Made by a program: the position numbers and the translations under genes. Shown here one piece after another: positions 1-64,000 of a stretch of 64,000 bases of DNA. Position 1 is the first letter of the stretch, and every line of letters starts with the position of its first letter. The notes beneath the pieces were generated by a model that worked only from the letters and a program-made list of their open reading frames with translations, did not search any database and was not told where the DNA came from. Source of the DNA: Mycoplana azooxidifex (GTDB lineage: Bacteria; Pseudomonadota; Alphaproteobacteria; Rhizobiales; Rhizobiaceae); the NCBI RefSeq assembly GCF_014196765.1, contig NZ_JACIEE010000010.1, positions 62,001 to 126,000 on the forward strand, in the 5' to 3' direction.

Positions 1-870
1 ATCGTGCTGACGTGGAAGGACATCTCCGACCTTTCCGACATCGTGCCGCTGCTCGCCCGCGTCTATCCGAACGGGCTTGCCGACGTGAACCATTTCCATG
101 CCGCCGGCGGCATGGGCTTTCTGATCAAGGAACTCCTGAGGGCCGGCTATCTGCATGACGACGTGCGCACCGTCTACGGACAGGGGCTGCATGCCTATGC
201 GATCGATCCGAAGCTCGGCGAGGACGGCAACGTGCGGCGCGAGCCTGCGCCGATCGTCAGCCACGATCCGAAGATCCTGGCCAATGTCGAGCATCCCTTC
301 CAGCGTACGGGGGGCCTGAAGATGCTGACCGGCAATATCGGCAGCGCCGTCATCAAGACTTCCGCCGTCAAGCCCGAGCGCCACGTGATCGAGGCGCCGG
401 CGAAGGTATTCCACGACCAGGCGGGGTTGAACGCGGCGTTCAAGGCCGGTCAACTGGAGGGCGATTTCGTCGCCGTGGTCCGCTTCCAGGGCCCGAAGGC
501 CAACGGCATGCCGGAACTGCACAAGCTGACGACCGTGCTCGGCATCCTGCAGGACCGCGGCCAGAGGGTGGCGCTGCTCACCGACGGGCGCATGTCCGGC
601 GCATCCGGCAAGGTGCCGGCGGCGATCCACGTGACGCCGGAAGCCGTTGACGGCGGCCCGATCGCCCGCATCCGCGAAGGTGACATGATCCGGCTCGACG
701 CCGTCCACGGAACGGTCGAAGTGTTGGAGGACGCGACGACTTTTGCGGCCCGCACGCCGGCGACCGCCGACCTCACTGAGAACGAATTCGGCATGGGGCG
801 CGAACTCTTCGCCCCGTTCCGCGCCATTGCCGGTCCGGCGGACCACGGGGCGAGCGTGCTGTTCGCCTGA
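1..870 (+). CDS. edd: 6-phosphogluconate dehydratase, C-terminal half (partial at window start)
   Basis: Cytoplasmic Entner-Doudoroff enzyme that dehydrates 6-phosphogluconate to 2-keto-3-deoxy-6-phosphogluconate. The frame is already open at base 1 (codon ATC), so the start lies outside and about 289 of the usual roughly 600 residues are present. Seen: the IlvD/Edd family C-terminal signature [17 protein letters not shown] near codons 195-211 and the glycine-rich [11 protein letters not shown] near codon 36. These point to the sugar-acid branch (Edd) rather than IlvD. The gene ends in TGA just before an inverted-repeat element. Edd beside an alpha-glucoside uptake operon fits glucose catabolism through this pathway. 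Confidence 0.95.
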
Positions 871-901
871 CCGGCGGGAGAGTTTGGTGGAGGCGCGAAT
901 A

Positions 902-1093
902 GCCCCTCATCCGGCCTGCCGGCCACCTTCTCCCCGCAAAGCGGGGCGAAGGGACGCGTGGCGACGTCTCGCCATCCGGCGGCCGGTGCGATTCAATGTG
1001 GCGAGGATGCCCGTCGTGATTTGAGCAAACGGTGCGGCATTTCCCCTTCTCCCCGCCTGCGGGGAGAAGGTGGCGGCAGCCGGATGAGGGGCA
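902..1093. repeat. Inverted intergenic element, RIME-like
   Basis: Two arms of about 50 bp face each other: 902-951 reads CCCTCATCCGGC then CACCTTCTCCCCGC, and 1043-1093 reads GGGGAGAAGGTGG then CGGATGAGGGG. Each arm also has its own short hairpin (CCCCGC/GCGGGG). This arrangement and wording match the palindromic mosaic elements common between genes in Rhizobiaceae (RIME family, from memory). It sits between the convergent ends of edd and the PilZ-like gene and may act as a two-way terminator. Confidence 0.75.
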
Positions 1094-1122
1094 GCCCATG
1101 GCTCCTCAAATCGACCCGCGCT

Positions 1123-1533
1123 TCAGCCGCCGTAGATGTCGAGCGTCCGGTTGCGATGGTTCGGATGGGTCGAATAGACGAACACGCGCTTCATGTCCTT
1201 TTCGGCGAGCAGGCGCAGGAACCGGGCCTCGACGATGTCGTTGTCGTAGACGCGCAGCGCGAGGCAGCCGATCATCGGGATGCGGGCGCTGACGATGTCG
1301 AGATAGAAGTTCTTCGGCAGGCTGAACCTGGTCGATATCCTGAGGACCGCGCCGCTGCGCGACAGCTTGACGATCTCGCATCGGCGGGAGGCGAGATTGA
1401 CGATACCGCCCGTCTCGGTGAACTCGATACGCGCCTCGTTGCAGGTATCCTCCATCGGGAAGGTCTTTTCCCGATCGTACATGAAGGATTCTTCCTTGCT
1501 CAGATAGTTCGAACGCTCCTGCGACAACTGCAT
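1123..1533 (-). CDS. Small PilZ-like domain protein
   Basis: 136-residue soluble protein with the beta-rich pattern of a PilZ domain over residues about 45-120, including KLSRSGAVLRI where PilZ proteins have (D/N)xSxxG. The arginine-rich RxxxR motif needed for cyclic-di-GMP binding is not clear, so ligand binding is doubtful. The ATG at 1533 was chosen because the upstream extension of the frame is arginine-rich and lacks a ribosome site; GGGATTGGGC precedes the chosen start. The gene stands alone between the repeat element and aglK. Role unknown: PilZ-type proteins often tune motility or polysaccharide output, but nothing here proves that. Confidence 0.6.
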   Translation of the reverse strand: MQLSQERSNYLSKEESFMYDREKTFPMEDTCNEARIEFTETGGIVNLASRRCEIVKLSRSGAVLRISTRFSLPKNFYLDIVSARIPMIGCLALRVYDNDIVEARFLRLLAEKDMKRVFVYSTHPNHRNRTLDIYGG

Positions 1534-1640
1534 GCCCAATCCCGGTATTCCCGCACTTCTTCTGGCAGGAAAGCTAGGTCGGAAAACCTTAAAATGGCGT
1601 TGAACACCCATATCAAAAGGCACCACCCTGTGTCGGATCG

Positions 1641-2732
1641 CTACAGGGCGCGGTAGCTGATGCCGTCCTTGTCGAAGAGGTGCAGCTTGCTGCGGTCGGC
1701 CAAAAACCGCACCCTGTCGCCGCGCCGGACGGCCTGGATTCCGGGTATCTTGGCGATGATCGGCTCGCCCTCGACGAGCCCTTCGATATAGAGAAGCGTC
1801 ACCTCGCCAAGCGCCTCGACGATGGCGACGGTTCCTTCGAACAGGAAGTCCGCACCGGTCGTGACCTGCAGGTCCTCCGGTCGAACGCCAAAGCTCACAT
1901 CCTTGCCGCGTTCTGTCTCAGGCGTCCCGATGTCGAGCGTCATCTTCATGCCGCCCTTCAATTCGACCGTCGTCGTTTCCCCGGCCGTGACCACCTTTGC
2001 CGGCAGGACGTTCATGGCCGGCGAGCCTATGAAGCGGGCGACGAACAGGTTGGCCGGCCGCTCGTAGAGTTCCAGCGGGGCGCCCACCTGCTCGATGTGG
2101 CCGGCGGAAAGCACGACAATGCGGTCGGCGAGCGTCATCGCCTCCACCTGGTCGTGGGTGACATAGATCATCGTCGTATCGGCCATGCGTTCGGAAAGCC
2201 TGGCGATCTCGATGCGGGTGGCGACACGCAGGGCTGCATCGAGGTTGGACAGGGGCTCGTCGAAGAGAAAGACCTTGGGGTTGCGGCAGATGGCGCGGCC
2301 GATCGCCACCCGCTGGCGCTGGCCGCCCGAAAGGGCCTTCGGCAAGCGGTCGAGATACTTGGTGAGTTGCAGCATTTCCGCTGCCGACCGCACGCGGCGG
2401 TCGATCTCGTCCTTGCTCTCCCTGGCGATGCGCATGCCGAAGGCCATGTTTTCGTAAACGGTCATGTGCGGGTAGAGCGCGTAGGACTGGAACACCATGG
2501 CGATGCCGCGCTTGGACGGCGGCACATCGTTGACACGTTCGCCGTCGATCATCATGTCGCCGGCAGTGATCTCCTCGAGCCCGGCAATCATCCGCAGAAG
2601 CGTCGACTTCCCGCAACCGGACGGCCCGACGAAGACGATGAATTCGCCTTGGCTGATGTCGAGGTCGATGCCGTGGATCACGTCGACTGCGCCGTAGGAC
2701 TTGCGGATATCCTTCAATACCAGGCCCGTCAT
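1641..2732 (-). CDS. aglK: Alpha-glucoside ABC transporter, ATP-binding subunit
   Basis: 363-residue cytoplasmic ATPase of the CUT1 sugar importer family (MalK/UgpC type), last gene of the agl operon. Seen: Walker A GPSGCGKST at 36-44, Q-loop at FQSYALYPHM (81-90), signature LSGGQRQRVAIG from 134, Walker B VFLFDEP at 154-160, switch histidine in YVTHDQ (H193), and a C-terminal OB-fold (MOI) regulatory region after about residue 235. The ATG at 2732 follows GGGGAGGCAGC, a strong ribosome site; an upstream in-frame extension is not homologous. It would energise AglF/AglG for uptake of sucrose, maltose or trehalose-like sugars. Confidence 0.93.
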   Translation of the reverse strand: MTGLVLKDIRKSYGAVDVIHGIDLDISQGEFIVFVGPSGCGKSTLLRMIAGLEEITAGDMMIDGERVNDVPPSKRGIAMVFQSYALYPHMTVYENMAFGMRIARESKDEIDRRVRSAAEMLQLTKYLDRLPKALSGGQRQRVAIGRAICRNPKVFLFDEPLSNLDAALRVATRIEIARLSERMADTTMIYVTHDQVEAMTLADRIVVLSAGHIEQVGAPLELYERPANLFVARFIGSPAMNVLPAKVVTAGETTTVELKGGMKMTLDIGTPETERGKDVSFGVRPEDLQVTTGADFLFEGTVAIVEALGEVTLLYIEGLVEGEPIIAKIPGIQAVRRGDRVRFLADRSKLHLFDKDGISYRAL

Positions 2733-2770
2733 GCTGCCTCCCCTTTTACTGCTCGTCACACCCCTGCTCT

Positions 2771-4423
2771 TCACGCGTAGCGGGCGAAGAACCCGCCCCA
2801 TGCCGAAAGTGCGATCGTCTTTTCGTTCAGTCTGCTTTCAAAGCCATGCCCTTCCAGGGCCTCGATCGCCGCTGCCGGGCGCTCGACCTCGCAGGCCTCG
2901 TCGCCCATGTTGAACAGGCAGAGGATGCGCTCATTGCCATGGCTGCGGATGAAGGACAGCACCCCAGCGCTTGCCGGGACGAATTCGATCTCGCCCTTCA
3001 CCAGCGCCGGATGCTGGCGGCGGAAGGCGAGGAAGCGGCGATAGTGGTTGAGAACCGACCCCGGGTCGTCCTCCTGCGCCGAGACGGCAGCACCGAGATG
3101 AGCCGCCGGCACGGGAAGCCACGGGCGCGCGGTGCTGAAGCCGCCGTTGATCGCCGAAGCATCCCAGGGCATCGGCGTGCGGCAGCCGTCCCGCCCCTTG
3201 AAATCCGGCCAGAACTGGATTCCGTAAGGGTCCTGCAGGTCCTCATAGGAAAGTTCGGACTCCGGCAGCGCCAGTTCCTCTCCCTGGTAGATGCAGACGG
3301 AGCCGCGCAGCGACATCAGCAGCGATGCCAGCAGCCTGGCATGGGCAGCATGATCGGCAACGCCTGCGCCCCAGCGGCTGACATGGCGCATGACGTCGTG
3401 GTTGGAGAAGGCCCAGCAGACCCAGCCGTCCGGGGCCGCCTTCTCGAGCGCATGCTGGACCGCGGCAACCGAGCCCGGGGTCGGGACGTCCGGCGCCAGG
3501 AACTCGAAGGCGTAGCACATCTGCATCTTGTCGCCGCCGGCGGTGTATTGTCCGGCAATCTCCAGCCCGCGCTGGCTGTCGCCCACCTCGCCGACGGCAG
3601 CGATCGCCGGGAACTCGTCCATCAGCGCGCGGAATCGCTTGAGGAACTCAAGGTTCTCCGGCCGGTTCTTGTCGTAGAGATGTTCCTGGTAGTTGTAGGG
3701 GTTCACCGCGGGCGCGGTCTGCGCGTTGCGGCGCTCCGGCGCAAGCGGCGGATTGTCGCGCAGTTCCTTGTCGTGGAAGTAGAAGTTGATCGTATCCAGC
3801 CGGAAGCCATCGACGCCGCGAGTCAGCCAGAACCGGGCGACCGACAGGAGCGCATCCTGGACCTCCGGGTTGTGCAGGTTCAGGTCCGGCTGCGAGGTCA
3901 GGAAGTTGTGCATGTAGTATTGCAGCCGGGTCGGATCCCACTGCCAGGCCGAGCCGCCGAAGATCGACAGCCAGTTGTTGGGCGGGGTCCCGTCCGGCCT
4001 GGAATCCGCCCAGACATACCAGTCCGCCCTCGGGTTCGTCCGGCTGGAACGGCTTTCGACGAACCAGGGGTGCTTGTCGGACGTGTGCGAAAGCACCAGG
4101 TCGATCATCACCCGGATGCCGAACCGATGCGCCTCGGCGACCACCGCGTCGAAATCCTCCAGCGTCCCGAAGATCGGATCGACATCCTCGTAATTGGCGA
4201 CGTCGTAGCCGAAATCCCGCATCGGCGAGGTGAAGAAGGGGGAGATCCAGATGGCATCCACGCCCAGCGAGGCGACATGCGGCAGGCGCTGGGCAATGCC
4301 CTTCATGTCGCCGATGCCGTCGCCGTTCGTGTCCTGGTAGGAGCGCGGATAGATCTGGTAGATCACCGCGCCGCGCCACCAGTCCTTGTCGACCGCAGGC
4401 AGGGATGCATTTATCGTCGTCAT
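2771..4423 (-). CDS. aglA: Alpha-glucosidase, GH13
   Basis: 550-residue cytoplasmic glycoside hydrolase family 13 enzyme that splits the imported alpha-glucosides. The TIM-barrel signatures are intact: region I DLVLSHTS (108-115), region II GFRLDTINF with nucleophile D210, region III AVGEVGD with acid/base E279, and region IV FSNHD with D343. N-terminal DWWRGAVIYQIYPRSY is typical of the oligo-1,6-glucosidase/alpha-glucosidase group. No signal peptide, so it acts after uptake. The start at 4423 follows AGGACCGAGA. It lies between the permease gene aglG and aglK in one transcription unit. Confidence 0.93.
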   Translation of the reverse strand: MTTINASLPAVDKDWWRGAVIYQIYPRSYQDTNGDGIGDMKGIAQRLPHVASLGVDAIWISPFFTSPMRDFGYDVANYEDVDPIFGTLEDFDAVVAEAHRFGIRVMIDLVLSHTSDKHPWFVESRSSRTNPRADWYVWADSRPDGTPPNNWLSIFGGSAWQWDPTRLQYYMHNFLTSQPDLNLHNPEVQDALLSVARFWLTRGVDGFRLDTINFYFHDKELRDNPPLAPERRNAQTAPAVNPYNYQEHLYDKNRPENLEFLKRFRALMDEFPAIAAVGEVGDSQRGLEIAGQYTAGGDKMQMCYAFEFLAPDVPTPGSVAAVQHALEKAAPDGWVCWAFSNHDVMRHVSRWGAGVADHAAHARLLASLLMSLRGSVCIYQGEELALPESELSYEDLQDPYGIQFWPDFKGRDGCRTPMPWDASAINGGFSTARPWLPVPAAHLGAAVSAQEDDPGSVLNHYRRFLAFRRQHPALVKGEIEFVPASAGVLSFIRSHGNERILCLFNMGDEACEVERPAAAIEALEGHGFESRLNEKTIALSAWGGFFARYA

Positions 4424-4449
4424 TCTCGGTCCTGTCTCTTTGCTTTGTT

Positions 4450-5595
4450 TCAGCCGCCCTTGACCGATCCCGCCAGCAGGCCGCGCACGAGATAGCGCTG
4501 CAGGGCGAAGAAGACGACCAGGGGGACGATGATGGTGATGAAGGCCGAAGCCGTGAGGATCTCCCAGTTGCCGCCGCGCGAACCGAGCAGGTTGACCAGG
4601 CGCCCGGTCAGGACCAGCTCGTCATTGCCGGTGCCGAGGAACACGATCGCGACGAGCAGGTCGTTCCAGGTCCAGAGGAACTGGAAGATCGCGAAGGAGG
4701 CGAGCGCGGGAAACGACAGCGGCAGGATGATCTTGACGAAGATGTCGAAGTCGCTGGCACCGTCGACGCGCGCCGATTCCATGATCTCCTTGGGGAGGCC
4801 TGCCATGTAGTTGCGCAGGAGATAGATCGCCAGCGGCAGTCCGAAGCCCATGTGCGCCAGCCAGATGCCGACATAGGTCTTGGCGGGGACGCCGAAGAAG
4901 GCGCCGACGCCGTTATAGAGCTTCAAAAGCGGGATCAACGACATCTGCAGCGGCACGACCAGCAGGCCGACAACGACGGCGATCAGGATCGCCCGGCCGG
5001 GAAACTTCATCCAGGCCAGCGCATAGGCGCAGAAGGCGGCGACCAGGATCGGGATGATGGTGGCGGGAATTGCGACCGTCAGCGAATTGATGAAGGACTG
5101 GCCGATGCCCTCGGCACTGAGGACCTCGCGATAATTGTCCAGCGTGAAGCGCGGCGGAACGGCGGCGGTGTAGAAGATGCGCTGGCCACGCGAGCCTTCC
5201 ATGCGGGTGTCCGAGACGATCTCGAAGCTGCCGTCGGCCTTGACCGTCAGCTTCTCGCCATCGTTGAGTTCCGCCGTTTGGCCCGGCTGGAAGGCTGCCG
5301 GATCGCGGCTGTTGAAGCCGAAGGCGGAGACCTCGCCCTGCTGGCCCTCCAGAAGATTGCCGGAAAGCACGAACTTGCCGTCCCTTTCCGTCTGCGTCTC
5401 CGGCGACGGGGCGCGAAAGACGACGTTCTGCGTCGAGGTCGAAAGCGCCGTCCACCAGCCGGAGACGGCAAGCTGGTCCTTGTCGCGCAGGGAGGAAATC
5501 AGAAGGCCGGCCGTCGGCAGCGTCCACAGGGCCACGAGCAGGAGAACGGAGAGGTGGACCACGAAGGTCAGGGGCGAACGGGTGGCGCCGGGCAT
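4450..5595 (-). CDS. aglG: Alpha-glucoside ABC transporter, inner-membrane permease
   Basis: 381-residue CUT1-type permease, longer than the usual 280 because a soluble insertion of about 115 residues (roughly 35-150) separates the first membrane helix from the conserved core; this insertion is known for AglG-type subunits. The core has about five further helices and the EAA loop (ESARVDGASDFDIFVKIILP) that docks on the ATPase. The C-terminal LVRGLLAGSVKG is the classic MalG-type ending. Its start is only one base past the aglF stop, implying coupled translation. Confidence 0.92.
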   Translation of the reverse strand: MPGATRSPLTFVVHLSVLLLVALWTLPTAGLLISSLRDKDQLAVSGWWTALSTSTQNVVFRAPSPETQTERDGKFVLSGNLLEGQQGEVSAFGFNSRDPAAFQPGQTAELNDGEKLTVKADGSFEIVSDTRMEGSRGQRIFYTAAVPPRFTLDNYREVLSAEGIGQSFINSLTVAIPATIIPILVAAFCAYALAWMKFPGRAILIAVVVGLLVVPLQMSLIPLLKLYNGVGAFFGVPAKTYVGIWLAHMGFGLPLAIYLLRNYMAGLPKEIMESARVDGASDFDIFVKIILPLSFPALASFAIFQFLWTWNDLLVAIVFLGTGNDELVLTGRLVNLLGSRGGNWEILTASAFITIIVPLVVFFALQRYLVRGLLAGSVKGG

Positions 5596-5596
5596 C

Positions 5597-6607
5597 TCAG
5601 TGGCCTCCGGTTTCGCGCATGGCGTTGCGGATATTCCAGATCATGATCGGCACGACCAGCACCATGATGACGACGGCGATCGCCGCCCCCCGGCCGAAAT
5701 CGCCGCCGCCGCGGAACATCCAGTCGAACATGAGGTTGGCAAGCACCTGCGTCTGCCACTGGCCGTTGGTCATCGCCAGAACGATGTCGAAGACCTTGAG
5801 CACGAGGATGGTGATCGTGGTCCAGACGACGGCGATCGTGCCCCAGATCTGCGGTATCATGATCTTGAAGAAGATCTGGAAGCCGTTGGCGCCATCGATG
5901 ACGGCGGCCTCCAGCGTCTCCTCCGGGATGCCCCTGAGCGCTGCCGACAGGATCACCATGGCAAAGCCGGTCTGGATCCAGATCAGGATAACCATCAGGA
6001 AGAAATTGTTCCAGAACGGCAGCGTGATCCAGGCCTCCGGCGAGCCGCCGAACCAGGTGACGATCGCGTTCAGGATGCCGATCTGCTCGCTGCCCTCGGC
6101 GCGATAGTCGTAGACGAATTTCCAGATCACCGCGGCGCCGACGAAGGAGATCGCCATCGGCATGAAGATCAGCGTCTTGGCGATGTTTCCCCACCAGATG
6201 CGGTCCGTCAGAGCCGCAATGACCAGGCCGAAGAAGGTCGAGAGCGCCGGGACCACCAGCAGCCAGAGGAAATTGTTGAAGATCGACTGGCGGAATTCGC
6301 TGTCGCCGAGCATCCAGACGAAATTGCCGAGCCCGAGGAAGGTCTGCCCCGTCCGGTCGTGCAGGCTGAGCCGGACGGATTCGAATACCGGATAGACGAG
6401 GTAGACTGAAAGCGCCAGCAGCGCCGGCAACATGAACAGCCAGGGCCGGATGGCGTTCGTCGTCCGCAGGTTCTGCGACGCCTTCGCGCCCGACAGGCCC
6501 TTGGACGGGAAGATCCGGTCCAGGAGCCAGTTGGTGGCGAAGAAGTAGAAGGCGCAGGCGAGCACGCCCGCGATCATCGTCCCTATGGCAAACACGAGTT
6601 GCTGCAT
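5597..6607 (-). CDS. aglF: Alpha-glucoside ABC transporter, inner-membrane permease
   Basis: 336-residue MalF-type permease partner of AglG. Start ATG at 6607 follows GGAGGGGATC; the 20-residue upstream extension is arginine-rich and not family-like. Seen: an N-terminal pair of membrane helices (residues about 5-25 and 65-85), then the permease core with an EAA loop (EAAVIDGANGFQIFFKIMIP). With AglG it forms the channel for alpha-glucosides delivered by AglE. Separated from aglE by 123 bases holding a hairpin. Confidence 0.92.
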   Translation of the reverse strand: MQQLVFAIGTMIAGVLACAFYFFATNWLLDRIFPSKGLSGAKASQNLRTTNAIRPWLFMLPALLALSVYLVYPVFESVRLSLHDRTGQTFLGLGNFVWMLGDSEFRQSIFNNFLWLLVVPALSTFFGLVIAALTDRIWWGNIAKTLIFMPMAISFVGAAVIWKFVYDYRAEGSEQIGILNAIVTWFGGSPEAWITLPFWNNFFLMVILIWIQTGFAMVILSAALRGIPEETLEAAVIDGANGFQIFFKIMIPQIWGTIAVVWTTITILVLKVFDIVLAMTNGQWQTQVLANLMFDWMFRGGGDFGRGAAIAVVIMVLVVPIMIWNIRNAMRETGGH

Positions 6608-6695
6608 GATCCCCTCCTCCCGGACGCTTCGCGCGTCTCGGGCGATCCTCCGGTCGGGCGGCGGCACCGGCCTCGCGCCGATGCCGCCCCTTCGT

Positions 6696-6716
6696 GAGCC
6701 GGACGTCCGCCGGCTC
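6696..6716 (-). promoter_or_regulatory. Intercistronic hairpin after aglE
   Basis: GAGCCGG and CCGGCTC (7 bp stem, 7-base loop), just downstream of the aglE stop and upstream of aglF, without a T-run. Hairpins here often stabilise the binding-protein message or partly stop transcription, keeping the permease level low. Confidence 0.5.
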
Positions 6717-6730
6717 CGGTGGGAGGCCGC

Positions 6731-8089
6731 CTACTTGATGGCGTCCCAGGCCTTCTGGATGCCTTGCGCGACATCGGCGGAGGACTTGCCGCCGACGAAA
6801 TTGACCATGCCGGTCCAGAAGGCACCGGCGCCGATCTTGCCGGGCATCAGGTCGGAGCCGTCGAAGCGGAAGGTGGTGGAGTTCAGGAGGATCTCGCCCT
6901 GCTTCTTCATCGGCGCGTTGGCATAGGTTTCCTGATTGGCGCTCTTGAACGGCGTCAGGAAGCTCGACTGCGCCATCCACAGCTCATGGGCGATCGGGGT
7001 CTTGAGGAAATCCATGAAGGCGCGCGCCGCCGGGGTATCCTTGGTGATCATCGCCAGCGTGCCGGCGCCGAGAACCGGATTGCCGAGCTCCGCCTTCGAG
7101 GCATAGGGCGGCATGTAGAAGAAGTCCGCATCCTCGCCCACGACCGTGCCCTCGGGGAAGAACGAGGGGATGAAGGAGGCCTGATGGTGCAGGTAGCACT
7201 TCGGCGGCGAGGCGAAGAGGCCCTTCGGGCTGTCGCGGAAGTCGGTCGACGCCACTGCCGCAGGCCCGCCGGCAGCGAATTTGTCGGTCTTGGCAAACCA
7301 GCCGAACTCGTCGATCGCACCGGTGACGGCGGGATCGTCGAAGGGAATCGCGTTGGTGACCCACTTGTCGTAGGTCTCCGGCGTCTGGGTGCGCAGCATC
7401 AGATCCTCGACCCAGTCGGTCGCCGGCCAGCCGGTCGCTCCACCCGAACCGAGCCCGATGCACCAGGGCGTCTCGCCGTCGGCGACGATCTGCTCGGTCA
7501 GGGCCTTCAGTTCCTCCATCGTCTTGGGGACCTCGTAGCCGGCGTCCTCGAAGTTCTCAGGCACGTACCAAACCAGCGACTTCACGTCGATCTTGTAGGG
7601 TAAGGCGAAGAGCTGCGCGTTCCCGTCCTTGCCCTTGTAGGTCGAAAGGTCGACCCAAGACTGGCCGGCGGCGTAGTTGTCGAGCAGCCACTGCTTCGTC
7701 TCGTCGCCCAGCGGGGTGAGGTAACCCTTGGAGGCCAGGTCGGCGATGAGGCCAGGCTGTGGCAGGATCGCGACGTCCGGCGGGCTGCCCGCCTGCGTAT
7801 CGATGACGATCTGCTGCTCGTAGTTTTCCGACGACGAGTACTTGATCTCGGCGCCCGTCGCTTCCTCGAAATAGGCGTAGACGCTCTTGAACAGCACCTC
7901 GTCCTCGCCGCGCCAGGGGCCGAAGATCGTCAGCGTCTGGCCCTTCAGGTCATGACCCTTGCTGAACTCCTCGAAGCTCGCCCAGTTGAACTTTCCGTCC
8001 TCGCCGGGCGCGAATTTCAGTTCGGCCGCGCCCGCAGCACCCGCCAGCAGCGACACCAAAGCTGCCGTCATCAAGAAATGCTTCTTCAC
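6731..8089 (-). CDS. aglE: Alpha-glucoside-binding periplasmic protein
   Basis: 452-residue solute-binding protein of the CUT1 (SBP family 1) type, first gene of the agl operon. A GTG start at 8089 is chosen: it follows GGAGGAAATCAC and begins a clear signal peptide (KKHFLMTAALVSLLAGAAGA, then AAEL). The mature protein has the extracellular sugar-binding architecture with aromatic-rich segments. It would capture alpha-glucosides in the periplasm and hand them to AglF/AglG. The operon is probably repressed by the divergent AglR through the palindromes upstream. Confidence 0.93.
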   Translation of the reverse strand: MKKHFLMTAALVSLLAGAAGAAELKFAPGEDGKFNWASFEEFSKGHDLKGQTLTIFGPWRGEDEVLFKSVYAYFEEATGAEIKYSSSENYEQQIVIDTQAGSPPDVAILPQPGLIADLASKGYLTPLGDETKQWLLDNYAAGQSWVDLSTYKGKDGNAQLFALPYKIDVKSLVWYVPENFEDAGYEVPKTMEELKALTEQIVADGETPWCIGLGSGGATGWPATDWVEDLMLRTQTPETYDKWVTNAIPFDDPAVTGAIDEFGWFAKTDKFAAGGPAAVASTDFRDSPKGLFASPPKCYLHHQASFIPSFFPEGTVVGEDADFFYMPPYASKAELGNPVLGAGTLAMITKDTPAARAFMDFLKTPIAHELWMAQSSFLTPFKSANQETYANAPMKKQGEILLNSTTFRFDGSDLMPGKIGAGAFWTGMVNFVGGKSSADVAQGIQKAWDAIK

Positions 8090-8176
8090 GTGATTTCCTC
8101 CCACGATGTGCCCGCATCGAACGCCGGCTTCTCCAAACTCGCTCTGAAAACTCGCCCTGTCATTTCCCATTCTTCT

Positions 8177-8188
8177 CAAAGCGCTTTG
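8177..8188. promoter_or_regulatory. Putative AglR operator 1 (perfect palindrome)
   Basis: CAAAGCGCTTTG is a perfect 12-base palindrome with the central GCGC typical of LacI-family operators. It lies 88 bases upstream of the aglE start, in the divergent aglE-aglR region. Confidence 0.7.
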
Positions 8189-8297
8189 GAAGGAAGAATC
8201 CCCTATCGACGCCACCGCGTCAAGCCTCTTCCTCGAAGGGCGGCATTTGACGCGCCACCTCCTGCGTTGCAGCAAGGTTTTGCGATGCAAACAATCG

Positions 8298-8319
8298 ATT
8301 TCGCTTTCAAAGGCGAAAT
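8298..8319. promoter_or_regulatory. Imperfect dyad in the aglE-aglR spacer
   Basis: ATTTCGCtttcaaagGCGAAAT is an inverted repeat between the two CAAAGCGC-type palindromes. It could be an extra regulator site or an incidental dyad. Confidence 0.35.
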
Positions 8320-8358
8320 TGCTGATGCTACATGAAGGCGGCGCTGGACGGGAGGATC

Positions 8359-8372
8359 TCAAAGCGCTTCGA
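8359..8372. promoter_or_regulatory. Putative AglR operator 2
   Basis: TCAAAGCGCTTCGA repeats the operator 1 core with one mismatch. It lies 19 bases before the aglR GTG, so it probably overlaps the aglR leader and would give autoregulation. Confidence 0.6.
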
Positions 8373-8390
8373 ATCGCGAAGGCAAGCAAC

Positions 8391-9446
8391 GTGAACCTCA
8401 AACAGCTGTCGCAGCTCCTCGGTCTTTCGCAGACGACGGTTAGCAGGGCCCTCAACGGGTATCCGGAGGTCAATGCCGAGACGCGCGAGCGCGTTCTTGA
8501 TGCGGTGCGCCGGACGGGCTACCGGCCCAACCGCGCGGCACAACGCCTCGCCACCGGACGGGCAGGCTCGATCGGGCTGGTGATGCCCACGGCGCACGGA
8601 TACCCGTCCGATGTGCACTTCGGCGAATTTCTGGCCGGGCTGGGCGACGAGGCCGTGCGCCACGACTTCCACTTCGTCATCAATCCGAGCCATCCCGACG
8701 ACGAGGAGGCGACGTGCAAGCGGCTGGTCGCCAGCGGCAATATCGACGCGCTCTTCATCGCCTACATGCGCGAGAAGGACCCCCGCGTCGCGCTGCTGAA
8801 ATCTCTGTCGGTCCCCTTCATCGTGCACGGCCGCTCGATCGGGATTCCGACCGACTATCCCTACCTGGACATCGACAACACCGCCGCGTTCCACGATGCG
8901 ACGAAACTGCTCATCCAGCTTGGGCACAGGCGGATCGCGCTGCTGAACGGCCCTGCCCATTTCGCCTTCGCGATCCGCAGGAAGAGGGGCATGGCGGCGG
9001 CGCTCGCAGAGAGCGGGCTGACGCTCGACGAAACCTGCGTGCAGCACTCGCCGATGACGGACGAGCACGGCTTTTCCGGCATGAAGCGGTTTCTCGACCT
9101 GCCCGAATGGCCGACCGCGATCCTCTGCTCCAGCACGGTGCTGGCGCTCGGGGCCGTGCGGGCGCTGAACCAGGCCGGGCTCAAGATCGGCTCGGACGTT
9201 TCGCTGATCGCCCACGACGACGTGCTGCCGATGCTGAAGCCGGAGAATTTCAGCGTGCCGCTGACGACGACGCGCTCATCGCTGCGCAGTGCGGGCTCGC
9301 GGATCGCCAAGCGGCTGATCTCCCGCATTCTCAAGCTGGAGATCCTGCCGGAGCAGGAGTTGTGGAGGGCGGAACTGATCGTGCGCGCGTCCACCGGACC
9401 GGCGCCGCATCGGGCCGGCCGGGCGAACGAGCGATCGGCCGGTTAA
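8391..9446 (+). CDS. aglR: LacI-family repressor of the alpha-glucoside operon
   Basis: 351-residue DNA-binding repressor. The N-terminal helix-turn-helix is NLKQLSQLLGLSQTTVSRAL (residues 2-21) with hinge helix RPNRAAQRLATG, followed by a periplasmic-binding-protein-like sugar domain. GTG at 8391 is chosen because the LacI family domain starts there and GAAGG precedes it; the frame extends further upstream but is not family-like. Divergent from aglE with LacI-type palindromes between them, so it likely releases the operon when an alpha-glucoside is present. Confidence 0.93.
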   Translation: MNLKQLSQLLGLSQTTVSRALNGYPEVNAETRERVLDAVRRTGYRPNRAAQRLATGRAGSIGLVMPTAHGYPSDVHFGEFLAGLGDEAVRHDFHFVINPSHPDDEEATCKRLVASGNIDALFIAYMREKDPRVALLKSLSVPFIVHGRSIGIPTDYPYLDIDNTAAFHDATKLLIQLGHRRIALLNGPAHFAFAIRRKRGMAAALAESGLTLDETCVQHSPMTDEHGFSGMKRFLDLPEWPTAILCSSTVLALGAVRALNQAGLKIGSDVSLIAHDDVLPMLKPENFSVPLTTTRSSLRSAGSRIAKRLISRILKLEILPEQELWRAELIVRASTGPAPHRAGRANERSAG

Positions 9447-9487
9447 GGCACGGCGCAGTCTCGGCTCTTTAGCCCGGAGCCTCTGTT

Positions 9488-10387
9488 TCAGAAGCGCGGT
9501 GGCTTGAGACCGGCCCGGCGATAAGCGGCGATCACTGTGTTGGCCATGAGCATGGCGATGGTCATCGGCCCGACCCCGCCGGGAACCGGCGTGATCGCGC
9601 CCGCCACCTCGGCGCATTCGCCGAAGGCGACGTCGCCGACGAGGCGCGACTTGCCCTCTCCCCTTTCCTGGGCGGGCACGCGGTTGATGCCGACATCGAT
9701 CACTGTTGCGCCCGGTTTAACCCAGTCCGCCTTGACCATCTGCGGCCGGCCGACCGCGGCGACGAGGATATCGGCGTTGCGGCAGACGGCGGCGAGATCC
9801 TTCGTGCGGGAATGGGCCGAGGTCACGGTGGCGTTGGCATTGAGGAGCAGTGCGGCCATCGGCTTGCCGAACAGGTTGGAGCGGCCGATGACGACGGCGT
9901 TCAGCCCGGAAAGATCGCCACCGCGGATGCCGCGCACGAGCACCATGGCGCCGGCGGGTGTGCAGGAAATCAGGCCGCCCTCGAGGTCGCCGGTGGCAAG
10001 CTTTCCGGCATTGACGACGTGCAGGCCGTCCACGTCCTTTTCGGGCAGGATGGACTGGATGATCGGTTCGGACTGCAGGTGTCTCGGCAGCGGCAGTTGC
10101 ACCAGGATGCCGTGGATCGTGTCGTCGGCGTTCAGCTTCTGGACGAGCGCGGCCAGTTCTTCCTGCGTCGTTTCCTCGGGCAGCGTATGCTGGACCGAGG
10201 TGAAGCCGCACTCCTTTGCCATGCGGCTCTTCGAAGAGACGTAGGCGTGGCTCGCCGGATCGTCGCCGACGATGACGACCGCCAGACCCGTCTTCACGCC
10301 TGCTTCCTTTTCCAGTTTCCCGGCCGCGGCCTTGACGGCCTCGATCACGGTGGCGGCAACCTGCTTCCCATCAATAGTGGTGGTCAC
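9488..10387 (-). CDS. folD: Bifunctional methylene-THF dehydrogenase/cyclohydrolase
   Basis: 299-residue cytoplasmic one-carbon enzyme interconverting 5,10-methylene- and 10-formyl-tetrahydrofolate with NADP. Seen: substrate site with Y49 and K53 (YVSSK), VQLPLPRH in the middle, the Rossmann motif [11 protein letters not shown], and the C-terminal [14 protein letters not shown] start at 10387 follows GAGGAGAAGAAC; the upstream extension of the frame is not homologous. It is monocistronic and convergent with aglR. Confidence 0.95.
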
Positions 10388-10795
10388 GTTCTTCTCCTCG
10401 CGCGTACCGCGGAATCTAGTGCGGGCCATATGGCTGCAATGGCCTCTCAGCGCCCTATGCTGTCCAAAATCGTACTTTGCAAGTCCCCGACCGGGCGACG
10501 GAGTGGCGCAGCCCTTCCGCTGCGGAGACTTCTTTCCTTCGCCCACGGCGGAAAAAGCGGGAAAGGCGGCCCCGGAAACGCCATCGGCGCGAGGCTTGGT
10601 AAAGAGATCGCTAAGGCGACGGATCGGACTTTAGCGGACAACTTAAGCTAAGCTTGAGCGCGAAGTGATACACGCTGGCGGAGCATGAAGGAGCCTCGCC
10701 GCGATGACCGTTCGCCTCGCCTGTAGCCACCCCATTTCCACGGACCGGACGCCCCTTCGTTCGGCCTGGCTCGGCGCGCGCTGTGGAGGCCGGGC
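10388..10795. other. Intergenic region folD / wecG-like gene
   Basis: 408 bases upstream of two divergent genes. It must hold both promoters. I see a near-palindrome CTTAAGCTAAGCTTGAG near 10642-10658 on the wecG side, and no coding pattern that I trust. Confidence 0.5.
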
Positions 10796-11578
10796 ATGAA
10801 CGTTCAATCGGGAACGACGCTCCGGGCGTCGCAGCGCGACATACTGGGCCTGCCGGTCTGCGATCTCGACTGGGCCGGCGCGTTCGACTTCGTCGCCGGC
10901 ATCGCCGACATGCCGATCGGTACGACGACCGTCGCCTTCCTCAATGCCAACAATGCCAACCTGATGATGCGCGATGCCGAATACCGCAAGGCGCTGCAGC
11001 GGCAGATCGTGCTGCCGGACGGGCACGGCGTGGACATCGCATCGCAGATCTTCCACGGCCAGCCGTTCCCGGCCAACCTCAACGGGACCGACTTCGTCCC
11101 TGGCCTGCTGACCTACATGGAGAAGCCGAAGCGGGTGGCGCTGATCGGCGCGCGGCAGGACGTGCTGCTGATTGCGGCCGAGAAGTTCCGCGAGCACACG
11201 CCCTGGCACGAGTTCCATGCCATCGCTGACGGCTATTTCAAGGAGAGCGAATCCCAGGCCGTTATGGACAAGATCCGCGACCTGGCGCCCGATATCCTGC
11301 TGGTCGCGATGGGGACTCCGATCCAGGAGAAGTGGATCGACCAGCACGTCACCCCCGGCCATGCGCGGCTCGTGATCAGCGTCGGCGCGCTCTTCGATTT
11401 CGTCGCCGGGCGGGTTCCGCGCGCGCCGTCCCGCATGCGGCGCCTGCGCCTGGAATGGCTGTTCCGGTTCCTCCAGGAACCGCGGCGTCTGTGGCATCGC
11501 TACGTCGTCGGAAATCCGCTGTTCCTCCTGCATGTCGCGCGCTACAAGCTGGCGAGCGTCTTCGGCCGCCGCGGCTGA
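10796..11578 (+). CDS. WecG/TagA/CpsF-family glycosyltransferase
   Basis: 260-residue GT26-type enzyme that adds a sugar to a lipid-linked or surface polysaccharide precursor at the inner face of the membrane. Seen: TTVAFLNANNANLMM (45-59), LPDGHGV, NGTDFVPGLL, the VGALFDFVAGRVPRAP motif, and the C-terminal LEWLFRFLQEPRRLWHRY (222-239). ATG at 10796 follows GTGGAGGCCGGGC. It stands alone at the outer edge of the flagellar cluster, pointing away from folD. Substrate cannot be read from sequence; exopolysaccharide or O-antigen is the usual role, flagellin modification is only a possibility. Confidence 0.88.
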   Translation: MNVQSGTTLRASQRDILGLPVCDLDWAGAFDFVAGIADMPIGTTTVAFLNANNANLMMRDAEYRKALQRQIVLPDGHGVDIASQIFHGQPFPANLNGTDFVPGLLTYMEKPKRVALIGARQDVLLIAAEKFREHTPWHEFHAIADGYFKESESQAVMDKIRDLAPDILLVAMGTPIQEKWIDQHVTPGHARLVISVGALFDFVAGRVPRAPSRMRRLRLEWLFRFLQEPRRLWHRYVVGNPLFLLHVARYKLASVFGRRG

Positions 11579-11672
11579 AGACACCCGGAACGAGAAAGGG
11601 CACCGCGAAGCCCTGAATCGCGGCGCCCTTGATCTGCCCGTCAACGACAGACAAATTTCTCAGGCAAATCTC

Positions 11673-12200
11673 TCAGGGAGCAGTCGGGTCGGCAGGTGCT
11701 TCCGGCGCCTCCCGGGTGCGAACGATCGCGGTCCCGCGCCGAGGCGGCTCCTTGCCGACTTCGAGCTTGGCGATGTAGTCGATCTGCTCGATCAGAACGT
11801 CTTCGACGACCTCCCCGCCGAAGCGCTTGTTGAGGCCGTCCTTGATCCTGCCCCGGAAAGCCTCGACGTCGAAGCTGTCGAGCTTCTCGACATCGATCAG
11901 GCGCTGCCCGACGAGCAACGAATAGAGTTCGTCGGTGATCACCTCGCTCAGAGGAACCGGCTGCCTGGCTGCAAGTTCCCTGTTAGCGGTATAGGACAGC
12001 CGGGTGAGGAAATAGCCCTTGACGGCTCCGTCGGAGATGACCGGGATCGTTGCCTGGCTGCCCCTGACGAGATCGAGCGCGGCCGCGCGCGCGGCCGCCT
12101 CCTCGTCAACCCTCGGAGCGGCCGCCATCTGCATCGAGAAATAGACGGATCCGAGGGTGAGGACGCAGATCCAGGCACCGACGAGGATGAGCTTGATCAC
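11673..12200 (-). CDS. Membrane-anchored flagellar-cluster protein, FliL-like
   Basis: 175 residues with one N-terminal membrane helix (about 3-22), a charged linker and a C-terminal stretch (RFGGEVVEDVLIEQIDYIAK) that resembles the end of FliL-type proteins. Its start overlaps the stop of the preceding FlgN-like gene by four bases (ATGA), so it belongs to the same unit. I do not recognise it as a named gene. It could be an inner-membrane partner of the basal body or stator. Confidence 0.6.
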   Translation of the reverse strand: MIKLILVGAWICVLTLGSVYFSMQMAAAPRVDEEAAARAAALDLVRGSQATIPVISDGAVKGYFLTRLSYTANRELAARQPVPLSEVITDELYSLLVGQRLIDVEKLDSFDVEAFRGRIKDGLNKRFGGEVVEDVLIEQIDYIAKLEVGKEPPRRGTAIVRTREAPEAPADPTAP

Positions 12201-12565
12201 GGCTGGTATCCCAGCCGGAACTGCTCCTGCGAATAGGTGCCGTCAGCTTCCTGCTCGCGCATGGCGTCCTTCAAGAGTTCCACCACCGAGCGAACCGCTT
12301 CGAGGTGCGCGGATACGCGCTGGGCATTGACGACCAGCTTCTCGCGCAGCTTCTTCAGTTGCGGGGCGAACGCCCTCGGCATCTCCTCGGCCGGCACGTC
12401 GCGCGACAGCATGGAAAGCTCGTAAAGGCAGCGGCTCTTGTGGGCGTTCGACGTCTGCAGGTCGAAGGCCGGATCGGCGCCGATGCCGGCGTTTTCCGCA
12501 TCGACGATGGATTCAAGCCGGTTCAGTACGGTACGGATGCGGAGATCGTTCGTTGTCATGTCCAT
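12197..12565 (-). CDS. Helical protein, FlgN-like export chaperone candidate
   Basis: 122-residue all-helical acidic protein without membrane segments, ending in an ADGTYSQEQFRLGYQ tail that looks like the unstructured C-terminus of FlgN. FlgN chaperones FlgK and FlgL to the export gate; flgK and flgL are in this cluster and no other FlgN is visible. ATG at 12565 follows GGAGGAATATAA. It is translationally coupled to the next gene. Assignment rests on size, helix pattern and context only. Confidence 0.55.
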   Translation of the reverse strand: MDMTTNDLRIRTVLNRLESIVDAENAGIGADPAFDLQTSNAHKSRCLYELSMLSRDVPAEEMPRAFAPQLKKLREKLVVNAQRVSAHLEAVRSVVELLKDAMREQEADGTYSQEQFRLGYQP

Positions 12566-12579
12566 TTATATTCCTCCGA

Positions 12580-13152
12580 TCAGGCTGTCTTGTTGTCGTT
12601 GTCGTTATTGATGCCAGCGGCACTCACGTCGCCGAACGTGTCGCGCTGGAGCTGCTGAACCATCGCCGTCGCCACGCGCTGGTCATTGGGATCGATCCTG
12701 GCGATGTCGCCGGCGGCGTTCTTCTTCTCTTGATCCTTCATGAGGCTTGCCGCGATACCAATGCCGCCGCTTTGGGCGATCACGTCGCCGATCTGCTCCG
12801 CCATCATCCCGCGCCAGATTTCGCCCGTCGTGCCCTTGCCGTAGACCTCTTCGCTGTCTGCAGGCAGCATCGACTTGACGAAGTTCTGCAGCACCATGGC
12901 CTCGAACTTGCGGTAGGTGGCGGGGATCTTGTCGGCCGCAGCGCCGCCGGAAGCCGAAGCCGCCGTGGTCAAGGCCGTGTCGCGGTTGAGGATGCCGACG
13001 GCGGCGCCGAACCCGTTTCCGGCATCGGCCAGACTTGTCGCCTCGAAGCTCGCACGCTGCGACTTGAGCTTGGTCTGCGCTTCCTGGACTGCCGACGGAT
13101 CGGCGGCGCGCACGACATCGAGCACGAGATCGCTAGGGGGGGAAATTGCCAC
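12580..13152 (-). CDS. FlgJ-like rod-binding protein
   Basis: 190 residues carrying the rod-binding domain of FlgJ in its middle: KFEAMVLQNFVKSMLP, then WRGMMAEQIGDVIAQSGGIG (residues about 82-135). The muramidase half of enterobacterial FlgJ is absent, as usual in alphaproteobacteria, where a separate lytic enzyme digs through the wall (one lies at 23.2-23.8 kb). Start chosen at GTG 13152 (AISPPSDLVLDVVRAAD), since the 22-residue upstream extension is arginine-rich; GAGAGG lies upstream. Confidence 0.8.
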   Translation of the reverse strand: MAISPPSDLVLDVVRAADPSAVQEAQTKLKSQRASFEATSLADAGNGFGAAVGILNRDTALTTAASASGGAAADKIPATYRKFEAMVLQNFVKSMLPADSEEVYGKGTTGEIWRGMMAEQIGDVIAQSGGIGIAASLMKDQEKKNAAGDIARIDPNDQRVATAMVQQLQRDTFGDVSAAGINNDNDNKTA

Positions 13153-13471
13153 GGTCAGTTGCCTCTCGGGTATCACGCGGCCGCGGCCGCCATCATGACG
13201 GAACGCCAGCCTGTTCATCGCGAAGACCCCGCACCACCGGCTCTGCGAAGCAGATCTGCTCCATCGGGCGCTCGGCTTTCCGGCAGGGGTTGCATCCCTC
13301 GTCTTGAATTTGGAGTATGGTCGCTCAACCTTACGGGAGGCTGATCACCCCGACGTGATCCCCGAACGGCAGATGCGCTGATCCTTCCGGAACGGGCCGG
13401 CAGCGCAAATTTATAAAATATATAACAATATCAAAAATATAAAACTTCAGTATCGGTTTCAGACGCCGCAT
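13153..13471. other. Intergenic region before the flgJ-like gene
   Basis: 319 bases. It includes an AT-rich stretch near 13407-13455 (TTTATAAAATATATAACAAT), unusual for this GC-rich cluster, which could hold the end of the flhA unit and a promoter. No gene seen. Confidence 0.45.
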
Positions 13472-13870
13472 TCAGCGGTCGCGGTCCTTTCCATGGGCGA
13501 TATGCTGGTCGATGAGATCGTAGACCGCGTTGTCCGCTTCCTCGCGGTCTTCCAGGTTCCGCGCGTCGTGCATCTGCTCGGCCAGGCGGTCTGCCTTGGT
13601 GCGTTCGCGCACGATTCGCATCTCGTGCATCTGCTGAACGCCGGCCAGCATCACGTCCTTCTGCCTGAGCTTGCCGATCTGGGCGGCATAGATGTCGGAG
13701 AAATTGCGATGGACCGGATTGAGGGAGACGATGGCCGCGGCCACCGCATCCATCGTCTCGGCCACCTCCTGCCGCTGCTGCGTCGCCAGCGCGAGATCCA
13801 TTTCCGCCATCTGCTCCAGATGGCGCTGGACGGCCACGAGACGTTTCAGCTTGTCAGAGCGCTTGGCCAT
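13472..13870 (-). CDS. Coiled-coil protein, FliJ-like candidate
   Basis: 132-residue, highly charged, nearly all-helical protein with heptad patterning, the size and character of FliJ, the stalk that links the export ATPase FliI to FlhA. It directly follows fliR and flhA. ATG at 13870 follows GAGGGTTTCG; an alternative ATG at 13882 overlaps the fliR stop as ATGA. No FliJ is next to fliI here, which supports but does not prove the role. Confidence 0.55.
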   Translation of the reverse strand: MAKRSDKLKRLVAVQRHLEQMAEMDLALATQQRQEVAETMDAVAAAIVSLNPVHRNFSDIYAAQIGKLRQKDVMLAGVQQMHEMRIVRERTKADRLAEQMHDARNLEDREEADNAVYDLIDQHIAHGKDRDR

Positions 13871-13878
13871 CGAAACCC

Positions 13879-14628
13879 TCATCGCCCTTCGAATACCGGA
13901 ACGAAGCCGTTGGCAAAGATCTCCAGCAATGACGAGACCCCGAAATAAAGCAGGAACAGGCCGCCTGCGATGATGAACGGCAGCGAGATGAAGTAAATCG
14001 GCATCTGCGGCGCCAGCTTGTTGATCAGGCCGACGGCGACGTTGAAGAGGAGGCCGTAGATGATGAAGGGGCTGGCGAGCCGCAGCATGATGCTGAAGGT
14101 CTGCACCAGCGTGTCGGTCAGAGTGATCAGCGCGCTTTGCGGATTGAACCCGCCCATGGGAATGGCCGTATACGAATCCACCAGCGCGCGAACGACGATA
14201 TGATGGAAATTCAACATGAACAGAGCCATGAGCCCGGCGAAACCGATCAGGTTCGTGAGCTGGTTCTCCGCCGTGTCTTCGAGGACGTCCTGCGAGGGGG
14301 GCGAGTTGAAACCGATCATCATCGTCAGCGTCGTGCCGGCGAACTGCAGGCCGAGCACGTAGTAGCGCGTGATCAGGCCGATCACCGCCCCTGTCAGCGT
14401 CTCGAACAGGATGATCTGGATATAGGTAAGGGCCGTCCCTTGCGTCTTCGGATAGATCGTATCCCACAGGATCGGCAGGACCGCGATGGAGATCGCGACC
14501 GCGACGAACAGCCTGATCTGCATGGGAAGCCGCGCCGAGGCGAAGCCCGGCAGGAGCATGAAGCAGCCGCCGACACGGCAGAAGGCGGCGAACAGCGCCA
14601 GCACCATGCCCTGCGGATCGGTGATCAT
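13879..14628 (-). CDS. fliR: Flagellar export gate protein FliR
   Basis: 249-residue inner-membrane protein with about six hydrophobic helices, part of the FliP-FliQ-FliR gate through which rod, hook and filament subunits pass. Family wording is seen in [18 protein letters not shown] near residue 24 and [14 protein letters not shown] near 110. Its start overlaps the flhA stop by four bases (ATGA), so it is co-translated with flhA. Confidence 0.94.
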
Positions 14629-16712
14629 GAGATCGAGCCGAGGATCTTGATCTCGATGCCCTTCGCAAGCTCGACATGCGACAGGACCGGCAGGGTGGCA
14701 AAGAGGCGCTCGATGATCATGCGGACATAAGTACGGGATTCGGGCGAGGTGACCAGTACGAAAGGCGTTCCGCGGTCAAGGAATTCACGGATAACTTTGG
14801 TCGCCTGTTCGCTGAACTCCTCGAGCTGGCGCGGATCGATGTCGAACTCCACGACCTCGCCCTTGGCATCGCGCTTGAGCGCCTGGTGAAAGACCATGTC
14901 CCAGCGATTGCCGAGACGCAGTACCGGCAGGACACCGTTTTCGGCAAGGTCGCCGCAGATCTGCTGGGCCATGCGGATGCGCACATGCTCGACGATCTGC
15001 TCGGTCTTGCGCACGTGCGGCGCCAGTTCGGCAACCGCTTCGAGGATCAGATGCAGGTTGCGGATCGACACGCGCTCGGCGAGCAGCAGTTTCAGCACCG
15101 CCTGCAGGCCGGAATAGGACATGTGCGATGAGCAGATCTCGTCCGCAAGCTTGCGGTATTCCGGATCCAGCCGCTCGATCAGGATCTTGACGTCCTTGTA
15201 GGAGAGAAGCTGCGGCAGGTTGTTGCGGATGACTTCGGAGAGATGGGTCAGCACCACCGAGACGTTGTCGATCGGGTGGAAGCCTTCGCGGCGGACATCC
15301 TCGGCAAAGGTCTCCAGGATCGAGACGGCCGGCATGCCGAAGGCGGGCTCGCGGATCTCGTCGCCTGGCACGCTCGGCTTGCGCCCGCCGCCGGTGACCA
15401 CGAGGACTTCGCCGACGCGAACGACGTTCGAGGCGACCGTCGTGCCGTGGATGCGGATGTGGTAGGCCTTGTCGGCAATCGAGATGTCGTCGGACACCTT
15501 GATCTCCGGCACGACGAAGCCGTACTGGGTGGCGAATTTCTTGCGCATCTTGCCGACGCGGAACGCCAGTTCCTGATGGGCGCCGAGAAGCCTGGTCGAG
15601 ACCTGCTTGCCGAGCAACAACTCGATTTCGGCGGTCTTGAGCGCCGACTTGACCGAATCCTTGTCGGCTTCCTTGGTCTGCTGCGCGTTCTTGGCTTCCA
15701 CTTCGCGCCGCTGCCTGCTTTCTTCCTCCTGCCGGCGCGGAATGACCCAGCCGCCGAAAGCCATGATGCCGCCGAGCACCATGAAGGGAAGGAAGGGCAG
15801 GCCCGGCATGACCGCGAGCAGGGCCATCAGGGCGGCAGCCACCATGAGGGCGCGCGGATAGCCGCTCAGCTGGTTGACGACGGCCTGGTCGGTCGAGCCC
15901 GGCGAACTGCCGCGCGAAACGAGAAGGCCGGCCGCCAGCGATACGATCAGGGCGGGGATCTGGGAGACGACGCCGTCGCCGACGGACAGCTTGACGAAGA
16001 CGTCGGCTGCCTCGCCGATCTCCATGCCGTGCCGGAAGTAGCCGATGATGATCCCGCCGAAGATGTTGATCGCGGTGATGAGGAGACCGGCGATCGCGTC
16101 GCCGCGGACGAACTTCGAGGCGCCGTCCATCGAGCCGAAGAACGAGCTCTCGTCTTCCAGCTCGCGGCGGCGGCGCTGGGCCTCCTTCTCGTCGATCAGG
16201 CCTGCGGACAGGTCGGCGTCGATCGACATCTGCTTGCCGGGGATGGCATCGAGGGTGAAGCGGGCGCCCACCTCGGCGATACGCGTCGCACCCTTGGTGA
16301 TGACGATGAAGTTCACCGTGATCAGGATCAGGAAGACGATCAGACCGATGACAAAGTCGCCGGACATGACGAGGCTCGAGAACCCGGCGATCACACTACC
16401 CGCGGCGTCATGCCCCTGGTGGCCATGCGAAAGGATGACGCGCGTCGTGGCGATGTTCAGCGACAGCCGGATCATGGTGGCGATCAGCAGGATCGTCGGG
16501 AAGGACGAGAAGTCGAGCGGCTTCTGGATCCAGAGCGACACCATCAGGATGAGCACGGAAAAGGCTATCGAGAATGCCAGGCCCATGTCGATCAGGAACG
16601 GCGGAATGGGCAGGAACAGGATCGAGAGGATGGCGATGATGCCCATCGCAAACGCGATGTCCCGGCCGCTCGGAGAAACCTTGGGGATGGAGAGTGAAGG
16701 TACCTGTGCCAT
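14625..16712 (-). CDS. flhA: Flagellar export gate protein FlhA
   Basis: 695 residues, full length for the FHIPEP family. About eight membrane helices fill residues 20-310, including the family signature [20 protein letters not shown] near 150-170; the cytoplasmic domain (about 340-695) docks substrate-chaperone complexes. It forms the nonameric ring of the type III export gate. First gene of a flhA-fliR-fliJ-like unit, with a CTAG-N9-CTTGCG type motif 62 bases upstream. Confidence 0.96.
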
Positions 16713-16773
16713 TTTCGTCCCGTCTCGTCATGAGAGGCGCGGTCCGCTCAGGACCGCAATGCTGCCGGAACGT

Positions 16774-16796
16774 GTAGCGCGCGAAACTTGCGCGAG
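16774..16796 (-). promoter_or_regulatory. Flagellar operon motif upstream of flhA
   Basis: Plus-strand GTAG, nine bases, CTTGCG then CGAG. Same spacing as the motifs before fliF, flgB, the fliH-like gene and flgE. Candidate activator site or promoter. Confidence 0.55.
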
Positions 16797-16827
16797 GGTG
16801 GCAGTTCGGACGAATGGCTGGTCAGGG

Positions 16828-16871
16828 CATGTCGAGGTCCAAAACCGCCGCACGCTTTTGCGCGACAGGTT
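16828..16871. repeat. Dispersed rhizobial intergenic repeat (copy 1)
   Basis: CATGTCGAGGTCC, AAAACCGC, then CTTTTGCGCGACAGGT matches a second copy at 52061-52109 in most positions. The ends TGTCG/CGACA form a dyad. It borders the end of fliQ. Confidence 0.7.
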
Positions 16872-17138
16872 CTAGAAGCCGGATTCGATCCGGGAGAAGA
16901 TGACGTCGCTGAAAATGGAGATTTGTGCGCCGATGAAGGGCGCAGAGATTGCAACCGTGACGAGCACGGCGAGAATCTTCGGAACGAAAGTCAAGGTGAC
17001 TTCCTGGACCTGGGTCAACGCCTGGATGAAGGCGATGACGACGCCGACGATCATCGCCGCCAAGACCGCCGGGCCGGCCGCCACAATGACGGTCCAGATG
17101 GCGGCCTGGGCAATGTCGAGGGCGTCTGCCTCATTCAT
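16872..17138 (-). CDS. fliQ: Flagellar export gate protein FliQ
   Basis: 88-residue protein with two membrane helices, standard length for FliQ of the FliPQR export gate. Typical wording: VVAAGPAVLAAMIVGVVIAF and FIQALTQVQEVTLTFVPK. It overlaps the end of flgD by eight bases and closes the flgE-to-fliQ unit; a dispersed repeat begins right after its stop. Confidence 0.95.
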   Translation of the reverse strand: MNEADALDIAQAAIWTVIVAAGPAVLAAMIVGVVIAFIQALTQVQEVTLTFVPKILAVLVTVAISAPFIGAQISIFSDVIFSRIESGF

Positions 17139-17559
17139 CGGCGGTTTGCTTCACCTTTACGCCAGGTCCAATGACGAGTTTCTCGCCCGACTCAAGCGTT
17201 GCAACGATGCCATCCGTATACAGCGTTACTTCCTTGACGACACCCGAAATCTTGCCGTCCTCGCTGGTGACCGTCCGGCCGATCACGGAATCGGCTTCCT
17301 GCAGGGAGGTGCGCTGGAGCAGGCTCTCCAGGTTGCTGTTCGTCTTCACCGTCTGCTCGACCTGCGAGAAGGTGGCAAGCTGCGCCATCTGCGCGGTCGC
17401 GTCCATCGGCTCGGTCGGGTCCTGGTTCTTCAACTGCTCTACGAAAAGCTTCAGAAAGCTCTCGTAGTTCAGCGTGGTGCTCTTCGTATCGCTGGAGGAT
17501 TCGGTGCCCGACACGGTGGGCGTGTAGCCGTTGGCGGCGGCAGAGACGGGCGTTACCAT
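17131..17559 (-). CDS. flgD: Hook-cap protein FlgD (short form)
   Basis: 142 residues; carries the conserved N-terminal FlgD region [19 protein letters not shown] then [12 protein letters not shown] (residues about 29-68). This is the scaffold that caps the growing hook and lets FlgE assemble. Enterobacterial FlgD is about 230 residues; the Ig-like and tudor-like C-terminal domains are reduced here to one small beta domain, as in other rhizobia. It overlaps the end of flbT by seven bases. Confidence 0.92.
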
Positions 17560-17999
17560 ATGGCGATCTCCTTGCGGATATGTTCCACCGTGGCCGGCGT
17601 GATCTCGTGATTGTTGAGGATCTGGTCCTCGATCGGATAGAGCGCACGAATGGCCTTGAGGGCCTCGAACGCGCGTCCCTGCGTGACCAGTCCGTCGATC
17701 CGCTTCAGTTCCGCGAGCACTTCCTCGTTGCGGAAGCAGTTCAGCAGCATGATGACCGACTTGCGGAAGATCGCCGTCGATTGCTCGGCGCCATCCGGAT
17801 TGATCAGGATCATCTGGGCGATGAAGTAAAGCTGACGCAACGGCGTCGTCGCCTGTTCCGGCTGGAGAACATGGTTCTCGAGCAGGAACGTGACGTCGTT
17901 CAGGAATTCCAGGGCGACCTTCCGGTCGACCCGCAGTACCGCGCCGTTCACAAAGATGCGCTCACCCGATTTCAGCGAGATCCGCAAGGTGCTTTTCAT
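17553..17999 (-). CDS. flbT: Flagellin post-transcriptional regulator FlbT
   Basis: 148 residues, full length for FlbT. In Caulobacter FlbT binds the 5' leader of flagellin mRNA and lowers its stability or translation until the hook is finished; in Brucella it acts positively. N-terminal [19 protein letters not shown] is the family start. It overlaps flaF by four bases (ATGA), as usual for this antagonist pair. The flagellin leaders in this window contain conserved hairpins that are plausible targets. Confidence 0.93.
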
Positions 18000-18343
18000 T
18001 TTATGCCATCCCTGATGATGGTTGTTATGTCGATGATGCCCTGGAAATTGGTCGATTCACGTTTTCGGATGCGATCGGCTTCCCCCAGTATCCAGAGGGC
18101 GATTGAAATGAGATTGGCGCGCAGTTCCTTGTCGAGCTGGTTTTCGGGGTTGCCGAGATCCTCGACGAAACGAATCCAGACTCGCCGCGTGAAGTAGACG
18201 GCTTCGATGGTGTCCCTGCCGTAGGAGGTGCTGGCCTGCGCCTTGCGCAACAGCTCGATGGAACGGTCGAGTACCTGCCGCTCGCGGCCTCTGGCGGTCT
18301 CGACGCCATCCTCCATGATCTCGACATATGAGAACTGGTACAT
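17996..18343 (-). CDS. flaF: Flagellin secretion/regulatory protein FlaF
   Basis: 115-residue helical protein of the FlaF family, needed for flagellin production and export in alphaproteobacteria and acting with FlbT. Seen: the N-terminal [20 protein letters not shown] and a central [18 protein letters not shown] that match the family pattern. It lies between flgL and flbT with a four-base overlap to flbT. Confidence 0.92.
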
Positions 18344-18380
18344 TTAGACACCCTTCATGTTTGTCATGCATCTCTGATCA

Positions 18381-19442
18381 TCAGAGATAGTTGACCAGGC
18401 TCATGTTCTGGAGCTGGGCGGTCAACGTGTATGCAAGTTCGAGTTGCGTCTGGAGTGAGGTGATGCGGGTCGCGATCTCGTCTTCATCGACCATTTCGAG
18501 ACCATTGATGCTGGTCGTCAGGATGCTGGACTGTGCGCCCAGCGAAACATTCGCCTGCTCGACGCGCGCCTCGGAAACCCCGAGCAGCGAGCGTTCGGAA
18601 TCCACGCCTGTAATTGCCGAGCCAATGTACTCGAGCGACTTGTCGCTGACTACCTTGCGCGTCTCCGTACCGATATTGAGATTAAGAAGTTCGTAACCGA
18701 TGACTGCACCGAGCGCGAACTTGCGCATGCCGTCGGTGTTCGCGTTGGTCGAACTCTGCACCACCTCGGAGTTGCTGATGCGGCTCGTCATGTTCTGGTC
18801 GGAGGCGTTCGACCAGTCGGTCGCCCATGTCCCCGCGGCGGTCGTGTCCATGAACATGGTCTCGACATCGGCGATGAAGCCTTCCATCTCTGCCGGCGTG
18901 ATGTCGGCAACCTGGGTGTCGTCCTGGTCGAAGCCGAAATAGGTCAGGAACGCCTGGTCGAACGTCGCCTTGGCCGGGGAGGCTGCGTCGAGGTAGCTGT
19001 TCATCGGCATGACATCGGTGTCGATGCCGGCAAAGAGATACTCGCCGCTGAAGGATGTGTTCGTCGCGCTGGTGAAGAGTGCAATGGCGCCGCCGAAGCT
19101 CTCCTTCGTGCGGTCCAGCTGGTCCAGCGATTCTGTGCCGGAAAGCGCGACGAGGGTTTCCATGACGGTATTTGCCGCCTCGGAGACCTGACCCAAGGCT
19201 TCCTGGGATGCAGACAGGCGCTGGGTCGTCAGCGAATTGGTGCTCTGCAGCGATTGCAGGCGCTGCAGGTCGCGGTGCAGGTTGAGCGTGCGCGCGGTCT
19301 TCGCCCCGAGTTCCACCCCGAGGTCGGCATGGCGGAGCGTGACGAGCTCCTTCTGCCGGTCCATCAGCTCGGACTGCGCTTCGGAGATCGTCCGCAGCAG
19401 CGTGGTCTGCATGGCGATGTTGGAAACAAACGACGTTTTCAT
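18381..19442 (-). CDS. flgL: Hook-filament junction protein FlgL (HAP3)
   Basis: 353 residues, flagellin-like at both ends: N-terminal coiled-coil from residue 1 (MKTSFVSNIAMQTTLLRTIS) and C-terminal helix ending QLQNMSLVNYL. It forms the second junction ring between the hook and filament after FlgK. The length is in the normal range. It starts four bases past the flgK stop, so it is co-transcribed. Confidence 0.92.
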   Translation of the reverse strand: MKTSFVSNIAMQTTLLRTISEAQSELMDRQKELVTLRHADLGVELGAKTARTLNLHRDLQRLQSLQSTNSLTTQRLSASQEALGQVSEAANTVMETLVALSGTESLDQLDRTKESFGGAIALFTSATNTSFSGEYLFAGIDTDVMPMNSYLDAASPAKATFDQAFLTYFGFDQDDTQVADITPAEMEGFIADVETMFMDTTAAGTWATDWSNASDQNMTSRISNSEVVQSSTNANTDGMRKFALGAVIGYELLNLNIGTETRKVVSDKSLEYIGSAITGVDSERSLLGVSEARVEQANVSLGAQSSILTTSINGLEMVDEDEIATRITSLQTQLELAYTLTAQLQNMSLVNYL

Positions 19443-19446
19443 TGCC

Positions 19447-20880
19447 TTAACCTGCTGCCTGGAGGAGAGCGTTCATCATCTCTTCGACCGTCGATACCAG
19501 CTTGGCCGATGCCTTGTAGGATTGCTCGAGATCGAGGAGCAGCGAGAGCTCCTCGTCGAGGCTGACTGCGGTGACGTTCTGGAGCGACGACTGGGTCCGG
19601 GAGAGAAGAGCCGCCTTGTCGTCGCTCGCCGTGACCGCGGCGCTGCGCAACTGCTCGACCCAGCCGATGGAGTTCGTCGAGAAATTCAGGATGCTGGTGC
19701 CTGTGTCGATGCCGGTTGCGACATCGAAGGTCATGTCTGCCGCAAATGCTGCGGCATAGCTGTCCAGCAGGGTCGAGAAGCTCGCGTCGTTGTTGGTGTT
19801 CTGGTTCAGGTTGACGCCGTCGCGAAGCAGCATCGGGTTGCCGCCCGCTGCTGTGATCAGGTCCGGATTGACGATGATGTTGGCGGCGAGGCCATCGGTC
19901 AGCGTTGCCGGGACGACGTTCGATTCGAGCGGACCGTCCATCCAGGTGAAGAGCCCGGGCAGGTTGTTGTCCTCGAACATCGTGATGACGGCGCGCGCCA
20001 TCTCGTCGAGCTGGGTCTGGTAGGTAGGCGCGATGTCGTCACGGAGCTGGAGGAGTGCGGGGATGCTTCCCTGGGCGCTGGTGTTTCCGCCCACGCCCGC
20101 TTCCACGGCAACGCCGTCGATGTAGAGCTGGTTTCCGACGGTGCCTGCGGTATAGGTCGTCGTGGGCGCGAAGGTCACCTCGCGCGGCACGGTCTCGAAC
20201 AACACGGTGCCGTCGCTCGTGTAAAGCGCCATGTCGTTGTTCGTGCGCGTCACCGTGGTGAGACCGACAATCTCCGAGATCTGGCCCAGGAGCTTGTCAC
20301 GCTGGTCGAGCGCGTCGTTGACATCGGTGCCGGCCGCGGTCCCCGCCTTGACCTGGTCGTTGTAGGTCTTGAATTCCGCAAGCAGCCCGTTGAGCTCGCC
20401 GACGGCAAGAGCGATGTCGGCGTCAGCCTCGGCACGCAGTTGCTGGACGTCCGCCGAGGAGGAGTTCAGGGCGTTTGCCACATCGACGGCATTTGCGACG
20501 ACCGTCTCGGCAAGCGACTGCTCGCTCGGCCGGTCGGCAAAGGTCTGGAGATTGTCGCGCAGCGTCGCCAGGTAGTTGCCGACGGAGAGTTCGTAGTCGT
20601 CGCCGCCCAGAGTGCTTCTGATGCGCTCCAGGCCGGCGAGCGTGGTGTCCTGCGCAGATGACTTGGAAATGCTGAGCAGGTTCTGCTTCTGCAATGCGTC
20701 GTTCTGGGCGCGGTAGGTGTGGACGACCGTGGCTCCGCTTGCTGCGGAAGCCAGAACGGCGGCACGGCGGTTGTATGCGGTGTTGCTCGCATTGGCAATG
20801 TTGTTCGACGCGACCGCTGTCTGCAGCGCCGTGTTCGAAAAGCTTGACTGGGCAATCTTTATTGCCGTTGAAAGCGACAT
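19447..20880 (-). CDS. flgK: Hook-filament junction protein FlgK (HAP1)
   Basis: 477 residues. N-terminal axial-family motif (SSFSNTALQTAVASNNIANA, about 12-31) and C-terminal LDEELSLLLDLEQSYKASAK followed by STVEEMMNALLQ, the FlgK/FlgE-type tail. It forms the first junction zone on the hook. It lies 38 bases after flgE and just before flgL. A middle region rich in Asn, Thr and Ala is the exposed variable part. Confidence 0.94.
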   Translation of the reverse strand: MSLSTAIKIAQSSFSNTALQTAVASNNIANASNTAYNRRAAVLASAASGATVVHTYRAQNDALQKQNLLSISKSSAQDTTLAGLERIRSTLGGDDYELSVGNYLATLRDNLQTFADRPSEQSLAETVVANAVDVANALNSSSADVQQLRAEADADIALAVGELNGLLAEFKTYNDQVKAGTAAGTDVNDALDQRDKLLGQISEIVGLTTVTRTNNDMALYTSDGTVLFETVPREVTFAPTTTYTAGTVGNQLYIDGVAVEAGVGGNTSAQGSIPALLQLRDDIAPTYQTQLDEMARAVITMFEDNNLPGLFTWMDGPLESNVVPATLTDGLAANIIVNPDLITAAGGNPMLLRDGVNLNQNTNNDASFSTLLDSYAAAFAADMTFDVATGIDTGTSILNFSTNSIGWVEQLRSAAVTASDDKAALLSRTQSSLQNVTAVSLDEELSLLLDLEQSYKASAKLVSTVEEMMNALLQAAG

Positions 20881-20918
20881 CGTATCAACCTACCGTTCTA
20901 TTGAAGTTGCCGTTACCG

Positions 20919-22145
20919 TCAGCGTACGAGGTTGACGAGAACGTCCATCAGTTCGGAGCCGGTCTGGAAGACCTTCGAGTTGGCCGTGTAGTTGCGCTGG
21001 GACTCGATCATGCTGGTCAGTTCCTCGGCGATATCGACGTTGGAATCTTCCAGCGCGCCCGAGAGGATCGTCCCGTAGCCGCTGTTGCCGGCATAACCCA
21101 TGACGATGACGCCGGACTCGTTGCTCTGCGAGTAGATGTTGCCGGCGAGCGGCGTCAGGTTGTCCGGGCTCTGGACGTTGGCCATGGCGATGCGGAACTT
21201 GGGGATCAGGTCGCCGTTGTCGTACTTCACCGACAGGATGCCATCGTCGCTGATCTCGTAGCCGGAGACTTCGCTGGGTTCGCTGCCGTTGATGTCGCCA
21301 TCTGCGCCAAACTCTTTATTCAGCTGCGTCGTTCCGGCCAGGTTGATGTCGAGCGCGCTGAGTTCCGGCGCACCGGCACCGACCCCGAAGGTCATGCCGG
21401 CAGTGGAGAGCATACCGTCAGCAGGCGTGATCAGGTTGCCCGTGTTGTCGAATTCCAGGGTCTCGGCGGCGAGCGTCGTGACCGTTCCGCTGACCGGATC
21501 GGTGTAGGTCACCGTCAGGTCCCACTCGCCGGCAGTGGCGGTCGTGGAATAGGTGAAGTCCAGCTTGCGGGTGTTGCCGAGGCTGTCATAGGCGACCAGC
21601 GAGGTCGCCTTGCTGTAGGGATGCGCCTCGTTGGAGGGCAGGTTCACAGCCAGCTCGCCTTCCGTCGACGGCGTCGCCGTGAGCGCGCCGTCGGAGAGAT
21701 TGATCTCGGAGAGGCCGTCGTAGCCGTTGATGACGATCGTCGGATCGGCCGTCGAGGAATATTCGTAGCCCATCAGCTTGTAGCCGGCGGTGTTGCGCAA
21801 CGATCCGTCATCCATCGGCGTGAAGGCACCGGCGCGGGTCAGGTACTCGACGCCATCGGCTCCCTGGACGATGAAGAAGCCGTTGCCGTTGATGGCAAGG
21901 TCCGTCGCCGAGGTCGTATAGGTGAACGTGCCCTGCGCGGAGATCGAGTAGCGGACGTCGGTGGTGACGCCGCCGGAATTGTAGGCCCCGCCGGTGGACG
22001 GCAGGATCAACGATGAAAACTGGGTCGAGGCCTTCTTGTAGCCCGTGGTGTTGGCGTTCGCGATGTTGTCGGCGACCGCGCTCAGACGGTTTGACTGGGC
22101 ATTCATGCCCGAAACGCCGGTTCTCATGGTTCCGTAGAGGCTCAT
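20919..22145 (-). CDS. flgE: Flagellar hook protein FlgE
   Basis: 408 residues. N-terminal MSLYGTMRTGVSGMNAQSNR, then the ANNIANANTTGYK-type axial motif (here ADNIANANTTGYKKA, residues 25-39), central D1/D2 beta domains, and C-terminal EELTSMIESQRNYTANSKVF. It polymerises into the universal joint. ATG at 22145 follows GAGGAATCAAAGC. First gene of the flgE-flgK-flgL-flaF-flbT-flgD-fliQ unit, with a CTTGCG-type motif 36-58 bases upstream. Confidence 0.95.
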   Translation of the reverse strand: MSLYGTMRTGVSGMNAQSNRLSAVADNIANANTTGYKKASTQFSSLILPSTGGAYNSGGVTTDVRYSISAQGTFTYTTSATDLAINGNGFFIVQGADGVEYLTRAGAFTPMDDGSLRNTAGYKLMGYEYSSTADPTIVINGYDGLSEINLSDGALTATPSTEGELAVNLPSNEAHPYSKATSLVAYDSLGNTRKLDFTYSTTATAGEWDLTVTYTDPVSGTVTTLAAETLEFDNTGNLITPADGMLSTAGMTFGVGAGAPELSALDINLAGTTQLNKEFGADGDINGSEPSEVSGYEISDDGILSVKYDNGDLIPKFRIAMANVQSPDNLTPLAGNIYSQSNESGVIVMGYAGNSGYGTILSGALEDSNVDIAEELTSMIESQRNYTANSKVFQTGSELMDVLVNLVR

Positions 22146-22180
22146 GCTTTGATTCCTCGCTATTCAAATATGGGACGAGA

Positions 22181-22203
22181 GTATGAGGTGTGCCTTGCGT
22201 GAG
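22181..22203 (-). promoter_or_regulatory. Flagellar operon motif upstream of flgE
   Basis: Plus-strand GTAT, nine bases, CTTGCG then TGAG; weaker in the first tetramer than the copies before fliF and flgB but with the same spacing. Confidence 0.45.
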
Positions 22204-22273
22204 GCTGTATGCCGGTGGCCTTGCGCCACCGCCGCGTTTTGTGCGCAGGCCGCAGGGGCGGCCCGCACGGCAA

Positions 22274-22945
22274 TCAGCTCCAGTCGATGCAGTAGCCGAG
22301 GAAGCGCTTCGAATCGATCGGATCGAAGCCGAGCTTCTTGCGGAGCTTCTTGCGAAGCTTGCTGATGTGGCTTTCGACCACGTTCTCCTCGACGTCCTCG
22401 TCGAAGATCCCGTAGATCGCGTTGAAGATCTGCGTCTTCGACAGGCGACGGCCGCGGTTTGCGACCAGGTATTCGAGAATGCGGCGTTCGCGCCGCGGCA
22501 GGGGAAACACCGATCCCTCGATCTCCGGGTCGCGACCGTCCGAGTAGACCCGGATCGGTCCGATATCAGTGAAGTTGGCCAGCGCTTTCAGCCGCCGGCG
22601 GATCGCCGCGGCCCGGGCCAGGATCTCGCGCGGATGCACCGGCTTGCGGACGACATCGTCCACGCCGCAATCGAAGAAGGCCAGCGTCGTCTCCAGCGAC
22701 GGGGTGTCGCTGACTGCGATCACCGGCGCCTGGGAACGATCCCGGATCGCCCGCGGCAGTTCCATCGTCTGCTGGCCCTGGCCGATCAGGAACGCCTCGA
22801 CGGCGTCCAGATCGCTGTCCGCAGCCGAACTGACCCATTCCCCGAATTCCTTCGGATCAAAGCCCGTCGAGGGCACGCCCTCGCGACCAAAGAGTGAAGT
22901 ATACCCGTCCTTAACGAGCTCGCGCTCATCAACCACTACGATCAT
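22274..22945 (-). CDS. rem: OmpR-type motility activator Rem
   Basis: 223 residues: an N-terminal receiver-like domain (1-115) and a C-terminal winged-helix DNA-binding domain (about 130-223, with [20 protein letters not shown] and [18 protein letters not shown]). In S. meliloti Rem is the growth-phase activator of flagellar and chemotaxis genes, itself under VisNR. The receiver is atypical: the residue expected to be the phosphorylated aspartate aligns with F52, while the beta-5 lysine (RKPV) is kept, so it is probably not switched by a kinase. ATG at 22945 follows GGAGGCGGACGA. Confidence 0.93.
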
Positions 22946-23214
22946 TCGTCCGCCTCCGAATCAGTGTGGTGCTTCGTTAAGAGAGTGGTACGAATCGTGG
23001 GAATCAGCGGCAATTAGATAAAATCATCTGATTTATTTAATAATTGATTAACCACTTGGAGGCGATTTGATCTACATCTAGTGGGTCATGCGCGATCTAC
23101 GACTATTTCATGGTGGAAAAGTTAACGGCCATGGGATTCAATCCTTGCCAGCCTTAAAGTGCGCCCATTGCCGCCACATTTGGGCGAAGGCGCCTTTTTC
23201 AATTTTTGATTGAA
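22946..23214 (-). promoter_or_regulatory. rem promoter region, AT-rich
   Basis: 269 bases between rem and the transglycosylase gene. An AT-rich patch at about 23012-23052 and a GTTAAC hexamer at 23121-23126 stand out from the GC-rich surroundings. In S. meliloti VisNR acts at the rem promoter; no binding site can be named from sequence alone. Confidence 0.5.
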
Positions 23215-23790
23215 TCAGTGACAGAAGGTGCGGGCGTTCTGCGTCCAGCTGCCATAGCCCGTCGCGACCAGGTTGGCGATCACGCGGCAGACATAGCGCT
23301 TCTGTGCCGGATCGTTGTTCGGACCGGCATGATAGCGGGCGACCGCCATGGTCCAGGTCTCGTGTCGCGCATGCAGTTCGGACAGGAAGCGCGCAGCATA
23401 TTCGACGTTGCGGCGCGGGTTCAGCATTTCCGCCGGCGAGGAGAACTCCGAGCCGTGGAAGTGATGGTTGATCTGCATGCAGCCGAGGTCGATCAGCTTC
23501 GCGCCGCCGGCCCGAGCCTGCTGGAACCTTTGCAGCGCCTCGCGTTCGCTGCTGGCGAAGTAGGCCTTGCCCTCGATGTTCAGCGCGTAAGGCTGCAGCG
23601 ATCCCTTCCGGCCGGTCTCGGCGAGGCCGACCGAATAGAGGATGCCCGCCGGGATGCCGTACTTCGAGGCAGCCGAGAGGATCTCGCGCTCGCAACTGCC
23701 CGTGGACGCCTTCGCCTCAGAGGAAGACCCCGCCACCAGAGCCACGGCGCTGGTCATTGCTAGTGAGGTTATCCACCTGGCCATATTCAT
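23215..23790 (-). CDS. Lytic transglycosylase (flagellar wall-opening candidate)
   Basis: 191 residues: signal peptide (MNMARWITSLAMTSAVALVA, cleavage near EAKA), then an SLT-type lysozyme-fold domain with catalytic glutamate in SVGLAETGR, GCMQINHHFHG and ARYHAGPN. It would cut peptidoglycan in the periplasm to let the rod pass, replacing the muramidase half missing from FlgJ. ATG at 23790 follows AAGGACCGGCGC. Its first 74 bases overlap the end of fliK in another frame, so the two are coupled. Confidence 0.88.
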   Translation of the reverse strand: MNMARWITSLAMTSAVALVAGSSSEAKASTGSCEREILSAASKYGIPAGILYSVGLAETGRKGSLQPYALNIEGKAYFASSEREALQRFQQARAGGAKLIDLGCMQINHHFHGSEFSSPAEMLNPRRNVEYAARFLSELHARHETWTMAVARYHAGPNNDPAQKRYVCRVIANLVATGYGSWTQNARTFCH

Positions 23791-25186
23791 GCGCCGGTCC
23801 TTCGTTGAATGCTGTGTTGGCGGCCTGGCGGGACTCGCCGCCCTGCTGGCGTCCGCTGCCGCCTTCGCGCGCCTGCTGCTGCTCGGCGAACTGCGCCTGC
23901 GAATCCCCCTGCGAATTCCCCTGCCCCGCGGCGCTGCCGCCACGGTCGGTCGTCGGCGCCATTTGGACGCTGACCTGGTCGATGGTGAAGCCGTGGCCGC
24001 GCAGCGCCTTGACGATCGCGTCGTGGTCGTCGCTGAGGTTGCGGAAGGCCTTGCCCGTCTCGACCTTCAGGTCGACGATCAGCGTGTCGCCCTGCAGCCT
24101 CAACGAGGCCGTGACCGTGCCGAGGTCGATCGGCTGGAGTTGAATCTTGAGCGTATTGACGACCTTGCCGGTCACGTCCGGTGCACTGTCGAGTTGCTCG
24201 GCCAATGCGGCAGCCCACGAGGGGTCCTGCGCAATGGCGGACGTCACGGCCGAGATGTTGCCCTGCGGGGCCAGGCCCAGATATCTGCGCGAGTCCAGCA
24301 CTGCAACGGACTCGATGCCGCCCGGCAGCCTGGCCTGCTCGGACACCGCCGACCCCTCGCCCTTGCCACCGATCGCGATTTCGAGCGACGTCGCCTTGCC
24401 GTCGGCGCGCACCAGCCGGAAGATCTGATCGGTGTCGCCGCCGGCCGCATTGGCCGCCTGTGCTCCAGCTTCGGCCCCGTCCTGCGCTGCACCGGCAGGC
24501 AGCACAGCCGCAGTGCCGGCCCGGCCACCCGGAATGCCGAGCATGGCCTCGGTGGAATCTCCGCCGGTCGCCACCTGCCCCGCCTTGCCGCCCTGGACGG
24601 CCTGCGCCTGGCTTGCCGCAGCCGCAATCACCCCGGGCGGCGTTCCTGCCGCCGGCTGGCTCGACTGCTCCCCCGTCAGCATCGAAAACAGGCTGTCCAG
24701 CGCGTCGCCGGCATCGCCATCGTCACTTTCGTCGGTGCCGGTGCCCTCCGGCTGCCCGGTCTCGTCCGCACCCATCGCTGGCAGCCCGGCAATCGCCTCC
24801 GTGGGCAAGGGCACCTCCGCTGCTTCGGCCGGAGCCGTCACCTTGCCCGGCGCGTCCGCGCCGAGATCCGCCGTCGTCGACGACGGCCGCGTCTTTTCCA
24901 GGAGCTCCGCCGGGATTCGCTGCAGCAACGACACGGACGTCGCCTGATCGCTGTCGCCGTCTGTCGTCTGCACCTTCAGGGAGAGCGTCTCAGCACCGTC
25001 CTGCTCCATTCCCGCATCGGCGAGGCTCTTTCGGCCCTGCGACGCCGAGCCGCTGCCTTTTGTCGAGACGCGGTCGAAGGTTTCGGAAAACTGCCCCTTG
25101 GCGTCACCGTCCGTCTTCGATTTGCCGGTGCCACGGCTTGTCCTCGCCTCAACCTGGCTCAAAGTGCTCGTGTCGATACTGGTCAA
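23717..25186 (-). CDS. fliK: Hook-length control protein FliK
   Basis: 489 residues. A long low-complexity Gly/Ala/Ser/Asp-rich ruler region precedes the C-terminal FliK domain with LKIQLQPIDLGTVTASLRLQ (about 338-357) and LRGHGFTIDQVSVQM. It measures the hook and switches the export gate from hook to filament subunits by acting on FlhB. The frame opens with TTG at 25186 after GGAGGGAGAGGGAAG and overlaps the motC stop as TTGA, so a TTG start is likely. The 3' end overlaps the transglycosylase gene. Confidence 0.9.
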   Translation of the reverse strand: MTSIDTSTLSQVEARTSRGTGKSKTDGDAKGQFSETFDRVSTKGSGSASQGRKSLADAGMEQDGAETLSLKVQTTDGDSDQATSVSLLQRIPAELLEKTRPSSTTADLGADAPGKVTAPAEAAEVPLPTEAIAGLPAMGADETGQPEGTGTDESDDGDAGDALDSLFSMLTGEQSSQPAAGTPPGVIAAAASQAQAVQGGKAGQVATGGDSTEAMLGIPGGRAGTAAVLPAGAAQDGAEAGAQAANAAGGDTDQIFRLVRADGKATSLEIAIGGKGEGSAVSEQARLPGGIESVAVLDSRRYLGLAPQGNISAVTSAIAQDPSWAAALAEQLDSAPDVTGKVVNTLKIQLQPIDLGTVTASLRLQGDTLIVDLKVETGKAFRNLSDDHDAIVKALRGHGFTIDQVSVQMAPTTDRGGSAAGQGNSQGDSQAQFAEQQQAREGGSGRQQGGESRQAANTAFNEGPAHEYGQVDNLTSNDQRRGSGGGVFL

Positions 25187-26526
25187 CTTCCCTCTCCCTC
25201 CAGGAGTTTGTCGATCTCGTCGAGTTTCGATCGTCCCGTCGCAACGAATCCGTCGAAGGCGGGATCGGCCGCCTTTTGCGGCTCCCCAATGGCTGCTTCT
25301 TCTGGTGTCGGCGAAGCCGATGCATCCGCCGCCGGATCCTGCGCGGCCGGTTCGGCCGCAACGGCGATCGGGCTCATGCGTTCGTCTTCGCTTACATTTT
25401 CGGCCGGATCCGGCGCATCCTGACCGGCCGCCGCAGCTACGGGCTCCAACTCTGGTGCCGGCGCGTCTACGGTGAGCACCGGCGGACGCAGAACCTCCTC
25501 GGCAATCTGGCGCGCGGCCTCCTTCAGGGCGCGATCCTTCGCCGACAGGTCGTCATCGGGGATCGCCGACAGCCGCTCCATGGCCTGGGTGACATCGGAG
25601 GACGAAATGGAAGCGAGGCCGGAGTAGAGATCGGCCAGCGTCCGCGGTCCCTCGTCACCGTCGCTGGTGAGGGCCTGCGCCCTTTCGGCGGCAACGGCCG
25701 CGAGCCTGCTTTTCCCGGAGATCGCCGATAGGCGCGCCATGCGCAGATAGACTTCCCGCTGACGCGGCTCGTCCATGAATGACAGGATTTCCTGAATGGT
25801 CTCCTCGCCGATCTTTTCGAAGTTCTCCACGGCGAGCTTGACGAAGAGATCGGCGAACTGGCTCGCATAGGGCGAATGCAGGAACCTGCGGGCGTATCGG
25901 CTGGCATAGGCGACGCCCTTGTCGACCATGCCGTTCTGTTCGGCGACATAAATCGAGCGGCGCAGCGCGGCCTCCTCGACGATCGTGCCGGGAGCGATCA
26001 GGCGCGCCCAGTCGAAATAGGTCAGGGCCAGGTTGGGGTCCTTGCGAAGGACCGAATTGGCCGAGACGAGCGCCAGATAGGGCGCGATCTCGAGGTTCTT
26101 GTATTCGGGGAAGATCTCGGCGACCGTCCGCGTGCTGGCCGCACCGCGACCGCTGATATAGTTGCGGACGGATTCGGTGATGCGCTGGTCGAAATGACCG
26201 GACACGTCGTTCTTCGCCAGAAGCTCAAGCGTCTCGGGATTGCCGCCGCTCATGGCATAGACCAGCGCAGCATCGACGTTGCGAGGGTCGGCAAAGATCG
26301 AGGGATCGGCCGTACGCAGACGCTCGTCGATGGTCGACAGCATAAAGCGCTGCATCTCCATGGCGGAGTGGTCGCCCATCACCACGGTGTCCTGCACGTA
26401 CTGCAGCGAGCGGATCATCTTGTAGGGCGCGAGATCCTCCATGTTCTGGGCATACGCCGACGCTGCGAGCCCGAAGCCCGCAGCCAGCGCCAGTCCGAAT
26501 GTCGCAAGCCCCCTTGGCGGCCTCAT
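25183..26526 (-). CDS. motC: Periplasmic motility protein MotC
   Basis: 447 residues. Signal peptide (residues 1-26, ending SAYAQ), a long helical periplasmic body, and an acidic Ala/Pro-rich tail. In S. meliloti MotC binds the periplasmic part of MotB and is needed to open the proton channel and set motor speed; its chaperone MotE is encoded at 38.8-39.3 kb. ATG at 26526 follows GAGGGCTAGCG, four bases after the motB stop. The frame extends upstream, but that part is shadow sequence of motB. Confidence 0.92.
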   Translation of the reverse strand: MRPPRGLATFGLALAAGFGLAASAYAQNMEDLAPYKMIRSLQYVQDTVVMGDHSAMEMQRFMLSTIDERLRTADPSIFADPRNVDAALVYAMSGGNPETLELLAKNDVSGHFDQRITESVRNYISGRGAASTRTVAEIFPEYKNLEIAPYLALVSANSVLRKDPNLALTYFDWARLIAPGTIVEEAALRRSIYVAEQNGMVDKGVAYASRYARRFLHSPYASQFADLFVKLAVENFEKIGEETIQEILSFMDEPRQREVYLRMARLSAISGKSRLAAVAAERAQALTSDGDEGPRTLADLYSGLASISSSDVTQAMERLSAIPDDDLSAKDRALKEAARQIAEEVLRPPVLTVDAPAPELEPVAAAAGQDAPDPAENVSEDERMSPIAVAAEPAAQDPAADASASPTPEEAAIGEPQKAADPAFDGFVATGRSKLDEIDKLLEGEGS

Positions 26527-26530
26527 CGCG

Positions 26531-27685
26531 CTAGCCCTCGTTTGCCTGGATGAGGATCTCGATGCGGCGGTTTGCATCCGCCATCGGATCTTCCGGCACC
26601 TGCGGGCGGCGGTCGGCAAAGCCGCTGACCTGGCTGACGCGCTTCTCGTCGAGCCCGCCACGGACCAGCATGTAGTAGGCGCTCTGGGCGCGCGCCGAGG
26701 AAAGCTGCCAGTTGTCGCCGTTCCCACGGAACGGACGAGCGTCGGTATGGCCGCGGATTGCGACCGCGCCTTCCCGCTCGGAGAGGATCTTGCCGATCTT
26801 CTCCATCGCAATCACCATCTCCTTGTTCGGTAGTGCCGATCCGACGGTGAACATCGCCGAATCCGACTGGTCCATCAGGCTGACGAGAAGCCCGCCTTCC
26901 GAAGGCGTCACCGTCAGGCCTTCGGCGAGCTTGCCGAGGGAGCCGATGTTCTGCACGATCTCCTGCTGCAGTTCCTTCGCGTCGGCTTCCTGCCTGGCGG
27001 CGTCGGCCGCGTCCTTGCCGGCTGCGTCCTCCGGCTTTCCGGCCGCGTCGGCGCTGGCGGTCTCTGCCGGCGTCGATACGCTTTCGCTACCGGCGCTGGT
27101 CGCCTGGCTGATCTCGACCTGTTGCGTCCAGAAGTCCGGGTCGAAGGGATCGCGATAGGCTTCGCCGCCGGCAGCGCCGGTCGCCGGACCGGCATCGGAC
27201 GCGCCGCCGTCACCCTTCGCGCTGACATTGGCCTGCTGCCCGACTTCCTGGGCGATCTCGGAGAGGACGGAATACGGGTTCTGGAAGAAATCGGCCTGCG
27301 AATACTGGCTTTCGTCGCCCGCGGTCGTGCTCTGCTGCTTGCCCTGCTCGGCGCCATGGGATTGCGACTGCTTCTCGCCGTCGCTGTTCGACTTGTCCTG
27401 CGTGTCCTCTCCCTCGGCCTGCTTTCCGGGCTTTTTGAGAGACTTGTCCGCCGGCTTGTCATCAGTCAGCTTGATCGGATTGAAATAGGAAGCGACGGAG
27501 GCCTTGGTCTCCTCGTTCGCCGCATTGATCAGCCACATGACGAGGAAGAACGCCATCATCGCGGTCATGAAGTCCGCGTAAGCGATCTTCCAGGCGGCGG
27601 CGTGGTGATCGCCCTCGTGATCGCTATACCGCTTGACGATGATGATCTCGTTCTTGCCGTTGTGGTGATTTTCGCCTTCGCTCAT
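26531..27685 (-). CDS. motB: Stator protein MotB
   Basis: 384 residues. A single membrane helix with the proton-binding aspartate (YADFMTAMMAFFLVMWLI, D38), a plug-like segment, a long periplasmic linker rich in Ala, Glu and Gln (about 85-240), and a C-terminal OmpA-like peptidoglycan-binding domain (GHTDARPF, SSARAQSAYYML, DANRRIEI). With MotA it forms the proton-driven stator. The linker is longer than in enterobacteria, probably to meet MotC. Overlaps the preceding gene by four bases. Confidence 0.95.
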   Translation of the reverse strand: MSEGENHHNGKNEIIIVKRYSDHEGDHHAAAWKIAYADFMTAMMAFFLVMWLINAANEETKASVASYFNPIKLTDDKPADKSLKKPGKQAEGEDTQDKSNSDGEKQSQSHGAEQGKQQSTTAGDESQYSQADFFQNPYSVLSEIAQEVGQQANVSAKGDGGASDAGPATGAAGGEAYRDPFDPDFWTQQVEISQATSAGSESVSTPAETASADAAGKPEDAAGKDAADAARQEADAKELQQEIVQNIGSLGKLAEGLTVTPSEGGLLVSLMDQSDSAMFTVGSALPNKEMVIAMEKIGKILSEREGAVAIRGHTDARPFRGNGDNWQLSSARAQSAYYMLVRGGLDEKRVSQVSGFADRRPQVPEDPMADANRRIEILIQANEG

Positions 27686-28338
27686 GCCAGCACCCTGCGT
27701 ACGGTATCAGCCCAGGCCGCCATCCGCGTCACCAGGACCGTGTCCCCGAACTCCGCTGCAAGATCGAGATCGTCCGCCTCCAGGTGTCGCAGGACCATCG
27801 GAGCGCCTTCCACGAATTGCAGCTTCAATTGTTCAAACAGATGCGACGGGCCCTTGACCGTCACGACGATGCCGTCTCCTTCCGGAAGACCGGCACGGAT
27901 CATCGTCGCCAGATCCGCGACCGCCTGCCGGGCTAGCACCTCGTCGAGCACCGGCGCCAGAACGTTTGCCGCCTGGCTCGCCACGAGATCGGCGAGCATA
28001 TCGGTCATCGTCGTGAACCTTTCGGCGATCATGGCCGCCGAGTGCCTCTCGAGGTGATCGCGCAGCGCTTCGATTTCAGCCGCGTGGGCCTTGCGCAGTC
28101 CTTCGATCTCCGCCTGGTGGCGGGCGCCGAGTTCTGCTTCCGCTTCGGCACGTCCGGCGGCAAAGGCCTGCTCGCGCTCCGCTTCGACGTCGATCTGGGG
28201 TTCGGGCGCGGACAAATCGAACGCGGGCTCCTCGGCGAGACTTCCGGGTCGGGCGAATGCACCGTCATGCAGGAAGGACGGCTGCGGCCGCCGCGGCTCG
28301 CTGAAATCCTTCAGATATCTTGCAAGCTGCAAACTCAT
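27682..28338 (-). CDS. FliH-like stator of the export ATPase (candidate)
   Basis: 218 residues: an acidic coiled-coil (about 55-125, rich in Glu/Ala/Arg) followed by a compact C-terminal domain ending ADDLDLAAEFGDTVLVTRMA, the general plan of FliH, which holds the FliI ATPase at the export gate. No other FliH is visible in the window. ATG at 28338 (MSLQLARYLKDF) follows GAAGGACGCGGCGC. The start of motB overlaps its stop as ATGA. Identity is inferred from architecture and context; family similarity is weak. Confidence 0.6.
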   Translation of the reverse strand: MSLQLARYLKDFSEPRRPQPSFLHDGAFARPGSLAEEPAFDLSAPEPQIDVEAEREQAFAAGRAEAEAELGARHQAEIEGLRKAHAAEIEALRDHLERHSAAMIAERFTTMTDMLADLVASQAANVLAPVLDEVLARQAVADLATMIRAGLPEGDGIVVTVKGPSHLFEQLKLQFVEGAPMVLRHLEADDLDLAAEFGDTVLVTRMAAWADTVRRVLA

Positions 28339-28521
28339 CGCGCCGCGTCCTTCGACGTGCCCGTCCGCAGCGCAGACGAGGCGGCGCGCTTCCTGCAACC
28401 CGACCATGCCCCCTGCCCCGATTCATTCCCACGCTTCCACACAGCTGCCATGTCTCCTTGGACTTCGCGCCGGCCGGATACGGCTGCCGGCGCACAATCT
28501 TCCTGACTGCAGGTTGCGAAG

Positions 28522-28544
28522 CTAGACGGTCAAACTTGTGCGAG
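28522..28544 (-). promoter_or_regulatory. Flagellar operon motif upstream of the fliH-like/motB/motC unit
   Basis: Plus-strand CTAG, nine bases (ACGGTCAAA), CTTGTG then CGAG, about 180 bases upstream of the start. Very close to the copy before fliF. Confidence 0.55.
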
Positions 28545-28567
28545 GATGAAGGGCCGGACGGAAGGTC

Positions 28568-28600
28568 TTGGGCCGCGCCAGGGCAAGTCGCGCGGCCCAA
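28568..28600 (-). terminator. Hairpin downstream of flaC
   Basis: TTGGGCCGCG and CGCGGCCCAA, a perfect 10 bp stem with a 13-base loop, about 100 bases after the flaC stop. There is no clear T-run, so it is a probable rather than certain terminator. Confidence 0.5.
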
Positions 28601-28701
28601 GCATCCCGAAGCGCCGTTGACCTCGGCGCCCGGTCTGGATGCGCGTGCGATCGCCGGGACCAAAGTGGCCCCGCAACACGATCCACGTGCCGAACTGCCT
28701 G

Positions 28702-29691
28702 TTACTGCTGGAACAGCTGGAGAATGTTCTGCGAGTTGGTATTGGCGATCGAGAGCGACTGGATGGCCAGCTGCTGCTGGGTTTGCAGCGCCTTCAGTCG
28801 CGTCGATTCCTCGTTCATGTCCGCGTCCACGAGGCGTCCGACGCCGGTATCGATCGTGTCGATCAGCGTTGCGACGAAATCCTCCTGCATGTCGATGCGG
28901 CTCTGGATCGAGCCCAGGCTCGAGGCGGCGCTCGTCATGGCCTCGAGCTGCTCATCGACGAACTGGGTCATTGCGTCCAGGGCGTCGACATCGTCGTGCG
29001 GTCCTGGCGGTTCTGCGATGTCGAGCTGCAGGGCGACAGTGCCGAGATCGGTGATGTCCAGCGTCACCACGGAGAAGTCGAGCGACGTTGTGCCGTTCAT
29101 CGCCAGCTTGTCGAGGATACCGAGATTGCCGCCGCCGGTATCGAACAGGACGGTGTCCTCGTTCAACGGATAGTCGACGGTCGTCACGCCGACCGTGCCG
29201 GACGCGTTTCGGATGAAGGAGGCCACGACCTGCTTGGTGACCGTGACAGGCGTCGCCGTGGTGCCCGTGACGTCGCTGATATCTTCCTGCAGCCAGTTCT
29301 CGCCCGAGAAGGAGGCCGATTCGGAAATGCTCTTCAGCTGCTGCTGCAACTGGTTGATTTCTTCCTGGATCTTGGACCGGTCCGTGCCGACGCCATAGGC
29401 GGCGACGAGCTTGGACTTGATCTCCTGGACGACCTCGATGGCGCTTTCCATGGCCGCATAGGCGGTGTCGATCTTGGCAGCGCCGAGGCCGAGCGCGTCC
29501 TGAACGGTCGCGAGCGCGCGGTTGTCCGAGCGCATGGTGGTCGCGATCGACCAGTAGGCGGCGTTGTCGGCGGCGGTCTCTACCTTGAGACCGGAGGAGA
29601 CGCGTGCCTGGGTGGTTTCGAAGCTGCGATCGATTGAACGGAGGGTTTGCAGCGCCGCCATCGCGGCCGCGTTGGTCAATATGCTAGCCAT
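28702..29691 (-). CDS. flaC: Flagellin FlaC
   Basis: 329-residue filament subunit. N-terminal D0/D1 (MASILTNAAAMAALQTLRSI, then RVSSGLKVETAADNAAYWSI) and C-terminal D1/D0 (ESTRLKALQTQQQLAIQSLS, ending ILQLFQQ) match the other three flagellins. It lacks the ADGIWTDGTDFYIKADENKW segment shared by them and is about 60 residues shorter. Last in the tandem array; called FlaC by synteny. In S. meliloti FlaA is the main subunit and the others are accessory. Confidence 0.92.
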   Translation of the reverse strand: MASILTNAAAMAALQTLRSIDRSFETTQARVSSGLKVETAADNAAYWSIATTMRSDNRALATVQDALGLGAAKIDTAYAAMESAIEVVQEIKSKLVAAYGVGTDRSKIQEEINQLQQQLKSISESASFSGENWLQEDISDVTGTTATPVTVTKQVVASFIRNASGTVGVTTVDYPLNEDTVLFDTGGGNLGILDKLAMNGTTSLDFSVVTLDITDLGTVALQLDIAEPPGPHDDVDALDAMTQFVDEQLEAMTSAASSLGSIQSRIDMQEDFVATLIDTIDTGVGRLVDADMNEESTRLKALQTQQQLAIQSLSIANTNSQNILQLFQQ

Positions 29692-29832
29692 CGTCTATGC
29701 CTTGTCTCGGAGAGAGATTGCAGGCCGGAGTGAGAGCACCGGCAACGGTGGATTCGCGTCATGCGCGCTGTCGCCAACCGTTTGCCCTGGGCGACAGTCC
29801 ATCATTCTTAACGAATGCTTAACGGCCGAATG

Positions 29833-29859
29833 GTTAACAAAAAGTTAACGCCGTCGATG
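29833..29859 (-). promoter_or_regulatory. Twin GTTAAC boxes upstream of flaC
   Basis: GTTAAC at 29833-29838 and 29844-29849 (11 bases apart, one helical turn), followed on the plus strand by GCCGTCGATG. The same box plus a CATCGA element occurs before flaD and flaB. Rest of the 400-base flaC-flaD spacer: the flaC leader and the flaD terminator. Confidence 0.5.
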
Positions 29860-30013
29860 AGCAGGGAAGGTTCGTTGAGAAAGCGTAAACATTCGACAAT
29901 CGCGCAAGCCTGGCGCAAGGCATGCCTGGGGTCGCAGCGCCCAGATTTTGGCATGCGGCAGAACCCGGCGCATGGGCGCACGCCGAAATCGGGGCATTTC
30001 CGGCCGCAACAGC

Positions 30014-30047
30014 AAACCCCGCGGCTCCTTTCGGAACCGCGGGGTTT
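30014..30047 (-). terminator. Terminator of flaD
   Basis: AAACCCCGCGG and CCGCGGGGTTT form an 11 bp perfect stem 45 bases after the flaD stop; the loop is 12 bases. Rho-independent type, strong stem. Confidence 0.75.
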
Positions 30048-30091
30048 CTCCTTCAGCGCGGGACGAAGCCGCCCCTAGCCGGGGGCGCCGC

Positions 30092-31270
30092 TTACTGACG
30101 GAAGAGCGACAGGATGTTTTCGGATGCGGTGTTGGCGATCGAAAGCGCCTGGATGCCGAGTTGCTGCTGCGTTTGCAGAGCGCTGAGGCGGGTCGATTCC
30201 TCGTTCATGTCCGCATCGACGAGGCGGCCGATGCCGCTGTCGATCGAGTCGGTCAGCCTGGAGATGAAGTCCTCCTGCATGCCGATGCGCATGGAGATGG
30301 AGCCAAGTGCGGCGGTGGCGCTGGTGATGGCTTCCAACTGGTGGTCGACGTGGCTGATCAGCAGGTCGATGACATCTTCGTCGGTGAGTGTTGCATCACC
30401 AAGATTGGTCTTTGCGGTATCCAGATCGGCGATGTCGAGTTCGTAGACGGAGGTACCGTCAGCGAAGACGTTGGCGATGGTGGTCTGCTCGGCTGCCGTG
30501 ATCGTCTTGTCGGCTGCACCCGTGACCTCAACCCACTTGTTCTCGTCGGCCTTGATGTAGAAGTCGGTTCCATCGGTCCAGATGCCGTCGGCGTTCTCGG
30601 CAAAGGCGCTGGTGACAACCGTCGAGTCGACGGCCGTGTAGTAGCTGCCGTTGACCTTGGCGACGTCGAACTGCAGCGCGTCCTTGTCAAGGATGCCCAT
30701 GTTGTTGCCGCTGGTGTCGAACAGCACATTGCCGCTGTCCAGCGGGACATCGATGGACTGGACCTTGACGTTGCCGGCGGAGTCGCGAAGGAACGAGCCG
30801 ACCACCTGCTTGACGATCGATTCGCCCGTTGCGACATCGGCGCCGTTGGTCGCGCTGACGGCGGCCTTCAACCAGTTTTCGCCCGAGAAGGATGCCGAGT
30901 CGGTGATCGACTTCAGCTGGTCCTGAAGCTGCTGGATTTCTTCCTGGATCTTGCTGCGGTCGACGCCGGTTTCGCGGGCGGCAACGAGCTTGTTCTTGAT
31001 TTCCGTGACCACATCGACCGCGCTTTCCATCGCGGCATATGCAGTGTCGACCTTGGCGGCACCGAGGCCGAGGGCGTCCTGGACGGCGGAGAGCGCGCCG
31101 TTGTCCGAACGCATCGTCGTTGCGATCGACCAGTAGGCGGCATTGTCGGAGGCGGTGCCTACGCGCAGGCCGGAGGAGACGCGCGCCTGGGTTTCTTCCA
31201 TGCTGTCGTCGAGAGAGCGGAGTGTCTGGAGTGCGGCCATGGCCGCATTGTTCGTCAAGATGCTGGTCAT
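30092..31270 (-). CDS. flaD: Flagellin FlaD
   Basis: 392-residue filament subunit. D0/D1 ends are typical (MTSILTNNAAMAALQTLRSL; ending ASENILSLFRQ). The central domain contains WTDGTDFYIKADENKWVEV, nearly identical to FlaB and FlaA. Over 30504-30660 the DNA differs from flaB at only two of 157 bases, far closer than needed for protein identity, which suggests gene conversion. It has its own terminator and upstream boxes, so it is probably monocistronic. Confidence 0.92.
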   Translation of the reverse strand: MTSILTNNAAMAALQTLRSLDDSMEETQARVSSGLRVGTASDNAAYWSIATTMRSDNGALSAVQDALGLGAAKVDTAYAAMESAVDVVTEIKNKLVAARETGVDRSKIQEEIQQLQDQLKSITDSASFSGENWLKAAVSATNGADVATGESIVKQVVGSFLRDSAGNVKVQSIDVPLDSGNVLFDTSGNNMGILDKDALQFDVAKVNGSYYTAVDSTVVTSAFAENADGIWTDGTDFYIKADENKWVEVTGAADKTITAAEQTTIANVFADGTSVYELDIADLDTAKTNLGDATLTDEDVIDLLISHVDHQLEAITSATAALGSISMRIGMQEDFISRLTDSIDSGIGRLVDADMNEESTRLSALQTQQQLGIQALSIANTASENILSLFRQ

Positions 31271-31279
31271 TGGAAAATT

Positions 31280-31326
31280 GCCCCTTCAGTGGCTGATTTG
31301 AAAAGGGACATCCCGGGATTGCCGGG
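31280..31326 (-). promoter_or_regulatory. flaD mRNA leader with ribosome-site hairpin
   Basis: In the transcript, GUCCCUU (31303-31309) can pair with AAGGGGC (31280-31286), which contains the ribosome site 10 bases before the AUG. Just upstream is a second hairpin CCCGG/CCGGG (31312-31326). The same pair of hairpins occurs before flaB and flaA. Confidence 0.55.
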
Positions 31327-31349
31327 AACGATGGAATGGCCTGATGCCC

Positions 31350-31406
31350 GTTAACCCGTTCTTCGTCTTGGTTAACCCATCGTTTCGATGGCACCAGATA
31401 ATGCGA
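31350..31406 (-). promoter_or_regulatory. Twin GTTAAC boxes upstream of flaD
   Basis: GTTAAC at 31350-31355 and 31371-31376 (21 bases apart, two turns), followed by ATCGTTTCGATGGCACCAG and ATAATGCG. Nearly identical wording stands before flaB. Likely promoter or activator region. Confidence 0.55.
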
Positions 31407-31484
31407 ACATGGTTAATGAAAGTTAAACAGGGTTTACCGATCTTGGTGTAGCGCCAGCGATTTTCTGCCTCCGGAACATGAAAA

Positions 31485-31506
31485 CCGCGCCCCTTTCGAG
31501 GCGCGG
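31485..31506 (-). terminator. Terminator of flaB
   Basis: CCGCGCC and GGCGCGG, 7 bp stem, 8-base loop, followed on the minus strand by TTTTC. It lies 35 bases after the flaB stop. Confidence 0.75.
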
Positions 31507-31540
31507 CCAGTTGATTTTCGATCTATCGAACCGTTTGCGA

Positions 31541-32716
31541 TTAACGGAAGAGCGACAGGATGTTTTCCGAAGAGGAGTTGGCGATCGAGAGCGCCTGGAT
31601 GCCGAGCTGCTGCTGCGTCTGCAGGGCGCTGAGGCGGGTCGATTCCTCGTTCATGTCTGCATCCACCAGGCGGCCGACACCCGAGTCGATCGAGTCGGTC
31701 AGCTTGGAGACGAAGTCTTCCTGCAGGTCGAGGCGCATGGCGACCGAGCCCATGTCGGCGGCAGCGCTGGTGGCTGCTTCGAGCTGGCGGTCGACGTGGC
31801 TGATCAACCGGTCGATGATGTCCTCGTCGGTCAGCGTGGCGACGCCCAGGGCGGTCCGGGCGGCGTCCAGGTCGGAGATGTCGAGCTCGTAGACAGACGT
31901 ACCGGATGCGAAGACGGTGGCGATCGTGGTCTGCTCCGTCGCCGTGACCGTCTTGTCGGCTGCACCCGTGACCTCGACCCACTTGTTCTCGTCGGCCTTG
32001 ATGTAGAAGTCGGTTCCATCGGTCCAGATGCCGTCGGCGTTCTCGGCAAAGGCGCTGGTGACAACCGTCGAGTCGACGGCCGTGAAGTAGCTGCCGTTGA
32101 CCTTGGCTACGTCAGCCTGCAGGGCGTCCTGGTCAAGAATGCCCATCTTGTTGCCGCTGGTATCGAACAGCACGTTGCTCGAGTCCAGGTCGACATCGAT
32201 GGACTGAACCTTGACGTTGCCGGCGGAGTCGCGGGTGAACGAACCGACGATCTGCTTGGTGACGGTTTCAGCCGTTGCGACATCCGCACCGGCGGTCGCG
32301 CTGACGGCGGCCTTCAGCCAGTTTTCGCCGGAGAAGGAAGCGGAGTCGGCGATCGACTTCAGCTGACCCTGCAGCTGGGTGATTTCTTCCTGGATCTTGG
32401 ACTTGTCGACGCCGGTTTCGCGGGCGGCGACGAGCTTGTTCTTGATCTCTTCGATAACGTCGATCGAGGATTCGAGACCGGCATAGGCGGTGTCGACCTT
32501 GGCGGCGCCGAGGCCGAGAGCGTCCTGGACGGCGGAGAGTGCACCATTGTCCGAACGCATGGTCGTTGCGATCGACCAGTAGGCTGCGTTATCGGCGGCT
32601 TCGCCAACGCGCAGACCCGAAGAAACGCGCGCCTGGGTTTCTTCCATGCTGGAGTTGATGGAGCGCAGCGTCTGGAGAGCGGACATGGCTGCGATGTTGG
32701 TGAGAATGCTCGTCAT
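31541..32716 (-). CDS. flaB: Flagellin FlaB
   Basis: 391-residue filament subunit with D0/D1 ends (MTSILTNIAAMSALQTLRSI; ending SSENILSLFR) and a central domain shared with FlaA and FlaD. Serine/threonine-rich stretches in the middle could accept O-linked sugars. It has its own leader hairpins, upstream boxes and terminator. Named by synteny with the S. meliloti array. Confidence 0.93.
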   Translation of the reverse strand: MTSILTNIAAMSALQTLRSINSSMEETQARVSSGLRVGEAADNAAYWSIATTMRSDNGALSAVQDALGLGAAKVDTAYAGLESSIDVIEEIKNKLVAARETGVDKSKIQEEITQLQGQLKSIADSASFSGENWLKAAVSATAGADVATAETVTKQIVGSFTRDSAGNVKVQSIDVDLDSSNVLFDTSGNKMGILDQDALQADVAKVNGSYFTAVDSTVVTSAFAENADGIWTDGTDFYIKADENKWVEVTGAADKTVTATEQTTIATVFASGTSVYELDISDLDAARTALGVATLTDEDIIDRLISHVDRQLEAATSAAADMGSVAMRLDLQEDFVSKLTDSIDSGVGRLVDADMNEESTRLSALQTQQQLGIQALSIANSSSENILSLFR

Positions 32717-32724
32717 AGTTGATT

Positions 32725-32768
32725 GCCCCTTAATGGCTGACTAGGAAGGGACATTCCGGTTTTACCGG
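32725..32768 (-). promoter_or_regulatory. flaB mRNA leader with ribosome-site hairpin
   Basis: GUCCCUU (32746-32752) can pair with AAGGGGC (32725-32731), hiding the ribosome site; upstream hairpin CCGGT/ACCGG at 32756-32768. The stem bases match flaD exactly while the loops differ. Confidence 0.55.
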
Positions 32769-32792
32769 CGAACGACGGTCAACATCATGCTT

Positions 32793-32849
32793 GTTAACCC
32801 TTTATTATGCTTGGGGTTAACCCGTCGCTTCGATGGCCCTAGATAATCG
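32793..32849 (-). promoter_or_regulatory. Twin GTTAAC boxes upstream of flaB
   Basis: GTTAAC at 32793-32798 and 32816-32821 (23 bases apart), followed by CGTCGCTTCGATGGCCCTAG and ATAATCG, matching the flaD upstream region. Confidence 0.55.
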
Positions 32850-32959
32850 CAGGATGGTTAAAGAAGGGCTAAGAGCAACGAGAAAGGCGGTGTCCTTCAA
32901 AAAATTTTGCAACCTTTGCGCGCCCGTGCGCGTGTCAGAACTTGCTTAAAAAAACGATA

Positions 32960-32987
32960 AAGCCGCACCCGTTTCCGGATGCGGCTT
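32960..32987 (-). terminator. Distal terminator of flaA
   Basis: AAGCCGCA and TGCGGCTT (8 bp stem) followed on the minus strand by TTATCG and a run of T (plus-strand A-run at 32948-32954). A good Rho-independent terminator, about 130 bases after the flaA stop. Confidence 0.75.
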
Positions 32988-33090
32988 CCTGACGATCTGT
33001 GACGGGGGTCAGCCTCCCCGGCATCGATCCATCTTTCCTTGCACTGCCGGCACAGCGGAAAGTCACCGCCATGCCGGGGTAGAAGAAGCA

Positions 33091-33108
33091 GCTCCCGTTT
33101 CCGGGAGC
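33091..33108 (-). terminator. Proximal hairpin after flaA
   Basis: GCTCCCG and CGGGAGC (7 bp stem, TTTC loop), ten bases after the flaA stop, followed by a T-rich stretch on the minus strand. It may terminate or protect the 3' end; a second terminator follows. Confidence 0.6.
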
Positions 33109-33118
33109 CGCCATTGTC

Positions 33119-34294
33119 TTAGCGGAAGAGCGACAGGATGTTCTGCGAGTCGCTGTTGGCGATCGAGAGCGCCTGGATGGCGAGCTGCTGCTGCGTCTGC
33201 AGGGCGCTGAGGCGGGTCGATTCCTCGTTCATGTCGGCATCCACCAGACGGCCTACGCCGCGTTCGATGGAGTCCGAGAGCTTGGAAACGAACTCTTCCT
33301 GCAGGTCGAGGCGCATCGAGACCGAACCCATGTCGGCAGCAGCGCTGGTGGCTGCTTCGAGCTGGCCGTCGATGTGGCTGATCATCCGGTCGATGGCATC
33401 CGCATCGGTCATGGTCGCGTCGCCGAGAGCACCCTTCAGGGCATCCATGTCAGAGATGTCGAATTCCGAAACCGATGTGCCGGCTGCGAAGACGTTCGCA
33501 ATCGTGGTCTGCTCGGTTGCCGTGACCGTCTTGTCGGTCGCGCTCGTGACCTCGACCCACTTGTTCTCGTCGGCCTTGATGTAGAAGTCGGTTCCATCGG
33601 TCCAGATGCCGTCGGCGTTCTCCGAGAATGCGTCGGTGACAACCGTCGAGTCGACGGCCGTGTAGTAGCTGCCGTTGACCTTGGCGACATCAGCCTGCAG
33701 GGCGTCCTGGTCGAGAATGCCCATCTTGTTGCCGCTGGTGTCGAACAGCACGTTGCTCGTGTCCAAGTCGACGTCGATGGACTGAACCTTGACGTTGCCG
33801 GAGGAGTCGCGGGTGAACGAACCGACGACCTGCTTGGTGACCGTTTCAGCCGTTGCGACGTTGGCGCCGTTGGTCGCGCTGACGGAAGCCTTCAGCCAGT
33901 TTTCGCCGGAGAAGGAGGAGGCGTCGGCGATCGCCTTCAGCTGGTCCTGCAGCTGGGTGATTTCTTCCTGGATCTTGGACTTGTCAGCCGAAGATTCCTG
34001 GGCAGTGACCAGCTTGTTCTTGATCTCCTGCATGACGTCGATCGAGGATTCGAGACCGGCATAGGCGGTATCGACCTTGGCGGCGCCGAGGCCCATTGCC
34101 TCGCTGACAGCAGAGAGTGCACCGTTGTCGGAGCGCATGGTGGTTGCGATCGACCAGTAGGCGGCGTTGTCCGTTGCGGTACCGACGCGCAGGCCCGAGG
34201 AGATACGGTTCTGCGTGGTTTCCAGGTTGCTGGAGATGTTACGCAGGGTCTGGAGAGCAGACATTGCGCTAGCGTTGGTGAGAATGCTTGCCAT
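33119..34294 (-). CDS. flaA: Flagellin FlaA (main subunit by synteny)
   Basis: 391-residue filament subunit, first of the four tandem genes. D0/D1 ends MASILTNASAMSALQTLRNI and DSQNILSLFR; central domain with WTDGTDFYIKADENKWVEV. In S. meliloti FlaA is the essential subunit. Its leader can fold over the ribosome site like those of flaB and flaD, but its upstream region lacks the GTTAAC boxes, suggesting a different control from the others. A glycosyltransferase gene is divergent from it. Confidence 0.93.
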   Translation of the reverse strand: MASILTNASAMSALQTLRNISSNLETTQNRISSGLRVGTATDNAAYWSIATTMRSDNGALSAVSEAMGLGAAKVDTAYAGLESSIDVMQEIKNKLVTAQESSADKSKIQEEITQLQDQLKAIADASSFSGENWLKASVSATNGANVATAETVTKQVVGSFTRDSSGNVKVQSIDVDLDTSNVLFDTSGNKMGILDQDALQADVAKVNGSYYTAVDSTVVTDAFSENADGIWTDGTDFYIKADENKWVEVTSATDKTVTATEQTTIANVFAAGTSVSEFDISDMDALKGALGDATMTDADAIDRMISHIDGQLEAATSAAADMGSVSMRLDLQEEFVSKLSDSIERGVGRLVDADMNEESTRLSALQTQQQLAIQALSIANSDSQNILSLFR

Positions 34295-34295
34295 A

Positions 34296-34359
34296 TTCGT
34301 TTGTCCCTTTGAACGAAATACTTTGTGGGGACATGCCGGGCTCCCTTAATCCTACCGGC
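34296..34359 (-). promoter_or_regulatory. flaA mRNA leader with alternative hairpins
   Basis: UGUCCC (34328-34333) can pair with GGGACA (34302-34307), covering part of the ribosome site AAAGGGA. A competing stem UUCGUU (34312-34317) with AACGAA (34296-34301) would instead show the ribosome site in a loop. An upstream GCCGG/CCGGC hairpin spans 34335-34359. Confidence 0.5.
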
Positions 34360-34707
34360 GACGACGGATCGACTTCATGCCACTTGGTTTCATTATTTGG
34401 GTTGAGAAACCAAACCTGTCGTGTCGGGAAGGAATATCTCGCCCAAAGCTTTCGCGTTGATTAATTTCGCGGTTTTCGCGCCGCGTCCCAAAATCTATAG
34501 TTAATGGTCCGCAAGTTTATATGGTTAAAATTGTAAGTCTAATTCAGGCTACAATTGACCATGGCCAGCATCATCCGCGCCTGCGCGCCCGCGAGAGGAC
34601 GGATACACGCAAGCTTCATTCCCTATAGGTCGCCAATCCCCAACGTGGCCGAAGGCGCGAACCCGCGTCACTGCCTGCAGGATGTCTTTCAAACGGAGCG
34701 TCGCATC
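34360..34707. other. Divergent region flaA / GT41 gene
   Basis: AT-richer than its surroundings (for example 34480-34560). It must hold promoters for both directions; no GTTAAC box and no CTTGCG motif seen. Confidence 0.45.
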
Positions 34708-36618
34708 TTGTCCACGACCATCTCATTCGCCGCCGCATCAAAGGAATATCAGAAAGGGCGATACGGACAGGCCCTTTCGGTGCTGAACAAGCTGCTTGAG
34801 GTCCAGAGGGACGGCAAGACCTACGCGCTTCTTGCCAGGACCATGCTGAAAGTGGGGATGAAATCCGACGCGGCCATGGTCTTCGACATGGCCGCCGATC
34901 AGGAAGATGCCAACGCCACCGAATATCGCCGGAAGGCGATGATGCTTCATTTCGAAGGCGGCAGAGACGATGAGGCGCTCGTCGCCGCCAAGCGGCTTTT
35001 CGAGAAAGCGCCGTCCGACCCCGATGTGGCCTACGTCCTGGCGACGATCTTCCTCAAGCGCGGCGAACGCGACATTCTCGAGGGGATACGGAAGCCGTTG
35101 CTGGCGAGCGCCAATCCGCAGCATCTCGTCCTGGCCAGCCAACTCCTGACCAACGAGCTGGGCAATGAAAACGACCTTGTTACAACCCGGAAGATTCTCG
35201 AGAAAATCCCGGGGAACAATGTCGTTCGCTCCATCTACCTGCAGATGGCAAGGGAACTGAACGACTACGAGGCCATCGCCAGGCACGAGCCGATCATCAT
35301 GGCGGCAATCGAAAGCGGCAACCTCGGTTTCCTTGACCACGAAGGGCCGTGGCCAAATCTGCACTGGTGCGGGGATGAGGGAACAAACCGGCTTGCGACC
35401 TACAAATTACCGACACTCCCGGAGAACGCGACTACTCTTCGACGGGCCATGAGGCATGCCTGGTCGGACAAGATCAGGATCGGCTATCTTTCATCCGATC
35501 TCTGGTCGGATCACGCGACGATGAAACTGCTGCGAAGCGTGCTCGAACGGCACGACAGGAACAAGTTCGACATCACGCTCTTCTGCTACACGCCGTCCCG
35601 CCTGCTGCAAATGAACGACGCAGAGCGCAGCGCCTGGGGCGGGATCGTGCGGGTGGCCGACATGTCGGACATGGAAGCGGCATCGGCGATACGCGAAAGC
35701 CAGGTCGATATTCTCATCGACCTCAAGGGCCACACGAAGGACGGCCGGCCCGGGATCCTCAACCATCAGGCAGCGCCGATCCAGGTCGCCTGGCTCGGCT
35801 TTCCCGGCTCGACCGCAAACATCGATCTCGACTACGTGATCGGGGACCGCCACGTCCTGCCGGATTCGTCCAAGCCGCACTACCACGAGAAATTCTGCAG
35901 GCTTCCGGACACGTATCAGCCCAACGATTCGACCAACCGTCCGCCCTTGCGCCCGCAAGGCCGGGCCGATCTCGCATTGCCACAGGACAGGTTCCTGTTC
36001 GCCTCCTTCAACCACAACCGCAAGATCTCCCCCGAGGTGATCGAGCTCTGGGCGCGGATCCTCAAGCGTTCGCCCGAGAGCAGCCTGCTGCTGCTGGCGG
36101 TGTCGGAGCGGTCGCGGGAGAACATCCTGAAGAAGTTCAAGAGCGAGAAGATCGCGGCGGAGAGAATTCTGTTCACGCCGAAGATGGAGTACGAGCAGCA
36201 CCTCAATCGTCTTCAGGCAGCCGACGTCGGCCTCGACACCTTCCCGGTCAACGGCCACACCACGACATCGGAACAGCTCTGGGGCGGCCTGCCCGTCATC
36301 ACCGTCAAGGGCACCAACTTCGCCTCGCGCGTCAGCGAGAGCCTGCTGCATGCGATGAACCTGCCGGAGCTCGTTGCGGAGGACAAAGACGCCTATGTCG
36401 ATCTTGCCGTATCCTGCTACGAGAACCCGGAGAGCCTGGCGGCGTGCCGGGCGAAGCTGCAACAGAACCGCCTCGTCGCCCCGTTGTTCGATTCGGAGCG
36501 CTTCCGCCTCCACCTCGAGGCAGCCTACGAGATGATGCGCGATCGCGCACGAAGCGGTTTGGACCCCGACCACTTCGACGTGCCCGCCCTGCCCGTCCGC
36601 ACGACGCCGATCCAGTAG
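34708..36618 (+). CDS. GT41 (SPINDLY/OGT-type) glycosyltransferase with TPR-like N-terminus
   Basis: About 636 residues. TPR-like helices (residues 1-150) precede a GT-B catalytic region like eukaryotic O-GlcNAc transferase: KIRIGYLSSDLWSDHATM (His at the OGT H498 position), APIQVAWLGFPGST, FASFNHNRKISPEVIELWA (Lys at the OGT K842 position) and LDTFPVNGHTTTSEQLWGG. Such enzymes put a sugar on Ser/Thr of proteins. A TTG at 34708 is preferred (GGAGC upstream, start of TPR-like sequence); ATG at 34561 lacks a ribosome site. It is on the opposite strand between flaA and fliP, where I recall no gene in S. meliloti, so flagellin is the natural candidate target. Confidence 0.9.
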   Translation: MSTTISFAAASKEYQKGRYGQALSVLNKLLEVQRDGKTYALLARTMLKVGMKSDAAMVFDMAADQEDANATEYRRKAMMLHFEGGRDDEALVAAKRLFEKAPSDPDVAYVLATIFLKRGERDILEGIRKPLLASANPQHLVLASQLLTNELGNENDLVTTRKILEKIPGNNVVRSIYLQMARELNDYEAIARHEPIIMAAIESGNLGFLDHEGPWPNLHWCGDEGTNRLATYKLPTLPENATTLRRAMRHAWSDKIRIGYLSSDLWSDHATMKLLRSVLERHDRNKFDITLFCYTPSRLLQMNDAERSAWGGIVRVADMSDMEAASAIRESQVDILIDLKGHTKDGRPGILNHQAAPIQVAWLGFPGSTANIDLDYVIGDRHVLPDSSKPHYHEKFCRLPDTYQPNDSTNRPPLRPQGRADLALPQDRFLFASFNHNRKISPEVIELWARILKRSPESSLLLLAVSERSRENILKKFKSEKIAAERILFTPKMEYEQHLNRLQAADVGLDTFPVNGHTTTSEQLWGGLPVITVKGTNFASRVSESLLHAMNLPELVAEDKDAYVDLAVSCYENPESLAACRAKLQQNRLVAPLFDSERFRLHLEAAYEMMRDRARSGLDPDHFDVPALPVRTTPIQ

Positions 36619-36628
36619 GAAGTCAAGC

Positions 36629-36660
36629 GCGCGCCCTCGCGCGCACCACCGCGGGCGCGC
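36629..36660. terminator. GC-rich hairpin between GT41 gene and fliP ends
   Basis: GCGCGCCC and GGGCGCGC, 8 bp stem, 16-base loop, between convergent gene ends. It could stop transcription from both sides; no T-run. Confidence 0.45.
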
Positions 36661-36792
36661 TCCCCGGCCGGAGCGACCTGTCGGGAATCAGTCTCTCCGC
36701 AAGCGAAAGCATCCATGCGGAAACCGCGGCGCCGGCCGGTTGGTCGGGAGAGACGCCGTGCCTGTGGTGAAGGTGGGGTGCCTGCGCTACCG

Positions 36793-37533
36793 TTACTGGA
36801 ACGAGCGCACCAGACTGCCAACGAGCAGGTTCCAGCCGTCGATCAGGACGAAGAAGAGGATCTTGAAGGGCAGCGAGATCGAGGTCGGCGGCAGCATCAT
36901 CATGCCCATCGCCATGACGATGGTGGCGACGATCAGGTCGATGACGAGGAAAGGCAGCACGACGAGGAAGCCGATTTCGAAGCCGCGCCGGATTTCCGAG
37001 ATCATGAAGGCCGGTATCACGGCGCGCAAATCGACCTTGCCGTCCACCAGCACCGTCTGGCCGCGCTCCTGGGCAAGCGTGATGAACAGTTGCATGTCCT
37101 CGTCGCGCGTGTTCGCGGTCATGAACTCGCGGAAGGGCTCGGCAACCCGCCGCGCCGCTTCGCCCTCGTCGATCTGGTTGGCAATCAGCGGCTGGATACC
37201 CGTCTCCCAGGCGCGGTCAAACGTCGGCGTCATGACGTAGAAGGTCATGAACAGGGCGAGACTGACCAGGATCATGTTGGACGGGGTCGTCGCGAGGCCC
37301 ATGCCGGAGCGCAGGATCGCAAAGGCGATCACGAAGCGCGGGAAGCTCGTCACCATGATCAGGATGCCCGGCGCGACCGAGAGAACGGTCAAAAGCCCGA
37401 AGGTGCGGATGATCCAGGAGGCGACCGATCCGTCGATCGGGGTGGTGAGCAATTGCGCCGGCGTCTGCTGGGCAAGCGCCACGCTGGTCATCGCCATCAT
37501 GGCAACAAAGGTCGTCGTGAAAAATCGAATCAT
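36793..37533 (-). CDS. fliP: Flagellar export gate protein FliP
   Basis: 246 residues with a cleavable signal peptide (ending SVALAQ) and four membrane helices. Family signatures: RFVIAFAILRSGMGLATTPS (about 66-85) and FEIGFLVVLPFLVIDLIVAT near 182. It nucleates the FliPQR export channel. Last gene of the flgB operon, overlapping fliL by four bases. No fliO is visible. Confidence 0.96.
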   Translation of the reverse strand: MIRFFTTTFVAMMAMTSVALAQQTPAQLLTTPIDGSVASWIIRTFGLLTVLSVAPGILIMVTSFPRFVIAFAILRSGMGLATTPSNMILVSLALFMTFYVMTPTFDRAWETGIQPLIANQIDEGEAARRVAEPFREFMTANTRDEDMQLFITLAQERGQTVLVDGKVDLRAVIPAFMISEIRRGFEIGFLVVLPFLVIDLIVATIVMAMGMMMLPPTSISLPFKILFFVLIDGWNLLVGSLVRSFQ

Positions 37534-38033
37534 TCGATCACAAAGGTCCGGAACATGATGTTGGTTACGCGTCCTTCGGAGCGCAGGTCAACCCGCTCCT
37601 TCAGGTCGTCCCGGAGATATTGGAAGCCGCGCGGCCCCTGGATCTGCTGCAGCGACACGGTGCGCATGTAGGCCATGATGTCCTGGTGGACCGCTTCGGC
37701 AATAACGGGATCCGGAAGCCCGTTGAAGGCGAGCGCAATCTCCATGCGCACGAGGTTGTCGGCGGGATAGGCAAGATTGCTGGTGAAGGGCTCGAGCGCC
37801 ACGATTCCGTTGGCTTCGGTGGCGAGGCGCGGAATTCCGCCGTCCTCGGCCGTGCCGGCTTCCGTCACGGTTGCCGCAGCCGCAACCTCGGGCTCGGCCG
37901 GGGGTGGGGCAAGCAAGTTGCCCAAGAACCAGCCGCCGCCGCCGGCCGCGACGCTGAGGCCGGCGACGATCGCGATGGTCAATACGAGCGGCGGCTTCTT
38001 CTTGCCTTCGTCGTCCTGGTCCTGGTTCGCCAT
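37530..38033 (-). CDS. fliL: Basal-body protein FliL
   Basis: 167 residues: short cytoplasmic N-terminus, one membrane helix (about 14-40) and a periplasmic domain with the FliL pattern (LVRMEIALAFNGLP, AEAVHQDIMAYMRT, ending VTNIMFRTFVIE). It associates with stators and the MS ring. It overlaps fliP by four bases and follows flgH by 36 bases. Confidence 0.93.
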   Translation of the reverse strand: MANQDQDDEGKKKPPLVLTIAIVAGLSVAAGGGGWFLGNLLAPPPAEPEVAAAATVTEAGTAEDGGIPRLATEANGIVALEPFTSNLAYPADNLVRMEIALAFNGLPDPVIAEAVHQDIMAYMRTVSLQQIQGPRGFQYLRDDLKERVDLRSEGRVTNIMFRTFVIE

Positions 38034-38069
38034 GTCCGCATTCCGTCTGTTGCTTTTTGAAGGGGCCGA

Positions 38070-38780
38070 TCAGATCGGCGAGAACAGGTCGACGAGCTGC
38101 TGGCCCCATGGCGGCTGCTGCACCTCCGTCAGGCGGCCGCGGCCGCCATAGGAGATGCGGGCTTCGGCGATCTTGTCGTAGGAGATGCGGTTGTCCGAAT
38201 CGACATCCTGCGGCCGGACGATGCCGGCTACGTTGAGAATGCGCAGTTCGTGGTTCACGCGCACTTCCTGCGAGCCGCTGATCAGAAGATTGCCGTTTTC
38301 CAGCACGCTGGTCACGACGGCGGCCACGAGCAGGTTCAGCTTTTCGGACCGCTCGGTCTTGCCGTCGCCCTTGGTGCTGGTGGACGAACCGTAGGTCAGG
38401 TCGCCGTCGGTGCCGAACGAGAAATTATCGCCCTCGCCGTCGACGGAGAAATTCATGCCGCTCTTGTTTGTGCGGCTGCGATCGGTCTTGTTGTCGAAGG
38501 TCGCCTCGTCGTTCAGGCGGATCGTCACCGTCAGGAGATCGCCGACGTTGATGGCGCGCGAATCCTTGAACAGGTTCGACTGGGAATCGCTCCAGATGGA
38601 GTAGCCGGACATCCGGGTGTGCGGCTGCTTCGGGTACATGGCCATCTGCGGCGTCTGCGAATATTGCAGGCCGCTGCCGATCGGGCTCATGGCCGGCGCC
38701 TGGCCGATTTCCCTCAGCGCCTGGTTGGCGCAGCCGGACAGGAGCGAGGTGGCCATCATGGCGAGGGCTAGCTTCTTCAT
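38070..38780 (-). CDS. flgH: L-ring lipoprotein FlgH
   Basis: 236 residues with a lipobox (LLSGC, C18) and the FlgH body (SIWSDSQSNLFKDSRAINVG, DLLTVTIRLND). It forms the outer-membrane L ring around the rod. It overlaps motE by four bases, placing it inside the flgB operon. Presence shows an outer membrane, hence a Gram-negative cell. Confidence 0.95.
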   Translation of the reverse strand: MKKLALAMMATSLLSGCANQALREIGQAPAMSPIGSGLQYSQTPQMAMYPKQPHTRMSGYSIWSDSQSNLFKDSRAINVGDLLTVTIRLNDEATFDNKTDRSRTNKSGMNFSVDGEGDNFSFGTDGDLTYGSSTSTKGDGKTERSEKLNLLVAAVVTSVLENGNLLISGSQEVRVNHELRILNVAGIVRPQDVDSDNRISYDKIAEARISYGGRGRLTEVQQPPWGQQLVDLFSPI

Positions 38781-39319
38781 GACGGGTCCTTCGAGGTATT
38801 CGGGTCGGATGCGGCCGCGATGATACTGGCGAGCCGCGCGGCCTTTTCGGCCTCCATCTCGCTCAGGATCTGGCCGGACATGCGCGGATTGAGTTTCATG
38901 ACGATCGCGGAGGCGACCTCGGGATCGATCTTTTCGAGCTGGGCGGCGGCGGCATCGGCCGGCATCTTCTTGTAGATCTCGATGAGGCCGGCTTCCGCGA
39001 CCTTGAGGAAATCGTTGCGGCGCTTCAGCCAGTCCTCATACTCCGCGCGGCGCTCCTCGAGGGTGGCGATCCGGCTGTCCACGTCCTGCTGCAGCTTTTC
39101 CAGTTCCTGCTTCTGCAGCAGGTAGCGCTGGTCGCGCGCCTTGTCGGAGATGTTGGTGCAGAATTCGCGTATCTCGTCGGCCGTAGCCGCGCTGGTGACG
39201 ATGACGGGCCGCCCCTCGGCCAGCGCGCCGGGAATGGCGAGCATGAGAGCGCCGGCTGCCGGCAGCAGCAGGCTGCGCAGGGTCCGGAGGATGGGGAGCT
39301 GTTCGTTCCTGTTCGTCAT
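38777..39319 (-). CDS. motE: Periplasmic chaperone MotE
   Basis: 180 residues: signal peptide (about 14-35), a coiled-coil (KQELEKLQQDVDSRIATLEE, about 68-87) and a C-terminal MgtE-N-like segment (LEKIDPEVASAIVMKLNPRM). In S. meliloti MotE is the specific chaperone that folds MotC and keeps it stable in the periplasm; motC is at 25.2-26.5 kb. It overlaps flgI and flgH by four bases each. Confidence 0.9.
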   Translation of the reverse strand: MTNRNEQLPILRTLRSLLLPAAGALMLAIPGALAEGRPVIVTSAATADEIREFCTNISDKARDQRYLLQKQELEKLQQDVDSRIATLEERRAEYEDWLKRRNDFLKVAEAGLIEIYKKMPADAAAAQLEKIDPEVASAIVMKLNPRMSGQILSEMEAEKAARLASIIAAASDPNTSKDPS

Positions 39320-40431
39320 TGCAGCACCAATTCTGCCTGGAGTGCACCGGCCGACTTGATCCCCTGCAGGATCGAGATGATCCCGTCAGGCTTCACACCG
39401 ATGCTGTTGAGCCCGGCGACAAGGGTCCGGAGATTCGAGCCGTTCAGGATGGCGACCGTGCCGCCGTCCTGCTGGGCGACGATGTCGGTGTTCGGTTCCA
39501 CCGCGGTCACGCCGTCGGAGAAGGGTGCCGGCTGGACGACCTGCGGCATCTCGGTGACCTGCACCGTCAGCGTGCCGTAGCTGACCGCGACCTCCGAGAT
39601 CCGAACGTCCTGGCCGATGACGATGGTACCCGTGCGCTCGTTGATGACGACGCGTGCAGGCACGTCCGTCTCGATCACCAGGTTCTCGAGTTCCGCCATC
39701 AGGCGGGCGAGATCGGCGCGCTTCGGCTTCTGGACATAGACCGACTGCGAATCACGGGCATCGGCGATCCGGCCGCCGTAGCGGGTCCCGGCATAGCGGT
39801 TGATCGCATCGGCCATGCCGACGGCAGTGGAAAAGTCGGGATTGCGCAGCTGCAGCACCAGATCGGTACCGTCCTTGAAGCGGGCCGGCAGCTCGCGCTC
39901 GATGATCGCGCCGTTCGGCACGCGGCCTGCGGTGGTCACACCCTGCTGGAGCGTTGCGGCCTCCCCTTGGGCGTTGAAGCCGGTGACCACGACCGAACCC
40001 TGCGCCACGGCATAGATCTGGCCGTCGGCACCGGTCAAAGACGTCATGACGAGCGAGCCGCCACGCAGCGAGGTCGCATCACCGAGCGAGCCGATGGTCA
40101 CGTCGATGCGGCTGCCCGGGCTTGCAAACGGCGGCAGGGTTGCCGTGACGAGCACGGCCGCGATGTTTCTCGCCCGCGAGCGCTCGCCCTGCGTATTGAT
40201 GCCGAGGTTCTGCAGCATCGATTGCAGCGATTGTTCGGTGAACGGCGAGGAACGCAGGCTGTCGCCCGTGCCCTGCAGGCCGACGACGAGGCCGTAGCCG
40301 ATCAGCTGGTTGTCGCGGCCCGCCTGCAGCGACGCCACATCCTTGATGCGCGCGGCCGAATGCGCCGGCGCAATCGAAAGCGCCAGCCCGACGAGGACGC
40401 CCACGAGGCGGGTGAGGAACGCTCTTGTCAT
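39316..40431 (-). CDS. flgI: P-ring protein FlgI
   Basis: 371 residues, full length, with signal peptide (about 1-26) and the FlgI start RIKDVASLQAGRDNQLIGYG. Other family motifs: GLVVGLQGTGDS and VVINERTGTIVIGQDVRIS. It assembles into the periplasmic P ring in peptidoglycan with help of FlgA, encoded just upstream with a four-base overlap. Confidence 0.96.
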   Translation of the reverse strand: MTRAFLTRLVGVLVGLALSIAPAHSAARIKDVASLQAGRDNQLIGYGLVVGLQGTGDSLRSSPFTEQSLQSMLQNLGINTQGERSRARNIAAVLVTATLPPFASPGSRIDVTIGSLGDATSLRGGSLVMTSLTGADGQIYAVAQGSVVVTGFNAQGEAATLQQGVTTAGRVPNGAIIERELPARFKDGTDLVLQLRNPDFSTAVGMADAINRYAGTRYGGRIADARDSQSVYVQKPKRADLARLMAELENLVIETDVPARVVINERTGTIVIGQDVRISEVAVSYGTLTVQVTEMPQVVQPAPFSDGVTAVEPNTDIVAQQDGGTVAILNGSNLRTLVAGLNSIGVKPDGIISILQGIKSAGALQAELVLQ

Positions 40432-40943
40432 TTTGCCACCACGTGCACTGTCCGGTCCTCCATGACGGTGCCGGTAACGATCACGCCGGAATCGAGGTTG
40501 CGGACCTTGATGAGATCGCCGACCGCGGCATCGTCCAGCGGCGATCCGGAGGCCGTGATGACCAGCGGGCCGTTGCGGAAGACGAGACGAACCGCCTTGC
40601 CACGCGAGACGGCGAAGGGTTCGCGCAGCGACGAGACGAGGATGATGCGACCGGCCACGAGCGTCCGCCTGGTCACCATGCCGTTGACGGCCTCGATCCG
40701 CTCGGCGTAGCCGGGGGCGATGTTCGGGTTGGTGACCGCCACTTCCTCCAGCTCGGTCGCATCGAGCTGTTCGCCCGGATAGATGGTGCGCTTGGGAATG
40801 ACGGCGAACCGTCCGTCGGCCAGAGCGGGCACGGCCGGCACCGCCAGGGTTCCGGCCACGGCGATCAAGGCGAAAGCCAGGAGTGCCCCGGCCCGGCCGG
40901 CGGCGCGCTTTCGTGCAAGGTTCTTTCTCGGGCGAAACATCAT
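40428..40943 (-). CDS. flgA: P-ring assembly chaperone FlgA
   Basis: 171 residues: basic signal peptide (residues 1-43) and an SAF-type domain (GRFAVIPKRTIYPGEQL, RRTLVAGRIILVSSL, ending VIVTGTVMEDRTVHVV). A periplasmic chaperone for FlgI; shorter than enterobacterial FlgA but normal for rhizobia. ATG pair at 40943 follows GAGGGAGAC. It lies 20 bases after flgG. Confidence 0.92.
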   Translation of the reverse strand: MMFRPRKNLARKRAAGRAGALLAFALIAVAGTLAVPAVPALADGRFAVIPKRTIYPGEQLDATELEEVAVTNPNIAPGYAERIEAVNGMVTRRTLVAGRIILVSSLREPFAVSRGKAVRLVFRNGPLVITASGSPLDDAAVGDLIKVRNLDSGVIVTGTVMEDRTVHVVAK

Positions 40944-40963
40944 GTCTCCCTCATCTCACGCGG

Positions 40964-41746
40964 CTAGCGGAGGTTCTGGCTGACGACCTTGGCCATCTCG
41001 TCTGCCGCCTGGATGATCTTGGAGTTCATCTCGTAGGCGCGCTGGGCCGAGATCAGGTCGGTGATTTCCTTGACCGGATCGACGTTCGAGGCTTCCAGGT
41101 AGTTCTGCTGGATATAGGCGACGCCCGCTTCGTCCGGGACCCCGACCGTCGCGTCGCCGGAGGCCTCCGTCTCGCGGAAGAGGTTCTCGCCCAGCGGCTC
41201 GAGGCCGGCCTCGTTGACGAAGGTCGCAAGCGTCAGCTGGCCGAGTTCCTGCTGTTCGCCGTCCACGGTGGCGAAGACCTGGCCGGAACGGTTGACGGTG
41301 ACCTCGGTGGCCTCCTGCGGCACCACGATGCCGGGCGTCACGGAGTAGCCGTCGAGCGTCACGAGCTGGCCGTCTGCGTTCGTGTTGAACGCGCCGGAGC
41401 GGGTGTAGAGGACCGTGCCGTCCGGCGCTTCGATCTGGAACCAGCCGCGGCCGACCAGCGCCATGTCGAAGGAGTTGCCGGTCTGGGTGAGCTGGCCCTG
41501 CAGGTGCAGGTTTCGTACCGCGGCGGTCTTCACGCCGAGGCCGATGATGGCACCTTCCGGCACGATCGCCTCGTTGCCGCGGTTCGGCACGCCCTGGGCG
41601 CGCTCGGTCTGGTAGAGCAGGTCCGAGAACTCGGCGCGGGCCCGCTTGTAGCCGGTCGTATTGATGTTGGCGATGTTGTTCGCGATGACCTCGAGATTGG
41701 TCTGCTGCGCGTTCATGCCGGTGGCGGCGATTGCAAGAGCTTTCAT
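40964..41746 (-). CDS. flgG: Distal rod protein FlgG
   Basis: 260 residues, standard length. N-terminal [20 protein letters not shown] and [20 protein letters not shown]-terminal [20 protein letters not shown], all hallmarks of the axial FlgG rod subunit. It lies between fliE and flgA in the flgB operon. Confidence 0.96.
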
Positions 41747-41757
41747 GGCACGTTCCT

Positions 41758-42102
41758 TCAGATCTGCATCCGGGCGACTTCGAGATAGGCGGTGACCACC
41801 TTGTCGCGGATTGCGATCGCGGTCTGGAGCGTCTGCTCGGCGTTCATGACCGCATCAACCACTTCGCGCGTGTTGGCCTTGCCTTGGACGCTCTCGAAGG
41901 ACTTCGTCTCGCTCGCCCGCAGGCTGCCGACCGCATCGGTCGCCATGTCCCCCATAATCTGAGAGAAGCTCAGGGGCTGGGCAGCGTTCGCAGCCGCGGA
42001 CGGCTGCATGATGCTGGAGGAAGAGACGCTGTTCTCCGTCAGGGTGCCGGAAAGGGGCGAGGAAGAGGTGAGCTTGCTAACGCTCGTCAGCGATTCAATC
42101 AT
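41758..42102 (-). CDS. fliE: MS ring-rod junction protein FliE
   Basis: 114 residues with the FliE C-terminal part: [20 protein letters not shown] and [20 protein letters not shown]. It links the MS ring to the proximal rod. It overlaps flgC by four bases (ATGA) and precedes flgG by 11. Confidence 0.94.
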
Positions 42103-42518
42103 TGCGATGCCCTCAGAAGATCGATCGTCGCACTGATGAGGTCGCGCGACTGGCGGATGCTTTGCAGATTGGCCTCATAGGACCGGTTGGCTTCCCGCAT
42201 GTCGGCCATTTCGACCAGCACGTTGACGTTCGGGATCTTGACCATGCCCTTCTCGTCGGCCGCGGGGTTGCCGGGATCGAACTCGGCGGTGAAATTGCTT
42301 TCGTCCTCGGCCAGCCGGTCGACTTCCACCAGCGAGGCGCCGACGCTGCGGTCGAGCTCGGCGACGAAGGTGATGGTCTTGCGCCGATAGGGATCGGCGC
42401 CGGGCACGTCACCGGTCGAACGGGCGTTGGCCAGGTTCTCCGAAACGATGCGGATACGGGTGGACTGCGCCTCCAGGCCGGAGGCTGCAACTTTCATCGA
42501 TGCAATAAGCGGATCCAT
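42099..42518 (-). CDS. flgC: Proximal rod protein FlgC
   Basis: 139 residues. Axial motif [20 protein letters not shown] near 26-45 and C-terminal [23 protein letters not shown] at 42518 chosen (AGGACTTGAAA upstream); a TTG two codons before overlaps the flgB stop. Part of the proximal rod with FlgB and FlgF. Confidence 0.95.
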
Positions 42519-42520
42519 TT

Positions 42521-42916
42521 TCAAGTCCTGACAGTCATCAGCATCATGCGATGAAACGCTTTGACCAGGCCGGCGCTGAGTTCATACTCCCGCTTGACCT
42601 GGCCCTGCTTCATCAGTTCTTCGGCGAGCCCGACGGAGTTGCCGGAAATCTGGACGCCGACATCGTCGTTGGCTTCGACGTCGGTGACCTCGCTGGCCAG
42701 CGACCCTTCGGTGAAGTGCATCGGATTGGTCGCAGCCATGCGGATACCGGCGTTCTCCAGCACCGACTGGAACGGCGTCACGTCCTTGGCCATGTAGCCG
42801 GGCGTATTGGCGTTGGCGATGTTGCCGGCAACCACGGACTGGCGCACGGAGAGCCACTCTGCCTGCTTGGATGCCAGTTCGAAGAATTGGATTGGTTGCG
42901 TCACGGCGAACTCCAC
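42521..42916 (-). CDS. flgB: Proximal rod protein FlgB
   Basis: 131 residues, first gene of the operon flgB-flgC-fliE-flgG-flgA-flgI-motE-flgH-fliL-fliP. Axial motif [20 protein letters not shown] near 29-48, C-terminal [15 protein letters not shown]. The frame starts with GTG at 42916 (CGGGAC upstream); a second GTG four codons later, before TQPIQFF, is possible. The spaced CTAG/CTTGCG motif lies 16-38 bases upstream. Confidence 0.94.
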
Positions 42917-42931
42917 TTTGTTGTCCCGAAC

Positions 42932-42954
42932 CTAGGGACCTAATCTTGCGTGGG
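42932..42954 (-). promoter_or_regulatory. Flagellar operon motif upstream of flgB
   Basis: Plus-strand CTAG, nine bases (GGACCTAAT), CTTGCG then TGGG, immediately before flgB. Closest of the copies to its start codon. Confidence 0.55.
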
Positions 42955-43034
42955 ACTTGCCGGGGTTGCTGCAGTGCGCGAGATGCCGGATCCTCACCCG
43001 ATTCTCAGGGAAAACGGTCCCTTCGACGCAGAAA

Positions 43035-43057
43035 AGCCGCCGGGGCGAGCGGCGGCT
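43035..43057 (-). terminator. Terminator of the fliI operon
   Basis: AGCCGCCG and CGGCGGCT, 8 bp stem, 7-base loop, with TTTC following on the minus strand. It ends the DUF1217-flgF-fliI unit ahead of the flgB promoter. Confidence 0.7.
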
Positions 43058-43086
43058 CGTCGAAGGCCCGGACGGGCGTTTGCGAA

Positions 43087-43641
43087 TCAGTTGCGCTTGA
43101 AGACGTCGCCGTTGGAGGTGACGATCACCCAATTGCCGTCGCGCTGCTCGAGCGTGGCCAGCCGGCTGTTGTCGGGCAGGATCGAGCCGACGCGCACGAT
43201 GTACATGCCCGAGGCGTCCTCGATCAGCGCACGGCCGTTTGCGACGTGCATCAGGCGAAAGCCGTTCGGGGTCGGCAGCGGCTGTTCGAGCGGGTTTGCC
43301 GGTGTGCCGGACCTGCCCTCGCGGCCGAGGTTGGGCACGGTTGCGGTCTTGACCGGATCGAGCTCGCGGCGGGGCGCTGCATCGTCGTCATCGATCATCG
43401 CCGCCGGGGAAACGCTCATCACCTCGCGGGCCGGCGTCTCCGGCAGGTCGCGCCGGTCTCCCTGCCAGAGCGGGGGAACGGAGAATTCCTGTGGATTGAG
43501 GAACACATACCATGGAAAGAAGGCCGCCATGGCCGCAAGGCTGATGCCGGCGGTGATGAGCAGCCGGTCCGTGACGCTGCTGACTTCCTGGTCGGGTCGC
43601 CGAAGCGGCGGGACTGCCTTGTCGGCGTCGAAATCGGTCAT
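43087..43641 (-). CDS. Membrane-anchored flagellar-cluster protein of unknown function
   Basis: 184 residues with one membrane helix (about 26-48, ITAGISLAAMAAFFPWYVFL), a Pro-rich disordered middle and a C-terminal beta-rich domain (RLMHVANGRALIEDASGMYI, then SILPDNSRL) that resembles a small periplasmic pilus or SH3-like fold. It starts three bases after fliI. A gene is kept at this place in S. meliloti as I recall. No named function; an export or basal-body accessory is likely from context. Confidence 0.7.
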   Translation of the reverse strand: MTDFDADKAVPPLRRPDQEVSSVTDRLLITAGISLAAMAAFFPWYVFLNPQEFSVPPLWQGDRRDLPETPAREVMSVSPAAMIDDDDAAPRRELDPVKTATVPNLGREGRSGTPANPLEQPLPTPNGFRLMHVANGRALIEDASGMYIVRVGSILPDNSRLATLEQRDGNWVIVTSNGDVFKRN

Positions 43642-43644
43642 GGT

Positions 43645-45060
43645 CTACCCCCTTGCCCTCGCATTGCCGGCGGCCGGCTGGTTGGCCGGCGCATTGCGCA
43701 GCGCCAACGCCAGGTCCGCGAAGGAATCGGCGGCGGGCTTCTCGCCCGGCGTCTGGCGCAACACGTCGTAGATGATGGGAACCTGCTTGATCGCCATGTC
43801 GAGATCCGGATCGCTGCCGGCGCGATAACCGCCGATCAGACGCAGGTCGCGCGTCTCCTCGTAGCGGTGGACCAGCGCCTTGAGCCGCGCCACCAGCTTC
43901 TCCTGGTCGGCCGTCCAGGCCTTGCGGGCCAGACGCGAGATCGACGAGAGCGGATTGATGGGCGGATAGCGTCCCTCGTCGGCGAGGCTGCGCTCCAGCA
44001 CGATGTGGCCATCGAGAATGCCGCGCGTCGAATCGGCGATCGGGTCGTTGTGGTTGTCGCCGTCGACGAGGATGGAGATGATCGCGGTGATCGTTCCGGT
44101 CCCCTCGGCGCCCGGCCCTGCCCGCTCGAGCAGCCGCGGCAGTTCGGTGAACACAGACGCCGGGTAGCCGCGCGCGATCGGCGGCTCACCGGAGGCAGTC
44201 GCGACCTCGCGGATCGCATGGGCGAAGCGGGTGACGCTGTCGATGATCAGGAGGACATTGTCGCCCTGGTCGCGGAAATGCTCGGCGATGGTGACGGCCG
44301 TCAGCGGCGCCATCTTGCGCAGCATCGGGCTTTCGTCGCTGGTTGCGACCACCGCCACCGATTTCGACAGGTTGTCGCCCAGGGTATCCTCGATGAATTC
44401 GCGCACTTCGCGTCCGCGTTCACCCACCAGCGCGATCACCACCTTGTCGAAGGCGTCGGCGCGGGCGAGCATCGACAGAAGCGTCGACTTGCCGACGCCG
44501 GAACCGGCGAAGATGCCGAGACGCTGGCCAAGGCAGAGGGGTGCGAAGATGTCGATCGCGCGGACGCCGGTGGAAAAGCCCTTCTCGACGCGGCTGCGCG
44601 TCATCGACGGCGGGGCGGTGTTGGAGATCGAGCGGCGGACATCGCCCTGCGGCAGGGCTCCCCGCCCATCGATCGGCTCGCCCAGCGCATTGACCGTGCG
44701 GCCGCACCATGCCGCCGCCGGCGCGACGCGGAAGGCGCCCTTGCGGATCACCGTGTCGTGAATGCCGATCGGCTCGCCCGGTTCGATCGGGCACACGACG
44801 ACGCTGTCGGGCTCGACCCGCACGACCTCACCGAGATGGATGCCGGTGGGGCTGCGGTGCGCGACAAATTCGCCGAGCCTGACGTGACGCGACAGGCCGG
44901 TGACGGTGTAGTTGCCGGCGGCGATCGTCTGCACGTGGCCGCCGTGCGCGACGGAGAACTCCGGATTGGAGTAGCGTTTCACGAGGCCTGCCAGCGCGCT
45001 GAGCTTGCGTGCACCGTCGCTGGCCGGCTGATCGCTGGTGTTCGTATCCGTCATCATCAT
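43645..45060 (-). CDS. fliI: Flagellum-specific export ATPase FliI
   Basis: 471 residues. Walker A GIFAGSGVGKSTLLSML (about 178-194), Walker B VLLIIDSVTRFAHA, and family region RGYPASVFTELPRLLERAG. A homohexameric ATPase that helps unload export substrates at FlhA. Three consecutive ATG codons end at 45060; the first is given. It follows flgF by six bases. A FliH-like partner gene is at 27.7 kb and a FliJ-like one at 13.5 kb. Confidence 0.96.
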   Translation of the reverse strand: MMMTDTNTSDQPASDGARKLSALAGLVKRYSNPEFSVAHGGHVQTIAAGNYTVTGLSRHVRLGEFVAHRSPTGIHLGEVVRVEPDSVVVCPIEPGEPIGIHDTVIRKGAFRVAPAAAWCGRTVNALGEPIDGRGALPQGDVRRSISNTAPPSMTRSRVEKGFSTGVRAIDIFAPLCLGQRLGIFAGSGVGKSTLLSMLARADAFDKVVIALVGERGREVREFIEDTLGDNLSKSVAVVATSDESPMLRKMAPLTAVTIAEHFRDQGDNVLLIIDSVTRFAHAIREVATASGEPPIARGYPASVFTELPRLLERAGPGAEGTGTITAIISILVDGDNHNDPIADSTRGILDGHIVLERSLADEGRYPPINPLSSISRLARKAWTADQEKLVARLKALVHRYEETRDLRLIGGYRAGSDPDLDMAIKQVPIIYDVLRQTPGEKPAADSFADLALALRNAPANQPAAGNARARG

Positions 45061-45066
45061 GCCGCG

Positions 45067-45792
45067 TTACTGGCTGCCGCCGAAGGTCTTGATGGCGCTG
45101 TCGATCGAGGATTCGCTCTGCTGCAGCAGCGCGTTGATGCTCTCGAAGGCGCGGGTCACGGTGATGAGCTGCGTCATCTCCGCGATCGCGTTAACGTTGG
45201 ATTCCTCGACATACCCTTGCGCCACACCGGCATCGATCCGGTCGACGACCGGCTCGGGCGCGAGCGTCGGGATGATGCCGCTGTTTCCGGCGCGCACGAA
45301 GCCGCCGGAGAGATCAGCCTCGAACAGGCCGAGTGCCGCGATCGGCTGGCCGTTCTGGTTGAGCTGGCCGTCGGCGCTGATCTTTACAGAACCGGCATTG
45401 CCGTCGATCTGGATCGGTGCGCCGCCGGCATCGAGCACCGGATAGCCGTTGAGCGTGACGAGATCGCCAGCCTCGGTCAGGGTGAAGCGGCCGTCGCGCG
45501 TCAATGTCTGCCCGGCGGGCGTTTCGATGGCGAACCAGGCATCGCCGCGGATCGCGAAATCGAGCATGCCGTTGGTTTCCGTCATGCCGCCGTGACGCGT
45601 CGACAGGAACTCACTGCCCTGGTCCACGAACGCGACCTTGGCCTTGCCGTTATCGGCGACGACGTCGTTGAACTTGATCTCGGTCGCGCGGAAACCGACG
45701 GTATTGGCGTTGGCGACGTTGTCGGCGAGCGTGGTCATGCGGCGATCGAGTGCGATCTGGGACGAAAGCGAGACGTAAAGCCCGGTTTCCAT
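45067..45792 (-). CDS. flgF: Proximal rod protein FlgF
   Basis: 241 residues. N-terminal [20 protein letters not shown] and ADNVANANTVGFRATEIKF, C-terminal AEMTQLITVTRAFESINALL, matching FlgF of the rod. ATG at 45792 overlaps the preceding stop by one base (TAATGG). The frame continues upstream, but that part is out of family. Confidence 0.94.
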   Translation of the reverse strand: METGLYVSLSSQIALDRRMTTLADNVANANTVGFRATEIKFNDVVADNGKAKVAFVDQGSEFLSTRHGGMTETNGMLDFAIRGDAWFAIETPAGQTLTRDGRFTLTEAGDLVTLNGYPVLDAGGAPIQIDGNAGSVKISADGQLNQNGQPIAALGLFEADLSGGFVRAGNSGIIPTLAPEPVVDRIDAGVAQGYVEESNVNAIAEMTQLITVTRAFESINALLQQSESSIDSAIKTFGGSQ

Positions 45793-46571
45793 TAGCGGCC
45801 TCCGAGTTTGAGGTTGTTGATGGAGATGAGGAGATCGGTGGAAATACCGATCACGCCGCCCGCCTGGAAAGCGGGCAGTTGGCCGCCCGGCGTGGAAGGA
45901 TGGTCGATCTCCCACAGGGCGGTGAAGCGTTCGAGAAAGGTGCCGACCTTCACCGGATCCTGGAAGTCGGCGATGTCGAGGACGTCTTCATAGTAGGCCG
46001 ACTGGCGGTCGACGTCGGTTGCGACGAACGCGTCTGGCAACTGCAGGACCGCGCGAACGACCTGGGAGAGCGCCGGATCGGCGATGATCGAATATCCGCT
46101 GGTGATCGCCGGCGCCATGCGCTCGAAATAGAGGGCGAGCCGCACGCCGGAATTCTCGCTGCCCGCATTCACCTCGAGGGTCTGGCGATTGTACTTGTCG
46201 ACGACACCCTTCTGGGCGCGGTCGAAGCTCGTCGCCGCCTCGCCATAGCGGGCGAAGTTCAGCGAGGCCACCAGGTCCTTGTAGCGGCTGTCGGAAAGCT
46301 TGTTGGCGAAGGCGTCGTCGGCCTCGGTGCCCTCGGCGAGGACCTTGCGCATGAAGGCCTTGGCATAGGCCATGTCTTCGAGGCCGTGCGCCTTCATCGC
46401 ATAGTTGTAGAGGCGACTGTCGGCAAAGAACTCGTCGATCGTCTTGATGGAGCCGATCTTGTCCAGATAGTACGCGCTCTCGCGCTTGACGTCCGGTTGC
46501 TCGGCAACGCGCTCCAGCGACGTCGCCAGGTCGGCGGTGATCAGTTTGTAGCTGGTATATGTCGTGGTCAC
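45792..46571 (-). CDS. DUF1217 flagellar-cluster protein
   Basis: 259-residue, mostly helical cytoplasmic protein of the DUF1217 family, found in flagellar clusters of alphaproteobacteria. Seen: [19 protein letters not shown] at the start and [16 protein letters not shown] in the middle. GTG at 46571 chosen, matching the usual family start; ribosome site weak. First gene of the unit with flgF, fliI and the membrane protein. Function unknown; a role in rod assembly or export has been suggested only by location. Confidence 0.8.
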
Positions 46572-46756
46572 GATGGCGGCCGCGCTTTCCGGTGTTGCGG
46601 GGCACAGTGCCCCCTCTCGCGAGGCAACCTGCGCCACTTTGCTTGCGCGAACCTGTAACTCCTGCTGATTTCAAGGAAGCGGAAGGTACAGCCTCACACA
46701 AGGCTGGCCCCCTATTCAGGTCTCGTCAGAAATATGTCGGGGCTTGTGGGCTAGCA
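46572..46756. promoter_or_regulatory. Divergent promoter region DUF1217 gene / motA
   Basis: 185 bases serving the minus-strand fliI operon and plus-strand motA operon. CTTGCG then CGAA at 46642-46651 resembles the flagellar motif, with a poor first tetramer (CTGC at 46629-46632, same nine-base spacing). Confidence 0.4.
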
Positions 46757-47635
46757 ATGAACATCATCATCGGTCTGATCGTAACTTTCGGTTGTGTCCT
46801 TGGCGGCTACATGGCCATGGGCGGGCATCTCGAAGTCCTCGCCCAGCCGTTCGAGCTCGTCATCATCGGCGGCGCCGGCATCGGGGGCTTCATCATGGCA
46901 AACACCATGAAAGTCGTGAAGGATACCGGCAAGGCGCTCGGGGAGGCCTTCAAGCACAAGGTTCCCAAGGAGCGGCACTATCTCGATACGCTCGGCGTGC
47001 TCTACAGCCTCATGCGGGATCTGCGCACCAAATCGCGCAACGAGATCGAAGCCCATATCGACAACCCCGACGACTCCTCGATCTTCCAGTCGGCGCCCAC
47101 GGTGCTGCAGAACAGGGAGCTCACCGCGTTCATCTGCGACTACGTGCGCCTCATCATCATCGGCAACGCCCGCGCCCACGAAATCGAGGCGCTGATGGAC
47201 GAAGAAATCCAGACCATCACGCACGACAAGATGAAGCCGTATCACGCGCTGAACACCATGGGCGACGCCTTCCCGGCCATCGGTATCGTGGCGGCGGTCC
47301 TCGGCGTGATCAAGGCGATGGGCGCCATCAACGAGTCGCCTGAAATCCTCGGCGGCAAGATTGCGGCCGCACTCGTCGGCACCCTTCTCGGCGTGTTCCT
47401 TTCCTATTCGATCGTTTCGCCGATCATCGCCAACATCAAGTCCGTGCGTACCAAGCAGAACCGGCTCTACGTCATCGTCAAGCAGACGCTGCTCGCCTAC
47501 ATGAACGGCTCCGTGCCGCAGGTCGCGCTGGAATACGGCCGCAAGACGATCTCCGCATACGAGCGTCCCTCGATCGACGCGGTCGAGCAGGAAATGATGA
47601 ACCCCGGCGGCAGCAACGACACAAAGGCGGCCTAA
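46757..47635 (+). CDS. motA: Stator protein MotA
   Basis: 292 residues, four membrane helices (about 1-20, 32-52, 170-190, 200-222) and a charged cytoplasmic loop that meets FliG. Family motifs: [15 protein letters not shown] and [20 protein letters not shown], with the channel-lining proline (FPAIG). It pairs with MotB in proton-driven stators. ATG at 46757; the longer upstream frame has no membrane protein features. First gene of motA-fliM-fliN-fliG. Confidence 0.96.
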
Positions 47636-48586
47636 ATGAGCGGGAACAACATGACAGCCTCAGCAAAGTCGAAACAGGACCCGATCGTGCTCGCGCGCCT
47701 CACCGGGCAGCTCGGCGACCGGGAGACCATCTCCAGGCGCTGCGCAGCACTCGGGGAGGTGTTCTCGGAGTTCCTTCCCGACGTCTTCGAAAGCGAGCTC
47801 GGCTTCGACGTGGCCGTGACCTATGCCGGATACGAAATCGGCCGCTTCGGGCAGCTGGTCTCGGGGCTCGGCGGGGCGATGGCGCTGTCGGACTGCTCCC
47901 TTCGCAACTGGAGCGACCAGTACGTCGTCGTCTGTGACAGCCCCTTCATCATCACGCTGATCGAAAACATGCTGGGAGCGTCGCGCGATACGATCGAGGA
48001 GCCGGAACCCCGCGCGCTGTCGCCGATCGAGCTCGACATCGCCGCCATGGTGTTCGACAGGATATGCGGCGTGCTCAAGACCGCCGTCGGCGACCACAAC
48101 GGCTACGAGCCGATCATCGGCCCCGCCTACAACGTGGAAGGCCGCAAGGCGCCGGCCGACGGCTCCGAGGAGACCTTTGCCGCGACGGTGAAGATGTCCG
48201 TCGGAATCGGCCCGGTCCTGTCGAGCTTCTTCGTGGTCGTTCCGCAAAGAGCGCTGCTGAAATCGACCATCGCCCCGCCGCGGCCGGCAAATTCCGCCAG
48301 GACGCGCAAGGAATGGAGCGAGCAGCTGAGTGAACAGATACGCCGCTCGAAGGTCACCCTCCAGGCACGCATCAAGCTCGAGAGCCAGACGCTCGACACG
48401 ATCAGCCGCCTGCAGGCGGGCGACATCATTCCCTTCCACGATTCCGGCGACGTTCGCGTCGACGTCAGCGCGAACGGAAACAAGCTCTACGTCTGCGAGT
48501 TCGGGCGTTCGGGCGCGCGCTACACGGTTCGGGTGAAGGATACCTACGGCTCGGAAGACGAGCTGCTGCAACACATCGTCGGATAG
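47636..48586 (+). CDS. fliM: Switch protein FliM (divergent alphaproteobacterial type)
   Basis: 316 residues. Central CheC-like region (about 40-220) and C-terminal SPOA domain (about 240-316, [20 protein letters not shown]). Forms the C-ring middle and receives CheY-P. The N-terminal LSQxEIDALL peptide that binds CheY in enterobacteria is not visible. The start touches the motA stop directly; a second ATG five codons later is possible. Confidence 0.88.
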
Positions 48587-48638
48587 GATCAGGCCCGGCA
48601 GCACGCCTCGGGCAAGTTTCAAATGGAATAGTGATCAC

Positions 48639-49232
48639 ATGGCACCGAAAAAAGCACCTCTTGCAGACGATCTCGCCGCGGCCGTCACCGCAAACGACGC
48701 CGAGCTCGAACAGGCAATCGACGACCTCCGCGGCGTCCTGCAGCAGGATGCGTCAGCCGCACCTGCCTCGGAGTTCGGCATGGACTTCCCGGCCGGCGAC
48801 GACGGCGACGCCCTCGCGGCGTTCGGCGGCGACTTCGGCTCCGATACGACCGAAGCCGGCTTCGGCGGAGATTTCGGCAGCACCGACACGGCGGCCTTCG
48901 GCGATGCCGGGTTCGGCGGGCAGGACTTCGGCGGCGCCGGCCTTGGAGAGATGCCTGCGCGTCCGGGCAGCGCCATGGAGGCCAACCTCGGCCTCATCAT
49001 GGACATCCCGATCGACCTGCAGATCGTCCTCGGCTCCTCGCAGATGCTGGTCTCCGGATTGATGGGCCTGACGGAGGGCGCCACGATCGCGCTCGACCGG
49101 CGCATCGGCGAACCGGTCGACGTGATGGTGAACGGCCGGGTGATCGGCCGCGGCGAAATTACCGTGCTCGAGAACGACGACACCCGCTTCGGGGTCAAAC
49201 TCATCGAGGTCAAGAGCACATCCCACAACTGA
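48639..49232 (+). CDS. fliN: Switch protein FliN
   Basis: 197 residues: an acidic, Gly/Phe/Asp-rich linker with repeated FGGDFGS-type units (about 50-105) and the C-terminal SPOA domain ([20 protein letters not shown], about 121-140). It forms the bottom of the C-ring with FliM. The linker makes it longer than the 137-residue enterobacterial FliN. ATG at 48639, 52 bases after fliM. Confidence 0.94.
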
Positions 49233-49270
49233 AATGAGCTGATACCGGTGAAAGGTTTCAGGAGGCATCC

Positions 49271-50305
49271 ATGATGGATTTCGACAATTTCGGCAGCACT
49301 GCAGTCGGTGCGCCGCTCAAGCCCGTCGACAAGGCAGCCGCCGTTCTTCTGGCGATGGGCAAGCCCGTGGCCGGCAAGCTCCTGAAGTTCTTCACCCAGG
49401 GCGAGTTGCAGGGTATCATCGCGGCGGCGCAGAACCTGCGCCCCATTCCCCCGCAGGAACTGCTCGAGCTCGTCAACGAGTTCGAGGACCTCTTCACCGA
49501 GGGCGCGGGCCTGATGGACAACGCGAAAATGATGGAGGGGATCCTCGAAGAGGGGCTGACGCCAGACGAGGTGGACGGCCTGCTCGGCCGCCGGACGGCA
49601 TTCCAGGCCTACGAGACCACCATCTGGGACCGCCTGCAGGACGCGGACGCGATCTTCATCAGCCAGTTCCTGCTGAAGGAACACCCGCAGACCATCTCCT
49701 ACATCCTGTCGATGATGCCTTCCGCCTTCGGCGCCAAGGTACTGCTCGAGGTGCCGGAAGAACGCCGCGCCGACATCATCAACCGTACCGTCAACCTCAA
49801 GGACGTCAGCCCGAAGGCGGCGGTGATCATCGAGGGGCGTGTCCGGGAAATGATGGATGCCTTCGAGGCGGAGCGGAACTCGCCCGGCTCGAACAAGGTC
49901 GCCGAGATGATGAACGAGCTGGAGAAGAACCAGGTCGACGAATTGCTTGCCTCGCTGGAGACGATCAGCACCGCCTCCGTCAGGAAGGTCCGGCCGAAGA
50001 TCTTCCTGTTCGACGACCTGCTCATCATGCCGCAGAAGAGCCGCGTATCGCTGTTCAACGACGTTGCCGGCGACATCATCACCGCCGCCCTGCGCGGAAC
50101 GTCGATGGAACTGCGCGAGGCCGTCCTGTCGTCGATCGGCGCACGCCAGCGCCGCATGATCGAATCGGATCTCGCAGCCGGCGACGTGGGCAATCCGCGC
50201 GAAGTCGCGATCGCCAGACGCTCGATCACCCAGGAGGCGATCAGGCTGGCGGCCGCCGGACAGATTCAGTTGAAAGAAAAGGAAGAGGCCGCAGCCGCAG
50301 CCTGA
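49271..50305 (+). CDS. fliG: Switch protein FliG
   Basis: 344 residues. N-terminal domain contacting FliF, the middle EHPQTI motif ([15 protein letters not shown], about 136-150), and the C-terminal charged helix domain contacting MotA ([14 protein letters not shown] and RRMIESDL). It converts stator action into rotation and reversal or slowing. ATG at 49271 follows AGGAGGCATCC; a terminator follows the gene. Confidence 0.95.
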
Positions 50306-50344
50306 GCCGGCTTGACTCGCCCCATTCAAAGATCGACCGTTCCG

Positions 50345-50374
50345 GGGACCCGAATCTGAAAAGGTTCGGGTCCC
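50345..50374 (+). terminator. Terminator after fliG
   Basis: GGGACCCGAA and TTCGGGTCCC, 10 bp perfect stem, 10-base loop, then TTTCTATTT. It probably ends the motA operon, so flhB needs readthrough or its own promoter. Confidence 0.85.
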
Positions 50375-50457
50375 TTTCTATTTGTCGGTATGGCGAACCA
50401 CGCGTTGACGGCCGGCCGACCCTTTTGCCGCAGAGCGCTTTCCGGAAGGACCTTTCC

Positions 50458-51534
50458 ATGGCCGACGACGAGGACAAGGAAAGCAAAACAGAAGCCCCGT
50501 CAGAGAAGAAAATCCGCGACGCGGCGGAGAAGGGAAATACGCCGTTCGCGCGCGAAATTCCCGTTTTCGCCTCCACCGTGGCGATCTACCTCTTTCTCGT
50601 GTTCTTCCTGCCCGGCGGCTTCCTGCGCGTCACCGAGACGCTGCGGGACCTGTTCGGTCAGCCGGATGCGTGGGACCTGGAGAACAGCGGCGACGTCGTC
50701 GCCCTCTTCCGCCATCTCGGCTGGGAGGCCGGCGTGCTGCTGCTGCCGGCGCTGGTGATGATGATGCTGTTCGGGCTGGCCGCATCGATCCTGCAGAACA
50801 TGCCGAGCCCGGTGCTGGAGCGCGTGCGCCCGCAGATGTCGCGCCTGTCGCCGATCAAGGGATTTACCCGCATCTTCGGCAAGCCCGGGCTCGTGGAGTT
50901 CGGCAAGGCGCTGATCAAGGTCGGCGCGGTCTCCGTGGTCGTCGTCCTGGTCCTGTGGGACGACTATTTCGCAACGCTGGATGCGATGTTCTCCGATCCG
51001 GCGGTGATCTTCCAGACCCTCGCCAGCAAAGCGAACACGATCATGGTGATCATCCTTTTCGCCACCGCCGTGATCGCCGCGATCGACTTCGCCTGGACGC
51101 GTCATCACTGGTATTCCGAGCTCAAGATGACCAAGCAGGAGGTCAAGGAGGAACACAAGCAGGCGCAGGGCGACCCGATCATCAAGAGCCGGCTCCGTTC
51201 GATCCAACGCGACCGCGCCCGCAAACGCATGATCGCCTCTGTTCCTCGCGCCACGCTCGTCATCGCCAACCCGACGCACTTTGCCGTGGCGTTGCGATAC
51301 GTCCGCGAGGAACAGGAGGCCCCCGTCGTGGTCGCCAAGGGCCAGGACCTGGTTGCGCTCAGGATTCGTGAGCTTGCGGAGGAGAACGGGATCCCCGTCT
51401 TCGAGGATCCGCCGCTCGCGCGCTCCATGTTTGCGCAAGTCTCGGTGGATAGTGTCATTCCACCGGTGTTCTACAAAGCAGTGGCGGAACTGATTCACCG
51501 GGTCTACGCAGCTTCACCCCAGATGAGACGGTAA
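50458..51534 (+). CDS. flhB: Export gate switch protein FlhB
   Basis: 358 residues: four membrane helices (to about 215), cytoplasmic domain with the self-cleaving NPTH motif ([15 protein letters not shown], about 264-278). Cleavage allows the export gate to switch from hook to filament substrates when FliK signals. ATG at 50458 follows GGAAGGACCTTTCC; the longer upstream frame is not family-like. Confidence 0.96.
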
Positions 51535-51544
51535 AAGAGATCCG

Positions 51545-51988
51545 ATGAGAAAAAGCTCCTATTCTGCCCAGCGCGAGAGGATCGTGGCCGAAGCGATCGG
51601 CCCGGTTGCATCGGAATTGCGGCTGCTTGACGCGGCCGACCTGGTATCCCTGCTGCGCTTCGAGTGTTACGGAAACCTGTCCGACCTGGTTTCGTCTGCC
51701 GCCGAGCTGTATTTCCTCCCCGGCACCGTCGTTTTCGGCGCCGGAGGCGACTACAAGCTCGACTGGGGCGGCGAGCCCGAGGTGACGCTCGATCTGGAAC
51801 TGCGTCCGCGCGGCTGCACCGTCTATGCGCGGCTCCAGCTCGGCAACGAACGCGCCGGCGTCGAAGTGACCCACGTCGCCTTCGAGGATCCCGCGGTCGA
51901 TCCGGACGACAACACCGACCTGCTTGCAGCGAGCCTGAGGGATGCGCAGTTCAGCCGTTCGACCCAGTTGCAGCTGCAAAGCCACTGA
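51545..51988 (+). CDS. Flagellar-cluster protein of unknown function
   Basis: 147 residues, predicted soluble, no signal peptide or membrane helix. A helical N-terminus (about 1-40) is followed by a beta-rich middle (TVVFGAGGDYKLDWGGEPEV, LDLELRPRGCTVYARLQLGN). It starts ten bases after flhB and is probably co-transcribed. I recall a gene at this place in S. meliloti without a name. No function can be assigned. Confidence 0.7.
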   Translation: MRKSSYSAQRERIVAEAIGPVASELRLLDAADLVSLLRFECYGNLSDLVSSAAELYFLPGTVVFGAGGDYKLDWGGEPEVTLDLELRPRGCTVYARLQLGNERAGVEVTHVAFEDPAVDPDDNTDLLAASLRDAQFSRSTQLQLQSH

Positions 51989-52060
51989 ACGACCCGTAGC
52001 CGACGTCAAAGCACATCGCGATCCTTCGGAATCGCTCCCGCGCTTTGGACCCTTGATTTT

Positions 52061-52109
52061 GCGCATGTCGTAGTCGCAAAACCGCAGCACACTTTTGCGC
52101 GACACGCTT
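52061..52109. repeat. Dispersed rhizobial intergenic repeat (copy 2)
   Basis: GCGCATGTCGTAGTCGCAAA then ACCGCAGCACACTTTTGCGC and GACACGCTT; dyad ends TGTCG/CGACA and GCAAAA/TTTTGC. An adjacent hairpin-forming stretch (52011-52047) may be its other half. It lies between convergent gene ends before visR; compare 16828-16871. Confidence 0.75.
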
Positions 52110-52852
52110 TATCGGATATAGCCCAGGCGTATCGCCTTCGCGATCGCCTGGACGCGGTTGACCGCGTCGAGCTTGGTCGTCGCCGTGCCCAGATAGGCAT
52201 TGACCGTATGCACCGAAAGCCCGAGCTTCTCGGCGATGGATTCGCTGATGCAGCCGTCGCCCGCCATCTGCAGGCAGGCGATCTCGCGGTCGTTGAGCGC
52301 CTCCGCAGGCTGCATCCGCTTTTCGTCCGCCGCCAGCAGGTCGACCATGATCTGGCCGGCGCGCATGTGCATGTCGAGCACGAGGTCGGTGTCGATCCTG
52401 AGGAAGTCGCCGGTCAGGACGACGAAGCCGTTGCCGCTCGATCCCAGCCGGACGGGAAAGGCGATGCCGGCATAGGGAAGCTGGCTCGGCGGAAGGCGCA
52501 GGGCGAAGGACGCGAGCTCTTCCGCAATGAAGCTGTTCGCATCGTCGCCTTCCCAGACGACGGGGAGCATGGAGGTTTCCAGGTGCGCCATGAGCGTCTC
52601 GCCGTGCGTTTCCACCAGGGTCCGCGCGGTCTTCTCCGTCTCTGACGCCCAACTGCTGAGCGTGCAGGCAAGGCGGCGTGCCGACGGCAGTCCCTGGCCG
52701 AGGATGCGGAAGACGGCAAAGTTCTTCGCCCCGGCAACCTTCTGCATGTGCTGGAGTGTCGCCACCACATCCGTCGTGCGCTTGGGCCGGGACAGCTTCG
52801 ATATCCGGATCTCGGGAGCCTCGCCCTTCGGCTGGGAGAACGGATGTTCCAT
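52109..52852 (-). CDS. visR: LuxR-type motility master regulator VisR
   Basis: 247 residues: an N-terminal sensor-like domain (about 30-165) and a C-terminal LuxR helix-turn-helix (LNDREIACLQMAGDGCISES, then GLSVHTVNAYLGTATTKLDA). VisR forms a heterodimer with VisN at the top of the flagellar cascade and drives rem. ATG at 52852 follows GAGGTGAGAG; a GTG three codons earlier is possible. It lies directly after visN. Confidence 0.93.
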   Translation of the reverse strand: MEHPFSQPKGEAPEIRISKLSRPKRTTDVVATLQHMQKVAGAKNFAVFRILGQGLPSARRLACTLSSWASETEKTARTLVETHGETLMAHLETSMLPVVWEGDDANSFIAEELASFALRLPPSQLPYAGIAFPVRLGSSGNGFVVLTGDFLRIDTDLVLDMHMRAGQIMVDLLAADEKRMQPAEALNDREIACLQMAGDGCISESIAEKLGLSVHTVNAYLGTATTKLDAVNRVQAIAKAIRLGYIR

Positions 52853-52862
52853 CTCTCTCACC

Positions 52863-53603
52863 TCAGACGAGATTGTTTCGCACGGCCCAGGCGATCGCCT
52901 CGGAACGGGTCTTGGTCGCCGTCTTCCGCATGACGCTGGTGATGTAGTTGTTGATCGTGTTGCGGGATATCCCGAGGATCACCGCGATCTCGTCGCTGGT
53001 CTTGCCCTCGGCGATCCAGTAGAGGCACTCGACCTCGCGATCCGTCAACTCGGATTCGCGGTCCTGGCGGACGCTCGGCTTGCAGCAGACGCTCGCGAGG
53101 TAGCCGGCCAGCAGGCCCACGTCCCGCAGGTTGCTCTGCGACAGGATGTAGTGCTCCGGAAAGAGCAGCATCAGCGTCATGCGCACGCGTCCGACGTTGA
53201 AGGTGATGGTGCAATATTCCCGGCTCACTCCCGACGGGGCCGCAACATCGTCGCAAAACTGCGAGAACACCGGCTGCATCAGGCAATTGGAACGGTCGAG
53301 ATCGCTCATGCGGCAGTTCGCGCTGCCGAGCGCGGCGGCGAGACTGCGGACCATGTCGAACGGCCAATCGGAGGCGAGCACGAAGCCGATGTCCGCGCTG
53401 AACGACATGTCATGGCGGACAAGCAAATAATGGGAAGCGCTGACATACTGGGTCAGCGCCTTCAACCCTGCCGTGAGTCCAGCGCGGCCCGCACAGCGGC
53501 CCAACTGGCCAACCAGATGCTCACGCGCACTCTTACGTTCACCGGTCACCGCAGAGAATCCATAGGATTCCCGGAGCGATACATCCGCTCTCATCGTTTC
53601 CAT
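52863..53603 (-). CDS. visN: LuxR-type motility master regulator VisN
   Basis: 246 residues: an N-terminal autoinducer-binding-like domain (about 30-165) and a C-terminal LuxR domain (LTDREVECLYWIAEGKTSDE, ILGISRNTINNYITSVMRKT). Partner of VisR; the activating signal is unknown. ATG at 53603 follows GGGGGCTATT. First gene of the visNR unit. Confidence 0.93.
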   Translation of the reverse strand: METMRADVSLRESYGFSAVTGERKSAREHLVGQLGRCAGRAGLTAGLKALTQYVSASHYLLVRHDMSFSADIGFVLASDWPFDMVRSLAAALGSANCRMSDLDRSNCLMQPVFSQFCDDVAAPSGVSREYCTITFNVGRVRMTLMLLFPEHYILSQSNLRDVGLLAGYLASVCCKPSVRQDRESELTDREVECLYWIAEGKTSDEIAVILGISRNTINNYITSVMRKTATKTRSEAIAWAVRNNLV

Positions 53604-54379
53604 AATAGCCCCCGTTGCCGAATTCGCCGGATCATCCCGTCCCCCCTCGCGTCAGCGCCGGAACTCGGCGCCACTTGCGATCAAGCCGCATGGACGGGAT
53701 TCACCAAACGAATCAGTAACTAAAGTCTACAACGGCGCGAATCAAAAGCCACGGGGCCCAACTGGGGATTTACATTCGCATCTTTTCATGAATCGATTCG
53801 CGCCGCTGCGGCTGGCACCGGACCCACCCTCGGGTCGACGGAATTAAACTTTTGTTAATCATCACATTTTTTCGATGCATCCAAATGCAACCGTGAGACG
53901 ATGACAGCTGTATGACGTTCCGCAGGATTGAATTCGGGCGCTCGAACTGCCCTTCGGGGCCAAACAAATTTTTCGTGATCGGCCCGGCATGGGTACGCTT
54001 GTCGCCTGACGTAGCGGAAGGCCGCCCCGCAGACCGCCAATATCGTCTCTTTTGAGTCACACTCCTGCGCGAAAACTCTGCCCACCCGAGCCCCGCACCC
54101 CCGGGGATTGCCGCCTCCTTCAAGCCGGATGAGCCGATGCAGGCCGTGCGGGACAGCGCCGGCGAGCCGCATCGACAGTCATGGGGAGACCAGCCCGCCG
54201 CCCTGATCAACGATGCAGGATATCAAGCTCTGCTGACCCTTGCCGCCTGCAAGGTGCAGCAGCGCGCGAGGAGAGCCATAGCATCGGCAACGTCCCTGGC
54301 CCGCCCTCGCACGCGACCGCAAGGCCACAGCGACGGTTGCATGCACGCCGGGCTTCGTGTGCATACCCGCCAAACGCAA
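53604..54379. other. Long gene-free spacer between visN and fliF
   Basis: About 780 bases with no convincing gene on either strand: open frames here have odd composition and no family pattern. A dyad GATTC-N7-GAATC at 53698-53714, upstream of visN, and an AT-rich patch at 53838-53880 may be regulatory. In S. meliloti I remember visN close behind fliF, so extra DNA was gained or a gene decayed. Confidence 0.5.
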
Positions 54380-54403
54380 AAATCCCGCCTTGGGGCGGGA
54401 TTT
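54380..54403 (-). terminator. Terminator of fliF
   Basis: AAATCCCGCC and GGCGGGATTT, 10 bp perfect stem, TTGG loop, followed on the minus strand by TTTTTG. A textbook Rho-independent terminator 24 bases after the fliF stop. Confidence 0.9.
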
Positions 54404-54426
54404 CGCATTGCTTCTTTCGGTTCCGA

Positions 54427-56115
54427 TCAGGCCGCCTGGTTTTCGGCCCATTTACGCAGGATCTTTGCGGCGCGCTCTTCGCTGATCTCCACCATGCGCG
54501 ACAGGCGACGCTCGGGGCCTTCTTTGAGGCGACGGTTGAACACGCCCTCGTCGTCGCCGGCGCTGAGAAGGTCGTCCGTGCTGTCGAAGCCGAAATCGGA
54601 GCCGAAGCCGTCCATCAGCGCGCCAGGGCCGGCGCCGGCGCCGACGCCCACGGTCGGCGAGAAGTCGGGCAGTTCGAGGCCGGCCGCTTCGCTTTCCAGG
54701 GCCGTCGCACCGGCGCCACCGGAGACGGAGCGGACGACCGGGCGGAAGCCGAACCAGACCACCAGGAAGGCCACCGCGACGAAGGCGAGTGCGTTGATGA
54801 TGGTGGAGAGGTTGCGCGTCAGCGTCTCCAGCACGCCCGGACCGGGAACGCCCTCGTCCAGCAGCACATTGTCGAGGAAGTTCATGGCGGTCAGGGTGAC
54901 GACGTCGCCGCGTTCGCTGTTCAGGCCGGCCGCAGACGACACGATCTTCTGCATCTCGGCAAGGTAGGCATCGATCTTCGCCTGGTCGGCGGGCTCGCCG
55001 ACAAGCGATGCGAGCCTGCCCTGGTTGACGACCACGGCGACGGAGAGACGCTCGATCTCGTAGCTGTTGCGAACGGTTGCGATCGTCTTGCTGTTGATCT
55101 CGTAGTTGGTCTGCTCTTCCTTCTTGTCGGCCTGGTCGCTCGACTGCGGGCCGGTGCCGGCTTCGGGTCCGCCCTGCGGAATGTTCTGCTCGACCGTTGC
55201 CGGGCGCTGCAGTTCGCTCTGGTTGGACTGCTGGCTTTCCTTGGTGACGCGAATGGACCGCTCGACGCGGGATTCCGGGTCGTAAACGGTTTCCTGCGTC
55301 TGTTGGGAATCGGTGTTCAGCGCGGCCATGACGCTGGCGCGGAAGTTGTCCATGCCGAGGAACGGCGCGAGTGCCTTCTCGATGTTGCGCTCGACGTCCT
55401 CCTGGACCGACTGGACGATATTGAGGGAACGGCTCAGCGTATTGCTGTCCGAATCGTCGCCGGAGGCCAGCAACTGGCCGGCGGAGTCGAGGATCGTCAC
55501 GTGCTCTGCTTCCAGTCCGGGAACGGAGGCGGCAACGAGCTGGCGGATGGAGGCGGCGGCCTTGCGCCCCGAGGCGCTGCCGGCGCGGATCATGACGGAC
55601 GCCGTCGGCGGCTGCTCGGCCCGGCGGAAGTTTCCGCGGTCCGGCATGACGATGTGGACGCGTGCGGCGGCGATGCCGTTGATCTGCTGGATGGTTCGGG
55701 CGATCTCGCCTTCGAGGGCACGAACGCGGGTGACTTCCTGCATGAAGGAGGTCAGGCCGAGGGAGCCGACGTTGTCGAAAAGCTCGTAGCCCGAATTGGA
55801 GCTGCTCGGAAGGTTGCGCTCTGCAAGATAGAGCCGCGCCTTGCCGGTCTGGCCGACCGGAACCTGCAGGCTGGCGCCGTCCGTTCCGGTCTGGAAGTCG
55901 ATGTTCGCCTCGGCCAGCGCCACGCTGATCTGGTTCATGTCCGTGCTTTCGAGACCGACATAGAGGGTCTCGTAAGCGGGCTTGTTGACAAAGAAGGCGG
56001 CGGCAAGCACCAGGCCGAGCGTCACGACCCCGGCTCCGGCCAGCAGCGCCAGCTTCGGTTGCCCGAGCGACGCCAAATTCTTGCCCACACTCTTAAGCTG
56101 TTCCAACAGATTCAT
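54427..56115 (-). CDS. fliF: MS-ring protein FliF
   Basis: 562 residues. Membrane helices at about 21-43 and 435-457 flank the periplasmic ring-building motifs (YETLYVGLESTDMNQISVAL, TRVRALEGEIARTIQQINGI, RVHIVMPDRGNFRR). The C-terminal tail (RLSRMVEISEERAAKILRKW) binds FliG. FliF is the first ring placed in the membrane. ATG at 56115. It stands alone, with its own motif and terminator. Confidence 0.96.
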   Translation of the reverse strand: MNLLEQLKSVGKNLASLGQPKLALLAGAGVVTLGLVLAAAFFVNKPAYETLYVGLESTDMNQISVALAEANIDFQTGTDGASLQVPVGQTGKARLYLAERNLPSSSNSGYELFDNVGSLGLTSFMQEVTRVRALEGEIARTIQQINGIAAARVHIVMPDRGNFRRAEQPPTASVMIRAGSASGRKAAASIRQLVAASVPGLEAEHVTILDSAGQLLASGDDSDSNTLSRSLNIVQSVQEDVERNIEKALAPFLGMDNFRASVMAALNTDSQQTQETVYDPESRVERSIRVTKESQQSNQSELQRPATVEQNIPQGGPEAGTGPQSSDQADKKEEQTNYEINSKTIATVRNSYEIERLSVAVVVNQGRLASLVGEPADQAKIDAYLAEMQKIVSSAAGLNSERGDVVTLTAMNFLDNVLLDEGVPGPGVLETLTRNLSTIINALAFVAVAFLVVWFGFRPVVRSVSGGAGATALESEAAGLELPDFSPTVGVGAGAGPGALMDGFGSDFGFDSTDDLLSAGDDEGVFNRRLKEGPERRLSRMVEISEERAAKILRKWAENQAA

Positions 56116-56460
56116 TCTGTTCCCGCACCAACTTTGCCGGATCCGCCTCAGGCCAAAATATGGCAGATCCGCTCAGTTTAAATTGCCCAATCCCGGAAAG
56201 ACGCCGCTGCCAACGGTGCCTTCATTCCCAGGACTACGCAGGCCTAATCGACCCGGAGGCAAAACTAGTCGGTGAAACTTGCGCGAGCGTTTCGCTGGAA
56301 TGCGGTGCAGCACGGAGCCGGCAGGAGAGATTTCGGCGGCGCTTAAATCTAGAATAATATTGAAAAATCAGCAGATTAGTTCTTATTTCCGAGATCGGCG
56401 CCCTTGACCGCGGTCATGGACGCCTCGCGCCGTTGCAAGGCTCCACCGCGACTTCGCGAA
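56116..56460 (-). promoter_or_regulatory. fliF promoter region
   Basis: 345 bases between cheT and fliF. It holds the CTAG-N9-CTTGCG motif at 56265-56287 and an AT-rich patch at 56344-56392. The che operon must end here, but no clear terminator is seen. Confidence 0.5.
56265..56287 (-). promoter_or_regulatory. Flagellar operon motif upstream of fliF
   Basis: Plus-strand CTAG, nine bases (TCGGTGAAA), CTTGCG then CGAG, 150 bases before the fliF start. Reference copy for the set. Confidence 0.55.
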
Positions 56461-56853
56461 TCAGAAGGCCTCGAAATCACCGGAGGCCTTGGACAGCGGC
56501 TGGGAGCCGAATGCTCGCAAGGATCCGTTGCCCAGCGCCGTCTTCATGTCGGTCAGCTTCACGAGGTTCAGCGCCGTCGTCACGTCCACGGCCCAGCCTT
56601 CCGGCATGCCGGCGGTGACCTGGCCGAGGAAGTCCGCAAGGCCGCGGGCCTTCTGCACGGCGAGATCGATGCCCTGCAGGACCATCATGCGCTGCGCGGT
56701 ATTTTCACCTGCCTCGGGGTGAAGCTCGGCGAGCTGCGGCTCGATGCGTTCGATCAGATAGGCGACGTCGTGCAGTTCCGAGACGACTCGCATCAGGACG
56801 GCGGGTACGGACTCCTCCATGTCAGTCACTTTGTTCAGGTAGTCGGCTTTCAT
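56461..56853 (-). CDS. cheT: Chemotaxis protein CheT
   Basis: 130-residue, helical cytoplasmic protein, last gene of the che operon. In S. meliloti CheT has been reported to end signalling by acting on phosphorylated CheY and to bind CheR. Seen here: a DxxxQ motif, DLAVQ (D63, Q67), as in the CheZ phosphatase active site, on a long helix. ATG at 56853; 85 bases after cheD. Confidence 0.88.
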   Translation of the reverse strand: MKADYLNKVTDMEESVPAVLMRVVSELHDVAYLIERIEPQLAELHPEAGENTAQRMMVLQGIDLAVQKARGLADFLGQVTAGMPEGWAVDVTTALNLVKLTDMKTALGNGSLRAFGSQPLSKASGDFEAF

Positions 56854-56938
56854 GGTATCTCCGTTTCCACCGCCGCGCCGCCGTCCACAGACCTGCGCAT
56901 GCGGCCAAATTCCTCATGCCCCGAGGCCGCGTCCGGCA

Positions 56939-57493
56939 TCAGAAGAATTCGATCGAGCTTTCCGCCGGCTTCGGTACCGGAACCGGTCGTCGCTCCAGGG
57001 CCACGGTACGCTGGGCTTCCACGCCGGTCAGGGCATGCTGCCGGGCGCGTCCGGACGTGGGCCAGAATTCGAGCTTGCGCCCGTGCTCGCCACCGGTGCT
57101 CTCGCCGACGATCTTGATGCCTTCGTCGGTCAGGAACTGCCGGGCGAACCGTGCATTCTGCTCGCCCACATTGGAGAAGGTCGCAATCGTCTTCGCCCCG
57201 CCGAAGATCTTGGCCTCGAGCCGGTCCCGGCGCGCACCCTGCTTCAGCAGACCGTTGATCAGGAGCTCCATCAGATGCACGCCGTAACGGGTGGCGTCAC
57301 CGCCCGCCGCCATGGCCTCCATGGAGCCGGGAAGCAGGAAGTGGTTCATTCCACCGACGCCCACGACCGGATCGCGCAAGCAGGCGGCGACACAGGATCC
57401 CAGGATCGTCGTCAGCACGACGTCCGGGTCGCTCATCACCTTGTACTCGCCCTGTATCAGGTGGACGCGGCGCGTCCCTGCCTCCGTGATCAT
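56939..57493 (-). CDS. cheD: Receptor deamidase CheD
   Basis: 184 residues, full length. Catalytic Cys and His are present in [20 protein letters not shown] (C34) followed by HFLLPG (H51). It deamidates glutamines on receptors so that CheR and CheB can act on them. Its start overlaps the cheY2 stop by four bases. Confidence 0.95.
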
Positions 57494-57879
57494 TTCAAGG
57501 CCCCGAACACGGCTTCGATGGCCGCTTTCATCTTGTCGATGGTGAAGGGCTTGGCGAGCACGTTGTTTGCACCCAGCGCCGCCGCCTTCTGCACCAGCGC
57601 GCGGTCGCCCTGGGCCGTCAGGATGATGAAGGCCGCCTTCTTCGTCGCCGGATTGGCGCGAACGTGCTGAAGGAAGACCAGGCCATCCATCTTGGGCATG
57701 TTGAAGTCAGAGATGACCAGGTGATGGGGCTGCTGGGTCATGATCTTCAGACCCTGCTCCCCATCGCCGGCCGCGGTGATCTGCTTGAAGCCGAGCTGTT
57801 GCAGCGCGTCTCCCAAAAGCAGTCGGCTGGTCACCTGATCGTCGACGATTAGTACTTTGATTTTCTCAGCGATAGACAT
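57490..57879 (-). CDS. cheY2: Chemotaxis response regulator CheY2
   Basis: 129-residue single-domain receiver: acidic pair D13-D14, phosphorylation site D58, T88 and K110 are all present. In S. meliloti CheY2-P is the main motor-binding regulator that slows rotation, and CheY1 acts as a phosphate sink. Its ATG overlaps the cheB stop (TAATG) and it overlaps cheD by four bases. Confidence 0.95.
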
Positions 57880-58937
57880 TAGTCGCTCCCTTCTTTGCGG
57901 GCCGCAGTAAGCTTCAGGATTTCCTCCCCGATGGACGCAAGCGGAAGCTGATGTTCCACTGCGCCAAGTTCGTAGGCCACACGCGGCATCCCGTATACGA
58001 TGCAAGTCTTTTCGTTCTGGCCGATCGTGCGGGCCCCAGCGTGGCGCATTTTCAGTAGTCCAGCCGCTCCGTCCCGCCCCATCCCGGTGAGGATGACGCC
58101 GACGGCATTGCGGCCGGCAAGTTCGGCCACCGAATCGAACAGCACGTCGACCGAGGGTCGATGGCCGTTGACGGGGTCGCGGTCCAACAGGCGGCAGCTC
58201 GGTGCCGACGTGCTGGTGACCTGCAGGTGCCGCTCGCCGCCCGGAGCCAGATAAATCTTGCCGATCTGGAGCCTTGCCCCGTCCGTTGCCTCCTCCACGT
58301 GCGGGGCGCAGATGCGGTTGAGGCGGTCGGCGAAGCTCTTGGTGAAGCTCGACGGCATGTGCTGCGTGATGACGGTCGGCGGACAATTGACAGGAAATTT
58401 CTGGAGAACGGTGATCAGCGCCTCCACGCCGCCGGTCGAGGCCCCGATCGCGACGATCTTGCGGCCGTTGCGATAGGCGTCGGCGGCATTGGCATTGGCC
58501 GGGGGCTGCACCGCCACCACCGGTTCGGAGCGGATGTGGCGCCGCTGGGAACGGGCGGCCGCCTTGACCTTTTCGGCCAGGTCACCGAAGGGACGGGCAT
58601 CGCCGGGCTGGGGCTTGCCGACGCAATCGAAGGCGCCGATCTCGAGCGCGGCGAGGGTCGCCTCTGCGCCGCGATGGGTCAGCGTGGACACCATGATCAC
58701 CGGCATCGGGCGAAGCCGCATGATCTTGTCCAGGAATTCCAGCCCGTTCATGTTCGGCATCTCGATGTCGAGCGTGACGACGTCCGGATTGAGCTGCTTG
58801 ATGGCGTTGCGCGCCTCCATCGCGTCGCTGGCCTGGCCAACGACGTCGACATCGGGATCGGCGCGGAGCACCGCCGTGATCAGGCCGCGCATGGTGGGCG
58901 AATCGTCGACAACGAGAACGCGTGCTGGTGCCGTCAT
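57879..58937 (-). CDS. cheB: Receptor methylesterase CheB
   Basis: 352 residues: N-terminal receiver (1-120, D57 as phosphorylation site), linker, and C-terminal methylesterase with catalytic serine in IGASTGG (S167), histidine in [10 protein letters not shown] and aspartate in [11 protein letters not shown]. It removes methyl groups from receptor glutamates when phosphorylated by CheA. It overlaps cheR by four bases. Confidence 0.96.
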
Positions 58938-59833
58938 GCGCGTCTTCCCCTCCCGGCGAAGCGATAGGTGGTGATGCCGATGTTATCGAAGAGCGCCTTG
59001 GATTCGCCCGACACGCGCTCTGAATGACCGATGTAGAGATGGCCGCCCTCGGCAAACATGCCGGCGAAGCGCGTCCATATCTTCATCTGCGTCGGCTCGT
59101 CGAAATAGATGACGACGTTGCGGCAGAAGATGATGTCGAAGGGGCCCTTGAACGGCCACTGGGCCATCAGGTTCAGCTCGTTGTAGGTGATCAGCTTCTT
59201 GACGCGGTCGTCGACCTGCCACTTGCGGCGGCCGTCGATGTCCACTTCGCGGAAATACTGCTTGCGCATAGCCGGGCTGACGGTTTCGAGAGCGCCGGCG
59301 TCATAGGCGCCCGCACGGGCGAGCGCGAGGATCTTCGGATCGATGTCGGTGGCAAGAATGCGGATATCGTAGTCGGCCGCATTCGGCAGCAGCGACAGCA
59401 GCGTGAGCGCGATCGAATAGGGCTCCTGGCCGTCCGAGGAGGCGGCGGACCAGATGCGGACGCGGCCGCCTGCCTTGGCGCGGGCGATCAGCTCCGGCAG
59501 AACCTCGTTCTTCATATGCTCGAAGTGATGGTTCTCGCGAAAGAAGCGCGTGAAGTTCGTCGTCAGGTGCGACAGCATCTCCCGGCGCGCAGGTGCCCCC
59601 TCGGGCGAGGATACCAGGGTGCAATACTCTCGAAATCCCTTCAGGCCGAGATTGCGGATATGCTTCGACAGCCGTGAATAGACCAGCGAGGCCTTCGACT
59701 CATTGAGATGAATGCCGGCATCGGCATAGATCATCGCCGCGATCTCGGTCAGGTCGCGGCGGGTCAGCGGATATTCGCCCGTTGCCAGGCATTCATCCGG
59801 TGACAGTCTGGGCTCGAAGGCGGTCGAGATCAT
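58934..59833 (-). CDS. cheR: Receptor methyltransferase CheR
   Basis: 299 residues: an N-terminal helical domain (about 25-85), then a SAM-binding Rossmann fold with [18 protein letters not shown] (about 147-164) and [20 protein letters not shown]. It methylates receptor glutamates for adaptation. ATG at 59833 overlaps the cheW stop as ATGA; the longer frame upstream is shadow sequence of cheW. Confidence 0.96.
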
Positions 59834-60294
59834 GCTGCTTCGCTTTCGACATGGGGGAACAGCGCTTCGAGCTCGATCATGCAGATCATCCGGCCCTCGA
59901 TGGCCAGGATGCCGCGGGCGTAGTTCTTCGCCGTCTCGTTGGCGATGTCCGGGGTCGGCTGCACGTTGTCGTCGGTCACGGTCAGGATGTCGGAAACCGC
60001 ATCGACCAGCAGGCCGACGGCCTTCTGGCCTACCTGCGCCACGATGATGACGTGCCGGACCGTCGGCTCCGCCGGCTTCATGCCGAGGCGCATGGACATG
60101 TCGATGATCGGCAGGACCGCGCCGCGCAGATTGATGACGCCGAGCACGTATTGCGGCGCATGCGGCATCGGCGTTGCGGGAGTCCATCCGCGGATCTCCC
60201 GTACCGACATGATGTTCACACAGAATTCCTGATCTTCAATCCGGAAGGCGATGAGCTCCCGGCCCTGCGTCAGTGATTTGGCTGCGTACGTCAT
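59830..60294 (-). CDS. cheW: Coupling protein CheW
   Basis: 154 residues, one CheW domain: LIAFRIEDQEFCVNIMSVRE, YVLGVINLRGAVLPIIDMSM, VGLLVDAVSDIL. It bridges receptors and CheA in the array. It lies four bases after cheA and overlaps cheR by four. Confidence 0.96.
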   Translation of the reverse strand: MTYAAKSLTQGRELIAFRIEDQEFCVNIMSVREIRGWTPATPMPHAPQYVLGVINLRGAVLPIIDMSMRLGMKPAEPTVRHVIIVAQVGQKAVGLLVDAVSDILTVTDDNVQPTPDIANETAKNYARGILAIEGRMICMIELEALFPHVESEAA

Positions 60295-60298
60295 TTTA

Positions 60299-62581
60299 TC
60301 AACCGGTTGCTGCGAGCGAGATTTCTTGTTTCAGGGACTGGCCGCGCGAGGCAGCGACGACGGCGTCGACGTCCAGGATGAGCGCCACGCGGCCGTCGCC
60401 CAGGATCGTCGCCGCGGCGATGCCCGGCACGTGGGTGTAGTTGGCCTCCAGGCTCTTGATGACGACCTGGCGCTGGCCCTGGATCGCATCGACCATGAGC
60501 GCCCGCTGCCCGCCGCCTTCGGATTCGACCAGGAGGGCGACACCGTCGACCGGGTCGGCCTGGGTGGAGCGGAAGTTCAGGATCCGGCCCACATCCACGA
60601 GCGGGCAGAAGGAGTTGCGGATCGAGATCAGCCGCTGGCTGGCGCCGAAGGAATGGATCGCCGAGGCCTCCGGCTGCAGCGTCTCGACGATCGCCGTGAG
60701 CGGCACCACCAGCGTCTGGCCGGCGACCGTGACCACCATGCCGTCGAGAACGGCAAGCGTCAGCGGCAGGCTCATCGTGAAGACCGAGCCCTGGCCGGGC
60801 TTCGACGAGATCGTGATGCGGCCCCCGAGCGCCTGGATCGAGCGCTTGACCACGTCCATGCCGACGCCGCGGCCGGAGATGTCGGAGATCTTGTCGGCGG
60901 TGGAGAAGCCGGCGTGGAAGATCAGGTTGTCGATCTCCTCGTCGGACAGGTTGGCATCGGCGGCGATCAGGTCGTTGTCGATCGCCTTCTGGCGAACCTT
61001 CTCGCGGTTGATGCCGCCGCCGTCGTCGGCAAGCTCGATGACAATGCGGCCGGAGCGATGCTTCGCCGTCAGGCGGACCGTGCCCTCCGGGTTCTTGCCG
61101 AGCGCCTCGCGCTTCTCCGGCGCCTCGAGGCCGTGGTCGACGGCATTGCGGATCATGTGGGTCAGCGGCTCGGCCAGCTTGTCGATGACCGTCTTGTCGA
61201 CTTCGGTGTTCTCGCCCTCGGTGATCAGGCGGACCGACTTGCCGGTGACGTCGGCGATTTCGCGGACGATGCGCGACATGCGCTGGAACACGGGCTTCAC
61301 CGGCTGCGCGCGGATCGCCATGACCGAGTCCTGGATCTCGCGGGTCAGCTGCTGCAGTTCCTCGAGGCCCATGTTGATAGAGGAGACGCCGGTATTGTCG
61401 TTCTCGATGACGCTCTGGGACAGCATCGCCTGGTTGATGACGAGTTCGCCCACCAGGTTGATCAGGCGGTCGACGCGATCGAGATCGACGCGGATGGTCG
61501 GTGCGGCGGCAGCGGCCGAGGCCGCGGATGCAGCCGGGTTTGCGGCGGCGGCGGCCTGTTGCACGGCCGGAGCGGCCCTGGCCTCGCTCCTGGAAGGCTC
61601 GGCGCGGGAAGCAGCCGCTATCGGCACGACGTTGCTCTCCGCAGCAGTATTTGCGCTAGAGAGCGGGGCTGCCGGTTCGTCGGCTTCCCCCGTAGCGTCG
61701 TCGTCGCCGTCGTCGAGGATGGAAAGATCGAACGGGACCGGCTGCATGGGCAGCTCGTCCTTGCCCGCTTCGGCTTCGTGATCTTCCTCGACCGTGCGGA
61801 CCTCGAGATCGCAATCCCATTCGGCGAATTCGAAGACGGTGCGGACGCCGTCCTCGCCCTTCTCCGTGGCGATGGAGATCTTCCACGAGAAATAGGCTTC
61901 CTCGGGGTTCATGTCTTCCAGAGGCGGCAGGCTGTCCATGTCGCAGCGGATGCTCATCTCGCCGATGCGGGAGAGATCGCGCAGCAGCAGCGTGGCCTCA
62001 TTGCCCTTGGCATAGAGTTCGCGCTTGGGATGGAACAGGATCTCGCAGGTGGGCGCGAAGGGCTCGACCGGCTTCTCTTCGCCGCCGAAATCGTCGAAGG
62101 AGAACGGGATCGGCTGGAAGCCTTCGTCGTCTGCTACCGGGGTGGCAACCAGCGCGGGGGCCGGCTTTGCCGCCGGCGCCTCGCTTGCAGCTGGCATTTC
62201 GCCGTTGGCGAGCGCCTCGAGTTCGCGGATCAGCTGCTTGCTGCGCGCTTCGTCGACACCGCCGCCGTCGCGTGCAGCGTTGGTCAGGTCGGCCAGGACG
62301 TCGGCCGACTTGAGCATCACCTTCAGGACGTCCTGGTTCGGATCGAGCTTGTTGGATCGAACGCAATCAAGCGTGGTCTCGAAGACGTGGGCGAAGGACA
62401 CGAGATCGTCCAGGCCGAAGGCACCTGCCCCGCCCTTGATCGAGTGCACCGCGCGGAACACCGCGTTGACGGTCTCCGGGTCGCGATCGCCATCGTTCAG
62501 CTTCAAGAGACCGGATTCCAGTTCAGCGAGCTGTTCCTCGCATTCCTGGAAGAAAATCTCCTTGATTTCGTTCATATCCAT
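60299..62581 (-). CDS. cheA: Chemotaxis histidine kinase CheA
   Basis: 760 residues. HPt domain with phosphorylated H46 (AVHSIKGGAGAF), a long linker with a P2-like part (about 165-280), dimerisation domain (about 365-430), HATPase with N box MIRNAVDHGLE, G1 LADDGGG and G2 GRGVGMDVVK, and a C-terminal CheW-like domain (about 615-760). It phosphorylates CheY1, CheY2 and CheB in response to receptors. Sixteen bases after cheY1. Confidence 0.97.
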   Translation of the reverse strand: MDMNEIKEIFFQECEEQLAELESGLLKLNDGDRDPETVNAVFRAVHSIKGGAGAFGLDDLVSFAHVFETTLDCVRSNKLDPNQDVLKVMLKSADVLADLTNAARDGGGVDEARSKQLIRELEALANGEMPAASEAPAAKPAPALVATPVADDEGFQPIPFSFDDFGGEEKPVEPFAPTCEILFHPKRELYAKGNEATLLLRDLSRIGEMSIRCDMDSLPPLEDMNPEEAYFSWKISIATEKGEDGVRTVFEFAEWDCDLEVRTVEEDHEAEAGKDELPMQPVPFDLSILDDGDDDATGEADEPAAPLSSANTAAESNVVPIAAASRAEPSRSEARAAPAVQQAAAAANPAASAASAAAAAPTIRVDLDRVDRLINLVGELVINQAMLSQSVIENDNTGVSSINMGLEELQQLTREIQDSVMAIRAQPVKPVFQRMSRIVREIADVTGKSVRLITEGENTEVDKTVIDKLAEPLTHMIRNAVDHGLEAPEKREALGKNPEGTVRLTAKHRSGRIVIELADDGGGINREKVRQKAIDNDLIAADANLSDEEIDNLIFHAGFSTADKISDISGRGVGMDVVKRSIQALGGRITISSKPGQGSVFTMSLPLTLAVLDGMVVTVAGQTLVVPLTAIVETLQPEASAIHSFGASQRLISIRNSFCPLVDVGRILNFRSTQADPVDGVALLVESEGGGQRALMVDAIQGQRQVVIKSLEANYTHVPGIAAATILGDGRVALILDVDAVVAASRGQSLKQEISLAATG

Positions 62582-62597
62582 CGGGAGGAACCTCGAT

Positions 62598-62963
62598 TTA
62601 GGCGGTCACGCGCTCGATTGCATCGATGAGTTTGGTGGGGTCGAACGGCTTGACGATCCAGCCGGTCGCACCGGCCTGGCGGGCGCGGTTCTTCTTTTCC
62701 GCATCGCTTTCGGTCGTCAGGACGAGGATGGGGATCGCACGGTACTTCTCGTTGCGGCGCACGCCCTCGATGAAGCCGAAGCCGTCGAGGCGGGGCATGT
62801 TGATGTCGGTGACGATGACGTCGGGATTGGCCTCTTCCAGGACTTCCAGTCCCTCGACACCGTCCTCGGCCTGGATCGTCTCGAATCCGGCATTGTTCAG
62901 TGTCACCAGAAGCATGTTCCGGATCGTCCGTGAATCATCCACGGTAAGCACCTTCTTTTTCAT
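62598..62963 (-). CDS. cheY1: Chemotaxis response regulator CheY1
   Basis: 121-residue receiver with D9-D10, phosphorylation site D53 (VTDINMPRLD), LTTES and the lysine in IVKPFD. In S. meliloti it serves as a sink that drains phosphate from CheY2-P back through CheA, aided by CheS. It overlaps cheS by four bases. Confidence 0.95.
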   Translation of the reverse strand: MKKKVLTVDDSRTIRNMLLVTLNNAGFETIQAEDGVEGLEVLEEANPDVIVTDINMPRLDGFGFIEGVRRNEKYRAIPILVLTTESDAEKKNRARQAGATGWIVKPFDPTKLIDAIERVTA

Positions 62964-63259
62964 CGCTGAATCTCCTTGGCCAGCAGGTGTTCAATGTTGA
63001 CGCCGATGAGTTGCATCGTCTTGAGGAAAGGCTCCGATGCCTTGGCGAACGTGTAGCTGCGCTTGTCGGCTTCCCATGTCTTGGCGGCTGCCATGAGGAC
63101 CTGGGCGCACAGCGCGCCGACGCGCTCGACGGCAGACGCGTCGATCGCCAGGTCGCTGCCCTTGAGCGCCATCAGCTTGTCGCGAAGTGCTGTCGCCTCG
63201 TTGAGATCCAGCACGGGTGCCAGGCTCAGGCTTTTCTGAGCGGCCTTCTTGCTCGCCAT
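62960..63259 (-). CDS. cheS: STAS-domain chemotaxis protein CheS
   Basis: 99 residues, a STAS-like fold (LDLNEATALRDKLMALKGSD, AIDASAVERVGALCAQVL). In S. meliloti CheS binds CheA and speeds the loss of CheY1-P. ATG at 63259 follows AAGGAACGCAGTG; a GTG one codon earlier is possible. Between the receptor gene and cheY1. Confidence 0.9.
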   Translation of the reverse strand: MASKKAAQKSLSLAPVLDLNEATALRDKLMALKGSDLAIDASAVERVGALCAQVLMAAAKTWEADKRSYTFAKASEPFLKTMQLIGVNIEHLLAKEIQR

Positions 63260-63386
63260 CACTGCGTTCCTTGTCTGCTTGTGTCAGTGTTGATTGTCCG
63301 AAAGGTCGGTTCGGGCGCAAACCAGCCGTCGCCTTCGCGCCGGCTGCGTCGCGATGAGAATTCGTGGCAGGGCCGCTCCTGTCGCA

Positions 63387-64000
63387 TCATCGACCCCCAT
63401 ATCCGACTGCGCGAACGGGCGCCGGGGCCGGTGCAGGCGCATCAGAGACCTGCCGGGCCACGTCGGCCTGGCGCGCAGCCGAAGGCTGCGGCTGGCGGAC
63501 ATGAAACTGGCGGATGGTCTGTCCGAGTTCGAGGATGACGGTGTGGAGATCGCCGCCGGCGCGATCGAGGCCTTCGGCCAGATCGACATCGGCGCGGGCC
63601 TGGGCGCTGATGCGACCGAGATCGGCGCCTACCGCATCGAGCCTGCCGACGCCCTCGTCGCTGGCCCGTGCGATGCCGGCGATCGCATCGTTGATGCCCG
63701 TCACCTGCACGACAATGCTGCCGATCGCATCCTGGGTGCGGTTGACGTGGTCGACGCCTGCCTCGACCTGCGCCTTGGTGCCGCTGACCAATTGCTTGAT
63801 CTCGCGGGCCGCATCGGCCGAACGCTGCGCCAGCGCGCGCACTTCCTGCGCGACCACCGCAAAGCCGCGGCCGCTGTCGCCGGCGCGCGCGGCCTCGATG
63901 CCGGCGTTCAGCGCCAGCAAGTTGGTCTGGAATGCGATCTCGTCGATGACGCCGATGATCTGGCCGATCTTTTCGGCGGACGCCTCGATGTCGGCCATCG
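63387..64000 (-). CDS. Methyl-accepting chemotaxis receptor, C-terminal part (runs off window)
   Basis: About 204 residues of the cytoplasmic signalling domain, including the conserved tip [20 protein letters not shown] then [20 protein letters not shown], which binds CheA and CheW. The tail ends in a Pro/Ala-rich linker and VGYGGR rather than the WxxF-type pentapeptide. First gene of the che operon; by position it matches the soluble receptor IcpA of S. meliloti. The sensor half lies outside, so its signal is unknown. Confidence 0.9.

Follow-up and report, generated by a model that had tools for sequence, protein, structure and literature searches.

The hairpins that precede flaA, flaB and flaD are real and belong to a larger conserved RNA, of which they make up the 3′ half. 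These leaders span approximately 120 nt and carry five helices, in which P0 closes a junction that contains P1 and P2 (GGCAUGANGCC), P3 is a CCGG hairpin, and the ribosome site is paired to UGUCCC in P4. We propose, with a probability of roughly 0.58, that the leader is a default-off translational lock that is read by FlbT, and that FlbT would more likely open than close it. Sequence comparison shows a conserved flagellin leader that covers the ribosome landing site, probably as a lock against too-early synthesis. Since its arms can be named individually, the five-helix leader is directly testable by arm-swap reporters, and it offers a specific candidate RNA for FlbT binding.

Architecture of the flagellin leaders

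The window (the whole 64,000 nt stretch of DNA that was analysed) contains four flagellin genes with the following leaders and helices. In each leader, a flagellin gene lies directly downstream according to Pfam.

33119–34294, minus strand: flaA flagellin gene (ORF; Pfam Flagellin_N and Flagellin_C)
34302–34422, minus strand: flaA leader, P0 5′ arm to P4 3′ arm (fold; model R1, 63.7 bits; swap tests)
34415–34422/34360–34367, minus strand: flaA P0, imperfect
34406–34414/34383–34391 and 34371–34381, minus strand: flaA P1 and P2
34355–34359/34335–34339 and 34328–34333/34302–34307, minus strand: flaA P3 and P4
34304–34309, minus strand: flaA ribosome site AAGGGA
31541–32716, minus strand: flaB flagellin gene (ORF; Pfam Flagellin_N and Flagellin_C)
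32724–32832, minus strand: flaB leader (fold; R1, 61.8 bits)
32821–32832/32769–32778, 32814–32821/32793–32800 and 32782–32790, minus strand: flaB P0, P1 and P2
32756–32768 and 32746–32753/32724–32731, minus strand: flaB P3 and P4, with AAGGGGC inside P4
30092–31270, minus strand: flaD flagellin gene (ORF; Pfam Flagellin_N and Flagellin_C)
31279–31385, minus strand: flaD leader (fold; R1, 64.2 bits)
31376–31385/31327–31334 and 31370–31378/31349–31357, minus strand: flaD P0 and P1, whose arms overlap at the boundary
31338–31348, 31312–31326 and 31303–31310/31279–31286, minus strand: flaD P2, P3 and P4
28702–29691, minus strand: flaC flagellin gene (ORF; Pfam Flagellin_N and Flagellin_C)
29705–29806, minus strand: flaC leader (fold; R1, 39.5 bits)
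29799–29806/29744–29751 and 29790–29798/29767–29775, minus strand: flaC P0 (weak) and P1
29755–29766 and 29739–29743/29724–29728, minus strand: flaC P2 and P3
29705–29717, minus strand: small UCUC/GAGA stem in flaC in place of a regular P4

The eight sequence stretches named in the initial annotation are all present at the coordinates it gave, but the element it described ended too far 3′, with P0, P1 and P2 lying upstream. Unconstrained folding gives the ribosome-site stem of flaD, flaB and flaA at every length tried. The CCGG hairpin, which was said to be always present, is folded at most lengths, although flaA with 60 or 100 nt folds otherwise. The wording of the flaA stem had been called different; its upper arm AUGUCCC is the same in all three leaders, whereas a U-A pair does replace the U-G pair of flaB and flaD. 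Similarly, flaC was said to lack the arrangement. P4 is indeed missing there (the duplex reaches −6.9 kcal/mol and narrowly misses the −7 cut), but P1, P2 and the CCGG hairpin are kept, with an R1 score below the 62–64 bits of the other three leaders. Three conserved words mark the leader, namely GGCAUGA, CCGG and an A preceding P4.

Promoter-like sequences lie immediately upstream of two leaders.

31396–31416, minus strand: flaD promoter-like pair, TTAACCAT at 31409–31416 and TTATCT at 31396–31401, the latter 10 nt upstream of the P0 5′ arm (start inferred)
32854–32861 and 32841–32846, minus strand: flaB promoter-like pair, same as in flaD, 8 nt from P0

A transcription start downstream of the P4 upper arm appears unlikely because covarying helices extend 75–89 nt further upstream. 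In flaD and flaB these helices end 8–10 nt from the −10-like TTATCT.

Covariation of P0 to P3

The suggestion that selection acts on structure is well supported, since P0, P1, P2 and P3 all covary in relatives and both arms of P4 are rewritten in one lineage. For P0 and P1, the pairing energy of each leader's own arms was compared with that of exchanged arms in a dereplicated swap test. Own arms reach −9.6 versus −6.6 kcal/mol for P1 and −9.7 versus −7.5 kcal/mol for P0, differences matched by 0 of 2000 permutations in each case. Three of four control region pairs are at chance and one is marginal (reached by 43 of 2000 permutations). The effect is an average, because a leader's own arm ranks among the best tenth of partners in only 50/111 leaders for P1 and 40/105 for P0. 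One arm-swap test used 210 of 237 leaders.

The outer pairs of P2 and P3 also covary, and their paired type switches 33 and 39 times, respectively, on the gene tree. Among 141 dereplicated Rhizobiaceae leaders (192 of 197 were kept before dereplication), the own partner in the P3 outer pair beats shuffled partners with z 8.3; this pair does not form in 51 of 139 leaders. RNAalifold, run on an alignment (A1) of 64 sequences, recovered P2 and P3 and missed P4, probably owing to gaps in the loop, and P4 was afterwards counted with the structure specified by hand. A1 is biased against change in P3 and P4 because 61 of its sequences were picked for CCGG..TG[CT]CC, the other three being window leaders.

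These patterns bear on whether the conserved blocks might instead be DNA sites for a transcription factor. The near-palindrome GGCATGATGCC and the TTAACC boxes upstream (TTAACC is present in 108 of 190 upstream regions) would fit such sites, but the arms of P0 and P1 change freely in wording yet covary so as to stay complementary, and P4 terminates at the ribosome site, so that we consider DNA sites highly improbable.

P4 and predicted occlusion of the ribosome site

P4 is near-invariant in most relatives. Its position +6 favours the own partner over shuffled ones (z 4.1) among the 141 dereplicated leaders, in which the remaining pairs are mostly too invariant to judge covariation. In the one lineage where both arms are rewritten, ribosome site included, own arms give −9.80, versus −5.29 and −6.27 when arms are swapped against the standard set. 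Arm exchange inside the standard set (209 of 237 leaders used) makes no difference (−10.39 versus −10.38). Thus the helix that contains the ribosome site is kept by compensation in one lineage; elsewhere change is mostly one-sided because the core columns are nearly invariant. The compensatory stem change claimed among the window genes is one-sided there, and two-sided change is found in relatives only. After GGG and a purine, the P4 3′ arm continues with CA (C in 133/141 and A in 117/141 leaders), which faces UG. This CA lies outside the Shine-Dalgarno core.

The predicted probability that the ribosome site is unpaired is 0.02 for flaB and 0.007 for flaD, indicative of strong occlusion. The flaA value of 0.29 is ordinary, given a median of 0.30 for 28 window genes including flaA, flaB and flaD. 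The median for 212 leaders of relatives is 0.23, which is modestly lower (p 0.02). A competing stem that would expose the flaA ribosome site is present in the sequence as had been noted, but it is not conserved. Across 227 of the 237 leaders, the best stems on either side of the ribosome site have a mean of 4.02 bp, no more than after shuffling (4.03 bp), and this candidate was rejected.

The modest occlusion in flaA and the stability of the helices at what is presumed to be the 5′ end would also suit a leader whose main role is to shield an abundant mRNA from decay or to provide a ribosome standby site, with P4 a by-product that exerts no regulation. However, P4 is kept, with its CA bases and its rewriting in one lineage, and a plain protective hairpin is not expected to conserve loop and linker words. 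This explanation is rather improbable. Far less probable is a leader peptide that begins at AUGUCCC and, when translated, exposes the flagellin start. The frame from this AUG terminates at the AUGA of the flaB and flaD starts, and the flaA AUG is preceded by AAGGGAG. On the other hand, no ribosome site is seen before the AUG in flaB or flaD, and L073 has CUG instead of the AUG. The frame also varies among relatives, which led to the rejection of this reading: it is closed after four codons in locus L037_6219, does not meet the flagellin start in L040_4641, and continues into the coding sequence in flaA.

One paralogue per genome often carries no P4, as flaC does in the window. Among 41 clusters, 19 have one P4-less paralogue, 22 have none and 0 have two. 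The missing double class is a lead only because approximately two such clusters are expected by chance (rough estimate).

Distribution of the leader and of FlbT

The window also encodes the candidate reader of the leader and its neighbour, approximately 10–16 kb from the flagellin leaders.

17553–17999, minus strand: FlbT gene, candidate leader reader (Pfam FlbT, 142.1 bits; distribution in genomes)
17996–18343, minus strand: FlaF gene, overlapping flbT (Pfam FlaF, 109.8 bits)

Leaders are found before flagellin genes from Rhizobium to Bradyrhizobium, a range of root-nodule bacteria and many relatives. A flagellin start lies downstream at 37 of 40 fetched loci of the order, and 151 of 171 named places carrying the pattern are no more than 150 nt away from such a start. 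Among order genomes with an FlbT close to that of the window, 52 of 62 have a leader match and seven more have a diverged leader. The 113 order genomes with a distant FlbT only yield one match, which is inside a coding gene. All 53 genomes with a leader match also encode FlbT (lists compared by hand), and in the 11 leader-bearing genomes with two FlbT genes a manual reading places the close copy approximately 12–21 kb from the leaders. Leader and close FlbT therefore correlate in their occurrence. This coincidence does not amount to contact, because both travel in one flagellar gene cluster.

A class-wide search with model R2 gave matches at E 0.01 in 46 of 337 genomes, own genome included. 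The best score outside the own genome is 26.7 bits, versus 50–54 for flaA, flaB and flaD; nothing else among the 337 genomes exceeds 27 bits, and true but diverged leaders score just 15–27 bits. The 20 best places outside the own genome are read as background because none has a flagellin match nearby at E 0.01.

A proposed mechanism for control by FlbT

P4 pairs the ribosome site with the upstream GUCCC-type arm, which by default would leave the flagellin mRNA poorly translated. P0 to P3, together with the three conserved words, may form a platform for this system's FlbT lineage. FlbT, made with FlaF, would then remodel P4 and license translation once filament protein is usable. Structure searches found no solved-structure relative of FlaF, and for FlbT one chance match (E 0.94); a single-sequence FlbT model (mean pLDDT 74.6) had no fold match at E 0.001.

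In Caulobacter crescentus, the fljK 5′ UTR was reportedly placed under FlbT control by Anderson and Gober in 2000. The two systems share an alphaproteobacterial flagellin leader, FlbT and FlaF in the genome, and a proposed post-transcriptional control. They would differ in sign, since excerpts of the literature describe Caulobacter FlbT as a repressor that binds the flagellin 5′ UTR and represses with FljJ (PMC3930126, PMC7591256). The same leader might thus work with the opposite sign here, with FlbT, perhaps together with a flagellin co-repressor, stabilizing the closed fold or speeding decay until secretion removes the co-repressor. The window does encode FlbT, yet FlbT is reported, again in excerpts, to be positive in Brucella and for the lateral flagellins of B. 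diazoefficiens (PMC8429497), and motility of A. fabrum is lost upon flbT or flaF insertion (PMC9812332). Moreover, genomes with a distant FlbT only hold no true leader at the sensitivity of the order search. We regard repression as unlikely, and favour activation because two relatives are reported to use FlbT as a positive regulator and because the leader would be closed at rest anyway.

Bradyrhizobium records include flagellins with the leader, and the lateral flagellins there are reportedly under FlbT control; the literature passage gives translational induction and names no RNA structure (PMC8429497). In Campylobacter jejuni, a protein pair, CsrA-FliW, likewise controls flagellin translation post-transcriptionally, but with a different protein in a different lineage (PMC4894983, in excerpt). 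Brucella hook and basal-body mutants reportedly still produce flagellin, an observation that counts against the proposed lock and bears on the suggestion in the initial annotation that the stem could be a switch awaiting hook completion (PMC8781033, in excerpt).

A broader and speculative reading, which we would not expect to hold in full, is that a so far undescribed family of RNAs ties the synthesis of filament protein to assembly throughout Hyphomicrobiales. Acting as an activator, a distinct lineage of FlbT would open P4, and the P4-less paralogue (flaC here) would be the first to be translated and would serve as an export sentinel, equivalent to FljJ in Caulobacter. If true, the existence of two FlbT-leader pairs would account for the opposite signs published for FlbT.

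Relation to known RNAs

No Rfam 15 family matches the leaders. Between 28300 and 35400, Rfam matches up to E 10 number four, all on the other strand and none overlapping a leader. Although the folded leader terminates in a ribosome-site helix, as a metabolite riboswitch or RNA thermometer might, the window has no Rfam match at gathering score and the downstream genes serve motility, without a metabolite link; either identity is very improbable. The flg-Rhizobiales motif (RF01736), described in part of PMC3765529 as three stem-loops, resembles the leaders in being named for Rhizobiales and in sitting upstream of a flagellar gene. It has 0 window matches at its gathering score (55 bits) and is absent from the matches at E ≤10 in 28300–35400. 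Its sole match in 41 genomes (own plus 40 relatives) is at 34.4 bits, below the cut-off, and overlaps the start of a flgF-like gene, whereas the leaders here are at flagellin starts. Identity with RF01736 was rejected on the absence of a window match and the different gene.

When the own genome was searched with R1, the top four matches were the four flagellin leaders, the fifth was near a chemoreceptor gene, and the next scored 17 bits. A few chemoreceptor genes are also preceded by leader-like elements.

Flagellin leaders of the window

Pfam confirms four genes in the window as flagellins:

33119-34294, minus strand, flaA, flagellin
31541-32716, minus strand, flaB, flagellin
30092-31270, minus strand, flaD, flagellin
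28702-29691, minus strand, flaC, flagellin

All eight sequence stretches named in the initial annotation are present in the window, and Pfam likewise confirms the FlbT and FlaF genes placed at 17.5-18.3 kb. The stem proposed to cover the ribosome site of flaA, flaB and flaD (P4) is recovered by unconstrained folding at all lengths tried, whereas the CCGG hairpin upstream of it (P3) appears at most lengths and is missing at the remainder. The flaA stem had also been described as distinct in wording. It does carry a U-A pair in place of the U-G of flaB and flaD, but this is the sole difference among the six shared P4 pairs, and the upper arm AUGUCCC is identical in all three genes, so the window by itself gives no evidence of compensation.

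P1, directly 5′ of P2, has the arms UUUGGUUUC/GAAACCAAG in flaA, GUUAACC/GGUUAAC in flaB and flaD, and ACUGUCGCC/GGCGACAGC in flaC, wording that is unrelated between genes. P0 is formed by the stretch 5′ of P1 and a conserved CCGUCGU between P2 and P3. Its 5′ arm starts 10 nt (flaD) and 8 nt (flaB) downstream of TTATCT, which in turn follows TTAACCAT, so that with the transcription start inferred from this arrangement the fold would occupy almost the entire 5′ UTR. The TTAACCAT boxes, common to flaD (31409-31416), flaB (32854-32861) and flaC (29830-29837), look CtrA-like by eye; an excerpt of PMC3616915 reports CtrA motifs at S. meliloti flaA, flaC and flaD. The flaC-type paralogue has lost P4 (29705-29717), and exactly one weak-P4 paralogue occurs in 19 of the 41 clusters with at least three flagellins.

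Selection on the leader fold

We assembled 197 flagellin leaders from the window and 60 fetched Rhizobiaceae loci; CCGG followed by 1-3 bases and TG[CT]CC is matched by 151 of 192 usable leaders. After dereplication 141 leaders remained, and RNAalifold returned three helices from their alignment, which was built on sequence alone. When partners were shuffled across these leaders, a procedure that takes no account of kinship, the P3 outer pair proved to pair in 64% versus 41% (z 8.3). Both outer pairs of P2 (GGCAUGANGCC) exceeded the shuffles as well (z 7.7 and 8.6); in P4, positions +4 and +6 were the only ones to stand clearly above them (z 3.4 and 4.1). The remaining P4 positions hardly vary or, where they lie in the loop, do no better than the shuffles or fall below them. 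Mapped onto a tree built from 189 flagellin genes, paired-type changes number 33 for the P2 outer pair and 39 for the P3 outer pair, the latter being unpaired in 51 of 139 leaders, which counts against its pairing. The third P4 pair has undergone 42 such changes, yet 133 of 137 leaders are paired there. Counts from two alignments, A1 (selected) and A3 (fitted to the structure), both biased, agree with the tree.

P0 and P1 were examined by exchanging arms between leaders. Rule-based finding of P2 succeeded in 221 of 237 leaders, and in these P1 averages -9.78 kcal/mol with its own arms versus -6.68 (sd 0.15) exchanged; the P0 values are -10.08 versus -7.76 (sd 0.13; 210 leaders). After dereplication to 122 of the 237, the difference persists for P1 (-9.56 versus -6.63, n=111) and P0 (-9.66 versus -7.46, n=105), own-arm strength being reached by 0 of 2000 permutations in either case. 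For four control region pairs, 1881, 1690, 1694 and 43 of 2000 permutations were at least equally strong. The own arm falls within the best tenth of partners in only 50/111 (P1) and 40/105 (P0) leaders. The selection on structure suggested earlier is thus borne out by relatives, own-partner pairing exceeding exchange or shuffle in P0, P1, P2 and P3, and these sequence comparisons demonstrate a predicted leader fold together with selection on it.

Distribution of the leader

In the window's own genome, the search model R1 scores flaD at 64.2, flaA 63.7, flaB 61.8 and flaC 39.5 bits; a fifth match (33.2 bits) lies near a chemoreceptor gene and the sixth scores 17.1. At E 0.01, under strict filters that lose weak matches, matches were found in 53 of 249 genomes of the order. 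A flagellin start lies downstream in 37 of 40 fetched loci, the exceptions being the own-genome chemoreceptor neighbour (L145), a relative's chemoreceptor gene (L137) and L143, where the model falsely matched the interior of a gene interpreted as a copper ATPase. Scanning named genomes for the exact pattern gave at least 171 places in at least 120 loci. Among the places listed, 151/171 have a flagellin start no more than 150 nt downstream; the other 20, by eye, comprise four at the extreme end of a fetched stretch, 11 in unrelated bacteria, four chance-like and one before a chemoreceptor-like gene of Methylosinus. Carriers include Rhizobium, Agrobacterium, Ensifer, Shinella, Bradyrhizobium, Aminobacter, Roseibium, Pannonibacter and Microvirga.

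A search of 337 genomes of the class gave nothing above 27 bits except in the window's own genome, and no flagellin was found near the best 20 places outside it. At this sensitivity we therefore regard Hyphomicrobiales as the only order with a detected leader, though diverged forms may exist elsewhere. Rfam 15 has no match in the window at gathering score, membership of RF01736 being rejected, and up to E 10 nothing that overlaps a leader. No description was found in open-licence papers, though one may exist elsewhere.

Three P2-P3 elements resembling the leader stand upstream of genes read as chemoreceptors:

L145:2123-2195, own genome (C10:127122-127194), 1.1 kb beyond the window
L137:948-1036, a relative, with a P4-like stem
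L226:4309-4349, Methylosinus sporium

Coincidence with FlbT and compensation in P4

Of the 249 order genomes, 189 have flagellin, 175 FlbT and 62 an FlbT close to the window's copy (E 1e-12), the two FlbT groups being visibly different in sequence. Listings compared by hand place a leader match in 52/62 close-FlbT genomes and, searching for the standard leader, in 1/113 with distant FlbT only (G345, a false match in a copper-ATPase-like gene). Matched DNA was fetched for 38 of the 52; by match coordinates, flagellin lies directly downstream in 13 of the other 14, and the G425 match is at a contig end. In the 11 leader genomes with two FlbTs, the close copy is about 12-21 kb from the leaders. 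Because flbT, flaF and the flagellins share one cluster, this coincidence points to co-inheritance, not contact.

Ten close-FlbT genomes have no match. Flagellin regions were fetched from seven (G300, G319 and G393 were left out), and all seven carry a diverged leader (≤27 bits with R1). The same layout in new wording precedes 17 of their 18 flagellin starts, L287_6092 having no such leader. P3 is typically GCCGA/UCGGC and P4 mostly GUCUUUC/GGAAAGAC, elsewhere GUUUCC/GGAAAC or GUCCUCU/AGGGGAC. Diverged P4 arms pair at a mean of -9.80, compared with -5.29 for the standard 5′ arm on the diverged 3′ arm and -6.27 for the diverged 5′ arm on standard 3′ arms; among the 17, L289_655 has a weak P4 (-4.0). 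As judged from these pairings, the ribosome-site helix P4 is compensated on both arms, with few independent events since six of the seven genomes belong to one genus.

Predicted ribosome-site occlusion and a possible role for FlbT

P4 would hide the ribosome site, as in other ribosome-site-occluding leaders, whose mode the leader would share. Folding predicts an unpaired site with a probability of 0.007 for flaD, 0.02 for flaB, 0.29 for flaA and 0.44 for flaC; medians are 0.30 for 28 window genes, flaA, flaB and flaD included, and 0.23 for 212 relatives' leaders. The proposed lock is accordingly predicted to be strong in flaD and flaB, and only modest in flaA.

More speculatively, FlbT would read P0-P3 and then open P4, and it is plausible that the leader belongs among FlbT-bound leaders. 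Published excerpts have FlbT inducing Bradyrhizobium lateral flagellins (PMC8429497) and activating Brucella flagellin, and flbT and flaF insertions blocking A. fabrum motility (both PMC9812332). In contrast to the positive role in Bradyrhizobium lateral flagella and Brucella, Caulobacter FlbT is described as a repressor acting together with FljJ (PMC3930126; PMC7591256). Excerpts on a hook checkpoint conflict: S. meliloti mutants in three flgJ-cluster genes are said to be without FlaA (PMC9812332), but flagellin production reportedly continues in Brucella mutants of the hook and basal body (PMC8781033). In A. fabrum, three flaD-ATU0568 intergenic insertions reportedly abolish motility, the authors only speculating on the cause in the excerpt (PMC9812332).

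By eye, P4 apical-loop words recur in relatives, GUAUUUCGU in flaA-type and UCAGCCA in flaB/flaD-type leaders; they are possible protein contact sites:

34312-34321, flaA, P4 apical-loop word
32734-32740, flaB, P4 apical-loop word
31290-31296, flaD, P4 apical-loop word
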